Positions 1 through 64,000 of a stretch of DNA of 64,000 nt are shown here, piece by piece. Source of the DNA: Candidatus Hebobacterum abditum (GTDB lineage Bacteria > Armatimonadota > Hebobacteria > Hebobacterales > Hebobacteraceae). The stretch covers positions 1 to 64,000 of the forward strand of contig JALGXW010000001.1 in the NCBI GenBank assembly GCA_029821875.1, in the 5' to 3' direction. A program made the position numbers and the translations under genes. Under the pieces are notes generated by a model, which was not told where the DNA came from, searched no databases, and was given only the letters and a program-made list of their open reading frames with translations. Every line of letters starts with the position of its first letter. The stretch's first letter is position 1.

Positions 1-7
1 TGAGCGC

Positions 8-736
8 TTGGCAGAGGATGTGACGGTGGAGCTACTCAACCAGTGTGTGCAGATGATGAGACGGGGGGACCTGCCGGGTGATCAAGGAGAGACGCTCGCG
101 GGATACGTGAGGATGCAAGCTGATACCGAGAGTCTCGACATCCTTCGCGTTGCTGCTGGTGGGATCGAGGCATTCAGGGAAGAGAAGGATGTTCGTGAGC
201 TCATTGAACGGATTGATGGCGCTGGCAACGACAGGCTGAGAAACTGGCTTCTTGACGCTCTTCTCCGCGAGTTAGACGACCAAGAGACGGCCAGGAGGGT
301 TTGGGACAGTCTGGAAGACCGGTTCGGCTCGTTGCCGCCGGTGCCACCGTCGCTGCCGCCAGTGCAGGACTTCGTTGAGAGATGGAATGAACGGCGCGGT
401 GGGCGCGGTGTGACTAGACGGCTGCCCATCACAGTGACATACACGGAGGGCGATAGGGAGACAGTCGAGGGAAAGACTATAGACATCAGGCGGGGCGGCA
501 CATGGGCGGTGTTCAGCTCACCAGTACGCGAGTGGGCAACGGTGTCGGTGAAGCTGCAGTCCGACGATGGGGTGATCATCGTGGAAGAGGCCACCGTGAT
601 CCGTTCTTTTGACTATGACTTGTCCAAGGCCCCGGCCGAGAGCAAGTACCCTTACGGTAGGGCTATACGGTTCCTGCGTTACGGGGAGCAAGCACAGGAA
701 GCGCTTAATCGTCTCATCAGTGGTTCTTCGACATGA
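8..736 (+). CDS. PilZ-like domain protein, possibly 5'-partial
   Basis: The C-terminal half (about residues 135-240) reads like a PilZ domain, the c-di-GMP-binding beta-barrel: an Arg-Arg-Leu-Pro entry strand, a DIRRGG turn where PilZ proteins carry (D/N)xSxxG, and a closing strand/helix (GRAIRFLRYGE). The serine of the canonical motif is an arginine, so ligand binding is uncertain. The N-terminal 130 residues are helical and unrecognised. The listed start is a TTG near the window edge and the frame stays open to base 2, so the true start may lie outside. The gene ends 21 bp before a convergent gene. If it is a real PilZ protein it belongs with the c-di-GMP components at 47-57 kb. Confidence 0.6.
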   Translation: MAEDVTVELLNQCVQMMRRGDLPGDQGETLAGYVRMQADTESLDILRVAAGGIEAFREEKDVRELIERIDGAGNDRLRNWLLDALLRELDDQETARRVWDSLEDRFGSLPPVPPSLPPVQDFVERWNERRGGRGVTRRLPITVTYTEGDRETVEGKTIDIRRGGTWAVFSSPVREWATVSVKLQSDDGVIIVEEATVIRSFDYDLSKAPAESKYPYGRAIRFLRYGEQAQEALNRLISGSST

Positions 737-757
737 GTAAGTCAGGCTACTCTGCGA

Positions 758-1750
758 TCAGATCTGTGCGAGATACCAGGCAACCGAGGATTCGTGGATC
801 AAACCAGTTAGTACATGGACTGTGCGTGATACGGCGGCCGTAGCCTTCTTCCTCACGTGTTGAGCGATCTCGAGCTCTCGGTCAGGGGAGATCCAGTAGA
901 AGAGAGCAGCATAGCCACAGGGGTCATAGCGAGGGGTAGGGAAGTGCGAGCGCACTGCCTCGAGCAGAAACCGCCGGGACTCCAGTCGAATGGGGACAGG
1001 CAGCGCGACGGATGAGTAGAGGAAGCGTGCCCTGGCGAGGGAACGGGCATCGTTGACCTCGGAAAGGGCCGCGGCCAGCTGCTGGCTTCGGCTACTAGGT
1101 GCGGTTGAGAGTTCTGGGTCCTCTCTGAAGACTAGGCCAAGATAACCGGGCTTCCGGGCTAGGTAAGACAGCTGGGCGCGCAGAAGGGCCATGGCGGCGG
1201 GATAGCTGCAGTTCTTGAGGCCTTCGCCTTCAGGGGAGGAATCGACAAGGCTTGAATAGTCGTGCAACTCCCTGTCAGCACTGAGTTGGAAGACGCGGGC
1301 AAGTCCCTGCTCACAGAGATACAGTTCTCCATCTGCGTCCCATCGTTCGATGTGCTGCCGGAGGAAACTGAAGAACCTGTGGCGACGAGGCCCTGCTTCC
1401 GCATAGTCCAAGCACGACTGAGCAAAGTTGCCTGGAACATGCGGAATGCCGTGGACCTTGTAGGTTGTCCTGCCCCTCGTGATGTGCGTGCATGGGAGCT
1501 CAGCTACGCTCACGTCCGGCTCTGGCAGCACAGTCTCGCTGATGTCCCACCATATGCGGCGCGCTCTGACTATGACCTCTTCCGGGGCATGTGGTGTGGA
1601 TAGATCCATGCCTTGCCTACACAGCTCCCTCGCGATGCCCTCCAGGGATGTGCTCTCACACAGAGCGGAGAATAGCCGCGCCGGATCCGCAAGGCGAAGT
1701 ACTTCGGACGTGCGCATGGATGGAAGAACTGCTTCGATTCCTTGTGCCAT
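758..1750 (-). CDS. Hypothetical protein (330 aa)
   Basis: A soluble 330-residue protein of unrecognised family. No signal peptide, membrane segment or clear catalytic motif is visible. It has an even mix of charged and hydrophobic residues and several Trp/Cys residues in the middle (about residues 68-150). The frame is uninterrupted, and its codon use is less strongly GC3-biased than in the pilus operons, as in the next two genes, which is compatible with an accessory island. No convincing ribosome-binding site precedes the ATG. It lies next to other unrecognised genes and a nuclease/helicase remnant. That context hints at a defence or mobile region but does not assign a function. Confidence 0.55.
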   Translation of the reverse strand: MAQGIEAVLPSMRTSEVLRLADPARLFSALCESTSLEGIARELCRQGMDLSTPHAPEEVIVRARRIWWDISETVLPEPDVSVAELPCTHITRGRTTYKVHGIPHVPGNFAQSCLDYAEAGPRRHRFFSFLRQHIERWDADGELYLCEQGLARVFQLSADRELHDYSSLVDSSPEGEGLKNCSYPAAMALLRAQLSYLARKPGYLGLVFREDPELSTAPSSRSQQLAAALSEVNDARSLARARFLYSSVALPVPIRLESRRFLLEAVRSHFPTPRYDPCGYAALFYWISPDRELEIAQHVRKKATAAVSRTVHVLTGLIHESSVAWYLAQI

Positions 1751-2172
1751 GGGTACCGCGACGTGCGCTCAGACCTGGCTGGATTGGTGCTGGGTCTGCA
1801 GCTTGGCTTCTATCTGTCAGGACTGTAATACCATGCTGGCGCAGAGTTACACACACGTAGCCGTGTCCGATGTTGCCATAGGATGCCAGCCGGGGTATCC
1901 CATCATGTAGAGTGTCAGCGTCTGTGGGATAAAGGGGGACCGAGGCAAGCTGTGGCTGTTAAGTGCCTATGGGACACCCCTGACAGCCCTGCAGGCTTGT
2001 CTGCGAGCCTGAGACATTCTGTAGGTGCCGACCGCCCATAGGACCGTTTGCGCATGTCGAGCGCCCATGAGACCGCTTTGAGGGCACTTTGGGGCACGGA
2101 TGAGTCTCGGGACAGGACGGGCAGATCGGCATCCACTACCTCAGCTGACGTGATCCGCGAGCGACCTACCCA
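1751..2172. other. Intergenic stretch with imperfect direct repeats
   Basis: There is no convincing gene in these 422 bp. They hold the upstream region of the minus-strand gene ending at 1750. Two imperfect copies of a CGCCCATnnGACCG motif lie near 2033 and 2062, with a weaker third (GCCTATGGGAC) near 1967. These could be operator-like repeats. No good -35/-10 pair was recognised. Confidence 0.35.
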
Positions 2173-3609
2173 TCAGCTCCGGGGCTCACCATCCCCGCCC
2201 TGCAAAGCAGCGTTGAAAAGGAACGCGAAGGCGTTTGAACCTCGAATCTCCTTCCGTTCCAGGTAAGTGTCGATGGCTATGTCGACCCCCACTACCACCG
2301 CGCTTGCCAGTAGGCACAGGGCTGGCGGCAGCCCAGAGAAGAGCCCCACTGCAAAGGGTATCCCTGCTGTCCCGCCTATGCCCCTCTTCCAGATCCTCTG
2401 GATGATCCTGCTCTTGGACTGATCTAGCTTCCTTCTCAATTCGGCGATCGCTGGATTGACGTCGTGGGCTATGGTATTGTCCACCTCATCGAAGAGATCT
2501 GCACCATACTCCGCGGATCGGATCGTGGCAGCCAACTTTGCGATCTCGAGCCGAAAGCGGGAGAACTCGTCGGGAGCGCTCTCCCTGATCTCTATGACGT
2601 CATCGTAGCTTTCAAGGGACAGATCGGGCAGGGGCTCGAGGACACGGTGTGCTAGCAGGCCTGCCTTTGCCGACCGCTGTAGCTTCCTCAGATTCAGCCT
2701 CTCTGCCACCTCAGCATTCGTGACGGCTCGGCTGTACTTCCGCCTGAGGTAGCTTCCCATGCCTGGATCGTCCGTGAACAGGGATGCGCCATGCTTTGAG
2801 GCCAGGTACAGAGCCTGGGCGACCGCGAATGCTTGGACGAAGTGCGCGACGCCGAGATGGCCCTGGCGGTCGATCAGCGGCGAATACAGCTCCCGAACCC
2901 GATCCGGCACGCCATAGTGCACGTTCTGGTGGAATCTGAATGTGGGATCGTATCCTGTGAGGTATTTCGACCCTATGCTGTGGTGTGCAGCGTAGAAATC
3001 CACGAGGAAGTAGTTGAGCATCGCCATCGAGCCGAAGTCCCCAATGTCGATCAGAAAGGAGTCGTCGCCAAACACACTGAAGGGCGGCCGGCTGCGCACA
3101 AGCTCCTCGTCGCGCAGGTCGTCTATGACAGACGCATACACTAAGGACCGCGCATCGTCTGGCCTCATGGCCTCCTCGGGGCTTACGAGGACGAGATGCT
3201 CCTTTTCTTGCAGGGGCAATGTCTCCTCAACGAACGCCGACAGGTTGGCTATGGCTTCTTTGGCGACGTCGTTGTACTGCGTCGGATAGCTGGCGATACT
3301 GGACTGGAGAGCGCCAACGACGTTGCGCTCGCAGACAACCAACACCCTGTCGAAGAAGACGAGGGCCTTCTTGAGGGTATCGGGTCGTTCAATGGCCGCC
3401 CATGGGTAGTACAGGGTCGTGAATTCGCTCATGCTCGCTACCGGTTGGTACGATGTGTAGGTGTCGAGGGACGATGAGACCGCTGCAGAGAGTTCTGGCC
3501 CTGCCGTAGTGGCCCCTCTCTCGTATGATGCATAACCAGTGTGCCGCGCCTCCGGGCGCCGTTCCTCCAGCGCTCTCAGGCCGGCTTCACGAGCGGTTGA
3601 CAGGGACAT
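2173..3609 (-). CDS. Hypothetical protein with C-terminal hydrophobic segment (478 aa)
   Basis: Residues ~1-400 look soluble and largely helical. Near residue 65 a stretch beginning 'LYYPWAAI' followed by 'ALVFFDRVLVV' resembles the N-terminus of DUF6236-type proteins, although the match is by eye only. Near the C-terminus (about residues 415-450) two adjacent hydrophobic stretches rich in Gly/Ala/Leu/Val suggest a membrane hairpin, followed by a short charged tail. The frame is intact. A weak GGAGCAG lies ~9 nt before the ATG. It neighbours a PD-(D/E)XK-like nuclease transcribed in the same direction, 125 bp upstream, so it may be part of an accessory or defence module. Function unknown. Confidence 0.6.
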   Translation of the reverse strand: MSLSTAREAGLRALEERRPEARHTGYASYERGATTAGPELSAAVSSSLDTYTSYQPVASMSEFTTLYYPWAAIERPDTLKKALVFFDRVLVVCERNVVGALQSSIASYPTQYNDVAKEAIANLSAFVEETLPLQEKEHLVLVSPEEAMRPDDARSLVYASVIDDLRDEELVRSRPPFSVFGDDSFLIDIGDFGSMAMLNYFLVDFYAAHHSIGSKYLTGYDPTFRFHQNVHYGVPDRVRELYSPLIDRQGHLGVAHFVQAFAVAQALYLASKHGASLFTDDPGMGSYLRRKYSRAVTNAEVAERLNLRKLQRSAKAGLLAHRVLEPLPDLSLESYDDVIEIRESAPDEFSRFRLEIAKLAATIRSAEYGADLFDEVDNTIAHDVNPAIAELRRKLDQSKSRIIQRIWKRGIGGTAGIPFAVGLFSGLPPALCLLASAVVVGVDIAIDTYLERKEIRGSNAFAFLFNAALQGGDGEPRS

Positions 3610-3734
3610 GCGGGGGCACTGCTCCGATCAGGGGCGCGTGGCAAACATCCGTATTAGGCCCATAACACCGGTTATGAGCGGGGCAGTCTGGTCGTGCGCG
3701 GGCCTCTCGCAGGCGGGAGCCGTTCTCGGCGAGA

Positions 3735-4184
3735 TCAACGGTTCAGGAAGGACTTGACCAGGTCCCAGTTCCCAAGATACTGATCTGGGTCATCCATGCG
3801 CCGAAGAAAGGACTTGCCCCACTTGCTGCGCTCGTACCGCGCTTTGCGGACGACCTCCACTGGGAAGACATAGAGCTGTGGGCTCCGACGCCCGGTGTCG
3901 CCGTTCCGGGCTTTCTTGCGATAGCGGTAGCCTCGGTTGAGTGCGACGAACACGACGAAATCGCATTCGTAGTTCCGCATGGGGAACCCGCCATCGTAGT
4001 CGGTAGCCCATCTGCTCTTGACCTGTATCCTGCATGAAGTGCGCTTCTGGGGGTCCGTAGCGATGATGTCGTACCCGGGGAAGTTGGTGTACGCCTTGAA
4101 TACCTGAATACCCTCGGCGAGCAAATGGCCCAGCGCGAGGAACTCGGCACCTGCCGCCTCCAGTTTGCTGTCGAGTCGTGCCAT
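3735..4184 (-). CDS. Small PD-(D/E)XK-like endonuclease-fold protein
   Basis: The 149-residue protein has the layout of a restriction-endonuclease fold: an N-terminal helix, a strand 'GYDIIATD' whose Asp can be the first catalytic acid, and a strand 'CRIQVKSRW' supplying a Q-x-K core (the second acid is Gln, as in several nuclease subfamilies). It resembles the small nucleases linked to group I introns and to DUF4365-like defence proteins. AGGAG lies 9 nt upstream of the ATG. It has no methyltransferase partner in the window. It is more likely a stand-alone nuclease or defence-associated protein than a restriction system. The fold is inferred by eye. Confidence 0.55.
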   Translation of the reverse strand: MARLDSKLEAAGAEFLALGHLLAEGIQVFKAYTNFPGYDIIATDPQKRTSCRIQVKSRWATDYDGGFPMRNYECDFVVFVALNRGYRYRKKARNGDTGRRSPQLYVFPVEVVRKARYERSKWGKSFLRRMDDPDQYLGNWDLVKSFLNR

Positions 4185-4349
4185 CGACTCAGACTCCTCG
4201 TGACACTCAGTGCCTTGGGCCTAGGCAGACAGCGCCTGTGAGTGAAACGCGCCACGGCTATCGAACGGCGCTGACCTCGACACCGAACGCCTCGGCAAAG
4301 CATCCGGGGCGGTGGCAACCCACTGATGCCTGATCGGATCCCCCGCCCA

Positions 4350-5328
4350 TCATTCCGCGATCCTGACCATGCCGTTTGACTCGCGCGTCAGCGTCCCCTT
4401 TGCGAGCAGTGACCGGACAACCGACTCTATGCGCTCGGACACGTTCTGCCGAGTGGACCTGAAACCGAGAAGTCTCGAAGACGCCACAATCAGGCCCTCG
4501 AACGGCGTTCCGTGCTGCCAGCTCAACACACTCTTGGCTGCCTCCGCGATCTCCTCATCGCATATCAGGTCAATGTCCAGCGAAACATCACCGTCCCGTT
4601 GACGCACTGTGACAGCGTCGTCCGTGGCGTGCCAGAGGAAAGGACCCTTCTTCCTGACCCACCCGCGGGTCAGGGCCAGCATGGCTCCCTCGCGTATGGC
4701 GTCGCGGATTCTCCTGCCAGCTCGATGCACTCTCCAGTAGTCTCGGATTCTACGCACCACCTCATCGAAGTGAACGGGGCTCTCAATCTCGACAATCTGA
4801 CGAGCCGCTTCGGCGAGGACGCGCGGTGACTGCCTGTGCAACTCACCGATGCGCCTCAGGCCCAGCGAAGTGCAGATCTCGTAGTCCGCGACCACCATCC
4901 CAGGATCTCCTGGCGACTCGTACTCTCGCTTCCCCTGCTGCTGTTCCGAGCCCTCCGTACTGTCCCCCTCCGCGTCGGGCGCCGGCTCGACGATGGGTGT
5001 CGTCGGAGGCGGTTCAGCCTTCGCCCGGTCCACCGCAGCCAGGATCTGCCTCTCACAGTCAGCGCGGTTGCGGTACCAGTCAGTAGACCAGACTCGGTAG
5101 ATTCGCCAGCCTAGTCCCTCCAGGATCTGCTGACGGAGTCGGTCGCGGTCTCTTGCCACCGGGCAGGTGTGGTACTTGTGACCGTCACACTCGATGCCAA
5201 GCAGATAGGAGCCGGGCGCCTCCGGGTCCACGACCGCAAGGTCCACCCGGAAGCCTGCGCAGCCGACCTGCTTCCTTACCTGTAGGTCTTCAGCGATTCT
5301 GAGACAAACGGGAAGGGAGAGTCGGGGC
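4350..5328 (-). pseudogene. C-terminal remnant of a large helicase with Vsr-like nuclease domain
   Basis: About 325 codons of host sequence remain. Residues just inside the break carry a Vsr/REase-like core ('RVDLAVVDPEAPGSYLLGIE', then 'CDGHKYH' and an 'RDRDRLRQQILEGLGW' helix), typical of the C-terminal nuclease of very large SF1 helicases (MTES_1575-type domain). This is followed by a DUF3320-like tail ('FDEVVRRIRDYWR', then winged-helix-like sequence to the end). The reading frame continues upstream only into antisense IS sequence (from 5329), so the helicase N-terminus is gone. No matching N-terminal coding sequence is present beyond the IS at 6817, so the loss involved a deletion or rearrangement. 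Non-functional as a helicase; the tail might still be expressed. Confidence 0.7.
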
Positions 5329-5337
5329 TGAGTTAAG
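5329..5337 (+). repeat. IS left terminal inverted repeat (core)
   Basis: TGAGTTAAG, the perfect 9-bp core of the left end. It is the reverse complement of 6808-6816. Confidence 0.7.
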
Positions 5338-5392
5338 TGGGTGTTCCTGCTCCTGGGATGGAAGGCCGGAGCGGCCAGAAAGGAGCAGGCAG

Positions 5393-5818
5393 ATGGAGGC
5401 TGGAGTCGAGGTGAATGGTGCTGGGCAGCAGCAGGCGTCGGGGGAGGCGAAGACACCTGAGGCATCCGCGCAGAAGCGAGGGGAGCGGCCACGCCAGCAG
5501 ATCCGCAGAGCGAAGAAGGTGACGCGGCGCCGCTTCAGTGTGGAGGAGAAGATCCGCGTTGTGATGGAGGGGATCCGGGGCGAAGAGCCGGTATCGGAGC
5601 TGTGTCGGCGAGAGGGGATAGACGCCAGCGTCTACTACCGCTGGCTCAAGGACTTTATGGAGGCGGGGAAGCAGCGGCTGCGAGGAGATGTGCTGCGGGA
5701 GGCCCGCACCGACGAGGTGAAGGCGCTCAAGGATGAAAATGCGCGTCTGAAACAGCTGGTGGCTGACTACGCCCTTGACCTGATGGCGCTGAAGAAAGGC
5801 TTGCTGGCGGAGCGATGA
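5393..5818 (+). CDS. IS3-family transposase OrfA (HTH protein)
   Basis: The 141-residue protein has a basic N-terminus, then an HTH_Tnp_1-type helix-turn-helix (about residues 40-90: 'RRFSVEEKIRVVMEGI', 'SELCRREGIDASVYYRWLKD') and a C-terminal leucine-rich helix ('ALKDENARLKQLVADYALD') of the kind that mediates OrfA/OrfAB multimerisation. AAGGAG lies 8 nt before the ATG. It overlaps OrfB by ATGA, with OrfB in the -1 frame, so OrfB may be made by coupling or by frameshifting. In this family OrfA binds the element's ends. Confidence 0.9.
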   Translation: MEAGVEVNGAGQQQASGEAKTPEASAQKRGERPRQQIRRAKKVTRRRFSVEEKIRVVMEGIRGEEPVSELCRREGIDASVYYRWLKDFMEAGKQRLRGDVLREARTDEVKALKDENARLKQLVADYALDLMALKKGLLAER

Positions 5819-6843
5819 GCGAGAATCAGCGCCGAGAGGTGGTGGAGGTGATCGACCATTCTCCCCACACCATCGGGTCCGCCTGCAGAGAGATCGGCAT
5901 TAGCCGCAGCAGCTACTACCGATGGCGGGAGCTGGTGCACGGCCCGCCGCCAACACATCGCCAGCGGGCCCCGTGGAACCGGCTGCGGCCAGAGGAGCGA
6001 CAGGCGATTCTGGAGCAGGCACTCACCCATCCCAGTCTGAGTGCTAGGGAGCTGTCTCTGCGTCTGGCTGACTATGCGGGGGTGAGCGTCTCGGAGTCGT
6101 CGGTGTATCGGCTGCTGAGAGCGCATAGGCTGCTGCCCAGACGAGCACCCGAGCGGGAGCCGGCGGCCAAGGAGTGGCGGCGCCGGACGAAGCGGCCAAA
6201 CGAGCTGTGGCAGAGCGATGCCACTCGGTTTCTGGTGCCCGGCTGGGGCCACTACTGGCTGGTGAGTGTGCTGGACGACTACTCCCGCAAGATCCTGGCT
6301 TGGGAGCTGGTGAAGGACGTGCAGACGCCAAGCCTGGTGGGCGCTATCCAGCAAGCGATTGAGCAGAGTGGACTGGACCGGGCGCCGCGGCTGGAGCGAC
6401 CGGCGCTGCTGACCGACAATGGGTCTGGCTACATCTCGCGGGCGATGCGGGACTACCTGGGCTTCCATGGGCTGAAGCACCTACGGGCCAAGGCTCATCA
6501 TCCCCAGACCATCGGCAAGGTGGAGCGGTGGCATCGGACCATGAAGGACGAGGTGACGCTGGTGGTGCACACCAGCCCGGACCAACTGCGACAAGCGATC
6601 TCGAGATTCGTGGACTACTACAACCGCCAGCGCTACCATGAGGCACTCAGGAACGTCACTCCCGACGACGTCTACTTCGGTCGCAGGGAGGAGATCCTCA
6701 ACCGGAGAAAGCGACTGGCGATTCGCGCGATGGTAGCTCGGCGAGAGCACCACCGCAGGACTATGCGGGATGCAGAGACAACCGGGACGGGAACACCTGA
6801 AGTGTTGCTTAACTCATCTCCTCATTTGTCTCATCAACGCTGA
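5815..6843 (+). CDS. IS3-family transposase OrfB (DDE integrase core)
   Basis: It carries an N-terminal HTH_21-type segment and a retroviral-integrase-like core. The catalytic triad is visible: D135 in 'WQSDAT', D201 in 'LLTDNGSG' and E237 in 'GKVERWH', with exactly 35 residues between the last two, as in IS3/retroviral D,D(35)E enzymes. The C-terminal 'YYNRQRYHEAL' motif is also typical. The reading frame has no stop inside the element: it runs through the right inverted repeat and ends 27 bp into flanking DNA, adding about eight host-encoded residues. Catalytic residues look intact, so it may be active. Confidence 0.9.
   Translation: MSENQRREVVEVIDHSPHTIGSACREIGISRSSYYRWRELVHGPPPTHRQRAPWNRLRPEERQAILEQALTHPSLSARELSLRLADYAGVSVSESSVYRLLRAHRLLPRRAPEREPAAKEWRRRTKRPNELWQSDATRFLVPGWGHYWLVSVLDDYSRKILAWELVKDVQTPSLVGAIQQAIEQSGLDRAPRLERPALLTDNGSGYISRAMRDYLGFHGLKHLRAKAHHPQTIGKVERWHRTMKDEVTLVVHTSPDQLRQAISRFVDYYNRQRYHEALRNVTPDDVYFGRREEILNRRKRLAIRAMVARREHHRRTMRDAETTGTGTPEVLLNSSPHLSHQR
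6808..6816 (-). repeat. IS right terminal inverted repeat (core)
   Basis: CTTAACTCA on the + strand, the perfect complement of the left-end core at 5329-5337. OrfB is translated through it. Confidence 0.7.
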
Positions 6844-6875
6844 CGATCTACAGTGTCCTCGCCACTCGTTGTACA

Positions 6876-9644
6876 CTACATCGCCAGATCGAACGCCCTC
6901 GCGATGTAGACAGCCATCTGGTCTCGAGTCACCACGACCGTCGGCCTGTAGAAGCCGTCGGCGTAGCCCTTCACGACCTCGTTGTACACACACGCCTCAA
7001 TTGCGGTCCCGGCCCAGAAGCCAGGGGGCACATCTGGGAATACCTGGCCGGCGTCTGTCATGTCATCGCCGATGCTCACCCACTCCTTCGCTCTGGCGAT
7101 GAACACCGCCATCTGTGCCCGAGTGACTGGCCACCCCGGCTGGTAGCTCCCATTGCCGTAACCGCCCACAACTCCATTGCCAGCGGCGTACTCGATGGAG
7201 TCATAGGCCCAGTGGTCCGTGGGCACGTCAGGGAAGGTGGGCTCTTCCGGTCCCTCGGGCACCGCATCACGACCGCCCACCAGTCCTCGAGAGATGAACA
7301 CGGCCATCTGATCCCTCGACACAGCCAGGTCCGGGCGGTAGTACCCATCCGGATACCCTACGACGATCCCCCCCTCCAGACACTCAGCGATGTCCTCCAG
7401 TGCCCAGAAATCATTGGCCAGGTCCTTCGGCACGATGGTCACGTGGTCCCACCCCTGGAAGTCCGTGCCGCCGAACGTGCTCCCCGTCAGGACTGCATAC
7501 TGACCATCCACCAGCAGCTCGACCTCGATCTCCTCGGTCTCGAAGTGCAGGCGAACGTCCGTCAGTCCATCGCCGTTCTCATCCCCGTCGTGGATCATCC
7601 ACCCACCATCGTCTGGGTTCTGTGCCACGGGTGCACCAGCAAGCACTACCGTACTCGGATCGATGTCTGTCGCATCAAACGTCTCCGATGAGAAGACAGC
7701 CACCGGAAGGACGCCCTCCGACTTCGGATTGACCGGGTTGCGCTCGCTGCCAGGCTTGATGTCGATGTCGATGCCGAGCAGTGGATGCGTCTCGAAGATC
7801 AGAAGGCCCCAGAACTCGTCGGCCAGGTACACGTGATCACCGGCAGCTGTGACATCGAAGGCCCGACCGGGAGTGTCCCAGTAGGCGACCTCGACCGGGT
7901 GTGCAGGATTCGTGACCTGAATCACCCGCAGTCCCAACTTGCTGTTGATCAGGTAGAGGAAGCCGTCTGCGAAGGCCACATCGTAGGCGTGGTATTCTGT
8001 GTCGCACGACCCGACCTCGATGGGCGCTGTCGGATCCGCGACGCTTATGACGCTCACCACGCCGTTGCCAGCAAGGTACACGTAGTCGCCCCAACAGGCA
8101 ACGGCGGAGAGACCGTGCCCAGGATCGATTGTCAGAGATCCCACCTCACTGGGGCTCGTAGGTCCTGACACATCCAGGATTCGCAGCCCGACGGCGGATT
8201 CCGAGATGAAGGCATGGTCCTCCGTGAGAGCTACGTCATACACGCCATCGGGCACTGCGAAGTGACCGACCTCGACCGGGCTACTCGGGTCTGAGATGTC
8301 AACGACCCGTAGGCCGCCTGGGCCGGCATCGATGTAGGCCCGCTCGCCGCGAACCAGCACCTCATCAGCGTAGCCAGGAACAGCGACGGATGCTACCTCA
8401 CTGGGGTTGGCAGGGTCAGACACATCCAGGACGCGAAGCCCATGGTCGAGGTCAGCAACGTAGGCGTACCCCCCATCGACGGCCATGTCCTGCGTCTGAC
8501 CGCTGGTATCGAACCCGCCAACGTCAACCGGACTCGACGGGTCGGATACGTCCAGCACCCGAAACCCCGAGTGCTGGACGGCCACGTACGCATACCCGTC
8601 GGCGACAGCAGTTCTGCGCGCCTGTCCCAGCCCGTCCCAATGCCCGACCTCCTGTGGGCTAGTGGGCGATGAGACATCGATCACTCGCAGCCCGAAATGC
8701 CAGTCTGCCACGTAGGCGTAGCTGCCAGACACTGCCACGTCGAAGGAGTGGTCATACGTCGGCGGCGTTGGCAAATCCCAAGCGCCGACCTCAACCGGGG
8801 CAGTTGGCGCTGACACGTCGATGAGCCGCAGACCCGACATACCATTGGCGACGTAGGCGATGTCCCCCGAGACAGCGACCCCATATGCATGGGGTGGGGT
8901 GTCATAGTATCCCGCTTCGGTGGGATGCTCTGGGTCCTCGACGTCAACGACCCGGAGTCCCTGATCCGCGTCACCCACGTAGGCGTAGGGACCAACAACA
9001 GCAACGCCTGTCGATCTGCCTGGCGTGTCGCAGACCCCGACCTCCACAGGACTCTCTGGATTCGATATGTCGATGACACGGAGCCCCGACGCTTCGGCAC
9101 CGACATAGGCATAGCCGCCCGCGACAGCAATCCCCGCGGCCTCGCCTGGCGTCGCCAGGAAGCCCACCTGGACGGGGTGTTGTGAATCCGAGATGTCGAT
9201 CACCTGCAATCCGCCGAACAGCGCGGCGACATATGCATATGCCCCCGCGACGACGACCCCCCGTGCATCACCCGCTGTCTCGCACGCCCCCACCTCCACT
9301 GGGCCCTCTGGGTCAGTTGCGTCGATCACCCGTAGGCCGTGAGTGCCGTCCGCAACGTAGGCGTAGCCGCCCGACACAGCCACGTCCCGGGCCTCGCCAG
9401 GTGTGTCGTAGTAGCCGACCTGCTGCGGACTGCCCGGTGTGGTGATGTCGACCACACTCAGCGCTCCCCAGGCCGCAACGTAGGCGTGGTCTCCGACCAC
9501 AGTGACCCCCTGCGGCTTGCCGCCGGCGTACTGTGCCACGGGAGGAAACGTACCACCGTCTGCCCCCGCATCTGGCGCGGTAGCCACCAAGGCCCAGGCA
9601 ATACATGAAGCCATGGCGAATCTCAAGAGTCGCGCGGATGCCAT
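6876..9644 (-). CDS. Secreted LVIVD-repeat beta-propeller protein with three SLH domains
   Basis: A 922-residue surface protein. A Sec signal peptide (about residues 1-29) is followed by 14 LVIVD-type repeats of ~43 residues ('GLRVIDVSDP..PVEVG', 'VAVSGGYAYVAD'), presumably one or two beta-propellers. A linker of about 110 residues begins 'DIDIKPGSERNPVNPKS' and contains a calcium-loop-like 'DGDENGDGLTD'. Three SLH domains occupy the last ~182 residues ('GYPDGYYRPDLAVSRDQMAVF', 'TRAQMAVFIARA', 'TRDQMAVYIARAF') and would anchor the protein to cell-wall polymer. The start at 9644 is chosen over an upstream ATG because TAAGGAGGAG sits 5 nt before it and it begins directly with the signal peptide. 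It is monocistronic, and its stop lies 60 bp from the IS end. Confidence 0.88.
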   Translation of the reverse strand: MASARLLRFAMASCIAWALVATAPDAGADGGTFPPVAQYAGGKPQGVTVVGDHAYVAAWGALSVVDITTPGSPQQVGYYDTPGEARDVAVSGGYAYVADGTHGLRVIDATDPEGPVEVGACETAGDARGVVVAGAYAYVAALFGGLQVIDISDSQHPVQVGFLATPGEAAGIAVAGGYAYVGAEASGLRVIDISNPESPVEVGVCDTPGRSTGVAVVGPYAYVGDADQGLRVVDVEDPEHPTEAGYYDTPPHAYGVAVSGDIAYVANGMSGLRLIDVSAPTAPVEVGAWDLPTPPTYDHSFDVAVSGSYAYVADWHFGLRVIDVSSPTSPQEVGHWDGLGQARRTAVADGYAYVAVQHSGFRVLDVSDPSSPVDVGGFDTSGQTQDMAVDGGYAYVADLDHGLRVLDVSDPANPSEVASVAVPGYADEVLVRGERAYIDAGPGGLRVVDISDPSSPVEVGHFAVPDGVYDVALTEDHAFISESAVGLRILDVSGPTSPSEVGSLTIDPGHGLSAVACWGDYVYLAGNGVVSVISVADPTAPIEVGSCDTEYHAYDVAFADGFLYLINSKLGLRVIQVTNPAHPVEVAYWDTPGRAFDVTAAGDHVYLADEFWGLLIFETHPLLGIDIDIKPGSERNPVNPKSEGVLPVAVFSSETFDATDIDPSTVVLAGAPVAQNPDDGGWMIHDGDENGDGLTDVRLHFETEEIEVELLVDGQYAVLTGSTFGGTDFQGWDHVTIVPKDLANDFWALEDIAECLEGGIVVGYPDGYYRPDLAVSRDQMAVFISRGLVGGRDAVPEGPEEPTFPDVPTDHWAYDSIEYAAGNGVVGGYGNGSYQPGWPVTRAQMAVFIARAKEWVSIGDDMTDAGQVFPDVPPGFWAGTAIEACVYNEVVKGYADGFYRPTVVVTRDQMAVYIARAFDLAM

Positions 9645-9893
9645 CTGGCTCCTCCTTAGAGTCTCCAGGCACCCCACCCTAACGCACAACCTGGACTCGT
9701 CTTGGCGGAAAGGCCACTGCAGTGATCTCTCGTTCTCGGACACGTGCTGCCATCTTATTCTGTTGTTCTGCAGGTTGCAGCAGACATCCTCTGGATGTAG
9801 GCGGCCCCTGGCAACATGCCCCGCTCCCGCCCTAACCGGTGCCCTGCGGCTACATGCCGCACCGCGTGAAGCTACGGGGGCCTATGGGGAGTC

Positions 9894-10073
9894 TCAGAGC
9901 ATCAACCCAAACGCCCTCGCCACATACACCGCCATCTGATCCCGCGTGACCACTATCTCGGGGTGGTAGTAGCCGTCGAGGTAGCCGGCGACAACACCAT
10001 TCTCCACGCAGTACTCGACATGCGTGTAGGCCCAGTGATCGGTGGCCACGTCGGGGAAGTTGCGGGGGTCGTG
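9894..10073 (-). pseudogene. Relic of an SLH-domain protein C-terminus
   Basis: Translated on the minus strand, this stretch gives one complete SLH repeat ending in a stop: 'FPDVATDHWAYTHVEYC', 'GYLDGYYHPEIVVTRDQ', 'MAVYVARAFGLML'. It aligns with the last SLH repeat of the neighbouring 6876-9644 protein. An in-frame TAG lies just upstream (near 10075) and there is no start codon or ribosome-binding site, so it is a decayed duplicate or the end of a deleted paralogue. The plus-strand and other-frame ORFs here are shadows. Confidence 0.75.
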
Positions 10074-10214
10074 CTAGGGAGAGAATCCATCCGGGCTCTC
10101 TGGCGGCTTTGGGATGTGTCTCATTCGCATTTGACAGACGCACGCTATCCTATCTTCGAACTCCGAAGCCCCCTTCGGAAAGCCCAGCAATCACCCTGCT
10201 GTGGTACCGACGGA

Positions 10215-10258
10215 CTAGTTAACAGCCCGACCCAGGAGCATTCGGAGCTGTTAACTAG
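10215..10258. repeat. Inverted repeat with perfect 12-bp arms
   Basis: Arms CTAGTTAACAGC (10215-10226) and GCTGTTAACTAG (10247-10258) flank a 20-nt spacer whose edges can extend the pairing (CGA/TCG). There is no T-tract. The arm shares GTTAACAGCC with the anticodon-arm region of the tRNA-Asn gene 300 bp away (+ strand orientation). It could be a recombination or att-like relic, a protein-binding palindrome or an RNA hairpin. Confidence 0.55.
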
Positions 10259-10437
10259 ACACCCCTGTTAGACTGAGAATTCGAGAGTTTGAGAGGCCGA
10301 AGCCTGGGCGGCCGAGTGTAACCCCGGGGTTTGCGTTCGGGGCCCCGGATTCTCAGATCCGAACAGAGAGGCCGGGCCGATTGGGCGGAATCCCGGAGAA
10401 TGGCCTGGAGACCGGCTGATTCGTGGCTGGCGCGAGA

Positions 10438-10462
10438 AACGCCCGCGAGGGCCGGGGGCGTT
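10438..10462 (-). terminator. Hairpin downstream of tRNA-Asn
   Basis: Arms AACGCCC/GGGCGTT, perfect over 7 bp, with an 11-nt loop, 37 nt beyond the encoded CCA of the tRNA. On the minus strand the stem ends in three Ts followed by CTCG, so the tail is weak. A plausible intrinsic terminator for the tRNA transcript. Confidence 0.4.
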
Positions 10463-10498
10463 AACGAGTGGGTGCGCGGTTTCGGCGGTTTGACTGAG

Positions 10499-10574
10499 TG
10501 GCTCCGCGGGCAGGACTCGAACCTGCAACCTAGTGGTTAACAGCCACCCGCTCTGCCAATTGAGCTACCGCGGA
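10499..10574 (-). tRNA. tRNA-Asn (anticodon GTT), CCA encoded
   Basis: A 76-nt cloverleaf: acceptor stem TCCGCGG/CCGCGGA, D arm GCTC...GAGC, anticodon stem GGTGG/CCACT (one G-T pair) with loop CTGTTAA (anticodon GTT), T arm GCAGG-TTCGAGT-CCTGC, discriminator G, and a genomically encoded CCA at 10499-10501. Decodes AAC/AAT. Preceded by a good promoter match (10589-10618). Confidence 0.95.
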
Positions 10575-10588
10575 GCACTTGGGATTGT

Positions 10589-10618
10589 ATCTTACCACAG
10601 TGCGGCCGGAGGTCGCAA
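10589..10618 (-). promoter_or_regulatory. Probable sigma-70 promoter of tRNA-Asn
   Basis: On the minus strand, TTGCGA (10613-10618) and TAAGAT (10589-10594) are separated by 18 bp. The predicted start, around 10582, is about 8 nt before the mature tRNA 5' end, which is the expected geometry. Confidence 0.5.
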
Positions 10619-10644
10619 CACGGATTGGCGCCGCGTGGGGGATG

Positions 10645-12054
10645 TTATGGTGGCGCGAGCTTGCGGAGCCACTTCTCCTCGATCTCCCGCAGGCGCGTGG
10701 ACTGCTCGTCGCTTAGGCATGGCTTGGAAGGCGTCGAGAGGATCTCCGCCACCCGCTCGGCCGCCCGCTGTGCGAGGAGAGGAGAGCCGGCGGCCTCCCA
10801 ATCCTGGCGCCGCTGCCGACCGGGCAAGGTGCTTTCGATGTGCTCATCGCGGAAGTGGGCCAGCGTGTGCTCGTGTGTGAGGAAGTCGCCTGTGCCTGCG
10901 CATTCGCGAGCTACCTCCTGCGCGATTGTCTCAGGCGTCACTTCTATGCCGCGCTGGGCGCGGAGCATTGCGGCGGCAAGCTCGTTGTCGATGACAGCCT
11001 GCTCAGGCGACAGCGAGACCTCCGTCTCAAGTTGACCGATGCCCCAGATGATATTGACACCTGCCAGCGCGTGAAGCATCCCCGTCGTTGCCTTCTCGAG
11101 CGCGGACTGCTCGTCACATGCGAAGTTGTCGCTGCTGATCCAGGAGGCCGAAGGGAGGCCGTGGTAGCGTGCGATCTCCGCGCCCGCCGCAGCGATCATG
11201 CCGTCCTGTATCTGTCCGCTCGTTGCCCGCGCGGATCGCATGTCGAGCATATGGGAGAACCCCAAGTTGAAGACGCAGGGCCTCCCAGGCTCGAGCACTT
11301 GGAGGATGACGATGCCCGACAGGGCCTCTGCGTTCGCCTGCGCCAGCGCGCCAGCGAGTGTGACTGGGGCGGTGCCGCCTGCGAGTGGCTCCGCATTCAC
11401 CATCATTGGCAGGCGGCGGCCGGAGGTGATGAGAAACAGGTCGAGGGCCGAGCGCGTCCAGTGGAATGGGCTAACGATGGAGTACCCGAAGCTCACGATT
11501 GGATGGTCGGCGAGAGGCGCACCATCGGCGAGCACTTCCGCCATCTCGATGATCGCCCGCGGCCCGTCGGAGGAGAATATGACAGGGCGGAGGTGCTTCG
11601 TCGAGTTCTCCGCCAGAATGCGGAAGCCGACGAAGTCCCGCACCTGCGGAGGGTAGTCGCTGATGCTCGTGCCCACGGCTGCGTGGACGTTGCCGAGCGA
11701 ATCGAGCACCCGCGTGAACGCGGCGAGGTCGGCCGCCTCAATCTCCTTGCGGTCCTTGCCCCTGATGATGCACAGAGCGTTCCCGCCCCAGAAGACCGTG
11801 CCGCCGTCTGCGCCGACTGCCACTGAGCCGCCCCGACGGTCGGCCAGCGTGATGTTGCGGGGAGCTGCCTCGACCGAATCCGCGACTACGGAAGGCGGGA
11901 AGCGAACAGTGACGCCATCCGGGTCTCCTTTGGCTCCTGCCTCACAGAGCCTCTCGAATATGTCCGGGTGGTCGATCCTAACGCCGACCGACGCCAACAG
12001 ATTCAGACTGGCCCTGTGTATCTGCTCGATCTGAGCAGAAGAGAGGAAAATCAT
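10645..12054 (-). CDS. MttB-family (trimethylamine methyltransferase-like) corrinoid methyltransferase
   Basis: A TIM-barrel methyltransferase of the MttB superfamily, 469 residues, the usual length. Recognisable segments include 'ASVGVRIDHPDIFERL' near the N-terminus, 'GGNALCI', 'SFGYSIVSPFHW' and a 'GVNIIWGIGQLE' region. Family members transfer a methyl group from methylated amines or betaines to a corrinoid protein. This one has no in-frame TAG, so it is of the non-pyrrolysine type (as glycine-betaine MtgB), and its substrate is not predictable. No cognate corrinoid protein is adjacent. The start at 12054 (MIFLSS) fits the family; an in-frame GTG at 12111 is possible. Divergent from the radical SAM gene at 12384. 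Confidence 0.85.
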   Translation of the reverse strand: MIFLSSAQIEQIHRASLNLLASVGVRIDHPDIFERLCEAGAKGDPDGVTVRFPPSVVADSVEAAPRNITLADRRGGSVAVGADGGTVFWGGNALCIIRGKDRKEIEAADLAAFTRVLDSLGNVHAAVGTSISDYPPQVRDFVGFRILAENSTKHLRPVIFSSDGPRAIIEMAEVLADGAPLADHPIVSFGYSIVSPFHWTRSALDLFLITSGRRLPMMVNAEPLAGGTAPVTLAGALAQANAEALSGIVILQVLEPGRPCVFNLGFSHMLDMRSARATSGQIQDGMIAAAGAEIARYHGLPSASWISSDNFACDEQSALEKATTGMLHALAGVNIIWGIGQLETEVSLSPEQAVIDNELAAAMLRAQRGIEVTPETIAQEVARECAGTGDFLTHEHTLAHFRDEHIESTLPGRQRRQDWEAAGSPLLAQRAAERVAEILSTPSKPCLSDEQSTRLREIEEKWLRKLAPP

Positions 12055-12207
12055 GCCTACTCTCCCGCGGGTCGACTTCTCGAGATTCTTCGAAGCAGGG
12101 CTCAGGTTCACCTCTCAGGCAGAAGATCGGCCGGACCCCTCGCCGGCTTGGGGGGAGAGGCGCAGCATGCCGAGCAGTCAATGGCGGCAGTCGGCATTGC
12201 CGGGGGC

Positions 12208-12235
12208 TTGACGTTACGCAAGCTCGGTGTACAAT
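12208..12235 (+). promoter_or_regulatory. Strong sigma-70 promoter for the radical SAM gene
   Basis: TTGACG (12208-12213), a 16-bp spacer and TACAAT (12230-12235): 5/6 matches in each box. Transcription would begin near 12242 and leave a leader of ~140 nt before the ATG at 12384. Confidence 0.65.
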
Positions 12236-12342
12236 TCCTATGACCGTCTGCTGGGCGTTTGGCACGTAGTGCGGATCGCGCGACCCTTTGGGTTGTGTGG
12301 ATGGGCAGCAGTGCCGAGCCAAAAGGCATAGCGCCGGGACAT

Positions 12343-12369
12343 CCCGCGGCCGGCGATCCGGATCGCGGG
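12343..12369 (+). promoter_or_regulatory. Leader hairpin abutting the ribosome-binding site
   Basis: CCCGCG (12343-12348) pairs with CGCGGG (12364-12369), and an inner CCGG/CCGG pairing extends the stem. The 3' arm runs directly into the GGGAGGGGGAGG ribosome-binding site of the gene at 12384, so the structure could tune translation. No known riboswitch consensus was recognised in the 140-nt leader. Confidence 0.4.
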
Positions 12370-12383
12370 AGGGGGAGGCAAAT

Positions 12384-13796
12384 ATGTCAGTCTCAGCAAC
12401 GCGGATTGCTGCACTGAAGTACATCGCGTCGCACACAGCACCTCTGCTGGTCAACCAGGCAACAGACGAACGCGTCCTTCTGCTCGCCCGGATACTCGAG
12501 CGGGTGGCACGTTCAGGAAGACACAAGGCCCAGCTTCGAGCCCTGCGGGAGTTGGTCGAAGCCGAGCACCCAGTGGCCGAGCTGGCGCGTCGGATCTTCT
12601 CCCTTCACCCGAATGTGAGGGGGCGGTTCATCAACTCCTTGGGCATCAACGCAACGTGGCTCGGCGAGCACGAGCGGAGGGCTTTCGCCGCGGAGCACGG
12701 GACGCGCCCGCCGTACCTGATAGTCATCAGCCCAACGATGCGCTGCAATCTCCGGTGCTTGGGCTGCTATGCCGGTAACTTCCCCCGTGAGAAGGACCCT
12801 CTGCCTTTCGAGACCCTCGACCGAATCGTCACTGAGGGTAAGCAGATGGGGGTGTACTTCTACACGATCTCGGGAGGCGAGCCCTTCCTGCGCCGGGATC
12901 TGCTGGACCTCTACGATAAGCACAGCGACTGCGCGTTTCTGATCTACACGAACGGTACGTGCATCGATGACCGCACCATCGAGCGGCTGCAGCAGTGTGG
13001 CAACGCAGCGCCGGCCTTCAGCTTGGAAGGCTGGCAGGAGCAGACTGACTTCCGGCGTGGGAACGGTGTCTATGACAGAGTCATGGCCACGATGGACGCT
13101 GCCCGAGAGGCCGGGATTCTGTTCGGCTTCTCAGGAACAGCGACCCGGTTGAATGCTGAGGTCTACTTCTCCGACGCGTTCTACGACCACATGATTGAAA
13201 AGGGATGTCTCTTCGGATGGTTCTTCATCTACGTGCCTGTCGGCCAGGATGGATCGGCCGACCTCATGGTTACTCCTCAGCAACGCGATAAGCTGCGCAG
13301 AAGCGTCGCGCGCGTCCGGCGCACGAAGCCGATCTTCGTTGCCGACTTCTGGAACGACGGCTGTCTGACTGGTGGCTGTATGTCAGGAGGGACCCTGTAC
13401 ATGCACGTTAACTACCGTGGAGACATCGAGCCCTGCGTCTTCATGCACTTCGCTGAGGAGAATATCTTGGACATGCATGAGCGCGGTGGGCGCCTCTGGG
13501 ATGTGCTGGAGACGCCGCTCTTCCGCCACACGAGGGAGATCAACCGCAGAGACCCGAACCCGCTCCGCCCGTGCCCGATCATCGACCACAACGAGTGGTT
13601 CGAAGACGCGCTTAAGAAGAGCAACGCCCGTCCGACCCATCCGGGCGCGGAGGACATCGTGGGTCGGCTCGCGCCGGAGGTGCGCGCATGGGCGGCGGAG
13701 TACGGCAAGCTGGCCGACTATGCGTGGTACGAGAGCGGCGAGTACGAGTGGGCTCAGAGGGACGATGCCCTGTGGGGCCCGGATCAACCCGAGTGA
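12384..13796 (+). CDS. Radical SAM protein with SPASM-like C-terminus
   Basis: A 470-residue radical SAM enzyme. The [4Fe-4S] cluster motif C121-x3-C125-x2-C128 lies in 'MRCNLRCLGCYAG', followed by the SAM-binding 'SGGEPFLRRDLL'. Residues ~325-420 carry further cysteines ('DGCLTGGCMSGG', 'IEPCVFMHF', 'RPCPIIDH') as expected for a SPASM/twitch auxiliary-cluster region. The N-terminal 90 residues are helical. The start at 12384 is fixed by a very strong ribosome-binding site (GGGAGGGGGAGG); a longer frame upstream lacks one. Substrate unknown: relatives modify peptides or act in cofactor assembly, but no precursor peptide was seen nearby. Followed after 49 bp by another radical SAM gene. Confidence 0.88.
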   Translation: MSVSATRIAALKYIASHTAPLLVNQATDERVLLLARILERVARSGRHKAQLRALRELVEAEHPVAELARRIFSLHPNVRGRFINSLGINATWLGEHERRAFAAEHGTRPPYLIVISPTMRCNLRCLGCYAGNFPREKDPLPFETLDRIVTEGKQMGVYFYTISGGEPFLRRDLLDLYDKHSDCAFLIYTNGTCIDDRTIERLQQCGNAAPAFSLEGWQEQTDFRRGNGVYDRVMATMDAAREAGILFGFSGTATRLNAEVYFSDAFYDHMIEKGCLFGWFFIYVPVGQDGSADLMVTPQQRDKLRRSVARVRRTKPIFVADFWNDGCLTGGCMSGGTLYMHVNYRGDIEPCVFMHFAEENILDMHERGGRLWDVLETPLFRHTREINRRDPNPLRPCPIIDHNEWFEDALKKSNARPTHPGAEDIVGRLAPEVRAWAAEYGKLADYAWYESGEYEWAQRDDALWGPDQPE

Positions 13797-13845
13797 GCAC
13801 GCTGGGTGAGCAGGGAGCATCTCAGGCTCCCGTGGGTGGTGGTGT

Positions 13846-15147
13846 ATGGATGTTCTGCTGATCTCGCCAGATCGTAAAGATGTGGTGAGGGCCCGGGAAC
13901 GCGGGGCGACTCGCATGAAGGCTCCGTTCCCGCCGCTCTCGCTGCTTCAGGTTGCGGCTCTGAGTCCCCCGGAGGTCCAGGTGACGTTGGTGGACGAAGC
14001 GGTGAGGGACGTTGACCTCAGAGCAAGTCCCGATCTGGTTGGCATCACAGCCTTCACCTCATCGGCCCCGCGCGCGTACGAGATCTCCTCCGCGTTCCGG
14101 GCGCGAGGCATTCCTGTCGTACTGGGAGGAATGCATGCCTCGGCCTGCCCCGGCGAGGCCCTGCAGTACTGCGACTCCGTTGTCATTGGGGAGGCGGAGG
14201 GCAAGTGGAAGAAGGTGCTTGCAGATGCAAAGGCCGGTCGGCTGCAGCGTATCTATCGGAGCAGTGATTACCCGGATCTTCAGGCCCACCCGCCGCCGCG
14301 CCGGGACCTCGTCTCTCGCCGAGACTACCTTGCCCCAGATACCGTTCAGGCGACGCGCGGGTGCGCACACAATTGCTCGTTCTGCTCTGTGAGCACGTTC
14401 TTTGGCCGCCGCATCCGGACCCGTCCTGTTGAGTCCGTTGCTCGGGAAGTAGCCTCTCTGCCGGGACGATATGTCATCTTCGTGGACGACAACATAATGA
14501 CGATGCCAGACTACGCGCGACGCCTGTTCGAGCGCTTGCGTGAGACCGGCAAGAGGTGGCTGGGGCAGGCATCCACCGCGGTGCTCGGGAACGCGGAGTT
14601 GATCCGTCTGGCGGCCCGCAGTGGCTGCCGAGGGTTGTTCATCGGTCTGGAAACACTCTCCGAAGCGGCCCTGCAGCAGGTCAACAAGGGCTTCAACGTG
14701 GTCCATAGGTTCAGGGACCTCGTCGCCCGACTGCACGATGCCGGCATCGGCGTCGTGGGTGCCTTCATCTTCGGCTTCGACGGAGAAGACGAGTCTGTGT
14801 TCCAGCAGACGGCCGAGTTCGCGGACAGAGCGAAGATCGACGTCCCTCAGTACTCGATCCTGACCCCGCTGCCGGGCACGCCGCTCTACGCTCAGATGGA
14901 GGCGGAGGGCCGGATAATCGACCGCGACTGGTCTCACTATGACGGCGGACACGTCGTGTTCGCTCCCCGGGGAACGACACCAGAGAGACTGGCGAGTGGG
15001 CTTCGGCAGGCATGGCGACACAGCTACTCCGCCCTCGACATCCTACGAAGGCTGTTCTGCGTCTCCAGGCGACTGCCGGCGATGGTTGTTCTGAACTTGG
15101 CGCTTCGCCGCCGGGCCCTGTCCTGGGCATCTCGCAGGAGCCGCTGA
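13846..15147 (+). CDS. B12-binding-domain radical SAM protein
   Basis: A 433-residue class B radical SAM enzyme. Residues 1-145 form a Rossmann-like cobalamin-binding-type domain ('VDEAVRDVDL', 'PDLVGITAFTSSAPRAYEIS', 'VVLGGMHASACPGEAL'). Residues ~165-370 form the radical SAM barrel with C173-x3-C177-x2-C180 ('RGCAHNCSFCSV'), 'FVDDNIM' and 'FIGLETLSE'. The C-terminal basic part resembles the DUF4070 tail of the HpnP/BchE-like families, which methylate or otherwise modify lipids and porphyrins. The N-terminal domain lacks an obvious DxHxxG cobalamin-ligand motif, so B12 may bind base-off without histidine or not at all. Co-directional with the gene at 12384, suggesting a shared pathway. Confidence 0.85.
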   Translation: MDVLLISPDRKDVVRARERGATRMKAPFPPLSLLQVAALSPPEVQVTLVDEAVRDVDLRASPDLVGITAFTSSAPRAYEISSAFRARGIPVVLGGMHASACPGEALQYCDSVVIGEAEGKWKKVLADAKAGRLQRIYRSSDYPDLQAHPPPRRDLVSRRDYLAPDTVQATRGCAHNCSFCSVSTFFGRRIRTRPVESVAREVASLPGRYVIFVDDNIMTMPDYARRLFERLRETGKRWLGQASTAVLGNAELIRLAARSGCRGLFIGLETLSEAALQQVNKGFNVVHRFRDLVARLHDAGIGVVGAFIFGFDGEDESVFQQTAEFADRAKIDVPQYSILTPLPGTPLYAQMEAEGRIIDRDWSHYDGGHVVFAPRGTTPERLASGLRQAWRHSYSALDILRRLFCVSRRLPAMVVLNLALRRRALSWASRRSR

Positions 15148-15304
15148 TCCCCATCGCGTTCGGGCCCACCGCTTCAGGTGCGCTCCTCCGCCTCGCCCAC
15201 TTGCCCGCTGCGCCCACCCCACTCCGCGGCTCCCCGAAACGCTTGGTTGCTCGGTATTCGAAGCCCATCGCGGGAATAAGTGATCGTTCGCGCAGACACG
15301 GTGG

Positions 15305-17017
15305 TTGAGGCTAAGCGTCGTGTCCACCAACGCCCACAGCGGAGAAACGGAGCATCAGTCGGCGCGGGAGGGCCGCTGGCCCGGCGTCGTCCTCTACCTG
15401 GCAGTTCCCGCCGTCATTGCCGCTCTCATGGTCTACTACTTGTGGCTCTCGCATCGTGTCGTCGGCGAGTACGGCTTTCCCCTCGACGATAGCTGGATAC
15501 ACGTGCGCTTCGCGCAAAACCTCGCTCGCGGGCACGGCTTCTCGTTCAACCCGGGCCAAGCCACGAGCACGACGACTGGCCCACTGTGGACTCTTCTGCT
15601 GGCCCTCGGATTCCGCGCCACCGGGGAGTACCTGTTCACATCAGCCGCTATGAACTGGGCGCTCTGCTGGCTGACGGCGGTGACGGCGGCTGCATTGGGC
15701 CGTACGCTGGTTCCGTCTCGCCGCTTCGGCGCGGTCGTTGCGTTTGTCGTCGCCGTCACGGTTCCACTCCCCTGGCTTGCGCTCTCGGGAATGGAGCCGC
15801 CGATGTTCATGTGGCTGACGCTGGTTGGCATCCTGCTCCATGTGCGCCTCCGCACGGCGCGAGGCGCAAAGGCGATGCTACCGACTGTGGTCTTCGGCCT
15901 CGGCGTCTACGCCCGCCCGGAGCTTCTGCTCCTCTTCCCGCTGGCGATGCTGGACCGGCTGCTGATGGCGAGCAGAGAGCGCGCCGAAACACGGTGGGCT
16001 GTGAGCTGGCTCAAGGAGCTGGCAGTCCACGCCCCTGTCTATGCCGTTGTCGTCGCGCCGCTTGTCGGCTACAACATGGCCGTGATTGGGCGGCCGCTGC
16101 CCAGCTCCTACTACATCAAGGCTATGAACTATGGCATAACCTGGGCCATCGCGATGGACAGAACCGATCTCCTCATCGGGTCTCTCGTCGTCGCCCCGAT
16201 AAAGGAGATATTCGCCATTCTCTGGCTGTGGCTCACGAACAACTTCGCGCTCTTCGTTCCGTTTCTCTTCGGGTATGTCGCCATCATCCGGCGCGCGGCC
16301 GACCCCGAGACCGCGGAACATCCATCCTTCCTCATTCCGCTGCTGCTGTTGGTCCAGCCTGTGGCCTGGGCGGTCGCCACCAACTTCCATCGTACCCCTT
16401 GGTTCCAGGGCCAGCGATACGTGGCGAACCTCGGCCCGCTGTACATCATTGTGGGCCTGGCTGGAGCTTGGTGGTGGCTTCGCGAAGGCCGGCTGCGCAC
16501 CTCACGGGCCGCGTTCCTGGCCGGCCTCGCACTGGTGCTGGTCGCCTCGCTGGTGCGCCAGCCCGATCAGGCGCGCCTATACTCGCAGAACGTGAAGAAC
16601 ATCACCGACTTGCAGGTCACTGCCGCGCGGTGGCTCAGAGACCGGGTGTCCGAAGAAGCGGTGATCGCCGCGAACGACGTCGGTGCGCTCGCGGTGATCA
16701 CACAGTGCCGTGTTTTCGACAGGATGGGGCTGGTAAGCCCAGAGACTCTGGCCTCCCGCACCATAGAGAACGCGAGGGCGGGCACCTGGCAACGGCGTGA
16801 TTGGGAGGCCATGGTCAGGGCCGAGCCCGACTATGTGTTCATGATCGCACTGCCAAAGCGGCTGGACGGACTGCTGCAGAACCCATACTACTTGGATCCA
16901 GTGTACCGCGTCGAGATAGATGACAACATCACCGCCGGGGGCTCGATGGCCGTTATCCTTCCCACGGTCTGGTGCAAGCATCCCCTGAAGGGCGAGGCCG
17001 CCGCGGGCGGTCCGTGA
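15305..17017 (+). CDS. GT-C-type polytopic membrane glycosyltransferase-like protein (copy 1)
   Basis: A 570-residue integral membrane protein with about 10-11 hydrophobic helices and a soluble C-terminal ~130 residues. After the first helix comes the conserved loop 'FPLDDSWIHVRFAQNLARG', whose Asp pair is placed as in GT-C (GT39/GT83/PMT-like) enzymes that use polyprenyl-phosphate sugars. The C-terminal domain starts with 'QVTAARWLRDRV' and 'AANDVGALAV'. It is clearly paralogous to the next gene over its whole length. The listed start is TTG; a GTG at 15320, with GAGG nine nt upstream, is an alternative. It probably glycosylates envelope lipids or proteins; acceptor unknown. Confidence 0.8.
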   Translation: MRLSVVSTNAHSGETEHQSAREGRWPGVVLYLAVPAVIAALMVYYLWLSHRVVGEYGFPLDDSWIHVRFAQNLARGHGFSFNPGQATSTTTGPLWTLLLALGFRATGEYLFTSAAMNWALCWLTAVTAAALGRTLVPSRRFGAVVAFVVAVTVPLPWLALSGMEPPMFMWLTLVGILLHVRLRTARGAKAMLPTVVFGLGVYARPELLLLFPLAMLDRLLMASRERAETRWAVSWLKELAVHAPVYAVVVAPLVGYNMAVIGRPLPSSYYIKAMNYGITWAIAMDRTDLLIGSLVVAPIKEIFAILWLWLTNNFALFVPFLFGYVAIIRRAADPETAEHPSFLIPLLLLVQPVAWAVATNFHRTPWFQGQRYVANLGPLYIIVGLAGAWWWLREGRLRTSRAAFLAGLALVLVASLVRQPDQARLYSQNVKNITDLQVTAARWLRDRVSEEAVIAANDVGALAVITQCRVFDRMGLVSPETLASRTIENARAGTWQRRDWEAMVRAEPDYVFMIALPKRLDGLLQNPYYLDPVYRVEIDDNITAGGSMAVILPTVWCKHPLKGEAAAGGP

Positions 17018-17024
17018 TCCCATC

Positions 17025-18713
17025 ATGCCGCGCCGAAGGCGTGCAAAGGAATGCCGAGAAGCGGCCCCAACGGATGAGCCTGCGGTCCCCAGGTGGATGG
17101 CTGCCACAGGCTGGGCCGCGATCTTCGCTGTCCTCGCCGCGCTGCTGGCCTTCTACCTGGCGAGATCGCGAGAGCTGGCCGGCGTGTATGGCCTGCCTCT
17201 CGACGACGGCTGGATCCACGCCCGCTTCGCGCAGAACCTGGCACGGGGCTACGGGTTCTCGTTCAACCCCGGCGAGCCGACCAGCACCACCACGGGGCCG
17301 CTGTGGACCCTGCTGCTCGCGGTTGGCTATCGCCTTACGGGAGAGCACCTGTTCACCGGCATCGCGCTCAACTCCGTGCTTTGCCTTCTGCTCTGCGCCG
17401 TCGTCTACCATCTCACGCTGGCGCTCGGGCAGGGCAGACGCTTGGCACTGGCAACGGCGGCGGTCGTGGCCTGCACGGCCCCCCTCCCCTGGTGGGCGCT
17501 GTCCGGGATGGAGCCCCTGCTCTACGCACTGCTGGCCCTGCTCGGGATACTGCTGCACCTCCGACTCCGTCGCGCCCCGTCCCCTCGAGGCCTGTGGCCA
17601 ACGGTCGTGTTTGCGCTGGCGGGCCTAGCGCGGCCGGAGATGCTGCTGCTGTTTCCGCTCGCCATGCTCGACAGGATGCTCATGGCTCTGACCGAGAAGC
17701 GGGATCGAGCCCTGCGGTCCTGGGGCAAACAGCTTGCTGTTCATGTGCCCCTGTTTGTCGCCCTCGTCGCGCCGCTCTTCATCTACAACTACCGCGTCTC
17801 CGGCTACCTTCTTCCCACGTCGTACTACTCGAAGCTCCAAAGGGTCGGAATACCCGGCGCGCTCGCCGACCCAAGCGTGATGTGGTCGCAGGCGCTGATC
17901 GTCGGCCCGGCCGTGCAGCTCTGGCAGGTGTGGGTGACTTGGTCCCACAACAACCTGCTCCTGATTGCACCGTTCTTCGTCGGGGTCGGATGGCTTGTCT
18001 GGCGCGCGCGGTTGCCCGGAGGCAGCAGGAACAACTCACTCCTCATTCCGATGCTCGTGTTCGCGCAGCCATTGCTCTGGGCGCTCGTGGCCGGCTACCG
18101 CCCACCAGACTACCAGAGTCAACGGTATCTGGCCGATCTGAACCCCCTGTTTCTCATGCTTGGGATGATCGGGGGCTCGTGGGTTACGGAGTTGATCCCC
18201 AGGACCTTCCGGAGGTGGGTCCGACTGCCCCTCCTGATCGTCGTGCTCGTGATCTCGGTTGTGGGTCAGCCCAGGTCAGCCGAGGTCTACGCCAAGAACG
18301 TGCGAGACACGACCCAGATGCAGGTGACGATCGGCCGGTGGGTCAAGGATAACGTGCCGCCGGGATCGCTGCTGGCGGTGAACGACATCGGTGCCATTGG
18401 GTTGATCAGCGACATGCTGGTGCTCGACCTGCAGGGACTCGTGACACCCGAGATTCTGTGGCGTCGAGATATGGCACGGCGCCTCGACGGCACAGCTCCC
18501 ACGCTCGTGTTCGAGTTCATCAAGGAAAACGAGCCGGACTACCTGATCATCTTCCCCCAGTGGTACCCGGATCTCGACATGCGGCGCGACGTCTTCACAC
18601 CGGTGTTCTATGTTGAGTTGAGAGACAACATAACCAACGGATCGCCGCTTATGGCGGTCTATCGGACGGTGTGGGCCGATGCGCCCCCACCAGAACGTGA
18701 GCCAACACCATGA
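17025..18713 (+). CDS. GT-C-type polytopic membrane glycosyltransferase-like protein (copy 2)
   Basis: A 562-residue paralogue of the preceding gene: the same 'LPLDDGWIHARFAQNLARG' periplasmic loop, the same 'FSFNPGEPTSTTTGPLW' motif, multiple transmembrane helices (first at about residues 24-45) and a similar soluble tail ('QVTIGRWVKDNV', 'VNDIGAIGLI', 'VTPEILWRRD'). It starts 7 bp after the stop of copy 1 and overlaps the AIR-synthase-like gene by ATGA, so the three are probably one operon. A tandem duplication with divergence suggests two related transfer steps or heteromeric function (inference). Confidence 0.8.
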   Translation: MPRRRRAKECREAAPTDEPAVPRWMAATGWAAIFAVLAALLAFYLARSRELAGVYGLPLDDGWIHARFAQNLARGYGFSFNPGEPTSTTTGPLWTLLLAVGYRLTGEHLFTGIALNSVLCLLLCAVVYHLTLALGQGRRLALATAAVVACTAPLPWWALSGMEPLLYALLALLGILLHLRLRRAPSPRGLWPTVVFALAGLARPEMLLLFPLAMLDRMLMALTEKRDRALRSWGKQLAVHVPLFVALVAPLFIYNYRVSGYLLPTSYYSKLQRVGIPGALADPSVMWSQALIVGPAVQLWQVWVTWSHNNLLLIAPFFVGVGWLVWRARLPGGSRNNSLLIPMLVFAQPLLWALVAGYRPPDYQSQRYLADLNPLFLMLGMIGGSWVTELIPRTFRRWVRLPLLIVVLVISVVGQPRSAEVYAKNVRDTTQMQVTIGRWVKDNVPPGSLLAVNDIGAIGLISDMLVLDLQGLVTPEILWRRDMARRLDGTAPTLVFEFIKENEPDYLIIFPQWYPDLDMRRDVFTPVFYVELRDNITNGSPLMAVYRTVWADAPPPEREPTP

Positions 18714-19729
18714 AGCAAGGGAAGCTGCCTCCCGATCTGCTGGCGAGAATGCTCGCCCGACTCCCATCGGGCGACCCACGCGTGCTCGTCGGGCCCAGGG
18801 TAGGGGAGGACGCAGCAGCATTGGATCTCGGTGACCGCGTGCTCGTGATGGCCATGGATCCAATCACCTTCGCCACCGATCTGATTGGCTGGTACGCGGT
18901 CCAGGTCAACGCCAATGACGTGGCCGTGATGGGCGCGGCGCCGCGCTGGTTCCTGGGTGCCCTGATGCTGCCTCAGGACTTCCCGGAAGACGGAGTCGCG
19001 CCGATCTTCGACCAGTTGGCCGAGGCCTGCGAGAAGCTGGAGATCGCGGAGATCGGCGGCCACACTGAGGTGACATCCGGGGTAAGTCGGCCCGTCCTCG
19101 TTGGGTGCATGCTGGGTGAGGCGCAGCCCGGGCAGATTGTCACGACCGCAGGGGCGCAGCCCGGCGACGTGGTGGTGCTCTACGGCGCGGCCGGGGTCGA
19201 GGGAACGGCCATTCTCGCACGGGAAGCGGGCGAGCTGCTCGCCGAGCGGGGACTGGGCGCCGAAGTCACAGCCCGCGCCCGGGAGTTCCTGTTCGACCCG
19301 GGCATCAGCGTCGTGAGGCCTGCACTCGCGGCGGCCGCCTCTGGCGTGACCGCAATGCACGACCCGACGGAGGGCGGAGTAGCAACGGGGCTCGCGGAGC
19401 TGGCCCTCGCCTCCGGCGTGGGCCTGGAAATCGACGCTGGCGAGATTCCCGTGCTGCCGGCGACGCGCGCTGTCTGCGAGTGCCTTGCGCTCGACCCGCT
19501 CGGTTTGATCGCCTCTGGCTCGCTGCTCGCCACGTCCAGGCCCGAAGCGGCCGAGCGACTGCTGCGGGCCGCCAGCGATATGAAGCGCCAGGCGGCCGTC
19601 ATCGGCCGCGTGGTGGAGAATGCCGACGGGGCCACTCTTCTGGTTGGCGGGGAGCGCCGCCCCCTGCCTGACTTCGCGCGGGATGAGGTGGCGCGCTTCT
19701 TCGAGGAGCAAGGCCGACCTGACGCCTGA
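18710..19729 (+). CDS. AIR-synthase-like (PurM/HypE/ThiL fold) protein
   Basis: A 339-residue ATP-dependent PurM-fold protein. It has an N-terminal 'VGEDAAALDLGDRVLVMAMDP' ATP/metal segment, 'WYAVQVNANDVAVMGAAPRWF' at the dimer interface, 'IGGHTEVT' and the C-terminal-domain signature 'AMHDPTEGGVATGLAELA'. The family contains HypE, ThiL, SelD and PurM. This member looks closest to stand-alone HypE-like proteins but has no C-terminal Pro-x-x-Cys carbamoylation tail, so it is not a genuine hydrogenase-maturation HypE. Its start overlaps the GT-C copy 2 stop by ATGA, implying translational coupling. Reaction unknown. Confidence 0.8.
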   Translation: MKQGKLPPDLLARMLARLPSGDPRVLVGPRVGEDAAALDLGDRVLVMAMDPITFATDLIGWYAVQVNANDVAVMGAAPRWFLGALMLPQDFPEDGVAPIFDQLAEACEKLEIAEIGGHTEVTSGVSRPVLVGCMLGEAQPGQIVTTAGAQPGDVVVLYGAAGVEGTAILAREAGELLAERGLGAEVTARAREFLFDPGISVVRPALAAAASGVTAMHDPTEGGVATGLAELALASGVGLEIDAGEIPVLPATRAVCECLALDPLGLIASGSLLATSRPEAAERLLRAASDMKRQAAVIGRVVENADGATLLVGGERRPLPDFARDEVARFFEEQGRPDA

Positions 19730-19741
19730 ACTACGCACACA

Positions 19742-19767
19742 GGAGCCGCCCCCGGGGAGGCGGCTCC
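19742..19767. terminator. Bidirectional terminator-like hairpin
   Basis: GGAGCCGCC and GGCGGCTCC form a perfect 9-bp stem with an 8-nt loop, between the convergent AIR-synthase-like gene and gspD. There is no strong T-tract (the + side continues CGTTCTCC), so it may stop transcription inefficiently or act as a 3'-end stabiliser. Confidence 0.6.
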
Positions 19768-19799
19768 CGTTCTCCATTCCACAGTGAGCGGAGGTCGGT

Positions 19800-22523
19800 C
19801 TACTGCGGCTGGGCCTCGGGCTCCACCGACTGAGGCTCGTCGGGCGCGACCGGTGCCGCGTCGGATACATCGGCCGCCGGTTCCTCGACCTCGTCCTCCG
19901 TCGCCGCGGCCGGCTCTTCGGCTGCGCCGCTCGGCGGGGCGGATTCCTCCTCGGGCGCCGGCGGCTCCGGAGTCTCCGGCCCAACCACCTCGAACTCGGA
20001 CGGCCAGTATTCGGACCCGCCCACCTCTGGCTCCTCCTGTCTGAGGCTTCGAGGGATATCCGGCAACCTCAGCGTCTCGCCTTCTGTCAGCTCAGCGGCC
20101 TCTCCTGGGGTCCGCACGACATGTGGCGTCAGGAACACGAGCAGCTCAGACTTCACCCGGGTCGAGGTCGTAGACCGGAACAACGCGCCTATGAGCGGGA
20201 TGTCCCCGAGGATGGGGACACGACTGGCGCTTCTGATGATCGATTCCCGCATCAGCCCGCCGAGCACGACGGTGTCGCCATCCCTCAGATTGAGCACGGC
20301 ATTGGCAGACCTGTTCAAGATGGACGGATAGCTCTGGTCGCCCACCTGAATATCCGCGCCCACGTCGTTGGACATGATGTTCACCTGGAACCGGACCATG
20401 TCTCCCTGCGTGACGGTCGGGGTGACAGTCAAGACGATTCCCACAGATTCGTACCTGATGTTCGTCGTCTGCCCCCCTGTCGCTGACTGGAAGGTGCCAG
20501 TGGGGATCGGAATCCGCTCGGAGACGTCGATCTCGGCCTCTTGGTTATTGGTCGTGAATATGCTCGGCGCGGCCAGAATCCGCGTGTGGCTGTCGCTCGT
20601 CAGCGCGTTGAGCACGGCCGAGAAGTCCTCGCCACTGATGGTCGCGAAGAACCCCAATGGCGCGCCCTCTTCGGTGGGCACGCCCACACCGAAGCTGGTG
20701 CCTATGTCGCCTGTGTACTCCACGCCATCGCGCATCCCCCAGGTGCGGCCGAGGCTCTGCCACTGAAAGCCAAGACTCGTCGCGCGAGTCAGCTTGACCT
20801 CTGCGATGATGGCCCGGATGTGCACCTGTGGCGGCAGCACGTCGAGCTTCTCCAGCATCTGCTTCACCAAATCGACCTGCTCCGGCGGCGCTGAGATCAG
20901 GAGAGTGTTCGTGTTGTCGTCGGCCGCGATTATCGACTCCGCCACGCCTGCGCCTGTCACCGCAGCCGCATCTTCATACGGAATGGGCGGTGGCTCGCCG
21001 GCTGGCCCCTCGGGCGGCGGCGCCGGCGGCGCCGGGGCCGCCTCAGCTTGGGCGATAAGCAGCCCGTCGGATGCCCGGGGGGTGCTCGCCTCGCCGGCGA
21101 GTGGCTCCAACCGGTAGTCCGCGGACGACTGCCTGCCAACTCGGGAGCCGGAGGGACTCGTCGTTCGCACGCCCAGCGGCCGCTGGCCCCCAAAGGGCTG
21201 GCGATACGGCTGACGTTGTTGGAGCCCCGACGTCCTTGTTCTCTGTGCCGAGGCGCGAGCAGCGCCAATCTCGGGCCCTTTGGTTACCTGCGCTCCGATC
21301 AGGGGGCCGAGCAGCTCGGCCAGCTCGCTGGCCACCAGGTTCTGCACCGGATAGATGAAGTAGGTGTCTCGCAGGCTGACCTGACGGTCTAGCTGAGCTA
21401 TCAGGTCTTCTATCTGCATGAGGTGGACTGGCGTGGCGAGCACGATGAGGGAGTTCGTCCGCGTGTCCGGTATGGCGAACTCCGGTCCCGCCAGGCCGGC
21501 CTGCTGCGGCGTGGGGCGGGCCCCGGGCCGCACTCCGGGCCGGGCTCCGGGCCGGGCCTGCGGGGCCCCTCGCCCGACGACCCGCCTCTCCCAGGCGGGC
21601 CGCGCACCGCGGGCGCCGGCGCCGCGGCTCAACACTATGGCCGTGACCAGGTCGGCCATCTCCGTCGCATCATAGTACTGAAGCGGGTACACGCGGGGCC
21701 CACCTGCCAGTTGCCGCTCGGTATCCTCGATCAAGGCCAGGGCGCGGGCGATGTTCGCGGCCGCATCGGTGATGATGAGCGAATTCGTGGACGTCGGCAC
21801 GAGGTTCGCCCGGGGAGACAACAGGCTCTGGAGCTGATTGGCCAGATCGTTGGCGTCGAGGTTCTCCAGGGGGATGACCTGTGTGATCAGCTCGTCCCCG
21901 GGAGGATAGTCGTCGAGCCGCGCGCCGAACCGCAGAGGAGCTCCCGACTGCATCGCTTGGTCGATCGACACGACCTTGTAGATGCCGATCTCGGTGCGGA
22001 GCATCGTGTATCCCCGCACTGACAGCACGGAGTCCAATATCTGGAATGCCACGTCGAGCGGCACAGGCTCTGGCGCGATGATGGTGACCGTCCCATGTAC
22101 ATCTTCGTCTTTGATGATGGTCACCTTGGCATGATAGCTCAGCAGCCTCAGAAGATGGTTGATATCGAGGCCGTAGACCTCCAACCGGATCACGTCCACA
22201 CCATCTTCACCTGGGATCACCTCGAGCTTCGAGCCCTCCGGGGGCACAGCGGCTGCGGCGCCGGTCGGAGCAGCCCCTTCCCGCAGCGAAGGCGGCCGGT
22301 TCTGCGGTCCTGCCCTGCCTCGCGCGCGCCGTCCCTGCCTGGCCTGCGTGGCCTGCGGAGGCGGCCCCCCCCACCTGCCTGCCGCACCCTCACATGCAGG
22401 CGGCCACAGGCATAGGACCATACTCACGGCCAATACCCTCAAACCGATGAGAACGACTCTGTCCATGTTGCTCATCTTTCTCGGCACGCCCTGTGCGAGC
22501 GCGACGCGACTACTGCTCCTCAT
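19800..22523 (-). CDS. gspD: Type II secretion secretin GspD
   Basis: The outer-membrane secretin channel of the T2SS, 907 residues from this start. A Sec signal peptide is followed by the N0 domain ('LEVYGLDINHLLRLLSYHA'), repeated N1-N3 secretin-N modules ('VIPLENLDANDLANQL', 'VYPLQYYDATEMADLV', 'IYPVQNLVASELAELL') and the C-terminal secretin core ('PPQVHIRAIIAEVKL', 'SHTRILAAPSI', 'VGIVLTVTPTV', 'VPILGDIPLIGALF', 'ELLVFLTPHVVR'). A Gly/Pro/Arg tandem repeat (ARPG/VRPG units, near 21525-21570) sits in the N2 loop, and the tail after the secretin core is acidic and Pro-rich. The start at 22523 has GGAG upstream; ATG 22475, directly before the hydrophobic core of the signal peptide, is an alternative. 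Last gene of the T2SS operon. Confidence 0.92.
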   Translation of the reverse strand: MRSSSRVALAQGVPRKMSNMDRVVLIGLRVLAVSMVLCLWPPACEGAAGRWGGPPPQATQARQGRRARGRAGPQNRPPSLREGAAPTGAAAAVPPEGSKLEVIPGEDGVDVIRLEVYGLDINHLLRLLSYHAKVTIIKDEDVHGTVTIIAPEPVPLDVAFQILDSVLSVRGYTMLRTEIGIYKVVSIDQAMQSGAPLRFGARLDDYPPGDELITQVIPLENLDANDLANQLQSLLSPRANLVPTSTNSLIITDAAANIARALALIEDTERQLAGGPRVYPLQYYDATEMADLVTAIVLSRGAGARGARPAWERRVVGRGAPQARPGARPGVRPGARPTPQQAGLAGPEFAIPDTRTNSLIVLATPVHLMQIEDLIAQLDRQVSLRDTYFIYPVQNLVASELAELLGPLIGAQVTKGPEIGAARASAQRTRTSGLQQRQPYRQPFGGQRPLGVRTTSPSGSRVGRQSSADYRLEPLAGEASTPRASDGLLIAQAEAAPAPPAPPPEGPAGEPPPIPYEDAAAVTGAGVAESIIAADDNTNTLLISAPPEQVDLVKQMLEKLDVLPPQVHIRAIIAEVKLTRATSLGFQWQSLGRTWGMRDGVEYTGDIGTSFGVGVPTEEGAPLGFFATISGEDFSAVLNALTSDSHTRILAAPSIFTTNNQEAEIDVSERIPIPTGTFQSATGGQTTNIRYESVGIVLTVTPTVTQGDMVRFQVNIMSNDVGADIQVGDQSYPSILNRSANAVLNLRDGDTVVLGGLMRESIIRSASRVPILGDIPLIGALFRSTTSTRVKSELLVFLTPHVVRTPGEAAELTEGETLRLPDIPRSLRQEEPEVGGSEYWPSEFEVVGPETPEPPAPEEESAPPSGAAEEPAAATEDEVEEPAADVSDAAPVAPDEPQSVEPEAQPQ

Positions 22524-22613
22524 TTCACTCCATCCCCTCTCCCCGCTCGGCACGCCGAACGTGACTTCGGCTTGTTCAGGCCCCGGGGACGAGCCGAGGC
22601 CCTGCAAACTGGC

Positions 22614-23210
22614 TCAACGCCCTCGTGGCGGCGCCGGTTCTCCGCCGGCCGCCTTCTTCAGAGGTGTTACAGGGAAGTCCCGAGGCCGGCTCAGGGTCAT
22701 CCGGGAGGCACCGGTCCGAAGCCTGAGTGATTCGCGGGTGATCTCCTCGACGGTGGCGCCCTGGAACGTGTCCCCGACGGCGAGGTCCTCGCAGCTGGAC
22801 GTAGTCTCATTCTGCAAGATGGCCAGGAACTCGCCTCCCATCTCCACGTATCCGACGTAGGACCACCCCACGAGGTCCACCTTCGGCTTGGGAGGCGGCT
22901 TCTTCTGGTCATTGGCCTTGGGCAGCGGCGGTGGCGGCGGCACAGGCTTGGGCTTGCTGGGAGGCGGTTGAGAGCGACGCTCGGAAAAGATATTGGTCTT
23001 GGCCAGCTGCTCGTAGCGGTCTCGGCCGACATCCCGCGGCGCGGCGGGCGGCAGCTGCGACACAGCCGCCGGCGCTGCGCCCTCGGCCTGTGCCTGCTCT
23101 TCCCCGCCTATGCCGCCAGGCGCCCCACTCCGCACCTCACGGAGAAGAAACAGGATGGATCCAACCAGCAACGCCCCAAGCACTATGTGCCGCCCACTAG
23201 GCTTGCGCAT
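22614..23210 (-). CDS. T2SS inner-membrane GspC/PilP-like protein
   Basis: A 198-residue bitopic protein: a short basic N-terminus, one transmembrane helix (about residues 8-25), a Pro/Lys-rich linker (to about 110) and a C-terminal beta domain ('LVGWSYVGYVEMGGEFLAIL', 'GDTFQGATVEEITRESLRLR') like the homology region of GspC or PilP. Such proteins bridge the inner-membrane platform and the secretin, and it sits directly before gspD as expected. The start at 23210 overlaps the upstream gene by 14 bp and has GAGGCGAGAG before it; a longer frame to 23252 would bury the ribosome-binding site. Confidence 0.78.
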   Translation of the reverse strand: MRKPSGRHIVLGALLVGSILFLLREVRSGAPGGIGGEEQAQAEGAAPAAVSQLPPAAPRDVGRDRYEQLAKTNIFSERRSQPPPSKPKPVPPPPPLPKANDQKKPPPKPKVDLVGWSYVGYVEMGGEFLAILQNETTSSCEDLAVGDTFQGATVEEITRESLRLRTGASRMTLSRPRDFPVTPLKKAAGGEPAPPRGR

Positions 23211-23757
23211 CTCTCGCCTCGGCTTCCTCGGCTTCCGCGTAAGCGGCCACATAGAAGGTGGCCTGCAGCCGGCCCCCGACCTGTCGGCCGGCCGAGATCT
23301 CGACCCCTTCGACCCAGAGGCGACGAGCGGGCTGCTCGAGCTCGAACATGAGCAGCACGAGATCCGAGAAGTCCGCCTCGACCTGGAAAGTGGCTGGATA
23401 CTTCACGGCGCCATCGGCCATCTCTGGCTCCTCCGGGCGAATGCTGGTGATGGTCAGCCCGGTGTCCACGGCCAGGCGTTCGAGCTGTCTCACCATGTTG
23501 ACTCGGACATCGCCCTCGGGAAACATGAGGGCCTGTATCTCTCCGCGGAGCGCCGCGACGTCATCGCGTGCTGCCTGTGCGGCCTGGTCCATCATCTGCG
23601 AGCGTTCTATGGCGCCATTGAGCGACTCCCTTTCCGAGGAGAGCTCTCGCCCTCTCGCAGTGAGCGGCATCAGCAGTGCGACGAAGTAGAGGAGGACAAC
23701 GACAGCCGCCGCCCCTATTGCCAGTAGTCGCCTCTGTTGCGGTGTGAGTTGCCTCAT
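23197..23757 (-). CDS. T2SS PilO/GspM-like inner-membrane protein
   Basis: A 186-residue bitopic protein with a single N-terminal transmembrane helix (about residues 11-31), a coiled-coil (about 35-75) and a small ferredoxin-like domain ('LERLAVDTGLTITSIRPEEPE', 'VEADFSDLVLLMFELEQ'), the architecture of PilO and GspM. It follows the PilM/PilN fusion gene with a 4-bp overlap (23754-23757), so the two would be translationally coupled and form the assembly platform that links the cytoplasmic ATPase to the periplasmic GspC-like protein. Confidence 0.8.
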   Translation of the reverse strand: MRQLTPQQRRLLAIGAAAVVVLLYFVALLMPLTARGRELSSERESLNGAIERSQMMDQAAQAARDDVAALRGEIQALMFPEGDVRVNMVRQLERLAVDTGLTITSIRPEEPEMADGAVKYPATFQVEADFSDLVLLMFELEQPARRLWVEGVEISAGRQVGGRLQATFYVAAYAEAEEAEARDAQA

Positions 23758-25376
23758 CGGCCTCCTCCCCAGGGCGTCAGGGTCCCGCCGCTAGTCTCCG
23801 GCTCCTGTGTCCACAGCCTGAGTTCCATGGCAAACCTGAGGGAAGCCTGGCCCTTGCTCCCTGACGGCGCGCGGCCGGACACTCGGTCCGCGCCAGTCAA
23901 GTTCACCTCGCTTACGAGTGGTGAGAGACCCAGACGATACTGTAGATCGGCCACCATGGTCGAGCTGGGCGCGGTTCCCCTGAGGTGAAGGAGCTGGCCG
24001 GGCCGTAGAACGAACTCGGTCACAACGATCTCTGTCGGGGAGTACACAGCGATCGTCCGAAGCAGCTCGAGGGCCGTGTAGCGCCGGATGTGGATCGCCT
24101 CCAGGGCTTCGGCTTGTCTCTTGAGCCGGCCGCGCTCTGACAGTACCGTCTCTGCCTCTGCGCGGACCAAAGCAGCGTTTTCGCTCTGCGCCTGCAGTCC
24201 CTTCACGTCGGCTTCCAGATGCCGTACGTCTCGGGCGACGAGCAGGTAGAGAAGCGCCATTGCGATCGCGGCCGCGGCGGCGCTCACCCCGACGGCAGAG
24301 CGCAGCCGCGTCGCTCGGGCCGCCTCGGCCACCTCGGCCGGGAGCAGCGAGACCTTCCATGCGCTCTGCCCGATGGCGTAGGCCGCTGCCGCCATCGCCA
24401 CAAGGCAGTTGTCGGCGGCCTCAGGGCCGCCCCCGATGAGTTCACATCCGGGGAAGATGTCAGCGGCCGACAGGCGAAGCGGCTCGACCCCGAACTCGGC
24501 TGCCAGGTGCTCCACTAGTCCTGGCGTTCTAGACTCTCGCCCGAACAGAAGGATCCGAGAGAGCCCGGCGGGGCCAAAGGATAGGGCCGAACGCCTGATC
24601 TCTCCCACCAGGCTGTCCGCCCATGCCCGGATGGCCGCAGGTTGAGGGCTCCTGGACAACAGCATCAGCCCCTCGTTCTCCTTGAGCGCTTCCGCCTCTT
24701 CGGGGCTTGCGCCGAGGTCCTCCTGAATAGCGCGAATCAGTTGGTTACCACCGACGGCCACCGAGCGCGTCAGCCGGAGCCTCTCTTCCGCCGAGATGTT
24801 GATCGTGGTCGAGCGCGAGCCGACCTCCACTTCCGCACCTAGTCCCGTCGGCTCTCGGCCGCTCATCCTGGCCAGGTCGTCGAGAGCGAGGGCGTCTACA
24901 GTGATGCCGGACACGCGCAGCCCGGCGTCCTCCGTCACCCTCAGGTACTCGCGCACGAGTTCGAGAGGCGCCGCCACTACGAGCACGTCAACGAGCCCTG
25001 ACCCGTCGCCCGACGGCCCCAGCTCCTGGAAGTCGATTATGACCTGGTCGACGGGAAATGGGATATGGTCGGCGAGGTCGTACTCGACGACTCGGCGCAG
25101 TTCGTCGCGTTCGGCCTTCGGATAGGCACTGATCCTGGCCGTCACCTGGCCGCGCGGGAGGACGACCACCGCCGTGCGGGAGCGAATGCCAGCGACGGCC
25201 AGGGCCTCCGCCATCGCCTCCGCAACCGGTTGGCGGTCGCCCCCGACCTCCCATCGGTACCCCGGCGGCAGGTCCTGTTCCGCGAACCTTACGGCGCGAA
25301 TACGGCCGCGCCGCTCGACGAGCTGCGCCACTCTGACTGACTGTGTGCCTATCTCAATGCTGATGGGACCACTCAT
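23754..25376 (-). CDS. T2SS GspL-like protein: PilM and PilN fused in one chain
   Basis: A 540-residue protein. Residues 1-340 have the actin-like PilM/GspL-cytoplasmic fold ('SIEIGTQSVRVAQLV', 'VVEYDLADHIPFPVDQVI', 'VLVVAAPLELVREYL', 'RILLFGRESRTPGLVEHLA'). A transmembrane helix follows at about residue 365, then a coiled-coil and a PilN-like periplasmic domain ('TIAVYSPTEIVVTEFVL', 'HLRGTAPSSTMVADLQYRL'). In type IV pili these are two genes; here the chain matches the domain order of GspL. It lies between gspK and the PilO-like gene. It recruits the GspE ATPase to the platform in the known systems. Confidence 0.85.
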   Translation of the reverse strand: MSGPISIEIGTQSVRVAQLVERRGRIRAVRFAEQDLPPGYRWEVGGDRQPVAEAMAEALAVAGIRSRTAVVVLPRGQVTARISAYPKAERDELRRVVEYDLADHIPFPVDQVIIDFQELGPSGDGSGLVDVLVVAAPLELVREYLRVTEDAGLRVSGITVDALALDDLARMSGREPTGLGAEVEVGSRSTTINISAEERLRLTRSVAVGGNQLIRAIQEDLGASPEEAEALKENEGLMLLSRSPQPAAIRAWADSLVGEIRRSALSFGPAGLSRILLFGRESRTPGLVEHLAAEFGVEPLRLSAADIFPGCELIGGGPEAADNCLVAMAAAAYAIGQSAWKVSLLPAEVAEAARATRLRSAVGVSAAAAAIAMALLYLLVARDVRHLEADVKGLQAQSENAALVRAEAETVLSERGRLKRQAEALEAIHIRRYTALELLRTIAVYSPTEIVVTEFVLRPGQLLHLRGTAPSSTMVADLQYRLGLSPLVSEVNLTGADRVSGRAPSGSKGQASLRFAMELRLWTQEPETSGGTLTPWGGGR

Positions 25377-25388
25377 TGGAGCGTTCAG

Positions 25389-26672
25389 CTACCTCCTCCC
25401 GATGACCCATGCATTCTCGTCCAGGGGTGGCAAGGGCCAGTCCTGCTCCGCCTGCCGAATCACCAGCACCTCTGCCGGACGGCGCCGGAGAAGCGCCGTC
25501 AGTGTGCGGTGTGTGTGCCCGGCATCGGTCCACCCCATGGACTCGACGAGGAAACAAGACGACCTGGTGGTGATATGGTCGATCATCTGCTCAAAGACGT
25601 TCGAGCCGTCGGTAAGGTCCACCAGCAGTTCCACGACCTCACCCAGGGATCGAAACGGCTGCTCGACCCTTCTCGCCACTATGGCCTGGGCGACCTCGTA
25701 CGACCCGCCGGGCAGAGCGCCGATGACCTCGAAAGCCGCTGTGTTGAGATTGACCTTGCCTCGCGCCTCACTGCCCGGCTCAATCGAGACGTAATCGACC
25801 AGGTTGGCGATCGTGCCCCAGTCCAGTCCGGCGACTGTCCGGAGCTGGGCCAGCGAGGTGTAGCCGCTCTGCCCCATCTCGTTCAGCTTGCTCAGACCCT
25901 CGAAGATCACGTCAGGCTTGTACATGACGAACAGAGAGCCAAGCCTATTGTCCACCGAGATGCGAAAGGCCTCCTCATTCCAGTTGCGGAACTCGTTCAA
26001 GCTCATGCGCGGCTCACCGTTCGGATCCGTGTTCGGCGACTCGGAGTCGACCGTGACGAGATCCGCGAGGCCTATCCTCTCCTCGGAACCGAAGTACATC
26101 TGTGGGGTCACTCCGCGAACGAGCAGCAGCTCCCCCGGCGTCTGGAAGGGAGCATCCCGGGGGATATACGGGTAAGGGAGTCCCGCGTAGTCGGCGGACT
26201 CCGCTCCCTCTGGCGTCAGGCCCTCCCCGCGATCTCTCCAATCCTGGACTGACGCCGCCGCCACTGGATCGCCCGTCAGGCGCAGCAGCATCTCATAGTC
26301 GGCCTCATTGACATCAATCCGCCCACATGCGTCATGGACCCGAACACGGTAGAAGCCGCTGCGGAGCTCGTGCGGAAGATCGAGCGGGCGCTCCGCCCAC
26401 GGACCCCAGCCATCCAGCAGTGTGTCGGCTGTCCGATCATCATAGAGCAAGATCGCGCGCGCCTGGTTCAGACCAGCTTCCGCCAGGAACAACGCCTGCG
26501 TTCGGTCCAGGCTCGTCCTGGAGGCGAGCAACTCGACGCGGACGGCCGCCGTGATCGCAACCGCCAACACGGCCAGCAGCGTGACGGCAAAGACGGCGAG
26601 GATCAGCACGACGCCGCGCCGCCTGTGGTCCCTGCTAGCGGGTCGGTATTGACAGAACGGTCTGATATGCAT
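25389..26672 (-). CDS. gspK: T2SS minor pseudopilin GspK
   Basis: The 427-residue pseudopilin has the large size typical of GspK. The N-terminal helix follows 'RRRGVVLILAVFAVTLLAVL' and lacks the Glu at position +5 that other pseudopilins have, which is diagnostic for GspK. The globular part contains 'GRIDVNEADYEMLLRLTG' and 'GKVNLNTAAFEVIGALPG', the helix-hairpin-helix-like GspK repeats. In known systems GspK caps the pseudopilus tip with GspI and GspJ. The start at 26672 overlaps the end of gspJ by 38 bp, and the next gene starts only 12 bp after the stop. A longer N-terminal extension (to 26735) has no support. Confidence 0.88.
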   Translation of the reverse strand: MHIRPFCQYRPASRDHRRRGVVLILAVFAVTLLAVLAVAITAAVRVELLASRTSLDRTQALFLAEAGLNQARAILLYDDRTADTLLDGWGPWAERPLDLPHELRSGFYRVRVHDACGRIDVNEADYEMLLRLTGDPVAAASVQDWRDRGEGLTPEGAESADYAGLPYPYIPRDAPFQTPGELLLVRGVTPQMYFGSEERIGLADLVTVDSESPNTDPNGEPRMSLNEFRNWNEEAFRISVDNRLGSLFVMYKPDVIFEGLSKLNEMGQSGYTSLAQLRTVAGLDWGTIANLVDYVSIEPGSEARGKVNLNTAAFEVIGALPGGSYEVAQAIVARRVEQPFRSLGEVVELLVDLTDGSNVFEQMIDHITTRSSCFLVESMGWTDAGHTHRTLTALLRRRPAEVLVIRQAEQDWPLPPLDENAWVIGRR

Positions 26673-27369
26673 GTTCGTTCTCGCGCGCGTCGAGCAGACA
26701 CAGCTCGACTGCAACGGCCTCCGGCAGACGCACATTGTCTTCTGTCGTCGCCCATGTTGCGAGCCACTCGAAGCCGTCGAAGTACCTGAGGTTCACCTCG
26801 ATGACTGACTCGGCGACCAGCTCATCACTCACGCACTGGCTGACTGAGCGCTTCTCCTCGAGCCATTCCCGGACGGGGGCTACCCACGTCGTCCGGTAGA
26901 GGCCGCCGAAGCGCTCGGACGTCGGCTCGCGTATCTCATAGCGGACCGCCACGAAATCCGTCACCGGCGGCTCGATCGGCTGCAGGGCCGGCATCAAGTC
27001 CTGCGCGGGAAGCAGAGCGGCCCGCGTGATGGTGCTGCTCTCTGTCGAGAACTCGAGCAGTTCCTGGTTATCCTCCTGCGAGTCCTGCTCTGTGCCTGCG
27101 CGGCCGAGGAAGTAGCCTCCCCTGCGATGCAGCCCCAGGTAGCACCCGCGAATGTCTCGCGTCAGCAGCGCGAACGTCGCTCGCGCCTCTTGGTTGAGGT
27201 CGGCGGTCTCCCGCGCCCTGTCCCATACCTTCAGGCACGTTGAGATGCTCAACGCGATCCCGCCGATCAGGACGACCACAAATGTCATGGCGATGGTCAA
27301 CTCGAGCAGCGTGAAGCCGGCTCGGCTTCGCGCTGGTCTAGAAGACGTTCGTTGAGAACCAGGTCTCAC
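26635..27369 (-). CDS. gspJ: T2SS minor pseudopilin GspJ
   Basis: A prepilin-type N-terminal signal is visible ('RAGFTLLELTIAMTFVVVLIG': Gly|Phe with Glu+5) after a short basic leader, then ~200 residues of globular domain with 'LNQEARATFALLTRDIRG' and 'SVIEVNLRYFDGFEW', typical of GspJ/PilW-like proteins. A GTG at 27369 gives a leader of normal length; the open frame further upstream would overlap gspI extensively and has no prepilin-like character. Even so the ends overlap by 32 bp. Minor tip pseudopilin. Confidence 0.82.
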   Translation of the reverse strand: MRPGSQRTSSRPARSRAGFTLLELTIAMTFVVVLIGGIALSISTCLKVWDRARETADLNQEARATFALLTRDIRGCYLGLHRRGGYFLGRAGTEQDSQEDNQELLEFSTESSTITRAALLPAQDLMPALQPIEPPVTDFVAVRYEIREPTSERFGGLYRTTWVAPVREWLEEKRSVSQCVSDELVAESVIEVNLRYFDGFEWLATWATTEDNVRLPEAVAVELCLLDARENEHAYQTVLSIPTR

Positions 27370-27748
27370 GTGCTCGTCCAGCCTCGGGAGCAATGATGAC
27401 CAAATCGACTCGGACCACGTTGAAGTCGTCCGGCTTCTCGTGGAACAGCTCCCACTGGTAGTCAGGATGGGCGGGACCGAAGTCGCCGCGCTGCCGGCCC
27501 GCCGAGATTCCTTCGGCTCCCAGCAGTTGGATCTCCGCCAGCTTCTCCTGCGCAAGGAGAGTTACGATCGTGTCATTCGTAGAGACGCGCGTCACACGGC
27601 TCGCCATCGAGAATGCCGTCAGGGCGCCCAGCAATCCTATTGCGAGCAGCACCGTTGCCACGAGCACCTCGACGAGGGTGAAGGCGTGTGCTCCGCGCGG
27701 CTGGGCGGCACAGCGAGACATCGAGGCTAGGGGGGCCCTGCTAGTCAT
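27338..27748 (-). CDS. gspI: T2SS minor pseudopilin GspI
   Basis: A 136-residue prepilin-like protein. The processing region is 'HAFTLVEVLVATVLLAIGLL', with Ala rather than Gly at -1, followed by Phe and Glu+5. The pseudopilin C-terminal domain includes 'LLAQEKLAEIQLLG', a hallmark of GspI/PilV. The ATG at 27748 overlaps the gspH stop by 8 bp, suggesting coupled translation. The Ala at -1 is tolerated by some prepilin peptidases but is unusual. Confidence 0.82.
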   Translation of the reverse strand: MTSRAPLASMSRCAAQPRGAHAFTLVEVLVATVLLAIGLLGALTAFSMASRVTRVSTNDTIVTLLAQEKLAEIQLLGAEGISAGRQRGDFGPAHPDYQWELFHEKPDDFNVVRVDLVIIAPEAGRARETWFSTNVF

Positions 27749-28265
27749 CGATCCGGACTCTCCCCGTGGCCGGCGAAACCGCGACTCGGACCTCCCGCCC
27801 GCGCCCCCCACCGAGCACCATCACGACGCCGTCCGTGCGCCCGTCAGGGTAGAAGTAGATGTCCGTTCGTGCCACATCGCGCTGTTCGCTGCCACGCACC
27901 TCGAGGCTCATCAGGCTAAGATGCTCCGGCACTCGCACCACGCGCTTGCCGAGCAGGGGAAGGGGGTCAAAGGCTGTTCGGTCCACCTCTGGCGCCAACT
28001 GGATCTCCGGGAAGAAGGCGTGCCGGTTGGGCTCGAAGACGACGCGGACGAGCCGCCCGCGCGCGACGGCCTCCGCGTGGGCGGCTGTGAACATGCCGAC
28101 GAGCTGCCGCACGGCGGTTCGCTCGCGCGTTCCCCTGAGAACGCCGCCGAAGCTGGGCCGCAACGCGAAGAACGCGATCGTGATGATCGTCATCACGATC
28201 AGCAGTTCGATGAGCGTGAAGCCCAAGTTGCGCCGGGCCGGTTGCGCCCGTGTGGCATATGGCAA
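27741..28265 (-). CDS. gspH: T2SS pseudopilin GspH
   Basis: 174 residues. The prepilin signal 'RRNLGFTLIELLIVMTIITIA' has Gly|Phe and Glu+5. The globular domain has 'RTAVRQLVGMFTAAHAEAVARG' and a beta-rich tail ('IYFYPDGRTDGVVMVLGG', the standard GspH/FimT 'F.pdG' element). Minor pseudopilin between gspG (9 bp upstream) and gspI (overlapping). Confidence 0.85.
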   Translation of the reverse strand: MPYATRAQPARRNLGFTLIELLIVMTIITIAFFALRPSFGGVLRGTRERTAVRQLVGMFTAAHAEAVARGRLVRVVFEPNRHAFFPEIQLAPEVDRTAFDPLPLLGKRVVRVPEHLSLMSLEVRGSEQRDVARTDIYFYPDGRTDGVVMVLGGGRGREVRVAVSPATGRVRIDD

Positions 28266-28274
28266 GGTGACGGA

Positions 28275-28727
28275 TCACTCCTCGTCGGCGTTGGTTATGT
28301 CCTGTGCGAACTCGTCCGTCCCGCCGGGCCTGTCGTCCGCGGCGTAACAGACGATGTCGTAGCTGTCGGGATTGAGCTGGCCCGGGAAGCGATACTCATA
28401 GGGATTGCCCCAGGGATCAATGGGTGACTTCCGCACGTAGGGCCCGTTCCAGTTTCGGGGAACGGGGGCGGTCGCTGGTTTCCTGCGAAGCGCTGCCAGC
28501 CCTTGCTCAGTCGTCGGCGGGAATCCATTGTCGGCCTCGTAGAGGTCTATGGCCGTCTCCAATGTCTTGATGTCCTGGATGGCGCGGGCGCGCTGGGCCA
28601 TCTTGGTGCGGTTCAGGATCTGCAGCGTAACCGCGCCGGCCAAAATGGCTATGATGGTCATCACGACGACCAGTTCGATCAGGGTAAACCCGCTGGTTCG
28701 GGAAGCTCTTGCTCGCCAGCGTCGCAC
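28275..28727 (-). CDS. gspG: T2SS major pseudopilin GspG
   Basis: 150 residues with the classic prepilin signal 'TSGFTLIELVVVMTIIAILAG' and the GspG signature 'LETAIDLYEADNGFPPTTEQG', 'GPYVRKSPIDPWGNPYEY' and a C-terminal 'FPGQLNPDSYDIVCYAADD' calcium-loop region. The start is GTG with GGGAG eight nt upstream. Major subunit of the periplasmic pseudopilus that pushes substrates through the secretin. Lies 17 bp after gspF. Confidence 0.92.
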   Translation of the reverse strand: MRRWRARASRTSGFTLIELVVVMTIIAILAGAVTLQILNRTKMAQRARAIQDIKTLETAIDLYEADNGFPPTTEQGLAALRRKPATAPVPRNWNGPYVRKSPIDPWGNPYEYRFPGQLNPDSYDIVCYAADDRPGGTDEFAQDITNADEE

Positions 28728-28744
28728 TTTGATCGCTCCCTTTG

Positions 28745-29962
28745 CTAGCGACCTATCGTCGCGTTGATCTGGAAGATCGGTAGGAGAACGGCGAGGACAA
28801 TGAACCCGACGATGAGGCCCATGATGATAATCACGATGGGTTCCAGCAGCGTCGTGAGGCGGCCCAAGGTGCTGTCTACCTCGAAGTCCAGACTGTCCGC
28901 CACGCGGGCCATCATCTCGGGCAGCTGGCCCGTCTCCTCGCCGACGCCTGCCATGTGGATCAGAAGCGGGGGGAAGGCGCCGCTGTGCTCGAGGGATAGC
29001 GCCAAGCCGGTCCCTTCCCGCACCTCGTCGCGCATCGACTCCACAGCGCGTGCCATAGGTCGATTGCCCACCGCGTTGCCGCTGATTTCCAGGGCCGCCA
29101 GGATCGGCACCCCGCCGCCAAGCATCGTGCCGAATGTTCGCGCCAATCGCGATACCGCCATCTTGTGCCAGACTGGCCCGAGCAGCGGCACTCTCAGCCC
29201 AAGCAGGTCGAGCTTCTCGCGGCCTGCTTCAGTTCCAGCGTACCACCGGACACCGACAATCATCAGGACGATGAGGAGGAGAATCGCCCACCAGATGTGA
29301 CTCAGGACGCCGGCGATGGCGAGCAGTGCCTGCGTGATGAGTGGCAAGGTCTGCTCCATCTCTTCGAATAGCGTCGCCAGCTTGGGGATGAGGAACCCGA
29401 TGATGAAAGCCACGGCGCCGACGGCGACCGTCATCAGAACCGCGGGATAGAGAAGGGCCGAGATGATCTGAGACCTCCGCTGCATGGACTTCTCGAGGAA
29501 GTCGGCCAGGCGCAGCAGGACGACGTCGAGATGGCCGCTGGTCTCCCCGGCCCGCACCATGTTGACGTAGAGGGCCGGGAAGTGCCGAGGGTGCCTTGCG
29601 AGAGAGTCCGAGAGCGGCCGCCCCTGCTGCACATCGGCGCGGATGGCCTCCAAGAGGTCTCGCAGCGCCACCGAATCTGCCTGCTCCACGAGCACCGACA
29701 AGCTGCGAAACATAGGGAGCCTCGCCGCAGTCATGTCGGCGAGCTGCCGCGTCATCACGACGATGTCGATGCCGCTGACTCCGCGGCGCCGGCGAGCCCC
29801 GGCCGGCCGCCCCAGGGCGACCGCGGCCGCCTCCTCCACTCGGGAGGGGAAGTACCCCATGTCGCGCAGGCGGCGCTTCACGTCTTCAGGATTCTCGGCT
29901 GCGATTTCCCCGGCGACCCGCTTGCCTGACCGGTCTAGCGCAACGTACTGGAATCGCGCCAT
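28745..29962 (-). CDS. gspF: T2SS inner-membrane platform protein GspF
   Basis: 405 residues with two GspF/PilC domains, each with a cytoplasmic helical bundle ('MTRQLADMTAARLPMFRSL', 'RLARTFGTMLGGGVPILAALE') and the three transmembrane segments expected for the family. Ends with 'LLEPIVIIIMGLIVGFIVLAVLLPIFQI'. The start at 29962 (MARFQYVALD) is 1 nt from the gspE stop, so the two are coupled; the upstream in-frame extension is inside gspE. Platform protein contacted by the GspE ATPase. Confidence 0.92.
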   Translation of the reverse strand: MARFQYVALDRSGKRVAGEIAAENPEDVKRRLRDMGYFPSRVEEAAAVALGRPAGARRRRGVSGIDIVVMTRQLADMTAARLPMFRSLSVLVEQADSVALRDLLEAIRADVQQGRPLSDSLARHPRHFPALYVNMVRAGETSGHLDVVLLRLADFLEKSMQRRSQIISALLYPAVLMTVAVGAVAFIIGFLIPKLATLFEEMEQTLPLITQALLAIAGVLSHIWWAILLLIVLMIVGVRWYAGTEAGREKLDLLGLRVPLLGPVWHKMAVSRLARTFGTMLGGGVPILAALEISGNAVGNRPMARAVESMRDEVREGTGLALSLEHSGAFPPLLIHMAGVGEETGQLPEMMARVADSLDFEVDSTLGRLTTLLEPIVIIIMGLIVGFIVLAVLLPIFQINATIGR

Positions 29963-29963
29963 G

Positions 29964-31652
29964 CTAGATCTCATCCCGCTGGCAGACTCGCACCAGCTCT
30001 TCGATCGTGGTCTGGCCATCCAGGACCTTGGTGCGGCCGTCCGCCAGCAAGGTCCGCATCCCCTTGCCCACGGCGCGCTGCTTTACCTCGTTGGCCGAAA
30101 CCTTGTCAAGGATCTGCCGAGTCACATCGTCATCCACCAGCAGTAGCTCAAAGACCCCTGTGCGACCCAAGTAGCCGTTGCGGCACGATTCGCAGGCAGC
30201 GGCCCTGTAGAGCGTCATGGCGCCGGCCTGGTCTGCCGGCACAGAGACCTCGCGCAAGTCCTCCGGCGTCGGCTGAAACGGCTGCTTGCAGTTAGGGCAG
30301 AGCAGGCGCACGAGTCGCTGGGCCAGCACGCCGACCAGCGATGATGCAACGAGGTAGGGTTCGATGCCCATGTCGAGCAAGCGTGTAATGGCACCCGGCG
30401 CGTCGTTGGTGTGCACGGTGCTGAAGACGAGGTGCCCCGTGAGAGCGGCGTGGATCGCGATATCCGCGGTCTCCCGATCGCGGACCTCGCCCACCATGAC
30501 GACATCCGGATCCTGCCGGACAATGTGGCGCAGCCCGGAGGCAAACGTGAGACCGATCTCCGGCCGGACTCCGATCTGGTTCGCGCCCGGGAGCTCGTAC
30601 TCGACCGGCTCCTCGATCGTGATGACTTTCTTCTCGGGAGAGTAGATCTCGTTCAGCGCACCATAGAGCGTCGTCGTCTTCCCGGAGCCGGTGGGTCCGG
30701 TCACCAGGATGATTCCGTGAGGACGAGAGATCAGTCGCCGGAAAAGCTCGAACGTGTCCCGCCTCATCCCCAGTTCGGTAAGCTCCATCAGGCCTGCCTT
30801 ACGGTCGAGCAGGCGAATCACGGCGCTCTCGCCGTGAAGTGTGGGGATCGTTGACACGCGCAGGTCGATCATGCGATCGCCGAGCTTGATTCTGACTCGG
30901 CCGTCCTGGGGGAGGCGGCGCTCTGCGATGTCCATGTCGGCCATGATCTTCACGCGGGAGATGATGGCCGGATGGAGGTGCCGCGGGGGGGAGGAGGCAT
31001 CGTGAAGCATACCGTCCACGCGGTAACGCACCCGCAGCTCCCGTTCGTGAGGCTCGAGGTGAACGTCCGAGGCCCGCTCCTGTATCGCCTGGTGCAGTAT
31101 GAGGTTGACCAGCTTGATGACCAGCGCTTCTCTGGCCATCTTCTGGAGGTCGGCGATCTCGAGATCTTCCTCTGCGACATCCTCTCGCTGCATATCGTCG
31201 ATGTCACGGAACATCTTCGCCATGTAGGACTGCTCGATGGCCTCGGTGATCTTGCGCCGCGGGCTGACGACGGCCCGAACATCGCGGCGCGTCAGCAAAC
31301 GGAGGTCATCGAGCACCGTCACGTCGAAAGGATCGGCCATCGCGACCACGAGCGTGTGGTCCTCTTCCCGCAGCGGCACGACCTGATGGCGCATGGCGAA
31401 CTCGCTCGGCACCTCGGCCAGAAGCGAGACGTCGATGTCGCGGTCGATCTCGGGCACAAACTCCAGCCCCAGGTGTCGGGCGACGGCGGCGAAGATGTCG
31501 GCCTCGTCCGCCAGACCCAGGCGCACGAGGCTCTCGTCCAACCTCTCCACGTCGTCGTTGCGGGAGGCAGCAGCCGTCTCGAGCTGGTCCCGCGTCACCA
31601 GGCCGGCGCCCACCAGAACCTCTGCCAGCAGGTCAGAGGATAGCTGGGCCAT
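29964..31652 (-). CDS. gspE: T2SS ATPase GspE
   Basis: 562 residues. The N-terminal MshEN-like domain (about residues 1-150) contains 'LLAEVLVGAGLVTRDQLETA' and 'LVRLGLADEADIFAAVARHLG'. The AAA-like ATPase core has Walker A 'GPTGSGKTTTLYGALN' (about residue 320), the Asp box 'VITIEEPVEYELP' and Walker B 'DVVMVGEVRDRETADIA', followed by 'TGHLVFSTVHTNDA' and a zinc-binding tetracysteine module ('CPNCKQ' about 453, 'CESCRNG' about 488). Powers pseudopilus assembly. AGAAGGAG lies 7 nt before the ATG. First gene of the operon, behind a structured leader. Confidence 0.94.
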   Translation of the reverse strand: MAQLSSDLLAEVLVGAGLVTRDQLETAAASRNDDVERLDESLVRLGLADEADIFAAVARHLGLEFVPEIDRDIDVSLLAEVPSEFAMRHQVVPLREEDHTLVVAMADPFDVTVLDDLRLLTRRDVRAVVSPRRKITEAIEQSYMAKMFRDIDDMQREDVAEEDLEIADLQKMAREALVIKLVNLILHQAIQERASDVHLEPHERELRVRYRVDGMLHDASSPPRHLHPAIISRVKIMADMDIAERRLPQDGRVRIKLGDRMIDLRVSTIPTLHGESAVIRLLDRKAGLMELTELGMRRDTFELFRRLISRPHGIILVTGPTGSGKTTTLYGALNEIYSPEKKVITIEEPVEYELPGANQIGVRPEIGLTFASGLRHIVRQDPDVVMVGEVRDRETADIAIHAALTGHLVFSTVHTNDAPGAITRLLDMGIEPYLVASSLVGVLAQRLVRLLCPNCKQPFQPTPEDLREVSVPADQAGAMTLYRAAACESCRNGYLGRTGVFELLLVDDDVTRQILDKVSANEVKQRAVGKGMRTLLADGRTKVLDGQTTIEELVRVCQRDEI

Positions 31653-31680
31653 TCAGAATCTCCTTCTAGCAACAAATAAG

Positions 31681-31699
31681 GGAGGGGATTCGTCCCTCC
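31681..31699 (-). terminator. Attenuator-like hairpin in the gspE leader
   Basis: GGAGGG pairs with CCCTCC around a short loop (extra G-T pair). Read on the minus strand it is followed by CTTATTTGTT, a T-rich tail, just 29 nt before the gspE start codon. A possible intrinsic terminator within the leader, i.e. attenuation. Confidence 0.45.
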
Positions 31700-31715
31700 G
31701 TTACCGTATTAGACA

Positions 31716-31746
31716 CGTGTCCGGCCGGCAAGTTCGGCCGAACACG
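31716..31746. promoter_or_regulatory. Imperfect palindrome between gspE and pepA
   Basis: CGTGT-c-CGGCC, a 9-nt centre, GGCCG-a-ACACG: ten paired positions and one mismatch. Located in the divergent intergenic region and inside the predicted gspE leader. Could be an operator or an RNA stem upstream of the attenuator-like hairpin. Confidence 0.45.
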
Positions 31747-31773
31747 GGCGCTCCTGGGGCGACGCCAGCTTCG

Positions 31774-31802
31774 ATTATACCGGAATCAGCTGTCTCTTAC
31801 TA
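31774..31802 (-). promoter_or_regulatory. Probable promoter of the T2SS operon
   Basis: A perfect TATAAT (minus strand, 31774-31779) with a weak -35 match TAGTAA (31797-31802) at 17-bp spacing. A start near 31766 would give a ~115-nt leader containing the palindrome and the terminator-like hairpin before gspE. Confidence 0.4.
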
Positions 31803-31839
31803 GCGTGCCTCTCGTGCCCGTAGAAGGGAGGGTGTCTGC

Positions 31840-33345
31840 GTGGAGATTCGCTTCTCTGCTGGCTCTCTGAGAGACTGCGAGGGCGACGCGCTCGTCATCG
31901 GCTGCTTCGAGGGAGCGCGCCCGGAGGGCCCTGCAGCCGAGGTGGATCGGGCTCTGGATGGCCTTATCGAGAGCCTGGTCGAGTCGGGCGAGATCCGCGG
32001 CAAGCAGTCCGAGATAACAGTGCTTCATACGGGCGACAGACTGCCCTGCGCGCGGGTGGCTGTTGCAGGCCTCGGCGAGGCCGGCAGAGACCCCCTCCTT
32101 TCAGTGCGCCGGGCCAGCGGCGCCGCAGCGCGATACCTGCGGGATCGTGGCTGCCGCCGCATCGCCACGGGCCTCCACTTGGGAACGCCTCCTGGAGTGC
32201 GTCCGGAGCACTCGGTGCGCGCGGCTGTCGAGGGGGCATACACGGGGCTCTACCGGGGCGAGGAATGCAAGACGAAGAGGGACCTGCCAGACGAGCTGGA
32301 TGAGATAGCAGTCGTCGGCTTGCCCAGCGAGGATCGGGACGATCCGGTCGTGGTCGCTGGACGCGCCGGCCAGGTTTCGGGCGAGGCGACGAACTACGCC
32401 CGGCGTCTGATCAACCTGCCGCCCAACGAGATCACCCCCTCGCGACTTGCCCGCGAGGCCGCCGAGATCGCAGCGGCCGGCGGCCTCGAAGTCGAGGCCC
32501 TGGGCCCTGAGCAGATTGGTGAACTGGGCATGGGCGCGCTCTCGGCCGTCGCCCGCGGGAGCGAGGAGCCGGCGAGGTTGATCGTGCTTCGTCACCGCGG
32601 TAGGGCGGATGGGCCGCGCATTGCGCTTGTGGGGAAGGGCCTGACTTTTGACAGCGGAGGGCTGTCCCTCAAGCCGTCGGACAGAATGACAGCGATGAAG
32701 CAGGACATGGCCGGCGGCGCGGCCGTCCTAGCGGCCATGCGCGCCCTAGCCGAGATGGATCTGAATCTGGATGTCACGGGGGTCGTGCCGGCTACGGAGA
32801 ACCTGCCGAGCGGCCGAGCGTACAAGCCGGACGATGTCGTAAAAGCATTCGACGGCAAGACGATTGAGATCGTCAACACGGATGCGGAGGGCCGCTTGAT
32901 CCTTGCAGATGCTCTGGCCTATGCCTGCCACCTCGGCGCGACACACATCGTGGATGTCGCTACCTTGACGGGGGCCTGTGTCATCGCCCTCGGCCACGCG
33001 ACATCCGGTGTGATGGGGAGCGATCCCGCTCTCGTGGAGGCCGTCATCGACGCGGGGGAGCGAGCCGGCGAGCGGATGTGGCGGCTGCCGCTGTTCCCGG
33101 AGTACAGATCACAGTTGGACAGCAAAGTTGCCGACATCAAGAACGTGGGCGGCAGGCCTGCAGGCACCATCACCGCGGGATGGTTCCTGCGTGAGTTCGT
33201 TGGGGAGACGGCCTGGGTGCACATCGACATTGCCGGCACCGCCTGGAGCGAGAAGGACGAGCCCCACCAGATCGAGGGGGGCACGGGCGTGGGCACACGG
33301 ACTCTCATCGCGCTCGCCGAACGGATGGCTGGAGGTGAGGCATGA
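31840..33345 (+). CDS. pepA: Leucyl aminopeptidase (M17 family)
   Basis: 501 residues, the usual length. The C-terminal catalytic domain has all dinuclear-metal motifs: 'VGKGLTFDSGGLSLKPSD' (Lys and Asp ligands), 'MKQDMAGGAAVLAAM' (Asp ligand) and the family signature 'NTDAEGRLILADAL' (Asp and Glu ligands, catalytic Arg). The N-terminal macro-like domain is present. The start is GTG with AGGGAGGG 7-8 nt upstream. Cytoplasmic exopeptidase releasing N-terminal residues; PepA homologues can also bind DNA. It overlaps htrA by ATGA. Confidence 0.94.
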   Translation: MEIRFSAGSLRDCEGDALVIGCFEGARPEGPAAEVDRALDGLIESLVESGEIRGKQSEITVLHTGDRLPCARVAVAGLGEAGRDPLLSVRRASGAAARYLRDRGCRRIATGLHLGTPPGVRPEHSVRAAVEGAYTGLYRGEECKTKRDLPDELDEIAVVGLPSEDRDDPVVVAGRAGQVSGEATNYARRLINLPPNEITPSRLAREAAEIAAAGGLEVEALGPEQIGELGMGALSAVARGSEEPARLIVLRHRGRADGPRIALVGKGLTFDSGGLSLKPSDRMTAMKQDMAGGAAVLAAMRALAEMDLNLDVTGVVPATENLPSGRAYKPDDVVKAFDGKTIEIVNTDAEGRLILADALAYACHLGATHIVDVATLTGACVIALGHATSGVMGSDPALVEAVIDAGERAGERMWRLPLFPEYRSQLDSKVADIKNVGGRPAGTITAGWFLREFVGETAWVHIDIAGTAWSEKDEPHQIEGGTGVGTRTLIALAERMAGGEA

Positions 33346-34481
33346 GGCCCAGGGGCCGCACACTACTGCTCGTACTCGCCGCACTGCTCGGGATCATGGT
33401 GGGGGCAGTGCTCGTCCTGACGCTGCAAAGGACTCAGCCCACGGCGCCGCCGTCTACCCACGAGCAGCCTCTGCGGCCGCTGCCTTTGGCTGTGGTGGAT
33501 ACCAGCTCTCAGGATGCCATCGTTGCCGCCGTGCAGAAGGTGGGGCCTGCGGTGGTGAACATCAGCACGGTGTTCCTGCCGCCGGCCGAGGACCCGCTCG
33601 AGCGCATCATCCGGCGATCCCTGGGGATTCCGCGCGAGCCGTTTCCGCGAGGCGGCCAGGGCAGCGGGTTCGTGATAGACGGGGAGAAGGGCTATATCCT
33701 CACCAACGCACATGTTGTCAAAGGCGCCGACCGGGTGGCAGTTCTGCTCGCCGACGGTCGCCAGTTCGATGCCGAAGTGGTCGGCGCCGATCCGCTCACT
33801 GAGGTGGCGGTGGTGCGGGTGCGTGGTGAGGATCTGCCGGAGGCGACGCTGGGGAGCACGGAGGACGTTCCCATCGGCTCTTGGGTCATCGCCATCGGGA
33901 ATCCGTTCGGATATGAGAACAGCGTAACCGTCGGCGTGGTGAGTGCAAAGGAGCGTGAGATCGAGGGCCCCAACAACATTGTCCTCGACGACCTGCTCCA
34001 GACCGACGCGTCGATCAACCCAGGAAACAGCGGCGGCGCACTCGTCGACCTCAACGGCCGTGTCGTGGGCATGCCAACCGCGGTGATACCCTTCGCGCAG
34101 GGCATGGGGTTTGCGGTCTCGATCGACGTTGCGGAGCAGGTTGCCGAGCGGCTGATCGAGACAGGTACGATGCCCTGGCTGGGAGTCCGGCACAGGCCGC
34201 TGATACCCGAGGAGGCGCGGCAGGCTGGCCTGCCGGAGGGCAAGGGAAGCATGATCTTCGGTGTTGTCCCGCGTGGGCCCGCCGCGCGAGCTGGTTTGCA
34301 GCCGCGCGATCTCATCATACGCATCGGCGATCGCGCCATCGAGAGACGAGGGGATCTGAGCAAGACGATCCGCTCCTACGGTGCTGGCGACAGAGTCGAG
34401 GTGACGGTGATCCGGGAGGGCCGGGAGGTGACTCTGCCCGTCGAGCTCGGCGCCGCGCCGGTCGACCTCGGCGAGCGCTAG
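33342..34481 (+). CDS. HtrA/DegP-type serine protease with Glu in place of the triad Asp
   Basis: 379 residues: an N-terminal signal anchor (about residues 8-28), a trypsin-like domain and one PDZ domain (about 285-370, 'GLQPRDLIIRIGDRAI'). Catalytic His124 ('LTNAHVV') and Ser230 ('NPGNSGGAL') are present. The position normally held by Asp in '(S/T)DxAV' is Glu154 ('LTEVAVVRV'; codon GAG). Activity may be lowered or altered, or the protein may act as a chaperone. Periplasmic/envelope quality control is the known role of the family. Starts at the pepA stop (ATGA). Its stop shares a CTAG with the convergent nadB remnant. Confidence 0.9.
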   Translation: MRPRGRTLLLVLAALLGIMVGAVLVLTLQRTQPTAPPSTHEQPLRPLPLAVVDTSSQDAIVAAVQKVGPAVVNISTVFLPPAEDPLERIIRRSLGIPREPFPRGGQGSGFVIDGEKGYILTNAHVVKGADRVAVLLADGRQFDAEVVGADPLTEVAVVRVRGEDLPEATLGSTEDVPIGSWVIAIGNPFGYENSVTVGVVSAKEREIEGPNNIVLDDLLQTDASINPGNSGGALVDLNGRVVGMPTAVIPFAQGMGFAVSIDVAEQVAERLIETGTMPWLGVRHRPLIPEEARQAGLPEGKGSMIFGVVPRGPAARAGLQPRDLIIRIGDRAIERRGDLSKTIRSYGAGDRVEVTVIREGREVTLPVELGAAPVDLGER

Positions 34482-35978
34482 TCCTGCCGGAAGTGACAGC
34501 CTCGGCTGGTCGAGTTCCGTTGCGCCGCCTCGGCTACGATCAGCGCGGCCGCGATGCCGTTGCGCAGGCCTACGAGGGCATCGGCCAGCTTGGTCTCTCG
34601 GTAAAACTGCTCGATCCGGTGCTCGAGGTAGTGGAGGTCCGCGACGGCTCGCTGTAGGCGCTTCGCGTTCCGAACGATACCCGCGTAGTTCCACATTGTG
34701 CTCTTGATCATCATCCAGTCCTGGATGATAAGCAGGGGGTCGATGTCCTCGGTCAGGCCCTCGTCGTGCCAGACGGCGATCTCCTCCGCGATGCCGCGCC
34801 GCAGGTCTTCGTGATCCCGCGCTGCGTCGTCGGCTGTGCGCTGGCCCCAGAGGATGGCTTCCGGCAGCGACGTCGAGGCAAGCCGATTGGCGCCGTGCAC
34901 TCCCGTGCAGGCCGCCTCTCCCACCGCGTACAGGCGACGGATGCTCGTTCTCCCCCACGTGTCTACCTTCACGCCGCCGCAAAAGTAGTGCGCCGCGGGC
35001 ACCACCGGGATGGGCTGCTTCGTTATGTCGACCCCGAACTCGAGCAGCTTCTCGTAGATCGTGGGGAACCGCGTCCTCGCGTCGACCGAAAGGCCGCCAA
35101 GGTCGAGCAACACGTACTCTGCTCCCTGCTTCAGCATCTCCTCGTGGATAGCGCGGGCCACGATGTCCCTTGGCGCTAGCGACCCGTCGGGGTGATACTC
35201 GGCCATGAACTCCTCACCGCTGCGGCTCCGGATGACGGCGCCTTCGCCGCGCACGGACTCCGAGATCAGGAAGCGGTCGGCGTCCCTGTGGTAGAAGGCC
35301 GTCGGGTGGAACTGGACGTACTCCGCGTTGATGATCTCGGCTCCGGCCCGGTAGGCCATGGCGAGTCCGTCTCCGCGGGCCACCCAGGGGTTCGTCGTGT
35401 GCAGGTAGAGCTGACCCAGCCCGCCCGTGGCGAGCACTGTGTGCGGCGCGAAGTATCGCTTCACCCCTCCCACACTTTGGTCGAGGGCATAGGCACCCAC
35501 GCACTCGATCCGTTCATACACGGCGGCGGGGCTCACAGCGTGGTGCGGCACTGTTATCAGGTCCACGGCCGTGTGGCGCGTCTCGAGATCGATCCTGGGC
35601 TCTTCTGTGAGAGTGTCCAGCATCCGAGCTATGATCGCGTGGCCCGTCGCGTCGTCCGCGTGCGCTATCCGTCGCCGGCTGTGAGCGGCCTCCTGGGTGA
35701 AGTCGAGCTTCCCCTCTTCGTCTCTTGAGAACTGCACTGGAGAGATCATCGCCGGCGGACATGATGTCCGCAGCAAGTTCCTCCGGTGTGTCCCCGGGGG
35801 GGCACGCGACTATGCCCCCCTGCGCGTAATCGCTGTTCGACTCAAGCGGGTCGGCCGCGTTGGTCAACATGATGACATCGAGGCCGGCCTCGGCCGCTCT
35901 CAGCGCGCAGGCGGCTCCGGCAGCCCCGCTTCCGATCACGAGCAGGTCGGCGAGTATATCTTCATTCACGCGGCTCAT
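34478..35978 (-). pseudogene. nadB: L-aspartate oxidase (nadB), frameshifted with internal deletion
   Basis: Two frames together cover NadB. The N-terminal ~90 residues, starting at 35978, carry the FAD dinucleotide fold ('LLVIGSGAAGAACALRAAEAG', 'NSDYAQGGIVACPPGDTPE', 'DIMSAGDDLS'). The rest, in another frame, runs from 'QFSRDEEGKLDF' through 'HSRRRIAHADDATG', 'RYFAPHTVLATGGLGQLY', 'GVHGANRLASTSLPEA' to 'GCHFRQD'. The ~25-30 residues that normally lie between (after 'DLS') are missing, and the frame changes near 35727-35740, so the gene is broken by a deletion not divisible by three, or the assembly is wrong there. A 17-bp palindrome (35755-35771) lies ~20 bp away. NadB makes iminoaspartate for NAD synthesis; no nadA or nadC is in the window. 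Confidence 0.85.
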
Positions 35979-36220
35979 CGGAATGACCCATCAGGAGAAT
36001 CCCTCTAAGTGGATTCTAGCTGACATTCCTGAGTTCCTGTGTGGCGCCGCATCGGGCACCCATCAGCCTCGGCAGAGGCTGCGAGTGGTCCCGCTACCGC
36101 GCCTGGCCCGCGGCGTTCGGGACTCCCAGCATGTTTGCCTTCGGGACGGCGGCGGTAACACTCTCTTGCCACCCGGCGTGGAGAAGGCTTGTCGGCTGGC
36201 AGGATGCCAAGGAGACTGCG
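35979..36220. other. Divergent intergenic region
   Basis: About 240 bp between the nadB start and the metallophosphoesterase gene. A + frame stays open through part of it but lacks a ribosome-binding site and family similarity. A TAGAAT on the minus strand (near 36014) might be a -10 for nadB; no -35 was recognised. Confidence 0.3.
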
Positions 36221-37408
36221 ATGAGCATCGGCGCATCTCCACTTCTCACGCCGCTCATGTCCTGGCTCCCCCTTGGCGTCGCGGTACTGGCAGCTCAGGC
36301 CGCAGCAGTGGCCTTCTGCGTGCGGCCTTCCCGGCGCCAACTGGCTGCATCACTGGGGTTCCTGCTTTGCGCGGACGTGCTCCTCGTCGTCCTCCTCCGC
36401 GTCTGTGTCGCCCACATGGGCCAACTGGACTACTCCGAGAGCTTCTTCAGGTGGCGCTGGCACTTCCTCGTCCTGGCGCTTGTCGCAGCCGGTCTTCCGC
36501 TTCCCCTGTGGGCACTCGGGCTGAAGCTCGTGTCCGCCCGCTACGGACACAGCGCTCAGCGGCCTTCACTCATCCATCCTGTCTTTGGTGCCGCTCTTAT
36601 GGCCTGGCTGCTCGCCGCCGCAGCCATACTCCTGGTTGGCGGCGAGTTCAGCTTCCTTCCGAGGCCGGCGCGGATCACTCGCATCGAGGTAGGGCTGCCG
36701 GGCCTGTCGGCTCGACTGAACGGTCTCAGAATCGCGGTCCTGACAGACCACCACATTGGGCCTCTGATCACACCCGCCCGCGCCCGGCAGCGCCTCCGGT
36801 CGCTGGCTGCAACGAGGCCGGACCTGATTGTCGACCTTGGTGACATCACCGAGATGGACCCGAGCTACCAACCGGAGGCAGCTCAGATACTCGGCGACTA
36901 CTCCGCGCCGCTCGGGACGTTCGCGGTTGGCGGCAATTTCGATGTGCGGTGTGGCACGGACTCGCTCAGGGAGGAGCTGGCGAAGGTCGGCGTGACCTAT
37001 CTCGAGAACGAGGCGTGGCCAGTCACGGGAGATGGGGCCGAGCTCTGGCTCGTCGGGCTGGGCGATGCCTGGACTGGCTGGGCCGATCTGGACACGGCGC
37101 TGACCGAAGTGCCGGAGGGGGCGGCTGTTATTCTGCTCTCGCACAGCCCGGACGTGATCGAAGAGGCGGCCACGCGCGGGATCCCGTTGGTGCTGTCCGG
37201 GCACCTCCACGGCGGCCAGGTCGTCATCCCGTTTGCGGGGCCTGTCGTAGGCATGTCGAAGTTCGGCACGCGCTTTGCGTGGGGCCACTTCCACATTGGC
37301 AACACGCAGCTCATCGTGTCCAGGGGGCTGGGGGAGGAGGGAGTTCCTCTCAGGTTGTTCTGCCCGCCCGAGATCGTCGTGCTCACACTTCGTTCGCCGG
37401 GTGACTGA
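36221..37408 (+). CDS. Membrane-anchored metallophosphoesterase
   Basis: 395 residues. Four transmembrane helices lie within the first ~145 residues, followed by a calcineurin-like phosphoesterase domain: 'VLTDHHIG' (D-x-H), 'VDLGDITE' (GD), 'AVGGNFDV' (GN, with Phe where GNHD is usual), 'LLSHSPD' and 'LSGHLHGGQ' (metal-binding His). It resembles YkuE/YaeI-type enzymes linked to lipid phosphate metabolism; the His-to-Phe change in GNHD is shared by part of that family. The start at 36221 is set by AAGGAGACTG 5 nt upstream; an upstream ATG frame from 36041 is not supported. Confidence 0.85.
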   Translation: MSIGASPLLTPLMSWLPLGVAVLAAQAAAVAFCVRPSRRQLAASLGFLLCADVLLVVLLRVCVAHMGQLDYSESFFRWRWHFLVLALVAAGLPLPLWALGLKLVSARYGHSAQRPSLIHPVFGAALMAWLLAAAAILLVGGEFSFLPRPARITRIEVGLPGLSARLNGLRIAVLTDHHIGPLITPARARQRLRSLAATRPDLIVDLGDITEMDPSYQPEAAQILGDYSAPLGTFAVGGNFDVRCGTDSLREELAKVGVTYLENEAWPVTGDGAELWLVGLGDAWTGWADLDTALTEVPEGAAVILLSHSPDVIEEAATRGIPLVLSGHLHGGQVVIPFAGPVVGMSKFGTRFAWGHFHIGNTQLIVSRGLGEEGVPLRLFCPPEIVVLTLRSPGD

Positions 37409-37469
37409 TCCGAGCACGTTTCGCTCCGCCACGGTGGAGTGCGAGCAGGCCCCAGCCGCGAGGCGCCGC

Positions 37470-37498
37470 TTGTGCTCGCATGTGCCGTGTGCTAGAAT
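37470..37498 (+). promoter_or_regulatory. Sigma-70 promoter giving a leaderless mRNA
   Basis: TTGTGC (37470-37475), 17 bp, TAGAAT (37493-37498). The -10 ends 7 bp before the ATG at 37506, so the transcript would begin at or next to the start codon. No ribosome-binding site precedes that ATG. Confidence 0.55.
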
Positions 37499-37505
37499 CG
37501 CCGAC

Positions 37506-37967
37506 ATGGAGGGCAAGCTCCGACGGGCGCGTGTGGGAGACGTCGCGGCGGTTCACAAGCTCATCAACTCCTTCGCCGATCGCGACGAGATGCTACCGCG
37601 CTCGCTGAATGAGCTCTACGAGAACCTCCGCGACTACTTCGTCATCGAGAACGGAGGCGACGTAGTCGGTTGCTGCGCCCTCCATGTGACCTGGAGCGAC
37701 CTCGCTGAGGTCAAGTGTCTCGCAGTCAGAGAGGATCACCAAGGGGACCGGCTCGGGGAGCAGTTGGTCGAAGCGTGCCTGAGCGATGCTCGTGTTCTGG
37801 GGGTGCCTCGGGTCTTCGTGCTCACCTACATCCCAGGCTACTTCGATCGGTTCGGCTTCCGCACCGTGGAGAAGAACGAGCTGCCCCAGAAGGTCTGGAG
37901 CGAGTGCATTCGGTGTCCGAAGTTCCCGGACTGCGCAGAAGTGAGCATGGTGATCGACCTTGAGTGA
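37506..37967 (+). CDS. GNAT-family N-acetyltransferase (ArgA-like)
   Basis: 153 residues, a single GNAT domain: 'RRARVGDVAAVHKLINSFAD' N-terminal strand-helix, 'CCALHVTWSDLAEVKCLAV' and the acetyl-CoA loop region 'REDHQGDRLGEQLVEAC', where Q/R-x-x-G-x-G/A is expected. It ends with 'YIPGYFDRFGFRTVEKNELPQ', characteristic of the short N-acetylglutamate synthase-like enzymes of arginine biosynthesis. Arginine genes are not adjacent. It probably starts leaderless from the promoter at 37470-37498 and is followed after 12 bp by aroQ. Confidence 0.85.
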   Translation: MEGKLRRARVGDVAAVHKLINSFADRDEMLPRSLNELYENLRDYFVIENGGDVVGCCALHVTWSDLAEVKCLAVREDHQGDRLGEQLVEACLSDARVLGVPRVFVLTYIPGYFDRFGFRTVEKNELPQKVWSECIRCPKFPDCAEVSMVIDLE

Positions 37968-37979
37968 ACAGGGGGTGTC

Positions 37980-38435
37980 ATGGCGGCCAAACGGATCCTC
38001 GTGATCCATGGGTGCAATCTCAACCTGCTCGGCTCGCGGGAGCCCGAGCTCTACGGGAGCGCGACGCTCGACGAAATCGATCGGCAGATTGCTGCACTGG
38101 CTGAGGAGCTCGGGGTCGAGGTGTCGTTCGTGCAGTCGAACCACGAGGGCGAGATCATCGAGGCGATCCAAGCGGCCCGCGGCGCGGCCGATGGCATGAT
38201 GATCAACCCCGCTGGGTGGACCACCACGAGCGTTGGCATCCTCGACGCGGTGAAGGCGGTTGGGCTCCCGACCATTGAGGTCCACCTCTCGAATATCCAC
38301 GCGCGCGAGCAGTTCAGGCGTCATTCTGTGCTCGCGCCTGCGACCATCGGCCAGATATGTGGCTTCGGTGCGGCGAGCTACCTGCTGGGCCTTCGGGCGC
38401 TGGCCCGACATCTCGGCGTAACCGGGTCTCCATGA
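37980..38435 (+). CDS. aroQ: Type II 3-dehydroquinate dehydratase
   Basis: 151 residues, the usual length for AroQ, third step of the shikimate pathway. Present: '[16 protein letters not shown]' (catalytic Arg and Tyr), '[14 protein letters not shown]', '[15 protein letters not shown]'-like catalytic His ('[18 protein letters not shown]'). Unusual: the substrate-binding loop normally NPGA(Y/W)(T/S)HTS reads 'NPAGWTTTS', replacing the loop His with Thr and permuting Gly-Ala, and GPNLN is GCNLN. Activity is likely but should not be assumed. GGGGGTG precedes the ATG, and the stop overlaps pepP-like by ATGA. Confidence 0.9.
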
Positions 38436-39514
38436 GCGACCGCGACGGCCGCCTGGCTCAGCTCCGCGAGCTGCTCCCCGGGGCCGAGGTTGACGGCCTG
38501 GTCGTGTCCGCGCCGGGCAACATCTTCTATCTCAGCGGGTTCCGTGGCTCCAGCGGCGCGCTGCTCGTTACGGATCAGCAGTGCATGCTGTTCAGCGACT
38601 TCCGGTATCGGCTCCAGGCGAAGGAGCAGGCTCCCGACTTCGAGTTCGTCGAAGTACCGCGGCGTCTGCTCGCGGCCGTCGGCGAAGCCGCCGCCGCGGC
38701 CGGTGTGAGTCGGCTGGGCTACAATCCCTCACATCTCAGTTGTGAGCTGCGGGATCAACTCAGCGAGGGCGCCGGAAGCGTCCCTCTCGCGCCGGCTGGC
38801 GCTCTGGTCGAGGAGATGCGAGCGACAAAGTCCGAGGAGGAGGTCGGGCTGATCAGTGCCGCGGCCGCCCTTGCCGATCGGGCGCTGGCGCACATGGCGA
38901 AGATGCTCCGGGCGGGCGCCACGGAGCGCGAGGTTGCACTGGAGGGGGAGTTCTACATGCGTCGCGAGGGAGCCGAGGCGGCCAGCTTCGACGTCATTGT
39001 GGCATCGGGGCCTCGCAGCGCGCTCCCGCATGCCGAGACGACCGATCGTGAGCTGGCCACCGGCGACTCGGTGGTCATCGACATTGGGGCGCGGTTCTCC
39101 GGCTACTGCTCCGACATCACCCGGACGTTCGCGGTGGGCTCAGCCCCGCCGGAGATGGGCGAGGTCTACAAGGTGGTGTATCAGGCGCAACGGGCGGCCG
39201 CCGCCGGTGTCCAGGCAGGGGTCATCTGTGGGGACGTGGACGGCATCGCACGCAAGATAATCGAGGATGCCGGTTACAGCGACAGCTTCGGCCATGGACT
39301 TGGCCACGGGGTCGGCATCGATGTACACGAGGCGCCGCGCCTGGGGAAGGGCGAGAAGAAGGAGCTCGCTCCCGGCAACGTGGTGACGGTCGAGCCGGGC
39401 ATATACCTCGAAGGCACCGGAGGCGTTAGGCTAGAGGACTTGCTGGTTGTTTTCCAGAACGGCTCGGAGACCATCACAGGCAGTCCAATGCCTTCGGAGC
39501 TGCCGGTGGTGTAG
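38432..39514 (+). CDS. Xaa-Pro peptidase (M24 family)
   Basis: 360 residues. A creatinase-like N-terminal domain ('[22 protein letters not shown]', '[10 protein letters not shown]') precedes the pita-bread metallopeptidase domain with metal ligands in '[19 protein letters not shown]' (two Asp), '[14 protein letters not shown]' (His), 'VEPGIYLEG' (Glu) and '[10 protein letters not shown]' (Glu). PepQ/PepP-like aminopeptidase cleaving X-Pro bonds. Starts within the aroQ stop (ATGA), the common aroQ-pepP-efp arrangement of many bacteria, although efp is not next here. Confidence 0.92.
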
Positions 39515-39554
39515 ACGCAGATACATAGGAACGGACGGGAAGGAGAAGGATGCG

Positions 39555-40403
39555 ATGAGAAAGCACTGCTCCGCAGTATTCATGAGTGTGCTGCTGGTCA
39601 CAGCTCTGCTTCCGGCGCATGCGGTGGTGCTGCGCTTCCAACCAGAGGTCGGCGACACTCACCGCTATAAGCTCTCGATGTCGGGCCGCATGACCATGGA
39701 GATGATGGGCGAGACGATGCGCGGGGAGACGACCGCCGAGATGGACTACGCGGAGAAGGCATTGTCCAGGGAGGGCGATGTCACGCGGCACCAGACAGAG
39801 TTGCTAAGCGGCACGTTGAGCATGACGATGGCCGGGCAGAGCGAGACCATGGATCTGCCGACGGGTCGGCTTGTCGCCGACATCGACAGTCGCGGGAAGC
39901 TAGTCGAGATGGTGGAGGCTGATTTCGAGGGACAGGCGATGCAGCAACCGTTCATGGGCTCCGGGCCCGAGTCGATGTCGACCTCGTTCCATTACGGCGC
40001 CTTCCCCGAGGGCGATGTCAAAGAAGGTGACACCTGGTCGGACACGATCTCCATGCCGTTGAGCCCGGACGGCGCGGAGGTCGAGATGACATTCACGTCA
40101 GAGCTCCTCGCCCTCACCACCTTCCAAAGCCGGAAATGCGCCAAGATCCGCACTTCCTTCAACGCTCCGCTGGACATGGACATGGCCGAGTTGGGCGTGC
40201 CGTCGGGCGACGACGAATCTGGCGCCATGCAGGCTACCCTCAAGGGCGACATGCTTATGTACTATGACTACGAGAACAGCCTCTACGTATACGGCGAGGG
40301 CACGATGGGCATGGACATGTCCATGCCCATGCCCGACATGCCTGGCGGCGACATGACAACGAAGATGATAATGAACCTGAAGATGGCCATGGTGGAACCA
40401 TGA
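39555..40403 (+). CDS. Secreted Met-rich protein of unknown function (paralogue A)
   Basis: 282 residues with a Sec signal peptide (about residues 1-22, ending 'LLPAHA'), then a predicted all-beta domain beginning 'VVLRFQPEVGDTHRYKLS'. It is notably rich in methionine, including 'MDMSMPMPDMPGGDM' near the C-terminus. The same layout (signal, 'EVGDTHRYK', 'LLALTTFQSRKCAKI', 'YYDYENSLYVYGEG') recurs in the next gene, so they are tandem paralogues; DUF6263-like secreted proteins have a similar N-terminus. GGAAGGAG precedes the ATG. Met-rich segments suggest metal binding or oxidant scavenging, which is speculative. Confidence 0.7.
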   Translation: MRKHCSAVFMSVLLVTALLPAHAVVLRFQPEVGDTHRYKLSMSGRMTMEMMGETMRGETTAEMDYAEKALSREGDVTRHQTELLSGTLSMTMAGQSETMDLPTGRLVADIDSRGKLVEMVEADFEGQAMQQPFMGSGPESMSTSFHYGAFPEGDVKEGDTWSDTISMPLSPDGAEVEMTFTSELLALTTFQSRKCAKIRTSFNAPLDMDMAELGVPSGDDESGAMQATLKGDMLMYYDYENSLYVYGEGTMGMDMSMPMPDMPGGDMTTKMIMNLKMAMVEP

Positions 40404-41266
40404 TCCGCCTCCGTCTCTGCCTCTGCTTGGCTGGGCTCTGGCTCGCGGGCGGCTGCGCACAGGCGCAGGCAGTCGTCTTGGAGTACAAGCCGAAGGTCGG
40501 ACAGACGGCCACCTACAAGGCGATGTTCGCCGGGCGCATGCAACGTGCTATCGAGGGAGACGTGCCCTTCGCCACCTCCGAGCGGTACGAGGCGACGGCG
40601 ACCCTGACGTATACGAGCGAGGTCCTCTCCCAGACCGATGATGCGACGATCGTGGAGATCCGCATGCGGGAGGGGAAGGCAGACGTCAAGGCCGGCGATG
40701 TCGCGGACGCCGTAGATCTCGGCACGTTGGAGGCAAAGGCCACCGTTGACCGGCGGCGAGTCGCCACCGATGTCGATCTGAACGCCAAGAGTGACTTCGG
40801 CGAGCTCCACCCCGATGTGACAGAGGCCCTTGGTAGCTTGGACCTAGTGGGGGACGCGTGGCTCGGCCTCGTGGACGTCCTCTACCTTCCCGAGGGCGAC
40901 GTGGCGCCGGGCGCCACGTGGTCCCACGAGCCCCTGGAGGAGGAAGAGGATCTTCCCTTCGCGCTCGAGATCAACCACCGCCTACTCGAGCTGACTACGT
41001 ACGCGGGCCGCAAATGCGCGAAGATCGGCGTCTCCTGGCGTGCGCCGTTCACGGACACGCCCTTCCCCGAGGCCGGCGAGGCCGCCGAGGGATCTGCATC
41101 GGGAGTCTTCAGCGGCGAGTATGTAGTGTACTACGACTACGAGAACTGCCTCGAAGTGTATGTGGAGGGGTCCGTCGGCGCAAGCATCAGCGTGGCAGTA
41201 CCTGAGCCCGCCGTGACCGTGACTCAGAATCACCAGACAAACGTCAAGTCAAAGTTGGTCGAGTGA
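40400..41266 (+). CDS. Secreted or lipid-anchored protein of unknown function (paralogue B)
   Basis: 288 residues. The N-terminal 'LAGLWLAGGC' is either a marginal lipobox (Cys at residue 19) or a normal Sec signal. The mature part begins 'VVLEYKPKVGQTATYKAM' and matches paralogue A in layout ('LLELTTYAGRKCAKIGVSW', 'YYDYENCLEVYVEG'), but without Met enrichment. Overlaps paralogue A by ATGA and is followed after 13 bp by the S55 peptidase fusion gene, so the three form an operon of exported proteins. Confidence 0.7.
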   Translation: MIRLRLCLCLAGLWLAGGCAQAQAVVLEYKPKVGQTATYKAMFAGRMQRAIEGDVPFATSERYEATATLTYTSEVLSQTDDATIVEIRMREGKADVKAGDVADAVDLGTLEAKATVDRRRVATDVDLNAKSDFGELHPDVTEALGSLDLVGDAWLGLVDVLYLPEGDVAPGATWSHEPLEEEEDLPFALEINHRLLELTTYAGRKCAKIGVSWRAPFTDTPFPEAGEAAEGSASGVFSGEYVVYYDYENCLEVYVEGSVGASISVAVPEPAVTVTQNHQTNVKSKLVE

Positions 41267-41279
41267 GGCTTCGAGGGGC

Positions 41280-44200
41280 ATGAAAGCCCGACAAGAGGCT
41301 GCGCTGCTGGCGTTCCTCGCTGTCGCCACGGTGCTGTGGGCGTGCGGAAACCATGCCGCGCGCGCGGCCGAGCCGTTGATCCCGCGGTCCGAGATGCTCG
41401 CGGTGGATGAGATACGGTCCGGGATGAAGGGCGTCGGCAAGAGCGTCTTCGAAGGGACGAGGATAGAGAACTTCGGGGTCACCGTGATCGGCGTACTGCG
41501 GCGCGTGAGCTTCGATGGCGACATCATCCTCGTGCGCATCGACTCCGGCCCGCCCGTCTCCAAGGGCTTCGGAGTGGTATCGGGCATGAGCGGCAGTCCC
41601 GTCTACATCGATGGCAAGATCGTGGGTGCCCTCGCCTATGCCTGGCCCTACGCGAAGATTCCCATGGCCGGGGTGACCCCGATCGCGCAGATGCTCGAGG
41701 CCTACCAACCCGGCTCATCCCCGGTCCGGCGACAGGGCACGCTCAGGGCAGCGGAGCCCTTCCGGATTGACGGGCGCGTCGTGAATCAGGTCGTCGTGGC
41801 TCCGAGTGCTCCCGCTCCGTCCCCTACCAGTGCAGCAATCCCGGCGTTGGTCCCGATCAGCACGCCGGTGCTCGTCAGCGGCCTCAGTCCGGCCCTGATC
41901 GGCGCCCTGGGGGACATGCTGGCGCCATATGGGCTCATGCCTGTCGCGGGTGCGGGCGCGGCTGGTCAGGTCCGAACGCGCATGGTGCCCGGGCAGGCCG
42001 TCGGGGCTCGCCTGGTCGGGGGCGACCTGGACATGACCGCCATCGGCACGGTCACGTACGTCAAGGACGACGTGGTGCTCGCGTTCGGGCACCCGATGGC
42101 AAGCCTTGGCACCACCGACATGCCTCTGGTGGCGGCGTACGTGCACGGGGTCATGCCGTCGAACATGCTCTCCTTCAAGCTTGCCTCCGGAGGCCAGGTG
42201 CTTGGGCAGTTCACCGAAGACCGTGCCTGGTGTGTGGGGGGCCAGCTCGGCGGCGAGCCCGAGCTGGTGGACGCCACCCTCAGGGTGAGGGATCTCGACC
42301 GGGGTGTAGCGCGGGAGTACGACGCGGAGGTCGTCCGAAACCGGTCCCTCACATCCATGTTGCTGGCGGCCGTGCTCGCCGGCGCGATCGACAGCGTAGG
42401 ACTGCCCCCCGAGGGCACGACGCGAGCCAAGTTCTCTCTGGATGTGGAGGGGCTACCGCGTCTGGTGCGCGTCAACACGTACACGGCGGAGGGAGACGGC
42501 GGAATACTCGCCCTTCTGCTGGGCGCGATGGGAGCAGGCGAATCCGCGACATCGGAGCTCTCGCAGATCCTCCAGGTGCTACGGGACAGCGAGTTCGGCG
42601 AGGCGCGACTCGAGCGCCTGGCGGTCGAGGTCGAGGTAAGCAAGACGCGACGACTCGCCCGTCTCGAGGACGTGTACATTCCGACACCGGTCGTACGCGC
42701 CGGCGACGACGTGCCCCTGGTCATCACACTCCGTGCCTCCGATGGAGGTATCTCGCAGATCAAGAGGACGGTGCGCATTCCAGAGACGTGTCCACCCGGT
42801 TGGGTGCGGATCGGGTTGGCGGGGGGGCGCAACGCCGAGCTTCTGCGGGCGCGGCTCGACATATCGGAGCCTAGCCCGGTGTCGCTGGACCAGATGGTCG
42901 CGCAGATGCTCGGCCGCCCCAGCAACGACGACCTGGTGGTCGAGGTGGCACTGCCCACAGTTGGGATCGAGGCACGCGGCCACGCCTTCAGTGACCTCCC
43001 CCCAGCGGCACTCCATCTCCTTCGCTCGGCCACTGCGCGGCGTCTGCGCTTGCTGCGCGACCACGTGGAGCATCGGTGGGAGACGGACTGGGTCCTCTCC
43101 GGGACGACGGTGCTGTCCGTGACCGTGGAGGGGAAGGAGAAGGACAAGGCGGGTCGGCTGCCGTCGCCCGAATACCAGCCGCCTCGGTACGAGCAGATCG
43201 CGGGAGGGTTCGGGAACATCTTCTCGAGCTTGGGGTTCAGTGCTGGGGCGCGCCCGAGACAGGTAGGGGAGGCCGATGACGAGATAGACTTCAACGCGCC
43301 ACCTCCAATGCCCACCTGGGACGAGGTCGAGACCGTGGACGAGCGCGAGCTCACCGTGCCCTCCCTCGGCGAGGCGTCTCGAGAGGCGGCCGCTGCCCGC
43401 AGTGAGGCAGTGGGCCGCATCGCGTCGGTCTGGCGGCTCGCCGACCCGAAGGAACTCCTCGAAGGGGAGGCCCTCGGGACGGCCATCCTCAGCCGCGGCG
43501 GCCTGACGCTTGCCCCCAGGCCCGAGGACCTGGTCGAGGCGGAAGAGCGCTGTCTCTGGCCCGTGGCGGTGGCGGCCGATGGTTCGGTATACGTTGGCTC
43601 CTGGACGGACGGCGCCGTTCGCAGAACCACGCCACACGGGGAAGCGCCGGTCGTGCTCGAAACCTCACACGCAGGTGTGCAGGCCCTGGCCTCAGCCCCC
43701 GGGGGCGCGATCTACGCGGCCGGCGTGCCGGGTGGCACCATCTATCGGCTCGTGCCTGGCGAGGAGCCAGCCGAAGTGTGCCACCTGGGAGTCCAGAACG
43801 TCTGGGCTCTGGCCGTGTCCGACGCCGGCGATCTATGGGCGGCGACGGGGCCGGAAGGTAAGCTCTACCGCATCTCTCCCGACGGCAACTCCTCTGTTGC
43901 CTTCACTGCTGCCGACCGGCACATCACCTGTCTGGCCGCCGGCGCTGACGGCACGCTCTACCTCGGGAGCTCGCCGAAGGGAAAGGTGTACGCTCTGCCA
44001 CCCGACGGGCCGCCAGAGGCCGTCTGTGAGGTTGACGCGGCCGTGCAGAGCCTCGCCGTCGGTGCCGACGGCGATCTCTACATCGGCACCTCTCCTAAGG
44101 CACGCGTCTTGAAGGTCGCCAGGGACGGTTCCTTGCGGGAGATACTGAAGGTCAGGACCAAGCACATCTTCGCTCTGCTGGCGGGGCCCGATGGCATCGT

Positions 44201-45569
44201 CTACGCGGCGCCCGGGCCCCCCGCAAAGGTGATCGCGATCTACCCGGACGAAACATCTGCTCTTCTCTACGACGCCAAGACGGCGTGCATCGCCGCCCTG
44301 GCCGGCGACGGGGCCGGGAACGTCTACCTGACAGCGGCCGATAGCGGCCGACTCCTCCGGCTCAACGGCATAGCGCATCGGGTCGGCACCTATCACTCTG
44401 TTGCGCATGATGCCGGGGCAACCGCCCGCTGGGGAACTGTGCGGTGGCGGGGAGATGTTCCCGAGGGTGCGGCGCTAAGCATCTTCACAAGGACCGGCCA
44501 CACGGCACACCCTGATGAGACGTGGAACGAGTGGGCGCAAGTCCCGTCTCGTCCTGGGGCGCAGGTGGCGAGTCCGCCGGGGCGTTATCTCCAGTGTCGG
44601 CTCGACCTCAGCGGTCAAGGTGCAGCTGTCCCGACGGTGGATGCGGTGGAGTTCGTGTATCTCCCTGCGAATCAGGCCCCCGAAGTGCAGCTCACGGCTC
44701 CAAAGGGCGACGAGATCTGGTCTGGGAGGCAGACGATCCGGTGGTCCGGCCGCGATCGCGACGGCGATGAATTGGAATACGAAGTGTACTGGTCGTCGGA
44801 CCGGGGAGCGACATGGAGCGAGATTGAGTCGGAGACGCAGCCGGCGGAGGAAGGGGAGGAGGCCCCTGAAGTTGAGGGAGAGGCTGAGCCGGAGCCTGAG
44901 ACCGGGCTGCCGGGCGAGGACGAGACTACGAGCCAGACTGACTCCTCGGCGGAGACTGCCGCGGGCGGTGGCGCCGAGGCCCTAGTGGGAGTGCGTCGCA
45001 TGGGCGAGTATGAGGACGTGCCGGACGAGGAAGAGCCGCTTGGGCCCCTTCGGGACGAACTCCCCGACGAGGAGGTGGAGCTCGAGGAGGAGTTGGCGGA
45101 AGCAGAAGAGGAGGCCGTGGCGGCCCGGCCGACCGGCCCCCCCTCCCGCGCGACGTCGCTGAAGTGGGACACGGCAAAGGTCCCAGATGGAATCTACTGG
45201 CTGAAGGTAGTGGCCAGCGACGAGAAGGCGAATCCTGCGGACCCCCGAGAGGGGGAGGCCGTGTCACGTCCCCTCCTGGTAGACAACACGCCTCCCGAGC
45301 TGATCCTTGATCTGCGCAGGAAGGATGACGATCCGCCGCCCGATTCGGTGACAGTGTTCGATCGATCGAGCTACGTCACCAGCGCGGAGTTCAGGGTTGG
45401 CGACGGCGAGTGGCTTGCAGCTGTGGCGGAGGACGGCATCTTCGACGGGCAGTTCGAGGCCGTGGTGTTAGACGTGAAACATCTCCCCGAGGGCAGTCAC
45501 GAGGTCGGCGTGAGGGCGCGCGATGCGGCCGGCAACGTCGCGAGCAAGACGCTCCGCTATCAGCGATAG
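41280..45569 (+). CDS. Giant SpoIVB-type (S55) peptidase fused to propeller and Ig-like domains
   Basis: 1,429 residues. The signal peptide (1-30) is followed by an S55 domain with the 'GMSGSPVYIDGK' nucleophile motif (about residues 102-113) and the family's 'VLAFGHPMASLGTTDMPL' block (about 265-283). An uncharacterised beta-rich stretch reaches ~740. Residues ~750-1035 are a propeller of repeated 'VAADGSVYVGSW', 'GADGTLYLGSS', 'GADGDLYIGTS' blades. The C-terminus has an Ig/fibronectin-like region ('PEVQLTAPKGDEIWSGRQ', about 1131) interrupted by a very acidic low-complexity stretch (about 1185-1280). S55 proteins are autocleaving serine peptidases best known from sporulation (SpoIVB); here no sporulation context exists. 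Likely a cell-surface protein. The stop codon lies inside the terminator stem. Confidence 0.82.
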   Translation: MKARQEAALLAFLAVATVLWACGNHAARAAEPLIPRSEMLAVDEIRSGMKGVGKSVFEGTRIENFGVTVIGVLRRVSFDGDIILVRIDSGPPVSKGFGVVSGMSGSPVYIDGKIVGALAYAWPYAKIPMAGVTPIAQMLEAYQPGSSPVRRQGTLRAAEPFRIDGRVVNQVVVAPSAPAPSPTSAAIPALVPISTPVLVSGLSPALIGALGDMLAPYGLMPVAGAGAAGQVRTRMVPGQAVGARLVGGDLDMTAIGTVTYVKDDVVLAFGHPMASLGTTDMPLVAAYVHGVMPSNMLSFKLASGGQVLGQFTEDRAWCVGGQLGGEPELVDATLRVRDLDRGVAREYDAEVVRNRSLTSMLLAAVLAGAIDSVGLPPEGTTRAKFSLDVEGLPRLVRVNTYTAEGDGGILALLLGAMGAGESATSELSQILQVLRDSEFGEARLERLAVEVEVSKTRRLARLEDVYIPTPVVRAGDDVPLVITLRASDGGISQIKRTVRIPETCPPGWVRIGLAGGRNAELLRARLDISEPSPVSLDQMVAQMLGRPSNDDLVVEVALPTVGIEARGHAFSDLPPAALHLLRSATARRLRLLRDHVEHRWETDWVLSGTTVLSVTVEGKEKDKAGRLPSPEYQPPRYEQIAGGFGNIFSSLGFSAGARPRQVGEADDEIDFNAPPPMPTWDEVETVDERELTVPSLGEASREAAAARSEAVGRIASVWRLADPKELLEGEALGTAILSRGGLTLAPRPEDLVEAEERCLWPVAVAADGSVYVGSWTDGAVRRTTPHGEAPVVLETSHAGVQALASAPGGAIYAAGVPGGTIYRLVPGEEPAEVCHLGVQNVWALAVSDAGDLWAATGPEGKLYRISPDGNSSVAFTAADRHITCLAAGADGTLYLGSSPKGKVYALPPDGPPEAVCEVDAAVQSLAVGADGDLYIGTSPKARVLKVARDGSLREILKVRTKHIFALLAGPDGIVYAAPGPPAKVIAIYPDETSALLYDAKTACIAALAGDGAGNVYLTAADSGRLLRLNGIAHRVGTYHSVAHDAGATARWGTVRWRGDVPEGAALSIFTRTGHTAHPDETWNEWAQVPSRPGAQVASPPGRYLQCRLDLSGQGAAVPTVDAVEFVYLPANQAPEVQLTAPKGDEIWSGRQTIRWSGRDRDGDELEYEVYWSSDRGATWSEIESETQPAEEGEEAPEVEGEAEPEPETGLPGEDETTSQTDSSAETAAGGGAEALVGVRRMGEYEDVPDEEEPLGPLRDELPDEEVELEEELAEAEEEAVAARPTGPPSRATSLKWDTAKVPDGIYWLKVVASDEKANPADPREGEAVSRPLLVDNTPPELILDLRRKDDDPPPDSVTVFDRSSYVTSAEFRVGDGEWLAAVAEDGIFDGQFEAVVLDVKHLPEGSHEVGVRARDAAGNVASKTLRYQR

Positions 45570-45579
45570 CGGAGCGTCT
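45547..45579. terminator. Perfect 15-bp hairpin between convergent operons
   Basis: Arms 45547-45561 and 45565-45579 are exact reverse complements around a 3-nt loop. The stem contains the stop codon of the S55 fusion gene (45567-45569). No T-tract follows on either side. Positioned 32 bp from the stop of the minus-strand pilT-like gene, so it likely acts for both operons. Confidence 0.7.
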
Positions 45580-45610
45580 GACGTGAACGGCTCCACCTTC
45601 GGTGCGGCTC

Positions 45611-47230
45611 TCAGCGCATGCTGAGGAACATCTTGAAGTCTTGCGGGTTGCTGGCAACAGACATGGCGATCTGCGGGAGGACCTTCCCCTGCTGCACCAG
45701 CGACTTGAGCGCCTGATCCAGTGTCTGCATTCCGTCGGCCGCGCTGGACTGGAGCACAGACGGCATCTGATGCGTCTTGCCTTCCCGGATCAGGTTGCGA
45801 ATGGCTGAGGTCGCAACCAGGATCTCCTGCGCGCATGTGCGGCCCTTGCCGTCGGCCAGCGGCAGCAGCGTCTGGCAGATGATACCCTCGAGGGTGGTGG
45901 AGAGCTGGACCCTGATCTGCTCCTGCTGGTGAGGCGGGAACACGTCTATGATCCGGTCCAGCGTCTGTGCGGCGCTTGTCGTGTGCAGTGTGGCCAGCAC
46001 CAAGTGCCCGGTCTCGGCCGCGGTGATGGCGGCGCTGATCGTCTCGAGGTCGCGCATCTCGCCGATCAGTATCACGTCGGGGTCCTGCCGGAGCACATGT
46101 CGCAGAGCGACGGAGAACGACTTCGTGTCGCTTCCCACCTCTCGCTGGATTATGATGCTCTTCTCGTTGCGGTGAAGGAACTCGATGGGGTCCTCAACGG
46201 TCACGATGTGCCGGCTCCGCATGACGTTTATCTCACGGATCATCGCGGCCAGGGTGGTGGACTTCCCCGAGCCAGTGGGGCCGGTCACGAGCACGAGTCC
46301 CCGCGGACGTACGGCGAGCTTCTTCAGAACCTCTGGCATGCCCAGGCCGTCCAGCGAGGGCGGGTCGACGGGTACCGCCCGGAAGACGCCGCCAACCGTG
46401 CCTCGCTGGCGATGGACGTTCACCCTGAATCTCGACAGGCCCCGAACGCTGTAGGCGAAGTCGAGTTCCCAGTTCTCCTCGAACTCGCTGATCTGCTCGT
46501 CACTCAGAATGGAGTAGACCAGCTCGTTCATTCGCGTTGGCGTCAGCTTCTCGGTGTTCATGCTGGAAAGCTCGCCGTCGACTCGCAGCATGGGAGCGAC
46601 CCCGACGCTCAGATGGAGGTCTGAGGCCCTGCCCTCGTGCATGACGCGGAGCAGGTCATCGATGTGAAGGATCTCGTCGCTGTCCTGCTCCTTGGCCTCG
46701 GCCTTCTCCTCGGCCACGGGCGCAGATGTCTGGCGCTGCCCGCGGTTGAATTCGGCGTAGAAGCGATCTATCGTACTGCGGACGTCTCTCTCAGTGGCAA
46801 GCAGCGGCTCGATGCGCATGCCGGTGCGAGCCTGGATGAGGTCACACGCCAGGCTGTCGAGCGGGTTCACCATGGCGAGGTGAAGCGTGTTGTCCAGCTG
46901 CGAAACCGGCACAACGCCAAAGCGCCTGGCCATCGACTCCGGGAGCACTTGCATCGCTCCCGCGTTGTACGATACCTTCGAGAGGTCAACGGTCTTCAGG
47001 CCGAGATGACTGCTGAGGACCTGCACGATCTCCTCGGGGCCAACCACGCCCAGCTCGACGAGCACACTGCCAAGCCAGCGGCCCTGCGTCTGCTGGATCG
47101 CCTTCGCGCGCTCCAGCATATGGCGGTCCACCACAGATCCGGAGAGCAAGATCTCCGCCAGCTGATCGCTGTCCGTCTTCAGGACGGCGGCTGCCTTGCC
47201 ACCCTTGCTGCCAGTCTCAACTGCGGACAT
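45611..47230 (-). CDS. PilT-type retraction ATPase fused to an N-terminal MshEN domain
   Basis: 539 residues, ~180 longer than ordinary PilT. Residues ~20-165 form an MshEN/T2SSE_N-like domain ('LAEILLSGSVVDRHMLERA', 'RWLGSVLVELGVVGPEEIV', 'LSSHLGLKTVDLS'), a module that binds c-di-GMP in some assembly ATPases. A charged linker leads to a complete PilT ATPase with 'ASDLHLSVGVAPMLRVDG', Walker A 'GPTGSGKSTTLAAMI' (about residue 316), Asp box 'VTVEDPIEFLH', Walker B 'DVILIGEMRDLET', His box 'GHLVLATLHT' and the PilT-specific 'AIRNLIREGKTHQ'. Last gene of the minor-pilin/HD-GYP operon; a second, normal PilT lies at 54622. Confidence 0.88.
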   Translation of the reverse strand: MSAVETGSKGGKAAAVLKTDSDQLAEILLSGSVVDRHMLERAKAIQQTQGRWLGSVLVELGVVGPEEIVQVLSSHLGLKTVDLSKVSYNAGAMQVLPESMARRFGVVPVSQLDNTLHLAMVNPLDSLACDLIQARTGMRIEPLLATERDVRSTIDRFYAEFNRGQRQTSAPVAEEKAEAKEQDSDEILHIDDLLRVMHEGRASDLHLSVGVAPMLRVDGELSSMNTEKLTPTRMNELVYSILSDEQISEFEENWELDFAYSVRGLSRFRVNVHRQRGTVGGVFRAVPVDPPSLDGLGMPEVLKKLAVRPRGLVLVTGPTGSGKSTTLAAMIREINVMRSRHIVTVEDPIEFLHRNEKSIIIQREVGSDTKSFSVALRHVLRQDPDVILIGEMRDLETISAAITAAETGHLVLATLHTTSAAQTLDRIIDVFPPHQQEQIRVQLSTTLEGIICQTLLPLADGKGRTCAQEILVATSAIRNLIREGKTHQMPSVLQSSAADGMQTLDQALKSLVQQGKVLPQIAMSVASNPQDFKMFLSMR

Positions 47231-47289
47231 ATCGTTTCCCCTTGCGGATTACATGTCTTGTCATCTAGTGACACCACTGACGCGTTGCA

Positions 47290-48717
47290 TCAGCCCCAGC
47301 CTACCGGGAGATGAAGGCCTCTGTCGGCCTCAGCATCCGCGTAGGCGCTTTCCTCGCGGACGGCATCTTTCTGGGACGACCGGTGGGGCCTCCCCTCACC
47401 GACGACGGCGCACAGAGCGTTGACGACGACGGGGTCGTAGAGCTTGGCGTTGTACTGCCGAAGATGCGCCAACACCTCTTGCTCGCTCATCGCCGGCTGG
47501 TAAGGTCGGTCGGTGATCATCGCATCGTAGCAGTCCGCTGCCTGGAGCAGTCGTGCAAGCTGTGGGATCTCCTCTCCTGCCAACCCGTCCGGATAGCCCC
47601 CGCCGTCCCAGGACTCGTGATGATTGCGCACCATTCCGAGGGCATGGCGGCTGGGCCGAAGCGGCCGCAGGATCTGCTCGCCAATGACGCAGTGCTCGCG
47701 GCAGAGGAGGCGCTCCTCGTCTGAGAGGGGCCCGGACTTCATGAGCACGCTGTCGCGTATCCCGATCTTACCCACGTCGTGCAGGGGGCCGAACACCTCG
47801 ATGTCTCGGATCATCCTGTCGGGAAGACCCAGGTACTCGCCCATGTTTACCGCGAGCGCGGCCACGCGTTCGCTGTGCGAGGCCGTGTAGTTGTCACGCG
47901 CGTGCAGGGAATTCACCAGGGAGCGCACGGTCGCGAGATAGCTCCTGCGCAGCTCCTCGTGAAGCTGGGCGCTCTCCAGGGCCTTTGCCGCCATGTTGGC
48001 CAGCGTTGTCAGAATCCGCAGGTCGTCCTTCGTGAAGTGCTGCCGACTGTCGGATCGACGAGCGCCGAGGATGCCCACCAGTCCGTTCGCCAGGCGCAGC
48101 GTTGCGCGCATGGTGGTGCGGCCCCTGTTCCAGGCCGTGATCTTGGACTCGAAGTCCTCCACATCCATCGGCGCCATCGGCAGGAAGTCAGACCAGCCGA
48201 TCTCTGGATCGAGAGAGAAGTCCGGACTGGCCCCACTGACGGTCGGGCACGAGCGCGCGTACACCGGCCTGGCCGTTTCCGGGTCGACGAGAATGAGATA
48301 GGATGCCTCCGCGTTGAGCGCTCCGACCACGGACTCGACGACTGCATGGGTGGCGTGGTCCAGATCGAGGGAGCCGGCCAACTCCGCGCTCGCCGAGCAC
48401 AGCCCGTTGAGTTGCTCCACCCGCTCGTCGAGGCTCTCTACAGCCCCCCTGAGTTGAGTGACCAACGACTTGTTGGCCGCTCTCTGCTCGCGCTCTCGCG
48501 CGCCGAGGTAGAGGATGGTACAGAAGACCAGCAGACCGAGACCTGTGAGCAGGACGACCTCGTCATAGGTCATCCCCGCGACCAAGGGCTGATAGCCGAA
48601 AATCAGCACTACCGAAAGCCAGGTCGCCAGGATCACGATGAAGCTGATCGCGATCCAGACGATCTCCCTTCGCTTCTCGTCCGGGTCCTTCAGGTCCCGA
48701 AAAGGCGGCAGTGGCAC
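47290..48717 (-). CDS. HD-GYP c-di-GMP phosphodiesterase with GAF domain
   Basis: 475 residues: two N-terminal transmembrane helices (about 17-41 and 50-72), a coiled linker, a GAF domain (about 100-250) and an HD-GYP domain with intact metal and substrate motifs ('LHDVGKIGI' about 314, 'HHESWDGGGYPDGL' about 370, 'AADCYDAMITDRPYQ'). HD-GYP proteins hydrolyse c-di-GMP to pGpG or GMP. The start is taken as GTG 48717 because GGAGG precedes it by 5 nt; a TTG at 48729 is possible. Lies between the minor pilin pilX-like gene and the MshEN-PilT gene, implying control of pilus dynamics. Confidence 0.88.
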   Translation of the reverse strand: MPLPPFRDLKDPDEKRREIVWIAISFIVILATWLSVVLIFGYQPLVAGMTYDEVVLLTGLGLLVFCTILYLGAREREQRAANKSLVTQLRGAVESLDERVEQLNGLCSASAELAGSLDLDHATHAVVESVVGALNAEASYLILVDPETARPVYARSCPTVSGASPDFSLDPEIGWSDFLPMAPMDVEDFESKITAWNRGRTTMRATLRLANGLVGILGARRSDSRQHFTKDDLRILTTLANMAAKALESAQLHEELRRSYLATVRSLVNSLHARDNYTASHSERVAALAVNMGEYLGLPDRMIRDIEVFGPLHDVGKIGIRDSVLMKSGPLSDEERLLCREHCVIGEQILRPLRPSRHALGMVRNHHESWDGGGYPDGLAGEEIPQLARLLQAADCYDAMITDRPYQPAMSEQEVLAHLRQYNAKLYDPVVVNALCAVVGEGRPHRSSQKDAVREESAYADAEADRGLHLPVGWG

Positions 48718-48763
48718 CTCGCCCTCCAAGGCTCTGGACTAGACGTCTGCTATGCGCACGCGA

Positions 48764-48791
48764 GCCTGGCCGCTGCCCCCGGCAGCCAGGC
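48764..48791. promoter_or_regulatory. Hairpin between pilX-like and HD-GYP genes
   Basis: GCCTGGC/GCCAGGC plus TGCC/GGCA with a 3-nt bulge, loop CCC. No T-tract. It sits in the only sizeable gap (48718-48862) of this operon, and could reduce read-through into the HD-GYP gene or protect upstream mRNA. Confidence 0.4.
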
Positions 48792-48862
48792 GGCGATTCG
48801 TCCTATTCAGTTCTTCCGCATTCAGCCGTCTTATCTCCAGGCGTTTTGCCGTGGCGGCAGGG

Positions 48863-50023
48863 CTAGATGTAGAGAAACTGCCAAGACACTGGAGCCCACT
48901 GCGTTTTGCCTATGCCAGGCAGCGGCAGGCCCTTCCACACGTCTCGGTAGTGGATCTCGATCGATCCGGTCGTGCGCACCACGTCAGAGACAAGGGCCCC
49001 GTAGATGGTCGTGTTGCCGGACGCGGTTGAGGCTGCATCATCTATGAGGCTGTGGGCATAGATCAGGCCGTGGATGGTCGTATTGCCGACCACCTTCACG
49101 GCCTTGGGACTCATCAGGACCAGCGTGTCGTCGTCAGGATTGGTGGCGGTGACGTCGCCGGAGACCGTGATCCTTCCCGTGGCGACGATGACGGCCTGCC
49201 CTGTGTAGCTGCCGGCGATGGTCACGTTGCCCTTCACGTAGATCACGCCCGTGAGATTCTGCATGTTGGCATTGGTGAAGGTCACGTTGCCGTTGTACTT
49301 GGTCGTCGCGATGCTCTCGTAGTAGTCCATGTCGATGACCGGCATGACCAGCGGCGCCACACCCTCGTGGACGTGGGTCGCCGGCACTTCGTCGGGGACC
49401 CAGTTCGTGGTGCCCGTCGTGTAGATCGAGCCGTCGGCGGTCATGGTGAAGTCTGTGCCGTTGAAGGTGATATCACCGTTGGCGTAGATGTCGCCTCCCG
49501 TCCCGGAAGCGTCGGGGTATATGCCGCCGGCCCCGTTCAACTCGAGCGGGCTGTCGCAGAAGATCGCTCCCTCAAACACGCGGCTCGTGTCGCTCTGGTA
49601 GGCCGCAACGACGCGTATTCGTGCCTGGTGGCCGGCCCATGTCGTGGCGTCGGACAGGATGAGGCACGATTCCGAGATCCCGGCGTAGGGAGCCGTCACG
49701 GTGTAGCTTACGGAGCCCTGGGTGAGAGAGAAGGAGTCCGAGTAGGTGCCCGTGGCGATCAGCGTAGCATTGATGTTGTCGTAATCCTCGTAGAGCTTGG
49801 TGATGGCCATGTCGATGCCGGACTCGGCAAGGGCGAAGGCTTCGGCCTGCCGTCGGTCGGTAGAGGCCCAAGAGAGTCCCTGCATGGAACTCTGCACCAG
49901 AGACGTACCCAGGAGCAGGAGTGTTATCAGCGCCGCCATGGCCAGCAAGAACACGCTTCCGCGCCTCGTCGCGAGACGACGGTGGAAGCGTCTGATCGGG
50001 CCAGCATCAATGATTCGCCTCAT
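48863..50023 (-). CDS. PilX-like minor pilin/adhesin with bactofilin-like repeat domain
   Basis: 386 residues. The N-terminus has a basic leader and hydrophobic helix (about 20-42, 'RRGSVFLLAMAALITLLLLG') then 'RQAEAFALAESGIDMAITKLYE', the PilX/GspK-like helix. It lacks a GFTLIE site. The C-terminal half is a repeating beta-helix-like region ('DIYANGDITFNG', 'GVIYVKGNVTIAGSY', 'IVATGRITVSGDVTA', 'TTIHGLIYAHS') similar to domains that follow PilX-type N-termini. Probably a tip-located minor pilin. 15 bp after the pilW-like gene. Confidence 0.75.
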   Translation of the reverse strand: MRRIIDAGPIRRFHRRLATRRGSVFLLAMAALITLLLLGTSLVQSSMQGLSWASTDRRQAEAFALAESGIDMAITKLYEDYDNINATLIATGTYSDSFSLTQGSVSYTVTAPYAGISESCLILSDATTWAGHQARIRVVAAYQSDTSRVFEGAIFCDSPLELNGAGGIYPDASGTGGDIYANGDITFNGTDFTMTADGSIYTTGTTNWVPDEVPATHVHEGVAPLVMPVIDMDYYESIATTKYNGNVTFTNANMQNLTGVIYVKGNVTIAGSYTGQAVIVATGRITVSGDVTATNPDDDTLVLMSPKAVKVVGNTTIHGLIYAHSLIDDAASTASGNTTIYGALVSDVVRTTGSIEIHYRDVWKGLPLPGIGKTQWAPVSWQFLYI

Positions 50024-50038
50024 TCCTGCACCCCCTTC

Positions 50039-50686
50039 TTAGTTGTTGCGCAGGGCGAGTTCTGCGTTCATCGTCTTCGTCGCCGTGCGGCTGCCCCGCT
50101 CTTCCTCCACTGTTACCGTCACTTCGACCGAGCGGAGCCGGTAGATATCGGGCCAGTAGATGAACATGGGTTGTGGGCTTCCGGTTCCGTCGTCTGGATT
50201 GTCCACGATGTTATCCGCTATGACGTCTTGCTTCAGGGCGGCGCCGTCCGAGGCGCGCACGTAGCGGCGCCATATTCTGTCACCGTCGAGGTCGATGTTC
50301 CCGTACTCGTCGCCCCGGTAGTAGATGGCCCAGTCTCCCGCCACCAGATAGGGCTTCCCGTCGGTGTCCGTTGCTATGTGATTGAGATAGACTCCCTCGC
50401 CGCTGTCGTATATCTTCATTGGCAGCCGGATGGCGATACAGACCTCGTCGTAGGGCGAAGTCGCGGGAGTCACGCTCAGGCCCTGCTGGAGGTCGGGCAT
50501 TATGCGCTGTACCGCCCAGTTCGCCTTCTGCTCGGCGTAGGTCTCGGCCGCGCCGGTGTACCAGGTCCGCATGGCAGTCATGTAGATGGCGGTAATGGTC
50601 CCAGCAATGACAGACAGGACCATGATCGCTGCCAGCACCTCGGGCAAGGTGACGCCACATGTGGTCCGGCTGAGTCTTCGCCTCAT
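50039..50686 (-). CDS. PilW-like minor pilin
   Basis: 215 residues. The prepilin-type N-terminus is 'TTCGVTLPEVLAAIMVLSVI' (Gly|Val, Pro at +4, Glu+5), a variant of the usual GFTLIE. The helix continues 'TAMRTWYTGAAETYAEQKANWAVQRIMPDL', as in PilW/GspJ-like proteins. The ATG at 50686 has TTGGAGGCGAGAGG before it and is preferred over 50710. Overlaps or adjoins the pilV-like gene. Confidence 0.8.
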   Translation of the reverse strand: MRRRLSRTTCGVTLPEVLAAIMVLSVIAGTITAIYMTAMRTWYTGAAETYAEQKANWAVQRIMPDLQQGLSVTPATSPYDEVCIAIRLPMKIYDSGEGVYLNHIATDTDGKPYLVAGDWAIYYRGDEYGNIDLDGDRIWRRYVRASDGAALKQDVIADNIVDNPDDGTGSPQPMFIYWPDIYRLRSVEVTVTVEEERGSRTATKTMNAELALRNN

Positions 50687-50706
50687 CCTCTCGCCTCCAA
50701 CTCGAG

Positions 50707-51165
50707 TCATGGACGGTTCGCAATCAGAGTCCGAAAGGCCGTGGTCCCGCCAGTCGGCTTGCCGCCGGTCCAGGTCACGGTGACGGTCAGGTCCTTCAAG
50801 TTGGGATAAGTGCCGGTGCCGGTGTTGTGGAAGGCGATGTCGACCGTTCCCTGCCCGTTGGGAAGCTCAGGAACCGTGAAGCCTATCTGTCCGGTGCCGT
50901 CCTCGTTCTGCTGATTGATGGTGTAGCCCTCGCTCGACTTGAAGATGTCGGGGTCCACAACACAGCCGGAGAACCCGGCGCTTCGCAGACGCTCCATCTG
51001 CTGCTGAACGGCATTGGTGGCTGCGCTCAGGCGCTCGGCCTTGCGGGCCGATACCAAGCCGGCGACGAAGAGGGCGCTGACACAGGTCAAGCCGACGGCC
51101 AGGATGAAGACCACCGCCAGCATCTCGATAAGCGTGAAACCTCTGACTCTGCTTCTCATCGGCAT
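50707..51165 (-). CDS. PilV-like minor pilin
   Basis: 152 residues with the classic 'VRGFTLIEMLAVVFILAVGL' prepilin signal, 'NAVQQQMERLRSAGFSG' (PilV/GspI-like) and a beta-rich C-terminal domain ending 'LKDLTVTVTWTGGKPTGGTT'. Follows pilA across a long hairpin (51190-51239). With the PilW- and PilX-like proteins it would form the pilus initiation/tip complex. Confidence 0.82.
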   Translation of the reverse strand: MPMRSRVRGFTLIEMLAVVFILAVGLTCVSALFVAGLVSARKAERLSAATNAVQQQMERLRSAGFSGCVVDPDIFKSSEGYTINQQNEDGTGQIGFTVPELPNGQGTVDIAFHNTGTGTYPNLKDLTVTVTWTGGKPTGGTTAFRTLIANRP

Positions 51166-51189
51166 CTCGACCCTTCAGTCAAGTTAAGG

Positions 51190-51239
51190 CGGGGATAGCA
51201 GAAGTCGCCTCGATCGTGCGGTTGCTTCTGCTATCCCCG
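51190..51239 (-). terminator. Long hairpin between pilA and the minor-pilin genes
   Basis: Perfect 15-bp arms (51190-51204 and 51225-51239) around 20 nt that can pair further (CGC/GCG). No T-tract. Position directly after the major pilin gene suggests partial termination or 3'-end protection, giving more pilA than minor-pilin mRNA. Confidence 0.55.
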
Positions 51240-51278
51240 GTTCAGGTCAACTGATCGCTGCTGCGATGTGTGCTTTGC

Positions 51279-51722
51279 TTACCAGGTGCTGTAGGCCTCG
51301 CCGTTGATCGCTGTCAAAGTCGAACCGCTCTGGACGTGACCTGTGCTGGCAGTGTAGCTCCAAGTCGTAGCACTGTCGGTGAACGGATCCTTCGGCAGGT
51401 TGTTGTCCGCTGTGCGCAGATACGGGCCCTGCCATCCAGTCACGTCGAGGGCAATGCCCGAGCCGCCGGTCGTGCCGGCAGCAGGCTGTGTCATCAGCTG
51501 CGAAGAGGCGGAAGGATAGTCGCCACAGTCGGCCTCGAACTGCTGGATAGCATTCCGAAGCTGGTGCAGGTCGCCGCGAAGCGCGGCCTCCTTAGCCTTA
51601 CGGCCGGCGCCCAGCAACCGCGGAATCACGATCAACGCCAGAATGGCGATGACCACGATCACGATGAGCATCTCGATCAGGGTGAAACCCTTGCTCTTCC
51701 GGTTAACCATTCGACTCATCAT
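51279..51722 (-). CDS. pilA: Major type IV pilin (PilA-like)
   Basis: 147 residues. A short basic leader ends at Gly before 'FTLIEMLIVIVVIAILALIVIP', followed by the N-terminal alpha1 continuation 'AGRKAKEAALRGDLHQLRNAIQQFEADCGDYP' and a small globular domain ('GWQGPYLRTADNNLPKDPF') resembling GspG-type pilins. Expected to be processed by PilD, which is not in the window. GGGAGG lies ~14 nt before the first ATG and there are several in-frame ATGs (51722, 51719, 51710), so the exact start is uncertain. It has its own structured leader after the sigma-factor terminator. Confidence 0.88.
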   Translation of the reverse strand: MMSRMVNRKSKGFTLIEMLIVIVVIAILALIVIPRLLGAGRKAKEAALRGDLHQLRNAIQQFEADCGDYPSASSQLMTQPAAGTTGGSGIALDVTGWQGPYLRTADNNLPKDPFTDSATTWSYTASTGHVQSGSTLTAINGEAYSTW

Positions 51723-51776
51723 CTCGCTGAGGTACCTCCCTTAGAGGGTGATCTTCTGGAATTCTAGATTCTCCCC

Positions 51777-51825
51777 GGCGGCCTCAGCCGCCAGGCCCGA
51801 CGCGCTCTCGGCTTGTTGCGTCGGG
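51777..51825 (-). promoter_or_regulatory. Two tandem hairpins in the pilA leader
   Basis: GGCGGC/GCCGCC with loop CTCA (51777-51792) and CCCGACGC/GCGTCGGG (51796-51825). They lie 55-103 nt before the pilA start. The known c-di-GMP riboswitch consensus was not recognisable. Could stabilise pilA mRNA or be a regulatory leader. Confidence 0.4.
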
Positions 51826-51875
51826 TCTGAGTTCCGAGGGGGTTATTCCATAGTCACAGGCAGGATTTGAGATGC

Positions 51876-51897
51876 AAAACCCCGCCGCTTGGCGGGG
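51876..51897 (-). terminator. Intrinsic terminator after the sigma-factor gene
   Basis: On the minus strand CCCCGCC-AAGC-GGCGGGG followed by TTTTGC, 40 nt past the stop of the sigma/GGDEF gene. A standard rho-independent terminator that separates the sigma gene from pilA. Confidence 0.8.
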
Positions 51898-51937
51898 CTC
51901 ACGTCGCCCGTTGGCGCCCAGAGGGTGCCACTGATCC

Positions 51938-53275
51938 TCAGCCGACGGCCGGCTGGGGGCGCCCCTTGGTCGGGACAATGCGCTCGGCTCGCACCGAGCA
52001 GTTGCCGCCTTGCTTCTTCGCCTCTGCGAGGGCTTGGTCGGCCGACGAGAAGAGCTCTTCCCTGTTGCGACCATTTGTGGGGAAGACGGAGAAGCCCGCG
52101 CTGACGGTCAACGGGCCCTGATCGCCGGAGAGACGGCTGGCGGCCATTCGGCATATCCGTTCGGTCAGCACGGCCGCTTCCCGGCCCGTGTGAGGGAGAA
52201 GAAGGCCGAACCGCGCGCCGCCCATCCGTGCCACGAGATCGATGCTGCGGCAGTTGGCCCTGAGAAGCCCCGCCAACTCCAGCAACTGCTTCTGGTGGAG
52301 TTCCGCCACGTCGGGCTCGACAACGACCACCGAGAACTGCTGCGGATAGCGGCTTGCCCGCATCACTTCCTGGTCGGCCCGCTCGAGAAGGTAGCCCTCG
52401 GTCGCAACCTTCGTCTCGGGGTCTGAGGGCGCGGGTCGCATCGAGATCGAGTAGGCGCCGACGGGGCCGGGGTGCTCCTCTTCCTCGAGACTGGCTGCGT
52501 ATTCCTGGGCCTCGAAGGCCTTCTTGAGCTTGGCGACGGCCCCCCGCAGAAGATATGAGGCGTAGTTCACCGAGATGCCGAGCTTGCGAGCGATCTCCGT
52601 CTGGTTGAGGTCCAGGTAGTAGAAGTTGTGGACGACCTTGCGCTCGAGGGTCTTGAGCCGCGCCATTGCCTCGCGCAGGAAGATGCGATCCTCGATCGGC
52701 AGATGGGCGGCCTCCGGGTCGTCTGTCCTCAGCTTCTCGGGATCAATGGCCGGACGCTGATCGTCCTCTTCGCCGCGGGCGGCATCGAGAGAGGTGACCT
52801 TGCTGCGCTCGCGCGCCTCGAGCATCCGAGTGACATTCTGGGGAGTCGTCTCGACTCTCTCGGCTATCTCCTCGGGGGAGGGAGGCCGGTTGAGTTCCTG
52901 GGTCAGTGCTTCGCTGGCTTTGGCGATCTTGGTGGTCAGCTCCTGCACCCACGCTGGCTGCTTGATCAGCTTGCCGCGGTCCCTCAGGTAGTGGCGAATC
53001 TGCCCCTCGACCAGGTGGGTGGCGTAGGTGGAGAACTGGACGCCGCGATCGGGATCATAGAGGTCCACGGCGTTGACGAGACCCATCGAGCCTTCCTGGA
53101 TCATATCCTCATGGGACTCGCCGAGGCCGGCGAACTTCCTCGCCGCCGTCTGGACCAGGTAGAGGTGCTTCGCGATCAGCTCGTCACGGAGACCAGCATC
53201 GTGTGTCCGGCGATAGTCGCGGATGAGAGCGTCCACTTCGTCGCGGTCCGGCGCCTTCCTCTTAGCCCTTGCCAT
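51938..53275 (-). CDS. Alternative sigma-70 factor fused to a degenerate GGDEF domain
   Basis: 445 residues in one frame. Residues ~14-110 are sigma region 2 ('EDMIQEGSMGLVNAVDLYD', 'GVQFSTYATHLVEGQIRHYL'), ~112-165 region 3 and ~195-255 region 4 with its HTH ('LNQTEIARKLGISVNYASYL'), closest to the SigB/SigF/FliA-WhiG type (group 3). After a linker (~258-290) comes a GGDEF fold (~292-430): 'LLERADQEVMRASRYPQQFS', 'RSIDLVARMGGARFGLLLP', 'SAGFSVFP', 'SADQALAEAKKQGGN'. The active-site GGDEF is GGARF (352-356), so no cyclase activity is expected. The inhibitory-site RxxD (R343-D346) is intact at the canonical spacing. AAGG precedes the ATG. It lies between pilC and pilA. Inferred role: a c-di-GMP-responsive sigma factor for pilus genes. 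Confidence 0.9.
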   Translation of the reverse strand: MARAKRKAPDRDEVDALIRDYRRTHDAGLRDELIAKHLYLVQTAARKFAGLGESHEDMIQEGSMGLVNAVDLYDPDRGVQFSTYATHLVEGQIRHYLRDRGKLIKQPAWVQELTTKIAKASEALTQELNRPPSPEEIAERVETTPQNVTRMLEARERSKVTSLDAARGEEDDQRPAIDPEKLRTDDPEAAHLPIEDRIFLREAMARLKTLERKVVHNFYYLDLNQTEIARKLGISVNYASYLLRGAVAKLKKAFEAQEYAASLEEEEHPGPVGAYSISMRPAPSDPETKVATEGYLLERADQEVMRASRYPQQFSVVVVEPDVAELHQKQLLELAGLLRANCRSIDLVARMGGARFGLLLPHTGREAAVLTERICRMAASRLSGDQGPLTVSAGFSVFPTNGRNREELFSSADQALAEAKKQGGNCSVRAERIVPTKGRPQPAVG

Positions 53276-53285
53276 GTCGCCTTGG

Positions 53286-53313
53286 GGCCGCGCGGCATTG
53301 CTGCCGCGCGGCC
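53286..53313 (-). promoter_or_regulatory. Stable hairpin just upstream of the sigma-factor ribosome-binding site
   Basis: GGCCGCGCGGC and GCCGCGCGGCC are perfect 11-bp arms with a 6-nt loop, 10 nt before the ATG at 53275 and touching its AAGG. No T-tract. May limit read-through from pilC or affect translation initiation of the sigma factor. Confidence 0.5.
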
Positions 53314-53341
53314 TGTCGCCTCCTCTTGTGCTTACAATCTC

Positions 53342-54553
53342 CTACCCTATCGATCCCACGAGCTCGTAGATGGGCGAGATGACGGACACCGCGATGAACC
53401 CCACGATCAGGCCGAGGCCAACGATCATGATCGGCTCGATCAAGGAGGTGAGGCTCTTGAGCGTGTTGTCCACCTCGTCGTCGTAGAAGTTGGCCACTTT
53501 CACCAGCATCTGATCAAGCCGCCCCGTCTCCTCGCCGATCGCGATCATCTGGGTGACCATCACCGGGAAGATCTTGCTCCCGAACAAGGGCGTGCTGATC
53601 TTCTCGCCTTCCTTGATGGCGTTGCGGGCCCTGGTCACGGTTTCGGAGATGACACGGTTGCCCGCCGTCTCGGACACGATGTCCAGCGCGCGAAGGACTG
53701 GGACGCCACTGGTGATGAGGGTGCCGAACGTCCGGGCGAAGCGCGAGACACCGGTCTTCAGTATTAAGTCCCCGAAGACGGGCACCCGCAGCTTCGCCGC
53801 GTCGATGGCATACTTCCCGCGTTCGGTCCGCGCGAATGCCTTGACGATGATAACTACGCCGACGAGAAGCACGAGTCCTATGTACCAGTAACTCTTCGCG
53901 TAGTCGGAGGAGTTCAGCAATATCTTCGTCGTGAGTGGCAGCTCAAGGCCCATCGTCTCGAAAATGCCTTTGAACTTCGGCAGGACGAAGAACAGAAGGC
54001 CGACGAGCATCAGACATGCGAAGCAGAAGACCACGACTGGGTAGGTCATCGCTGACTTGATCTTGTTTCGCGTCTCCTGCTCCTTCTCGAGGAAGCCCGC
54101 GAGCCGGTCGAGCACCTGGTCGAGGATGCCGCCGGCCTCGGCCGAACGAATCATGTTGACATAGAGAGGCGAGAAGATCCGAGGGTGTTTCTGCAGGGCC
54201 TCCGTGAGGCTCATCCCGCCGGCCACGTCGCGCTTCACTTCCCCGGCGACTTCCTTCATCTTCGGGTTGCGCGCCTGCTTCTGGAGGATGTCCAGACACT
54301 TCACGACGCTCAAGCCAGCGTCGACCATAGTGGCGAACTGCCGGCTGAACACGACCAGGTCGCGGAGCTTCACGCGCTGCATGCTGGCGAACGCGTCCTG
54401 GAAGCTGCTCGTGGTCTTCGCCTGCTTGATGGTCAAGACGTGATAGCTCAGATCGGAGAGCTTGGCCCTCACGAGGTCGAAGCTATCGGCCTCCAGAGTC
54501 CCCGTTACCGTGCGCCCGCTCGGATCCATGGCGCTATATCTATAGGTGGGCAC
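53342..54553 (-). CDS. pilC: Type IV pilus platform protein PilC
   Basis: 403 residues with two T2SSF domains ('FSRQFATMVDAGLSVVKCL', 'RFARTFGTLITSGVPVLRAL') and three transmembrane segments ('VVFCFACLMLVGLLFFVLPKF', a central helix, and 'EPIMIVGLGLIVGFIAVSVI'). Starts 'MPTYRYSAMDPSGRTVTG', typical for PilC. Works with PilB (extension) and PilT (retraction). 68 bp after pilT, 66 bp before the sigma gene. Confidence 0.93.
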   Translation of the reverse strand: MPTYRYSAMDPSGRTVTGTLEADSFDLVRAKLSDLSYHVLTIKQAKTTSSFQDAFASMQRVKLRDLVVFSRQFATMVDAGLSVVKCLDILQKQARNPKMKEVAGEVKRDVAGGMSLTEALQKHPRIFSPLYVNMIRSAEAGGILDQVLDRLAGFLEKEQETRNKIKSAMTYPVVVFCFACLMLVGLLFFVLPKFKGIFETMGLELPLTTKILLNSSDYAKSYWYIGLVLLVGVVIIVKAFARTERGKYAIDAAKLRVPVFGDLILKTGVSRFARTFGTLITSGVPVLRALDIVSETAGNRVISETVTRARNAIKEGEKISTPLFGSKIFPVMVTQMIAIGEETGRLDQMLVKVANFYDDEVDNTLKSLTSLIEPIMIVGLGLIVGFIAVSVISPIYELVGSIG

Positions 54554-54621
54554 GAATATCCCTCCTTCGGCCGCCTCTGGCGGCCGTCGTACACCTCTCT
54601 ATTCCGTGTTTTCGGCTGGCC

Positions 54622-55725
54622 TTACAGAGTTGCCAGCCAACGCCTGTAGTTGTCCGCGTCGATGGAGCGAGCGGCCGCCTCGTTGTCGGCGACCTCTCCC
54701 TGGCGGACGAGCGTGGCCAAGGCCCGGTCCATCGTCTGCATGCCCTCGTCGCCACCGGTCTCGATCATGGAGTATATCTGGTGTGTCTTTCCCTCCCGAA
54801 TGAGATTGCGGATGCCGGCCGTTATCACGAGCACCTCCACTGACGGGACCCGTCCGACGCCGCTGATCTTGGGCAGCAGTTGCTGCGCGATGACGGCCTC
54901 CAGGGTGCCGGCCAGAAGGACCCGGACTTGCTCCTGGTGGTGCGGGGGGAAGACGTCGACTATCCGGTCCACGCTCTGCGGAGCGTTGCGCGTGTGCAGC
55001 GTTCCCAGGACGAGATGACCGGTCTCGGCGATCTTCAGCGCGCTATCGATCGTCTCCAGATCGCGCATCTCGCCGATGAGGACCACATCGGGGTCCTCCC
55101 GGAGCGCAGACCGCAAGGCGGCCGCCCAATCGTAGGTGTCGCTTCCCAGCTCTCGCTGGTTGACCATCGACCGCTGGTGGCGGTGCAAGTACTCGATCGG
55201 GTCCTCGATGGTGATGACATGGCAGTCGCGAGTCTGGTTTATGTGATCGACCACCGCGGCCAGAGTCGTAGACTTGCCGCTTCCCGTGGGGCCGGTCACC
55301 AGGATCAGCCCGCTCGTCCGCCCGGCCAGCTTCCTCACAACCGGCGGCAGCCCGAGCTCATCGAAGGTGGGGATGCGCCGCGGGATGAGCCGAAAGGCCG
55401 CGCCGACCGACCCTCGCTGCATATACACGTTCACGCGGAAGCGCCCAACCTTGGCGATTCCGTGCGAGAAGTCGAGCTCGTGTCTTCGCTCGAACTCCTC
55501 GATCTGATGGTCCGTCAGAATGCTGTAGATCAGACGCTGGCACTCCGGCGGCTCCACCCGGTCGAAGTTCATCGGTCTCAGGTTGCCATCTATTCTCATC
55601 GTGGGAGGGAGGTTGGCCGTCAGGTGCACGTCCGAAGCCTGTCGTTCCGCCGCCATCGCCAGAAGCTCATCGAGAGAGTAGTTCTCGATGCTCGGCTTTC
55701 CCCTTGTGCTAGCCAGTGTAGACAA
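54622..55725 (-). CDS. pilT: Type IV pilus retraction ATPase PilT
   Basis: 367 residues, standard length. Motifs: 'ASDVHLTANLPPTMRIDG', arginine-rich 'RFRVNVYMQRG', Walker A 'GPTGSGKSTTLAAVV' (about residue 145), Asp box 'ITIEDPIEYLH', Walker B 'DVVLIGEMRDLET', His box 'GHLVLGTLHT' and the PilT signature 'AGIRNLIREGKTHQ' near the C-terminus. Drives pilus retraction and twitching. Its start overlaps the pilB stop by 17 bp. Confidence 0.94.
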   Translation of the reverse strand: MSTLASTRGKPSIENYSLDELLAMAAERQASDVHLTANLPPTMRIDGNLRPMNFDRVEPPECQRLIYSILTDHQIEEFERRHELDFSHGIAKVGRFRVNVYMQRGSVGAAFRLIPRRIPTFDELGLPPVVRKLAGRTSGLILVTGPTGSGKSTTLAAVVDHINQTRDCHVITIEDPIEYLHRHQRSMVNQRELGSDTYDWAAALRSALREDPDVVLIGEMRDLETIDSALKIAETGHLVLGTLHTRNAPQSVDRIVDVFPPHHQEQVRVLLAGTLEAVIAQQLLPKISGVGRVPSVEVLVITAGIRNLIREGKTHQIYSMIETGGDEGMQTMDRALATLVRQGEVADNEAAARSIDADNYRRWLATL

Positions 55726-57424
55726 CTCTCAGCGCCTCCTCCATCGTTGTTATCCCCTCCAGGATCTTCTGCATCGCGTCCTGCCGGAGGGTCACCATCC
55801 CCGCCTCGAGGCCCGCCTGTCGCAGTTCGTGCGTGGGCGCCTTGCGAAGGATCAGCTCCCGCAAGTGGTCGGTTATCATCATCAACTCGAAGACCCCGAT
55901 TCGGCCCTTGTATCCGGTCTGGCGGCAGCGCTCGCAGCCGCGACCGCGATAGAACGTCACCGACTCCAGGTCCATAGCCAGATTCAGCCGGCGGAAGGCC
56001 TCCACCGGTGGCGTGTAGGCTTCTTTGCAGTCCGGACAGATCACTCGGACGAGACGCTGGGCAAGGACGCCGACTACCGACGATGCCACCAGGAAAGGCT
56101 CGATGCCCATCTCGATCATTCTGGCGATGGCCGTGGGCGCATCGTTCGTGTGGAGAGTGCTGAACACGAGGTGTCCAGTCAGTGCGGCCTCTGTCGCGAT
56201 CAGCGCCGTCTCCGCGTCTCGGATCTCCCCAACGAGGATGACGTCCGGGTCCTGACGGAGGAATGTCCGGAGTGCGCTCGCGAAGGTCACTCCTGCCCGT
56301 GTGTTGACCTGAGTCTGGGTGAGGCCCGGCAGCTGGTACTCGACGGGATCCTCAATCGTCAGGATGTTCTTCTCGGGGCTGTTGATCTGGTTCAGGACGG
56401 AGTATAGCGTTGTAGACTTGCCCGAGCCCGTCGGGCCCGTGACCGTTATGATGCCGTAACTGCGGTTGATGAGGCCGTCGAACTCCTCCATCACGGTGTT
56501 GGGAATGCCAAGCCGATTGAGCCCGACCTGGACGCCGGCCTTGTCCAGGACACGCATGACCACCTTCTCCCCGTTCACACCTGGATTGGTGGAGACCCGG
56601 AAGTCGAACTCCCTGCCTCCGACGCGCAGGGAGATGCGCCCGTCCTGCGGGGCCCGCCTCTCGGCGATGTCCAAGTCGGCCATGACCTTGATGCGCGAGA
56701 CCAGCGGAGCCTGGGCCTTCTTCGGGACCGTCATCGTGTCGTGCAAGATGCCATCGAGCCGGTAGCGGACCCTGACTCGGTTTGCCTCGGGCTGGATGTG
56801 AATGTCGCTCGCCTTGTCTCGGAGGGCTTGATCTATGATCAGGTTCGCGAGCCGCACCACGGGAGCGTCTTCCATGAGCTCCCGCAGCTCGTCGATCCCC
56901 ATGTCCTCCTCGCCCTCGGCTGACTCCACCTCGATATCGGTGGGGTCGGCGCCGAACTCCTGGCTCATGTCTTGCAGGGCCCCGGCTAGCTCTTCGCGCG
57001 CCGACATCGACTGCCCCAGCGCGGCACCGATGTCCTCGGCCGAGGCGATGACCGACTCGATGTCCATGCCTGCCACCAGACGCATCTGGTCGATCGCGTA
57101 GACGTCCAATGGGTTCACCATGGCGACGACCAGCCGCGGCCCGTTCCTGTCCACGGGCACGGCCTTCCAGCGCTGGAGCAGGTGGTGGGGGATGAGCTTC
57201 AGGAGGTCCTTGTCTATCTGCTTATCGGTCAGATCGACGAAGGGGATGCCCCACTGGCGCCCGAGTATCCTGACCTTCTCCTTCTCGGAGATCAGGCCCA
57301 TGTTCACCAGGATCTGGGCGAGCGGCTCGCGGGTCTCCTTCTGGACGTCCAGTGCCTGGCGCAACTGGTCGTCCGAGATGTCGGTCACTTCGCGCACGAT
57401 GTCGGCGACTGTCCTCGTCTCCAT
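55709..57424 (-). CDS. pilB: Type IV pilus extension ATPase PilB
   Basis: 571 residues. The N-terminal MshEN-like domain (about 5-150) includes 'PLAQILVNMGLISEKEKV' and 'LGRQWGIPFVDLTDKQ'. The ATPase has Walker A 'GPTGSGKSTTLYSVL' (about 330), 'LTIEDPVEYQLPG', Walker B 'DVILVGEIRDAETA', 'TGHLVFSTLHTNDAP' and the zinc tetracysteine ('CPDCKE' about 465, 'CERC' about 498). The ATG at 57424 (METRTVAD) has GAGGCGAG upstream and is preferred over a longer frame to 57508 that would run into the terminator of pilQ. Polymerises pilin; MshEN domains of PilB homologues can bind c-di-GMP. Confidence 0.93.
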   Translation of the reverse strand: METRTVADIVREVTDISDDQLRQALDVQKETREPLAQILVNMGLISEKEKVRILGRQWGIPFVDLTDKQIDKDLLKLIPHHLLQRWKAVPVDRNGPRLVVAMVNPLDVYAIDQMRLVAGMDIESVIASAEDIGAALGQSMSAREELAGALQDMSQEFGADPTDIEVESAEGEEDMGIDELRELMEDAPVVRLANLIIDQALRDKASDIHIQPEANRVRVRYRLDGILHDTMTVPKKAQAPLVSRIKVMADLDIAERRAPQDGRISLRVGGREFDFRVSTNPGVNGEKVVMRVLDKAGVQVGLNRLGIPNTVMEEFDGLINRSYGIITVTGPTGSGKSTTLYSVLNQINSPEKNILTIEDPVEYQLPGLTQTQVNTRAGVTFASALRTFLRQDPDVILVGEIRDAETALIATEAALTGHLVFSTLHTNDAPTAIARMIEMGIEPFLVASSVVGVLAQRLVRVICPDCKEAYTPPVEAFRRLNLAMDLESVTFYRGRGCERCRQTGYKGRIGVFELMMITDHLRELILRKAPTHELRQAGLEAGMVTLRQDAMQKILEGITTMEEALRVVYTG

Positions 57425-57479
57425 AGCCAAACTCGCCTCGTTAGGCTCAACCTCACTGTGTTCGAGCGGCGCTCTGGGC

Positions 57480-57514
57480 GAAGAAAGGGGGCCTGCCCGG
57501 CTGGGCAAGCCCCC
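57480..57514 (-). terminator. Terminator between pilQ and pilB
   Basis: GGGGGC/GCCCCC and TGCCC/GGGCA stacked stems (one mismatch) with a 4-nt loop at 57487-57514. The minus strand continues TTTCTT. A second short stem, CCCGGC/GCCGGG (57587-57601), lies directly after the pilQ stop. Confidence 0.65.
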
Positions 57515-57609
57515 AGTGCCCGCGCCATGCTCTGCTCTGTCGCCTTAAGTTGTGCGCATCATCTCTCTTCTCGGTAGGCAGATCGTCCCGGCCTCGCCGG
57601 GGTGATCGG

Positions 57610-59481
57610 TTACACTTCCACGATCGTGGGCGTCACGAAGACCAGAATCTCCCGATGGGTCGGGCGACGCTCGCGGCTCTTGAACAGCTCGCCCAGGAGG
57701 GGGATGTCGCCCAGGAATGGGATCTTCTTCACGGTGACGACCTCCCCGTCGGAGACCAGGCCAGCTATCACCGCGGTGTCGCCGCTCTTGACGCGGACGG
57801 AGGTATTGACGCTACGCTCCGTGATCACCGGCAGGGCGAACTCGCTCGTGCCCACCAGCGCCGCGACCGTTGGTGATATCGTCAGGGTCACCATGCCTTC
57901 CTCGTTCACGCGGGGGTTCACGATGAGGCTGATGCCCACGTCGAACGTGCGGATGTCCTTCACGATACCGCCTGTGGTTGCCGCCGCGACCGCGACCTCG
58001 TAGTAGTAGGTCTCGCCGGTATGCAGGGCCGTCTGCCTGCCGTCGAGAGTCGTCACGCTTGGATTGGAGAGGACCCGCGCGCGGCCCTGTTCCTCCAGGG
58101 CCCTTATGGAAGCACTCCACTGGAGATAGCTGCGCTTGATGGTCCCAATCGCCAGGTCCCTTGCCGGGATCAGGCCATCACCCACGCCCTCTGGGAGGGG
58201 TTCGCCCATGACGAACGGAACGCCCGTGGCGCCAAGGCCTGCCTCCTCGGTGGGACCCCAGTCGATGCCGAGGCGCGTGATGTCCTCTCGGGACACCTCC
58301 GTGACCATGGCTTCGATGTGGATCTGCTGAGGAGGTGTGTCCAGGCTTTCAACAATGTGGAGCGCGCGTTCTACAGTCCAGGGCGCGCCAGCAATAACGA
58401 GCGCCGTCACGGGCGCGCCGGCCGCCTCAGCTTGGCCTCCGACCCCGCCGGCTGCTCCCCCCTCGAACTGTGGGGCTGCCAGGAGCGCCGCAGTTCCGCC
58501 GACTCCGCCCGTCGGCTTCGCGACCGACGGTGTGAACGAGCGCGGGGCCAGCGTGACATGCACGTCTGGCAGCAATGAGGCCAGCGACGACTGAAGCTCA
58601 GACGGGCTCATGTACTTGACGTAGTAGACCTTCTGCACGGCCTGCTCAGGCGGCGGCGGGACGTCGACGTTCGCCAGCATCGATCGAACGCTCTCCCACT
58701 GCAGCGCGTCGGCCGTGATCGTCAGGCTGTTTGGCTGCGGCCCGGGCTGGACGATGACCTCGGGCAGCGCCACCACGATCATCTCCGCCACCTCCTCGGC
58801 CATCAGGTAACGGATCGGAACTACCTCGGTGGTCGGCGGCTGTGGCAGCGGCTCCACGTCTATCTCGGCCAGGGCTCGCTGGGCCTTCGACAGCGAGGGC
58901 TCTGTGCCGAGGAGAACGATGGTCCTGACGCCCTTCTGAGTGGATACGGTGACATCCGGCGTCAGCTTCGCCAGTACTTCCTGCGCGTACTCGGGCCGGA
59001 TGTGCTGCAGCACGACCACGGACGTGCGCAGGTCGGCCACGCGCATTGCGCGGACCTCCTCCGGCGTGCCGACGACGTATGCTGCCTGGACCCAGGCGTA
59101 GTCGTACCCGTTGAGTTTCGTGACGATGTTCATCGCCTGCTCGAGTGTGACATTGCGCAGGCGGAGCGTCGTCTTGCCCTGGACGCTTCCGCTCACGGCG
59201 ATGTTAACGCCGCTCTGGGTGGCCAGTGCCTGGAACACGTCCACCAGGTCCGCATCCACAAACTCCAGCGTGAAGCGGCCCGTTGAGACGGGCGCTCCCG
59301 CGGCGGCCCCAGCCGCTGCCGCCGGGCTGCCATAGGCGCCCGGGGCGGCCGCACCTCTGGCGGCCCCTGCAGCCTCAGCATCGGGCCGTGCAACACCGTC
59401 GGCGAGAACGATGCTCGCCCCGAGCAGCAAGGCCAAGATGATGACCAAGCCGCTCCCCATTAGTAGTCTTGTGCGAGTCAT
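57610..59481 (-). CDS. pilQ: Type IV pilus secretin PilQ
   Basis: 623 residues: a signal peptide (about 1-27), an Ala/Gly-rich linker, a secretin/TonB short N-terminal-like domain ('FTLEFVDADLVDVFQALATQSG', 'LRNVTLEQAMNIV'), repeated secretin-N modules ('VVLQHIRPEYAQEVLAKL', 'VPIRYLMAEEVAEMI', 'YYVKYMSPSELQSSL') and the secretin core ('IHIEAMVTEVSREDI', 'GRARVLSNPSVTT', 'ISLIVNPRVNEEGM', 'IPFLGDIPLLGELF', 'EILVFVTPTIVEV'). Outer-membrane gate for the pilus. Follows pilP by 4 nt. Confidence 0.92.
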   Translation of the reverse strand: MTRTRLLMGSGLVIILALLLGASIVLADGVARPDAEAAGAARGAAAPGAYGSPAAAAGAAAGAPVSTGRFTLEFVDADLVDVFQALATQSGVNIAVSGSVQGKTTLRLRNVTLEQAMNIVTKLNGYDYAWVQAAYVVGTPEEVRAMRVADLRTSVVVLQHIRPEYAQEVLAKLTPDVTVSTQKGVRTIVLLGTEPSLSKAQRALAEIDVEPLPQPPTTEVVPIRYLMAEEVAEMIVVALPEVIVQPGPQPNSLTITADALQWESVRSMLANVDVPPPPEQAVQKVYYVKYMSPSELQSSLASLLPDVHVTLAPRSFTPSVAKPTGGVGGTAALLAAPQFEGGAAGGVGGQAEAAGAPVTALVIAGAPWTVERALHIVESLDTPPQQIHIEAMVTEVSREDITRLGIDWGPTEEAGLGATGVPFVMGEPLPEGVGDGLIPARDLAIGTIKRSYLQWSASIRALEEQGRARVLSNPSVTTLDGRQTALHTGETYYYEVAVAAATTGGIVKDIRTFDVGISLIVNPRVNEEGMVTLTISPTVAALVGTSEFALPVITERSVNTSVRVKSGDTAVIAGLVSDGEVVTVKKIPFLGDIPLLGELFKSRERRPTHREILVFVTPTIVEV

Positions 59482-59485
59482 GGCG

Positions 59486-60028
59486 CTACTGCCTCCCTCC
59501 CATCCTTAGGATGACTGTGCCTTGCGGGCCGGCGAGCACGACCTGCTGGTTGCCAATGGACTGAACGCGATAGCCACCGCCAATCGAATCGCCGACCTTC
59601 ACGAAGAGCCTCTGGTCCCCTTGTCTCAAGATAGCTACGTCGGATTTGCCCTCCACTATCCCTGTTAGAGTGAGCGAGCTATCAGCAACCCACTCGGGCA
59701 TATCGGGCCCCTCCGGACCCGCAGGGCCGCTTTGTGGGGGCGGCGCCACCGGGCCGGAGCCGTCCGGCGCTGAGAACGGATTCCGCTGGGCATCTCCAGC
59801 GTCTGTACCAGCAGCCGGCCCTGTCAGACCGGCCTGCTGTTGACCTCCTCGCGCGGCACCCGGTGCCTGGGGCCTCGTCGGCTCGGGCGCCGGCGCGGGC
59901 TGGGCTGCTACGGATGGCCCGGCTGGCGGGGCCGACGCCGGCTTGGCGCGGAAGGTGTAAAGCGCGAGTCCGAGCGCCGCCAGCGCCAGCACCAGCAGGA
60001 TAACCTCCTTACGTCGACCTTCCATCAC
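59486..60028 (-). CDS. pilP: Type IV pilus PilP-like protein
   Basis: 180 residues: an N-terminal transmembrane helix (about 8-26) rather than a lipobox, a long Pro/Ala/Gln-rich linker (about 28-110) and a C-terminal small beta domain ('LTLTGIVEGKSDVAILRQGDQ', 'VKVGDSIGGGYRVQSIGNQQV') typical of PilP/GspC. Links the PilNO complex to PilQ. Its start overlaps the end of pilO by 20 bp. Confidence 0.82.
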   Translation of the reverse strand: MMEGRRKEVILLVLALAALGLALYTFRAKPASAPPAGPSVAAQPAPAPEPTRPQAPGAARGGQQQAGLTGPAAGTDAGDAQRNPFSAPDGSGPVAPPPQSGPAGPEGPDMPEWVADSSLTLTGIVEGKSDVAILRQGDQRLFVKVGDSIGGGYRVQSIGNQQVVLAGPQGTVILRMGGRQ

Positions 60029-60674
60029 TGCCCCCTTTCGTGACTACTGCCGTCAACTCCATGCTCGCCATGAGGCTGGGCGAGCTCCCCGCATTGATCA
60101 TGCCTTGTGTCGGGCTGAAGGAGATATCGTTGACGGCAATCATCTTCGGGAACTCCTGCAGTTCCGCCAGGAAGTCGATCACCGTCCAGTATGTCCCCTC
60201 AACCCGAAGCTCTATCGGGACGAAGTCATATGGCAACTGCGGCGGGGGGGCCTCAGGCTGGCCCGGTCCGCCACGTACGATAGCGCCGGTCTCGTTGTTG
60301 ATCTGAACCGCGCTGTCAGCCGCCGATCGCTTTATCGCGGGCTTGGGTCTGATGAGCAGGATCTCGTTGCGAGTCCCGGCCGCGAGGTTCTCGATCTGGC
60401 GCAGGAACGTCGGGATGTAATCGCTGGTGGGAAGTGCTGGCTCCAGCACCGACAGGCGCTCCCGCAGATCCTGATGCTGCTGCTCCAGCTCCGGCAGCTG
60501 GACGACTTTCGCCTGCACCTCCTCCAGCTCGGCCTCCTTCTGGGCCAGGGTCCGCTCGAGCTCTTTCAGCTGGGCCGCCTTGCCGTGATAGAGGCTGCCG
60601 CCGAGGCCGATCAGGCACAGAATGCCGATGCCAAGCAGCGCGAATACGATTTTCCGGTCTCCGACGCCGCTCAT
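60009..60674 (-). CDS. pilO: Type IV pilus PilO
   Basis: 221 residues: a transmembrane helix (about 9-29), a coiled-coil (about 33-78, 'LKELERTLAQKEAELEEVQA') and a ferredoxin-like domain ('YIPTFLRQIENLAAGTRNEI', 'LRVEGTYWTVIDFLAELQEF'). Forms a heterodimer with PilN in known systems. Overlaps pilN by ATGA. Confidence 0.86.
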   Translation of the reverse strand: MSGVGDRKIVFALLGIGILCLIGLGGSLYHGKAAQLKELERTLAQKEAELEEVQAKVVQLPELEQQHQDLRERLSVLEPALPTSDYIPTFLRQIENLAAGTRNEILLIRPKPAIKRSAADSAVQINNETGAIVRGGPGQPEAPPPQLPYDFVPIELRVEGTYWTVIDFLAELQEFPKMIAVNDISFSPTQGMINAGSSPSLMASMELTAVVTKGGSDGRST

Positions 60675-61255
60675 CTTAGGTCACTCCCAATTACCTTATT
60701 CAGAGGCACAGTTACCTCGAAATCCACGACGTCGCGGCCCTGCAGAGTGACACTCTTCTGCGTGAATCCCAGCCCGGGCGGGTTGCTCCAGGCGAGGTCC
60801 TCTACCTGGAGCATGAACTGCCCTATGTTCCGCTGGCTGTAGGCCGAGCCCCGGAAGGTGAGAGTTTGCTCCTGGTCGCCTCTTCGGCACGTCATCTGGG
60901 CTATCCACACGCCCTTCGGGATCGATACGCTGAGGTCGCGCAGAATGTCGATCCAGGCCTGTTCGCTGTGGTGGACCTTCTCGAGGAGATCGACTCGAGG
61001 GCCGTAGTCGGCGATGTTGGTTTCGAGGAAGCGGATGCGCTCCACAGCGTCCGCCAGCGTCGGGTTCGCCAGCTCCCCCTCCACGACGGCGATCTGGCCT
61101 TCGACGAGACGTGTCGCCACCCACATTCTCGCGTACAGGAGAGCCACTGCGACCAGGACCGCGATGAGCGAGTAGACCGCGCATCGCATTACTGCGATCG
61201 TGCGCTGCTTCTGCGCCCGCCGCGTTGCTATCAGGTTGATGTCGCAGACGGTCAT
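60671..61255 (-). CDS. pilN: Type IV pilus PilN
   Basis: 194 residues. The N-terminal 'CDINLIATRRAQK' is the PilN peptide that docks into PilM. A transmembrane helix (about 23-45), a coiled-coil and a periplasmic domain ('ILRDLSVSIPKGVWIAQMTC', 'FRGSAYSQRNIGQFMLQVED') follow. Overlaps pilM and pilO by ATGA, an arrangement implying strict co-translation. Confidence 0.88.
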   Translation of the reverse strand: MTVCDINLIATRRAQKQRTIAVMRCAVYSLIAVLVAVALLYARMWVATRLVEGQIAVVEGELANPTLADAVERIRFLETNIADYGPRVDLLEKVHHSEQAWIDILRDLSVSIPKGVWIAQMTCRRGDQEQTLTFRGSAYSQRNIGQFMLQVEDLAWSNPPGLGFTQKSVTLQGRDVVDFEVTVPLNKVIGSDLR

Positions 61256-62418
61256 TGTGCTTTCTCCGCCGTTTCCCCGCGTCGCTGCTTGCTCGACCGC
61301 AGCTCTCGGAGCGCGAGCCCGGCGCCGACGAGCAGTGTCGGCGCGTGTGACTGGAGGTAATCCTGGTTCACGCCCTGGGCTCGGAGATGACCATTGCCGA
61401 AGACACTGACGATCTCCACAGGGACGCCGAGCTGTGCTTGGAAGTACTCGTGGACGCGCGGCAGCTTGGCACTGCCTCCACTGAGGAGGAGCCGGTTAAC
61501 GCCCAAGTCGCCGGCGCCCGCGTCGGGGGCCTGCTGTTGGTAGTCGTGATAGGCGAGGGAGCGGCGGACCTCGCGGATCAACTCGTCGAGGAGCGGCTCT
61601 ATCGCTCGGCTCGCCTGCTGCGCGGCCGGGTCCAACGTGGCCCGCTCTTCCTCGCTCGAAACGATCTGCATGGCGGTTTCCTTGAGCTGGTTGGCCTCTT
61701 CAGTATCTATGTCGAGGGCGTTCTTGATGGCCTCGGTGAAGGCGTCGCCGGCTATCGGGATCATCCTCGTCAGGACGAACATGCCGTCCTTCATGATAGT
61801 GATGTCCGTATAGGCTGCGCCGATACCGAGGACGGCTGTAGTATCGCCTTCCTCCGTGGCCATGCCGTCAGTCGCCAAGATGCCGCGCATCATGGCGAAC
61901 GGCTGTATCTCTACCACCGCCGGGTCCAGGCCGGCCAGTTCAACTGCCTCGACTTGACTATCTACCATATCTCGAGGGGCCGCCACCAACATCACCCTCA
62001 TCTGACTGCCCTCGCCGGCGGGCGGGCGCTCCAGCACCTCGAACTCCACGATGCTGTCCTCCACCGGGAACGAGATGTAGTTGCGGGCCTCCCACTGGAT
62101 GGACTTCCTGAGTTGTCGGTCAGACATCACCGGCAGCGGCACCTCTCGGACGACGACGGTGGGCCCTGCCACTCCCGCCGTCACCGTCCCGCTTTCCACC
62201 TGCAGTGCCTCCAGAAGAGACTCGATCGCCTTTGCGACCGCGAGCGGATCGACGACGACGCCCCCCTTCACCGACTCTCGCGGCGTGGGCGCGCTCCCAG
62301 CCTTGTAGAGGGCAGTGCCGCTCTTGGTGTCCTGCAGCTGAACGAGCTTGATCGCACTGCTACCTATATCGAGGCCTATCGACATGTTGCCACTTGAAAG
62401 CTTAGGCAGCAATCCCAT
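61252..62418 (-). CDS. pilM: Type IV pilus PilM (actin-like)
   Basis: 388 residues with the FtsA/actin-like ATP-binding fold: 'SIGLDIGSSAIKLVQL' (phosphate 1), 'SIQWEARNYISFPVEDSIVEF', 'MRVMLVAAPRDMVDSQVEAV', 'AVLGIGAAYTDITIM' (phosphate 2) and 'NRLLLSGGSAKLPRVHEYF' (adenosine). Cytoplasmic ring component that binds PilN. First of the pilMNOPQ operon block; 24 bp after the DUF4388 gene. Confidence 0.92.
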   Translation of the reverse strand: MGLLPKLSSGNMSIGLDIGSSAIKLVQLQDTKSGTALYKAGSAPTPRESVKGGVVVDPLAVAKAIESLLEALQVESGTVTAGVAGPTVVVREVPLPVMSDRQLRKSIQWEARNYISFPVEDSIVEFEVLERPPAGEGSQMRVMLVAAPRDMVDSQVEAVELAGLDPAVVEIQPFAMMRGILATDGMATEEGDTTAVLGIGAAYTDITIMKDGMFVLTRMIPIAGDAFTEAIKNALDIDTEEANQLKETAMQIVSSEEERATLDPAAQQASRAIEPLLDELIREVRRSLAYHDYQQQAPDAGAGDLGVNRLLLSGGSAKLPRVHEYFQAQLGVPVEIVSVFGNGHLRAQGVNQDYLQSHAPTLLVGAGLALRELRSSKQRRGETAEKAQ

Positions 62419-62442
62419 TTTGACTTGCTCCCAATCGCCTCG

Positions 62443-63144
62443 TCACTCCGGATCGGCGGAGCCGCCGCGCTGGGCGCCGGAGAGACTCAGCCCTTTCTTT
62501 GCCAGCTTCTGCTTGGATGAGAAGTAGGTGCGAGAGCTGATATCTATTGCCCCCGAAGCCTCGGGAAGCTTGCCATCCGCGGAAAGCACCTCGCCGGACT
62601 GCCGCGGCCCGCTCCATTGTTCCACAATTCCCTCGGTCAGCAGTTCAGTGACGGCTTTCAGTGCCTCCATGGGCTCAAGGCCGCTTTCCCTTATGACGGT
62701 CGCCACGTCCCGCTGGGCATCCACAAGTCGCAAGATGCCCTGGGCCTCCTCACTCAGCTCTTCGAAGCGTTCGTTCACGGCTGAGGCGCTTTGCCGAAGC
62801 ACGACGTGCATGTCGGGCATCTGCTCCTCGACGCGCTCCCACTCGTCGAACCGCTTCATGCCCTCCAGTATCAGGGCCTCGGTGCTTTGCTTTATGTTCC
62901 TGACGACGGGCTCGTCCGAACGCTCGAACGAGAACTCGCCGGTCTTCCAGCCCAGGATCTTGTAGACCAACTCCGGCCCGCGGTCGCGGCGCGAAACGGC
63001 GCGAGCGACGTCGCCGTTCGCCAGGTAGAGCACGGCAGTCTCTCCCGGGCGAGCGACGGCAAGCTTTCCACTCCTATTGCCCACGTTGAGCATCTGCAGG
63101 AGCTCCGCGAAGCTCACATCTTCGAAAGTCCCTGTCAATGCCAT
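62443..63144 (-). CDS. DUF4388 (PatA-N-like) domain protein
   Basis: 233 residues. The N-terminal ~100 residues match the DUF4388/PATAN layout ('LTGTFEDVSFAELLQMLNVG', 'RSGKLAVARPGETAVLYLAN', 'KTGEFSFERSDEP'), a module found with polarity and gliding/pilus regulators. The middle is helical ('EAQGILRLVDAQRDVATVI'), and the basic Ser-rich tail is probably disordered. Between mglA and pilM, so it probably links MglA-type polarity control to the pilus machine (inference). Confidence 0.82.
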   Translation of the reverse strand: MALTGTFEDVSFAELLQMLNVGNRSGKLAVARPGETAVLYLANGDVARAVSRRDRGPELVYKILGWKTGEFSFERSDEPVVRNIKQSTEALILEGMKRFDEWERVEEQMPDMHVVLRQSASAVNERFEELSEEAQGILRLVDAQRDVATVIRESGLEPMEALKAVTELLTEGIVEQWSGPRQSGEVLSADGKLPEASGAIDISSRTYFSSKQKLAKKGLSLSGAQRGGSADPE

Positions 63145-63164
63145 CTTCAGTCCGCTCCGCCACC

Positions 63165-63767
63165 CTAGATAGTGCCGGCCTTCTGCTTCTGAGGCATCTG
63201 CGCAAGCACGAGCGTGCAGATGCAGTTGAGAGTGTCGAACACGCCGTCGCCTTGAATCGCGACGGCCTCGAACTGCGGAACCTGTCTCGGATTGATCGTG
63301 TACTGGAGATAGTCCACCGGTGCTGTGTTGTCGAGGTCCCGCTTGTTGTACTGAACGACGTAGGGCGTCGTCTCGAGGCTATACCCGTAGGAGGCAAGAT
63401 TCTCCGCGAGGTTGCGGAAGCTCTCGACGTTCTCTCTCATCTTGTCCCACTGCGAGTCGCACACGAAGATGATACCGTCGACGGCCCTCAGCACGAGCTT
63501 GCGGGTCGAGTTGTACATGACCTGGCCGGGTACGGTGTAGAGCTGGAACTTCGTGCGGAACCCGTGGACCTGCGACGCCTCCAGTGGCAGGAAGTCGAAG
63601 AACAACGTCCGCTCACCTGGCGTCGCGAGGGAGACCATGTTGCCCCGCTTGTCCGGCACTGTGTGCTGATGGATGTACTGCAGGTTCGTCGTCTTCCCGC
63701 ACATGCCGGGGCCGTAGTAGACGACCTTGCAGCTGATCTCCTTCAGCGCATAGTTTATCGAAGCCAT
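63165..63767 (-). CDS. MglA-like small GTPase
   Basis: 200 residues. P-loop 'GPGMCGKTTN' (about residues 19-28), 'PGERTLFFDFLP' switch region, 'YTVPGQVMYNSTRKLVLRAV' (the WDTAGQ-like region of Ras is 'YTVPGQ' here, as in MglA), 'FVCDSQWD' and 'QYNKRDL' (NKxD). MglA homologues set cell polarity and control T4P in Myxococcus and others. The start at 63767 is preferred; the upstream frame runs into the neighbouring gene. A typical MglB (roadblock) partner may be the partial gene upstream. Confidence 0.9.
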   Translation of the reverse strand: MASINYALKEISCKVVYYGPGMCGKTTNLQYIHQHTVPDKRGNMVSLATPGERTLFFDFLPLEASQVHGFRTKFQLYTVPGQVMYNSTRKLVLRAVDGIIFVCDSQWDKMRENVESFRNLAENLASYGYSLETTPYVVQYNKRDLDNTAPVDYLQYTINPRQVPQFEAVAIQGDGVFDTLNCICTLVLAQMPQKQKAGTI

Positions 63768-63805
63768 CGACAGGCGATCCTTTCTCGTTCGACTCTCAGG
63801 GGATG

Positions 63806-64000
63806 TCAGGTGGTCGCAAAGACAATAGTGTCCGTCCCATCGACCTCGGCCCACGAGGGCGGAGAAGGTGGCGGAAGCTCCAGCGCTTCGGGCGGAAGCT
63901 GGGGCACGATGACCTCCAGCGGCAGCGCTACCGGAGTGCTCTCGACCTCTGCTTCTGAATCGCTCGGCTGCACGAGGGCCTTTCTGACGGCCGGCGGCAG
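63806..64000 (-). CDS. Partial CDS: C-terminal tail of an upstream gene
   Basis: The last 64 codons of a minus-strand gene that begins beyond the window, ending in TGA at 63806. The visible part is Pro/Glu-rich and probably disordered ('VESTPVALPLEVIVPQ', 'PPEALELPPPSPPSW'), finishing 'DGTDTIVFATT'. It lies 38 bp before mglA on the same strand. By position it could be a roadblock/LC7 (MglB-like) or regulator gene, but the visible sequence does not show the domain. Confidence 0.6.
   Translation of the reverse strand: MPPAVRKALVQPSDSEAEVESTPVALPLEVIVPQLPPEALELPPPSPPSWAEVDGTDTIVFATT

Follow-up and report, generated by a model that had tools for sequence, protein, structure and literature searches.

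PopA and SgmT each combine a GGDEF fold with a dead A-site and an intact I-site, and the dead GGDEF domain of SgmT binds c-di-GMP through the I-site (PMC3509222); for output, these proteins have either a response regulator or a histidine kinase, and their reported effect is on localization. In the I-site of PleD, R359, D362, and R390 of one GGDEF domain together with R313 of its neighbor bind a c-di-GMP dimer (PMC7288161). Control of a group-3 sigma factor by a c-di-GMP dimer is known from Streptomyces, where the dimer can lock sigma-WhiG away through RsiG, a separate anti-sigma protein (PMC13232838). ECF sigma factors with attached sensory parts have also been described (PMC8999054, PMC9023288). 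These factors, including OrbS with its on-board iron sensor, have no anti-sigma factor (PMC8999054) and consist of regions 2 and 4 with metal, SnoaL-like, or TPR parts. The review of this group does not mention GGDEF domains or second messengers (PMC8999054).

We analyzed a 64,000-nucleotide stretch of the genome of Candidatus Hebobacterum abditum (hereafter, the window), in which one gene joins a sigma factor to a degenerate GGDEF domain. Like PopA and SgmT, the encoded protein has a GGDEF fold, a dead A-site, and an intact I-site, from which a receptor role is inferred; in contrast to them, its output is the sigma factor itself. As in the RsiG–WhiG system, a c-di-GMP dimer is proposed to control a group-3 sigma factor, but in the fusion the receptor is part of the same polypeptide, with a fold unrelated to that of RsiG. 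Unlike the sensor-bearing ECF factors, the fusion is a group-3 factor with region 3, and its attached part is a second-messenger receptor domain. We found no description of such a sigma–GGDEF fusion in the openly licensed literature; as far as that literature goes, the new feature is the phylum-wide combination of a dead GGDEF receptor with a region-3 sigma factor, each half being known separately. We consider it likely that the protein is a group-3 sigma factor whose dead-cyclase GGDEF domain has been kept as an on-board c-di-GMP receptor and gates surface-motility genes, both ligand binding and promoter use being inferred.

The fusion gene and its domains

The gene (51938..53275, minus strand) encodes 445 aa and was identified from the ORF, Pfam, and homologs. 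The sequence-only reading had placed an uninterrupted sigma–GGDEF frame at these coordinates, which were correct; the strand is minus, and the same interval on the plus strand contains stops. Pfam searches bore out the proposed joining of sigma-70 regions 2–4 to a GGDEF domain in a single frame: Sigma70_r2 (residues 33–101), r3 (112–173), and r4 (203–252) were all above cut-off, and a GGDEF domain was detected at residues 330–425 (E 3.5e-18). The SigB/SigF/SigG-like sigma part (residues 33–252) thus occupies 52520..53179 and the degenerate GGDEF domain (residues 285–430) 51986..52423, both on the minus strand. The sigma half was closest to SigB/SigF/SigG, yet fell below the curated cut-off of the SigBFG family TIGR02980 (176.7 vs 234.35 bits), which the SigB of the same genome clears with 284 bits. 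Region 3 is present in the fusion, so the ECF criterion (regions 2 and 4 only) is not met, and its sequence is best read as that of a group-3 sigma-70 factor nearest to SigB/SigF/SigG.

An AlphaFold2 model resting on six sequences had a mean pLDDT of 60.7, with values of about 63–86 across most of the GGDEF half. Foldseek searches with this half returned GGDEF structures, several of them bound to c-di-GMP, including 3ign (TM 0.81, by target length), 6tts (0.75–0.77), and PleD with c-di-GMP, and searches with the N-terminal half returned sigma factors. As modeled, the C-terminal region is a GGDEF fold, the ligand and the sigma–GGDEF contact lying outside the model; an unrelated fold at this position, which would have refuted the sequence-only reading, was not what Foldseek indicated.

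Conservation of the I-site and loss of the catalytic site

The alignment comprised 78 members in which the GGDEF region is complete (effective n about 66); 49 ordinary GGDEF domains, taken from the same genomes and from others, served as controls. Residues were numbered against a sequence that we take to be that of PleD, whose numbering was checked against known catalytic positions; an independent HMMER match to PleD entries puts R343 at index 358–359 of the chain, if the stretch is ungapped. In the window protein, the degenerate A-site reads GGARF (residues 352–356; 52208..52222, minus), and the primary I-site RxxD, R343-S-I-D346 (PleD R359/D362; 52238..52249, minus), precedes it by five residues, as had been noted from the sequence and with the RxxD spacing of PleD. 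R373 (52157..52159, minus; 98–99% conserved) corresponds to the third primary I-site residue, PleD R390, and R306 (52358..52360, minus; 100% conserved) to PleD R313, the secondary I-site arginine supplied by the neighboring subunit (PMC7288161).

These four residues were the top conserved positions of the GGDEF half (R306 1.00, R373 0.98, D346 0.98, and R343 0.97; n=78), whereas in the controls catalytic and structural positions ranked highest, and conservation at the positions of PleD R313, R390, D362, and R359 was 0.51, 0.62, 0.84, and 0.87, respectively. The complete quartet was found in 74 of the 78 fusions, and in the window protein, compared with 16 of the 49 controls. Conversely, GG[DE]EF occurred in none of the 78 fusions but in 43 of the 49 controls. 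RxxD was retained in 75/78 fusions; its absence from homologs, another observation that would have counted against a catalytically dead, I-site-retaining domain, was therefore not made, and loss of the A-site in 78/78 bears out the other part of that claim. RxxD alone was rejected as proof of a receptor, being present in 77% (weighted) of the control domains; since active cyclases often have the motif, the weight of the argument lies solely on the complete quartet and on the inversion of ranks, which were used in its place. Members with a damaged I-site or without a GGDEF domain were few (L069, L072, L081, L167, and L082).

Whether the domain might still be catalytic through a non-canonical A-site, or sense GTP at the old A-site, has to be considered, since a variant motif can be active, as is AGDEF in VCA0965 (PMC3974145), and a degenerate GGDEF domain in CC3396 senses GTP (PMC7288161). 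Across the fusion family, however, the equivalents of PleD D327, N335, D344, G369, E370, and E371 are lost or scattered, which leaves no metal or GTP contacts and makes this explanation very improbable. The protein fails the criteria for an active diguanylate cyclase, with no GG(D/E)EF and the metal and substrate residues gone, and meets on sequence those for a PopA/SgmT-type receptor (GGDEF fold, degenerate A-site, and intact I-site), without binding data. From the pattern of conservation, again without binding data, we infer that selection has discarded catalysis and retained the ligand-binding site.

The domain could alternatively serve only as a dimerization or protein-contact module, for example for another cyclase or phosphodiesterase, with no c-di-GMP binding left. 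Degenerate GGDEF domains can work by protein contact; the GGDEF domain of Streptomyces RmdB binds to sigma-WhiG and excludes RsiG (PMC13232838), and the conserved E303 and P399 of the fusion GGDEF half are not I-site residues. It would be surprising, however, for a mere contact module to have exactly the four ligand-contacting residues at the top of its conservation ranking and every catalytic residue lost, and we regard this explanation as unlikely compared with a receptor. R309 is an arginine in about 80% of fusion members and may, by spacing only, be the counterpart of R163, the secondary arginine of DgcR (PMC8041772).

Distribution and origin of the fusion

A match at E<=1e-60 was obtained in 206 of 291 Armatimonadota genomes, and among the matches listed, the best ~150 cover both halves. 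The nearest named relatives, in a contig search that reaches close relatives only, were Candidatus Hebobacteria and other Armatimonadota MAGs. Reading of 81 loci from 34 family-level groups revealed the fusion in about 33 groups, and the GGDEF domain was lost in one group (f23). In a tree built from the sigma parts of the fusions and 12 stand-alone sigma factors, all fusions grouped together with one loss, with an SH-aLRT of 98 for the branch holding them; the stand-alone factors likewise make up one side of a branch. The fusion is old and real, and the sequences show a single origin for it in Armatimonadota. Chance or a frame artifact was ruled out by the conservation across many genomes, and the assembly artifact that the sequence-only reading had allowed for can be set aside, since intact copies occur in many independent genomes and form one clade.

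Outside Armatimonadota, the fusion was absent from 16 genomes of other groups, which contained only separate sigma or GGDEF proteins, and from 296 genomes of the Rhodococcus phylum, in which the best matches were sigma-only; no further phyla were sampled. Outside the fusion clade, the closest relatives are stand-alone sigma factors of Rhodococcus-phylum genomes (L291 and L295–L297). In one of these loci (L291), the gene upstream of the sigma factor encodes a CxxCH-rich, multihaem-cytochrome–like protein.

Genomic neighborhood

The fusion gene was found, as the sequence-only reading had it, between pilC and pilA, with an HD-GYP protein and MshEN ATPases close by; MshEN is a family of c-di-GMP receptor domains. 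Downstream lie a pilA-like gene for a major pilin or pseudopilin (N_methyl, T2SSG; 51279..51722, minus), the likely target, followed by minor pilins, a GAF-HD-GYP protein that is a likely c-di-GMP phosphodiesterase (47290..48729, minus), and a second T2SSE ATPase with an MshEN domain (45611..47230, minus). On the other side, pilC (T2SSF; 53342..54553, minus), a conserved upstream neighbor, is followed by pilT, the gene for a PilB-type ATPase with an MshEN domain (55709..57508, minus), and pilQPONM. Among the 81 loci, pilC directly preceded the sigma gene in the same orientation in 46; this adjacency was missing in 35, three of them at contig edges. The gene does not always lie beside pilA, a point that had been left as a question.

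No RsbV/W or SpoIIAB/AA genes were present among the annotated neighbors of the fusion. The RsiG motif, which we presume to be E-x3-S-x2-R-x3-Q-x3-D, had no match in the six frames of the window, and a riboswitch scan of the window returned none, just a tRNA. On the plus strand, 41280–45569 encodes a 1429-aa protein in which an SpoIVB-type (S55) peptidase-like region and beta-propeller–like repeats were recognized by eye.

A promoter-like element before pilA and other motility genes

The gap between the sigma gene and pilA contains a conserved promoter-like element, ATCTCA-N15-TATGGAATAA (51843..51873, minus), upstream of pilA; the window copy reads ATCTCAAATCCTGCCTGTGACTATGGAATAA at 51873–51843 and is common to class members. 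Just upstream of it, a possible terminator hairpin with a short T run (51877..51900, minus) may mark the end of the sigma transcript; this evidence is weak, with a fold z-score of -0.55, and the scan did not call it. A sigma-70 housekeeping promoter was sought before pilA and not found.

The pattern TCTCA-N14-16-TRTGGAATA yielded 31 sites in 14 genomes of the class, compared with 0 for the reversed pattern. All 31 spacings were 14 or 15, and the unspecified flanking bases were biased (A before the pattern in 25/31 sites and A after it in 23/31), giving an extended consensus of CATCTCA-N14/15-TRTGGAATAA. Within 1.09 Mb around fusion genes there were five exact sites, all of them 68–242 bp past the sigma stop. 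The genes downstream of the element included pilA in eight genomes, flgB in three, fliO, and fliM, as well as genes for GAF-GGDEF cyclases in two genomes. The pilus regulon envisaged by the sequence-only reading is supported by synteny and by this element; the regulon is likely to be wider than the pilus.

In three relatives, the element precedes the gene for a further sigma-70 factor (L262:327-1436 minus, L253:83-1237 plus, and L245:336-1427 minus), which suggests a sigma cascade. This factor has regions 2 and 4, and the L262 copy adds about 150 aa of unassigned C-terminal sequence. In the genome of the window, a copy of the element lies just upstream of a c-di-GMP-I-GGC riboswitch (RF03167, 69.5 bits; L190 1336–1424, minus), and a second c-di-GMP-I-GGC riboswitch directly follows a looser match in a relative (L226). 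The L190 riboswitch precedes a gene for a 400-aa predicted secreted protein.

Elsewhere in the phylum, the exact element was near background, being clear only in the class of the window and in one other genus, which implies either drift of the binding site or a different regulon outside the class. That genus belongs to a distant family of another class, in which the fusion adjoins pilC and, in three genomes (L278–L280), the element stands ~14 bp before the start codon of pilB-MshEN. At this distance, transcription of pilB would yield a nearly leaderless transcript.

Sigma factors that may read the element

The genome of the window contains three region-3 sigma factors: RpoD, SigB, and the fusion. 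SigB, whose classic switch is RsbV/RsbW, is encoded at about 121 kb on the contig that includes the window (L286) and is preceded by STAS and HATPase genes (RsbV/RsbW). The sigma part of the fusion is of the same type as SigB; the fusion has no RsbV/W genes beside it, whereas this ordinary RsbV-RsbW-SigB set lies elsewhere in the genome.

The fusion could be a c-di-GMP receptor and yet control other genes, the element and the pilus and flagellar regulon belonging to SigB (RsbV/W) or RpoD. SigB, as a group-3 factor of the same genome, could read the element, and the fusion persists outside the class while the exact element is rare there. However, class genomes have the element in the gap between the fusion gene, which it directly follows, and pilA, and in the distant family whose fusion adjoins pilC it stands before pilB; moreover, in a 99% complete genome (G009) the fusion is accompanied by a second group-3 match, yet no exact element is present. 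Assignment to another sigma factor remains possible on this evidence, though doubtful. The position and function of the element favor the fusion as its reader, and by inference from these two features we consider this assignment quite likely. Direct control of pili and of further motility genes by the fusion is probable, promoter use being inferred.

Proposed mechanism

According to the reading that we prefer, a (c-di-GMP)2 dimer would be held by R343, D346, and R373 of one subunit and R306 of another and would cross-link two GGDEF domains, as in PleD. Such cross-linking is inferred to alter the access of the sigma part to RNA polymerase, and the on-board receptor would replace a separate anti-sigma factor. 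The genome of the window encodes likely active cyclases (a GGDEF protein and an HD-GYP-GAF-AGDEF protein) as well as phosphodiesterases, which makes the presence of c-di-GMP in the cell plausible. Through CATCTCA-N14/15-TRTGGAATAA, the fusion would most likely drive pilA; in relatives, flagellar and c-di-GMP genes would join its targets.

For the direction of the switch we can offer only a guess, leaning toward c-di-GMP-bound fusion being sequestered and off. The inhibitory I-site and RsiG–WhiG are the analogies for this, and two relatives have the element in front of cyclase genes; if bound means off, these cyclase genes would form a negative feedback. With somewhat less assurance than for the receptor itself, we favor a phylum-wide, one-protein c-di-GMP switch on transcription initiation that governs type IV pili, flagella, and the c-di-GMP system without an anti-sigma factor. 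For a phylum in which genetic work is scarce, it supplies a defined regulon hypothesis for surface motility together with a promoter element. The fusion would also offer a natural, modular ligand-gated sigma factor, as well as a clean example of an enzyme domain whose catalytic activity has been lost and whose feedback site alone remains.

Among other genes preceded by the element are those for related ~485-aa proteins without a Pfam match in two class members (L261:1574-3028 plus and L251:1580-3028 plus). A MerR-like ORF lies 91 bp after the element (L263); such an ORF follows the element in G012 and resembles a small MerR-like regulator encoded ahead of flgB in G008.
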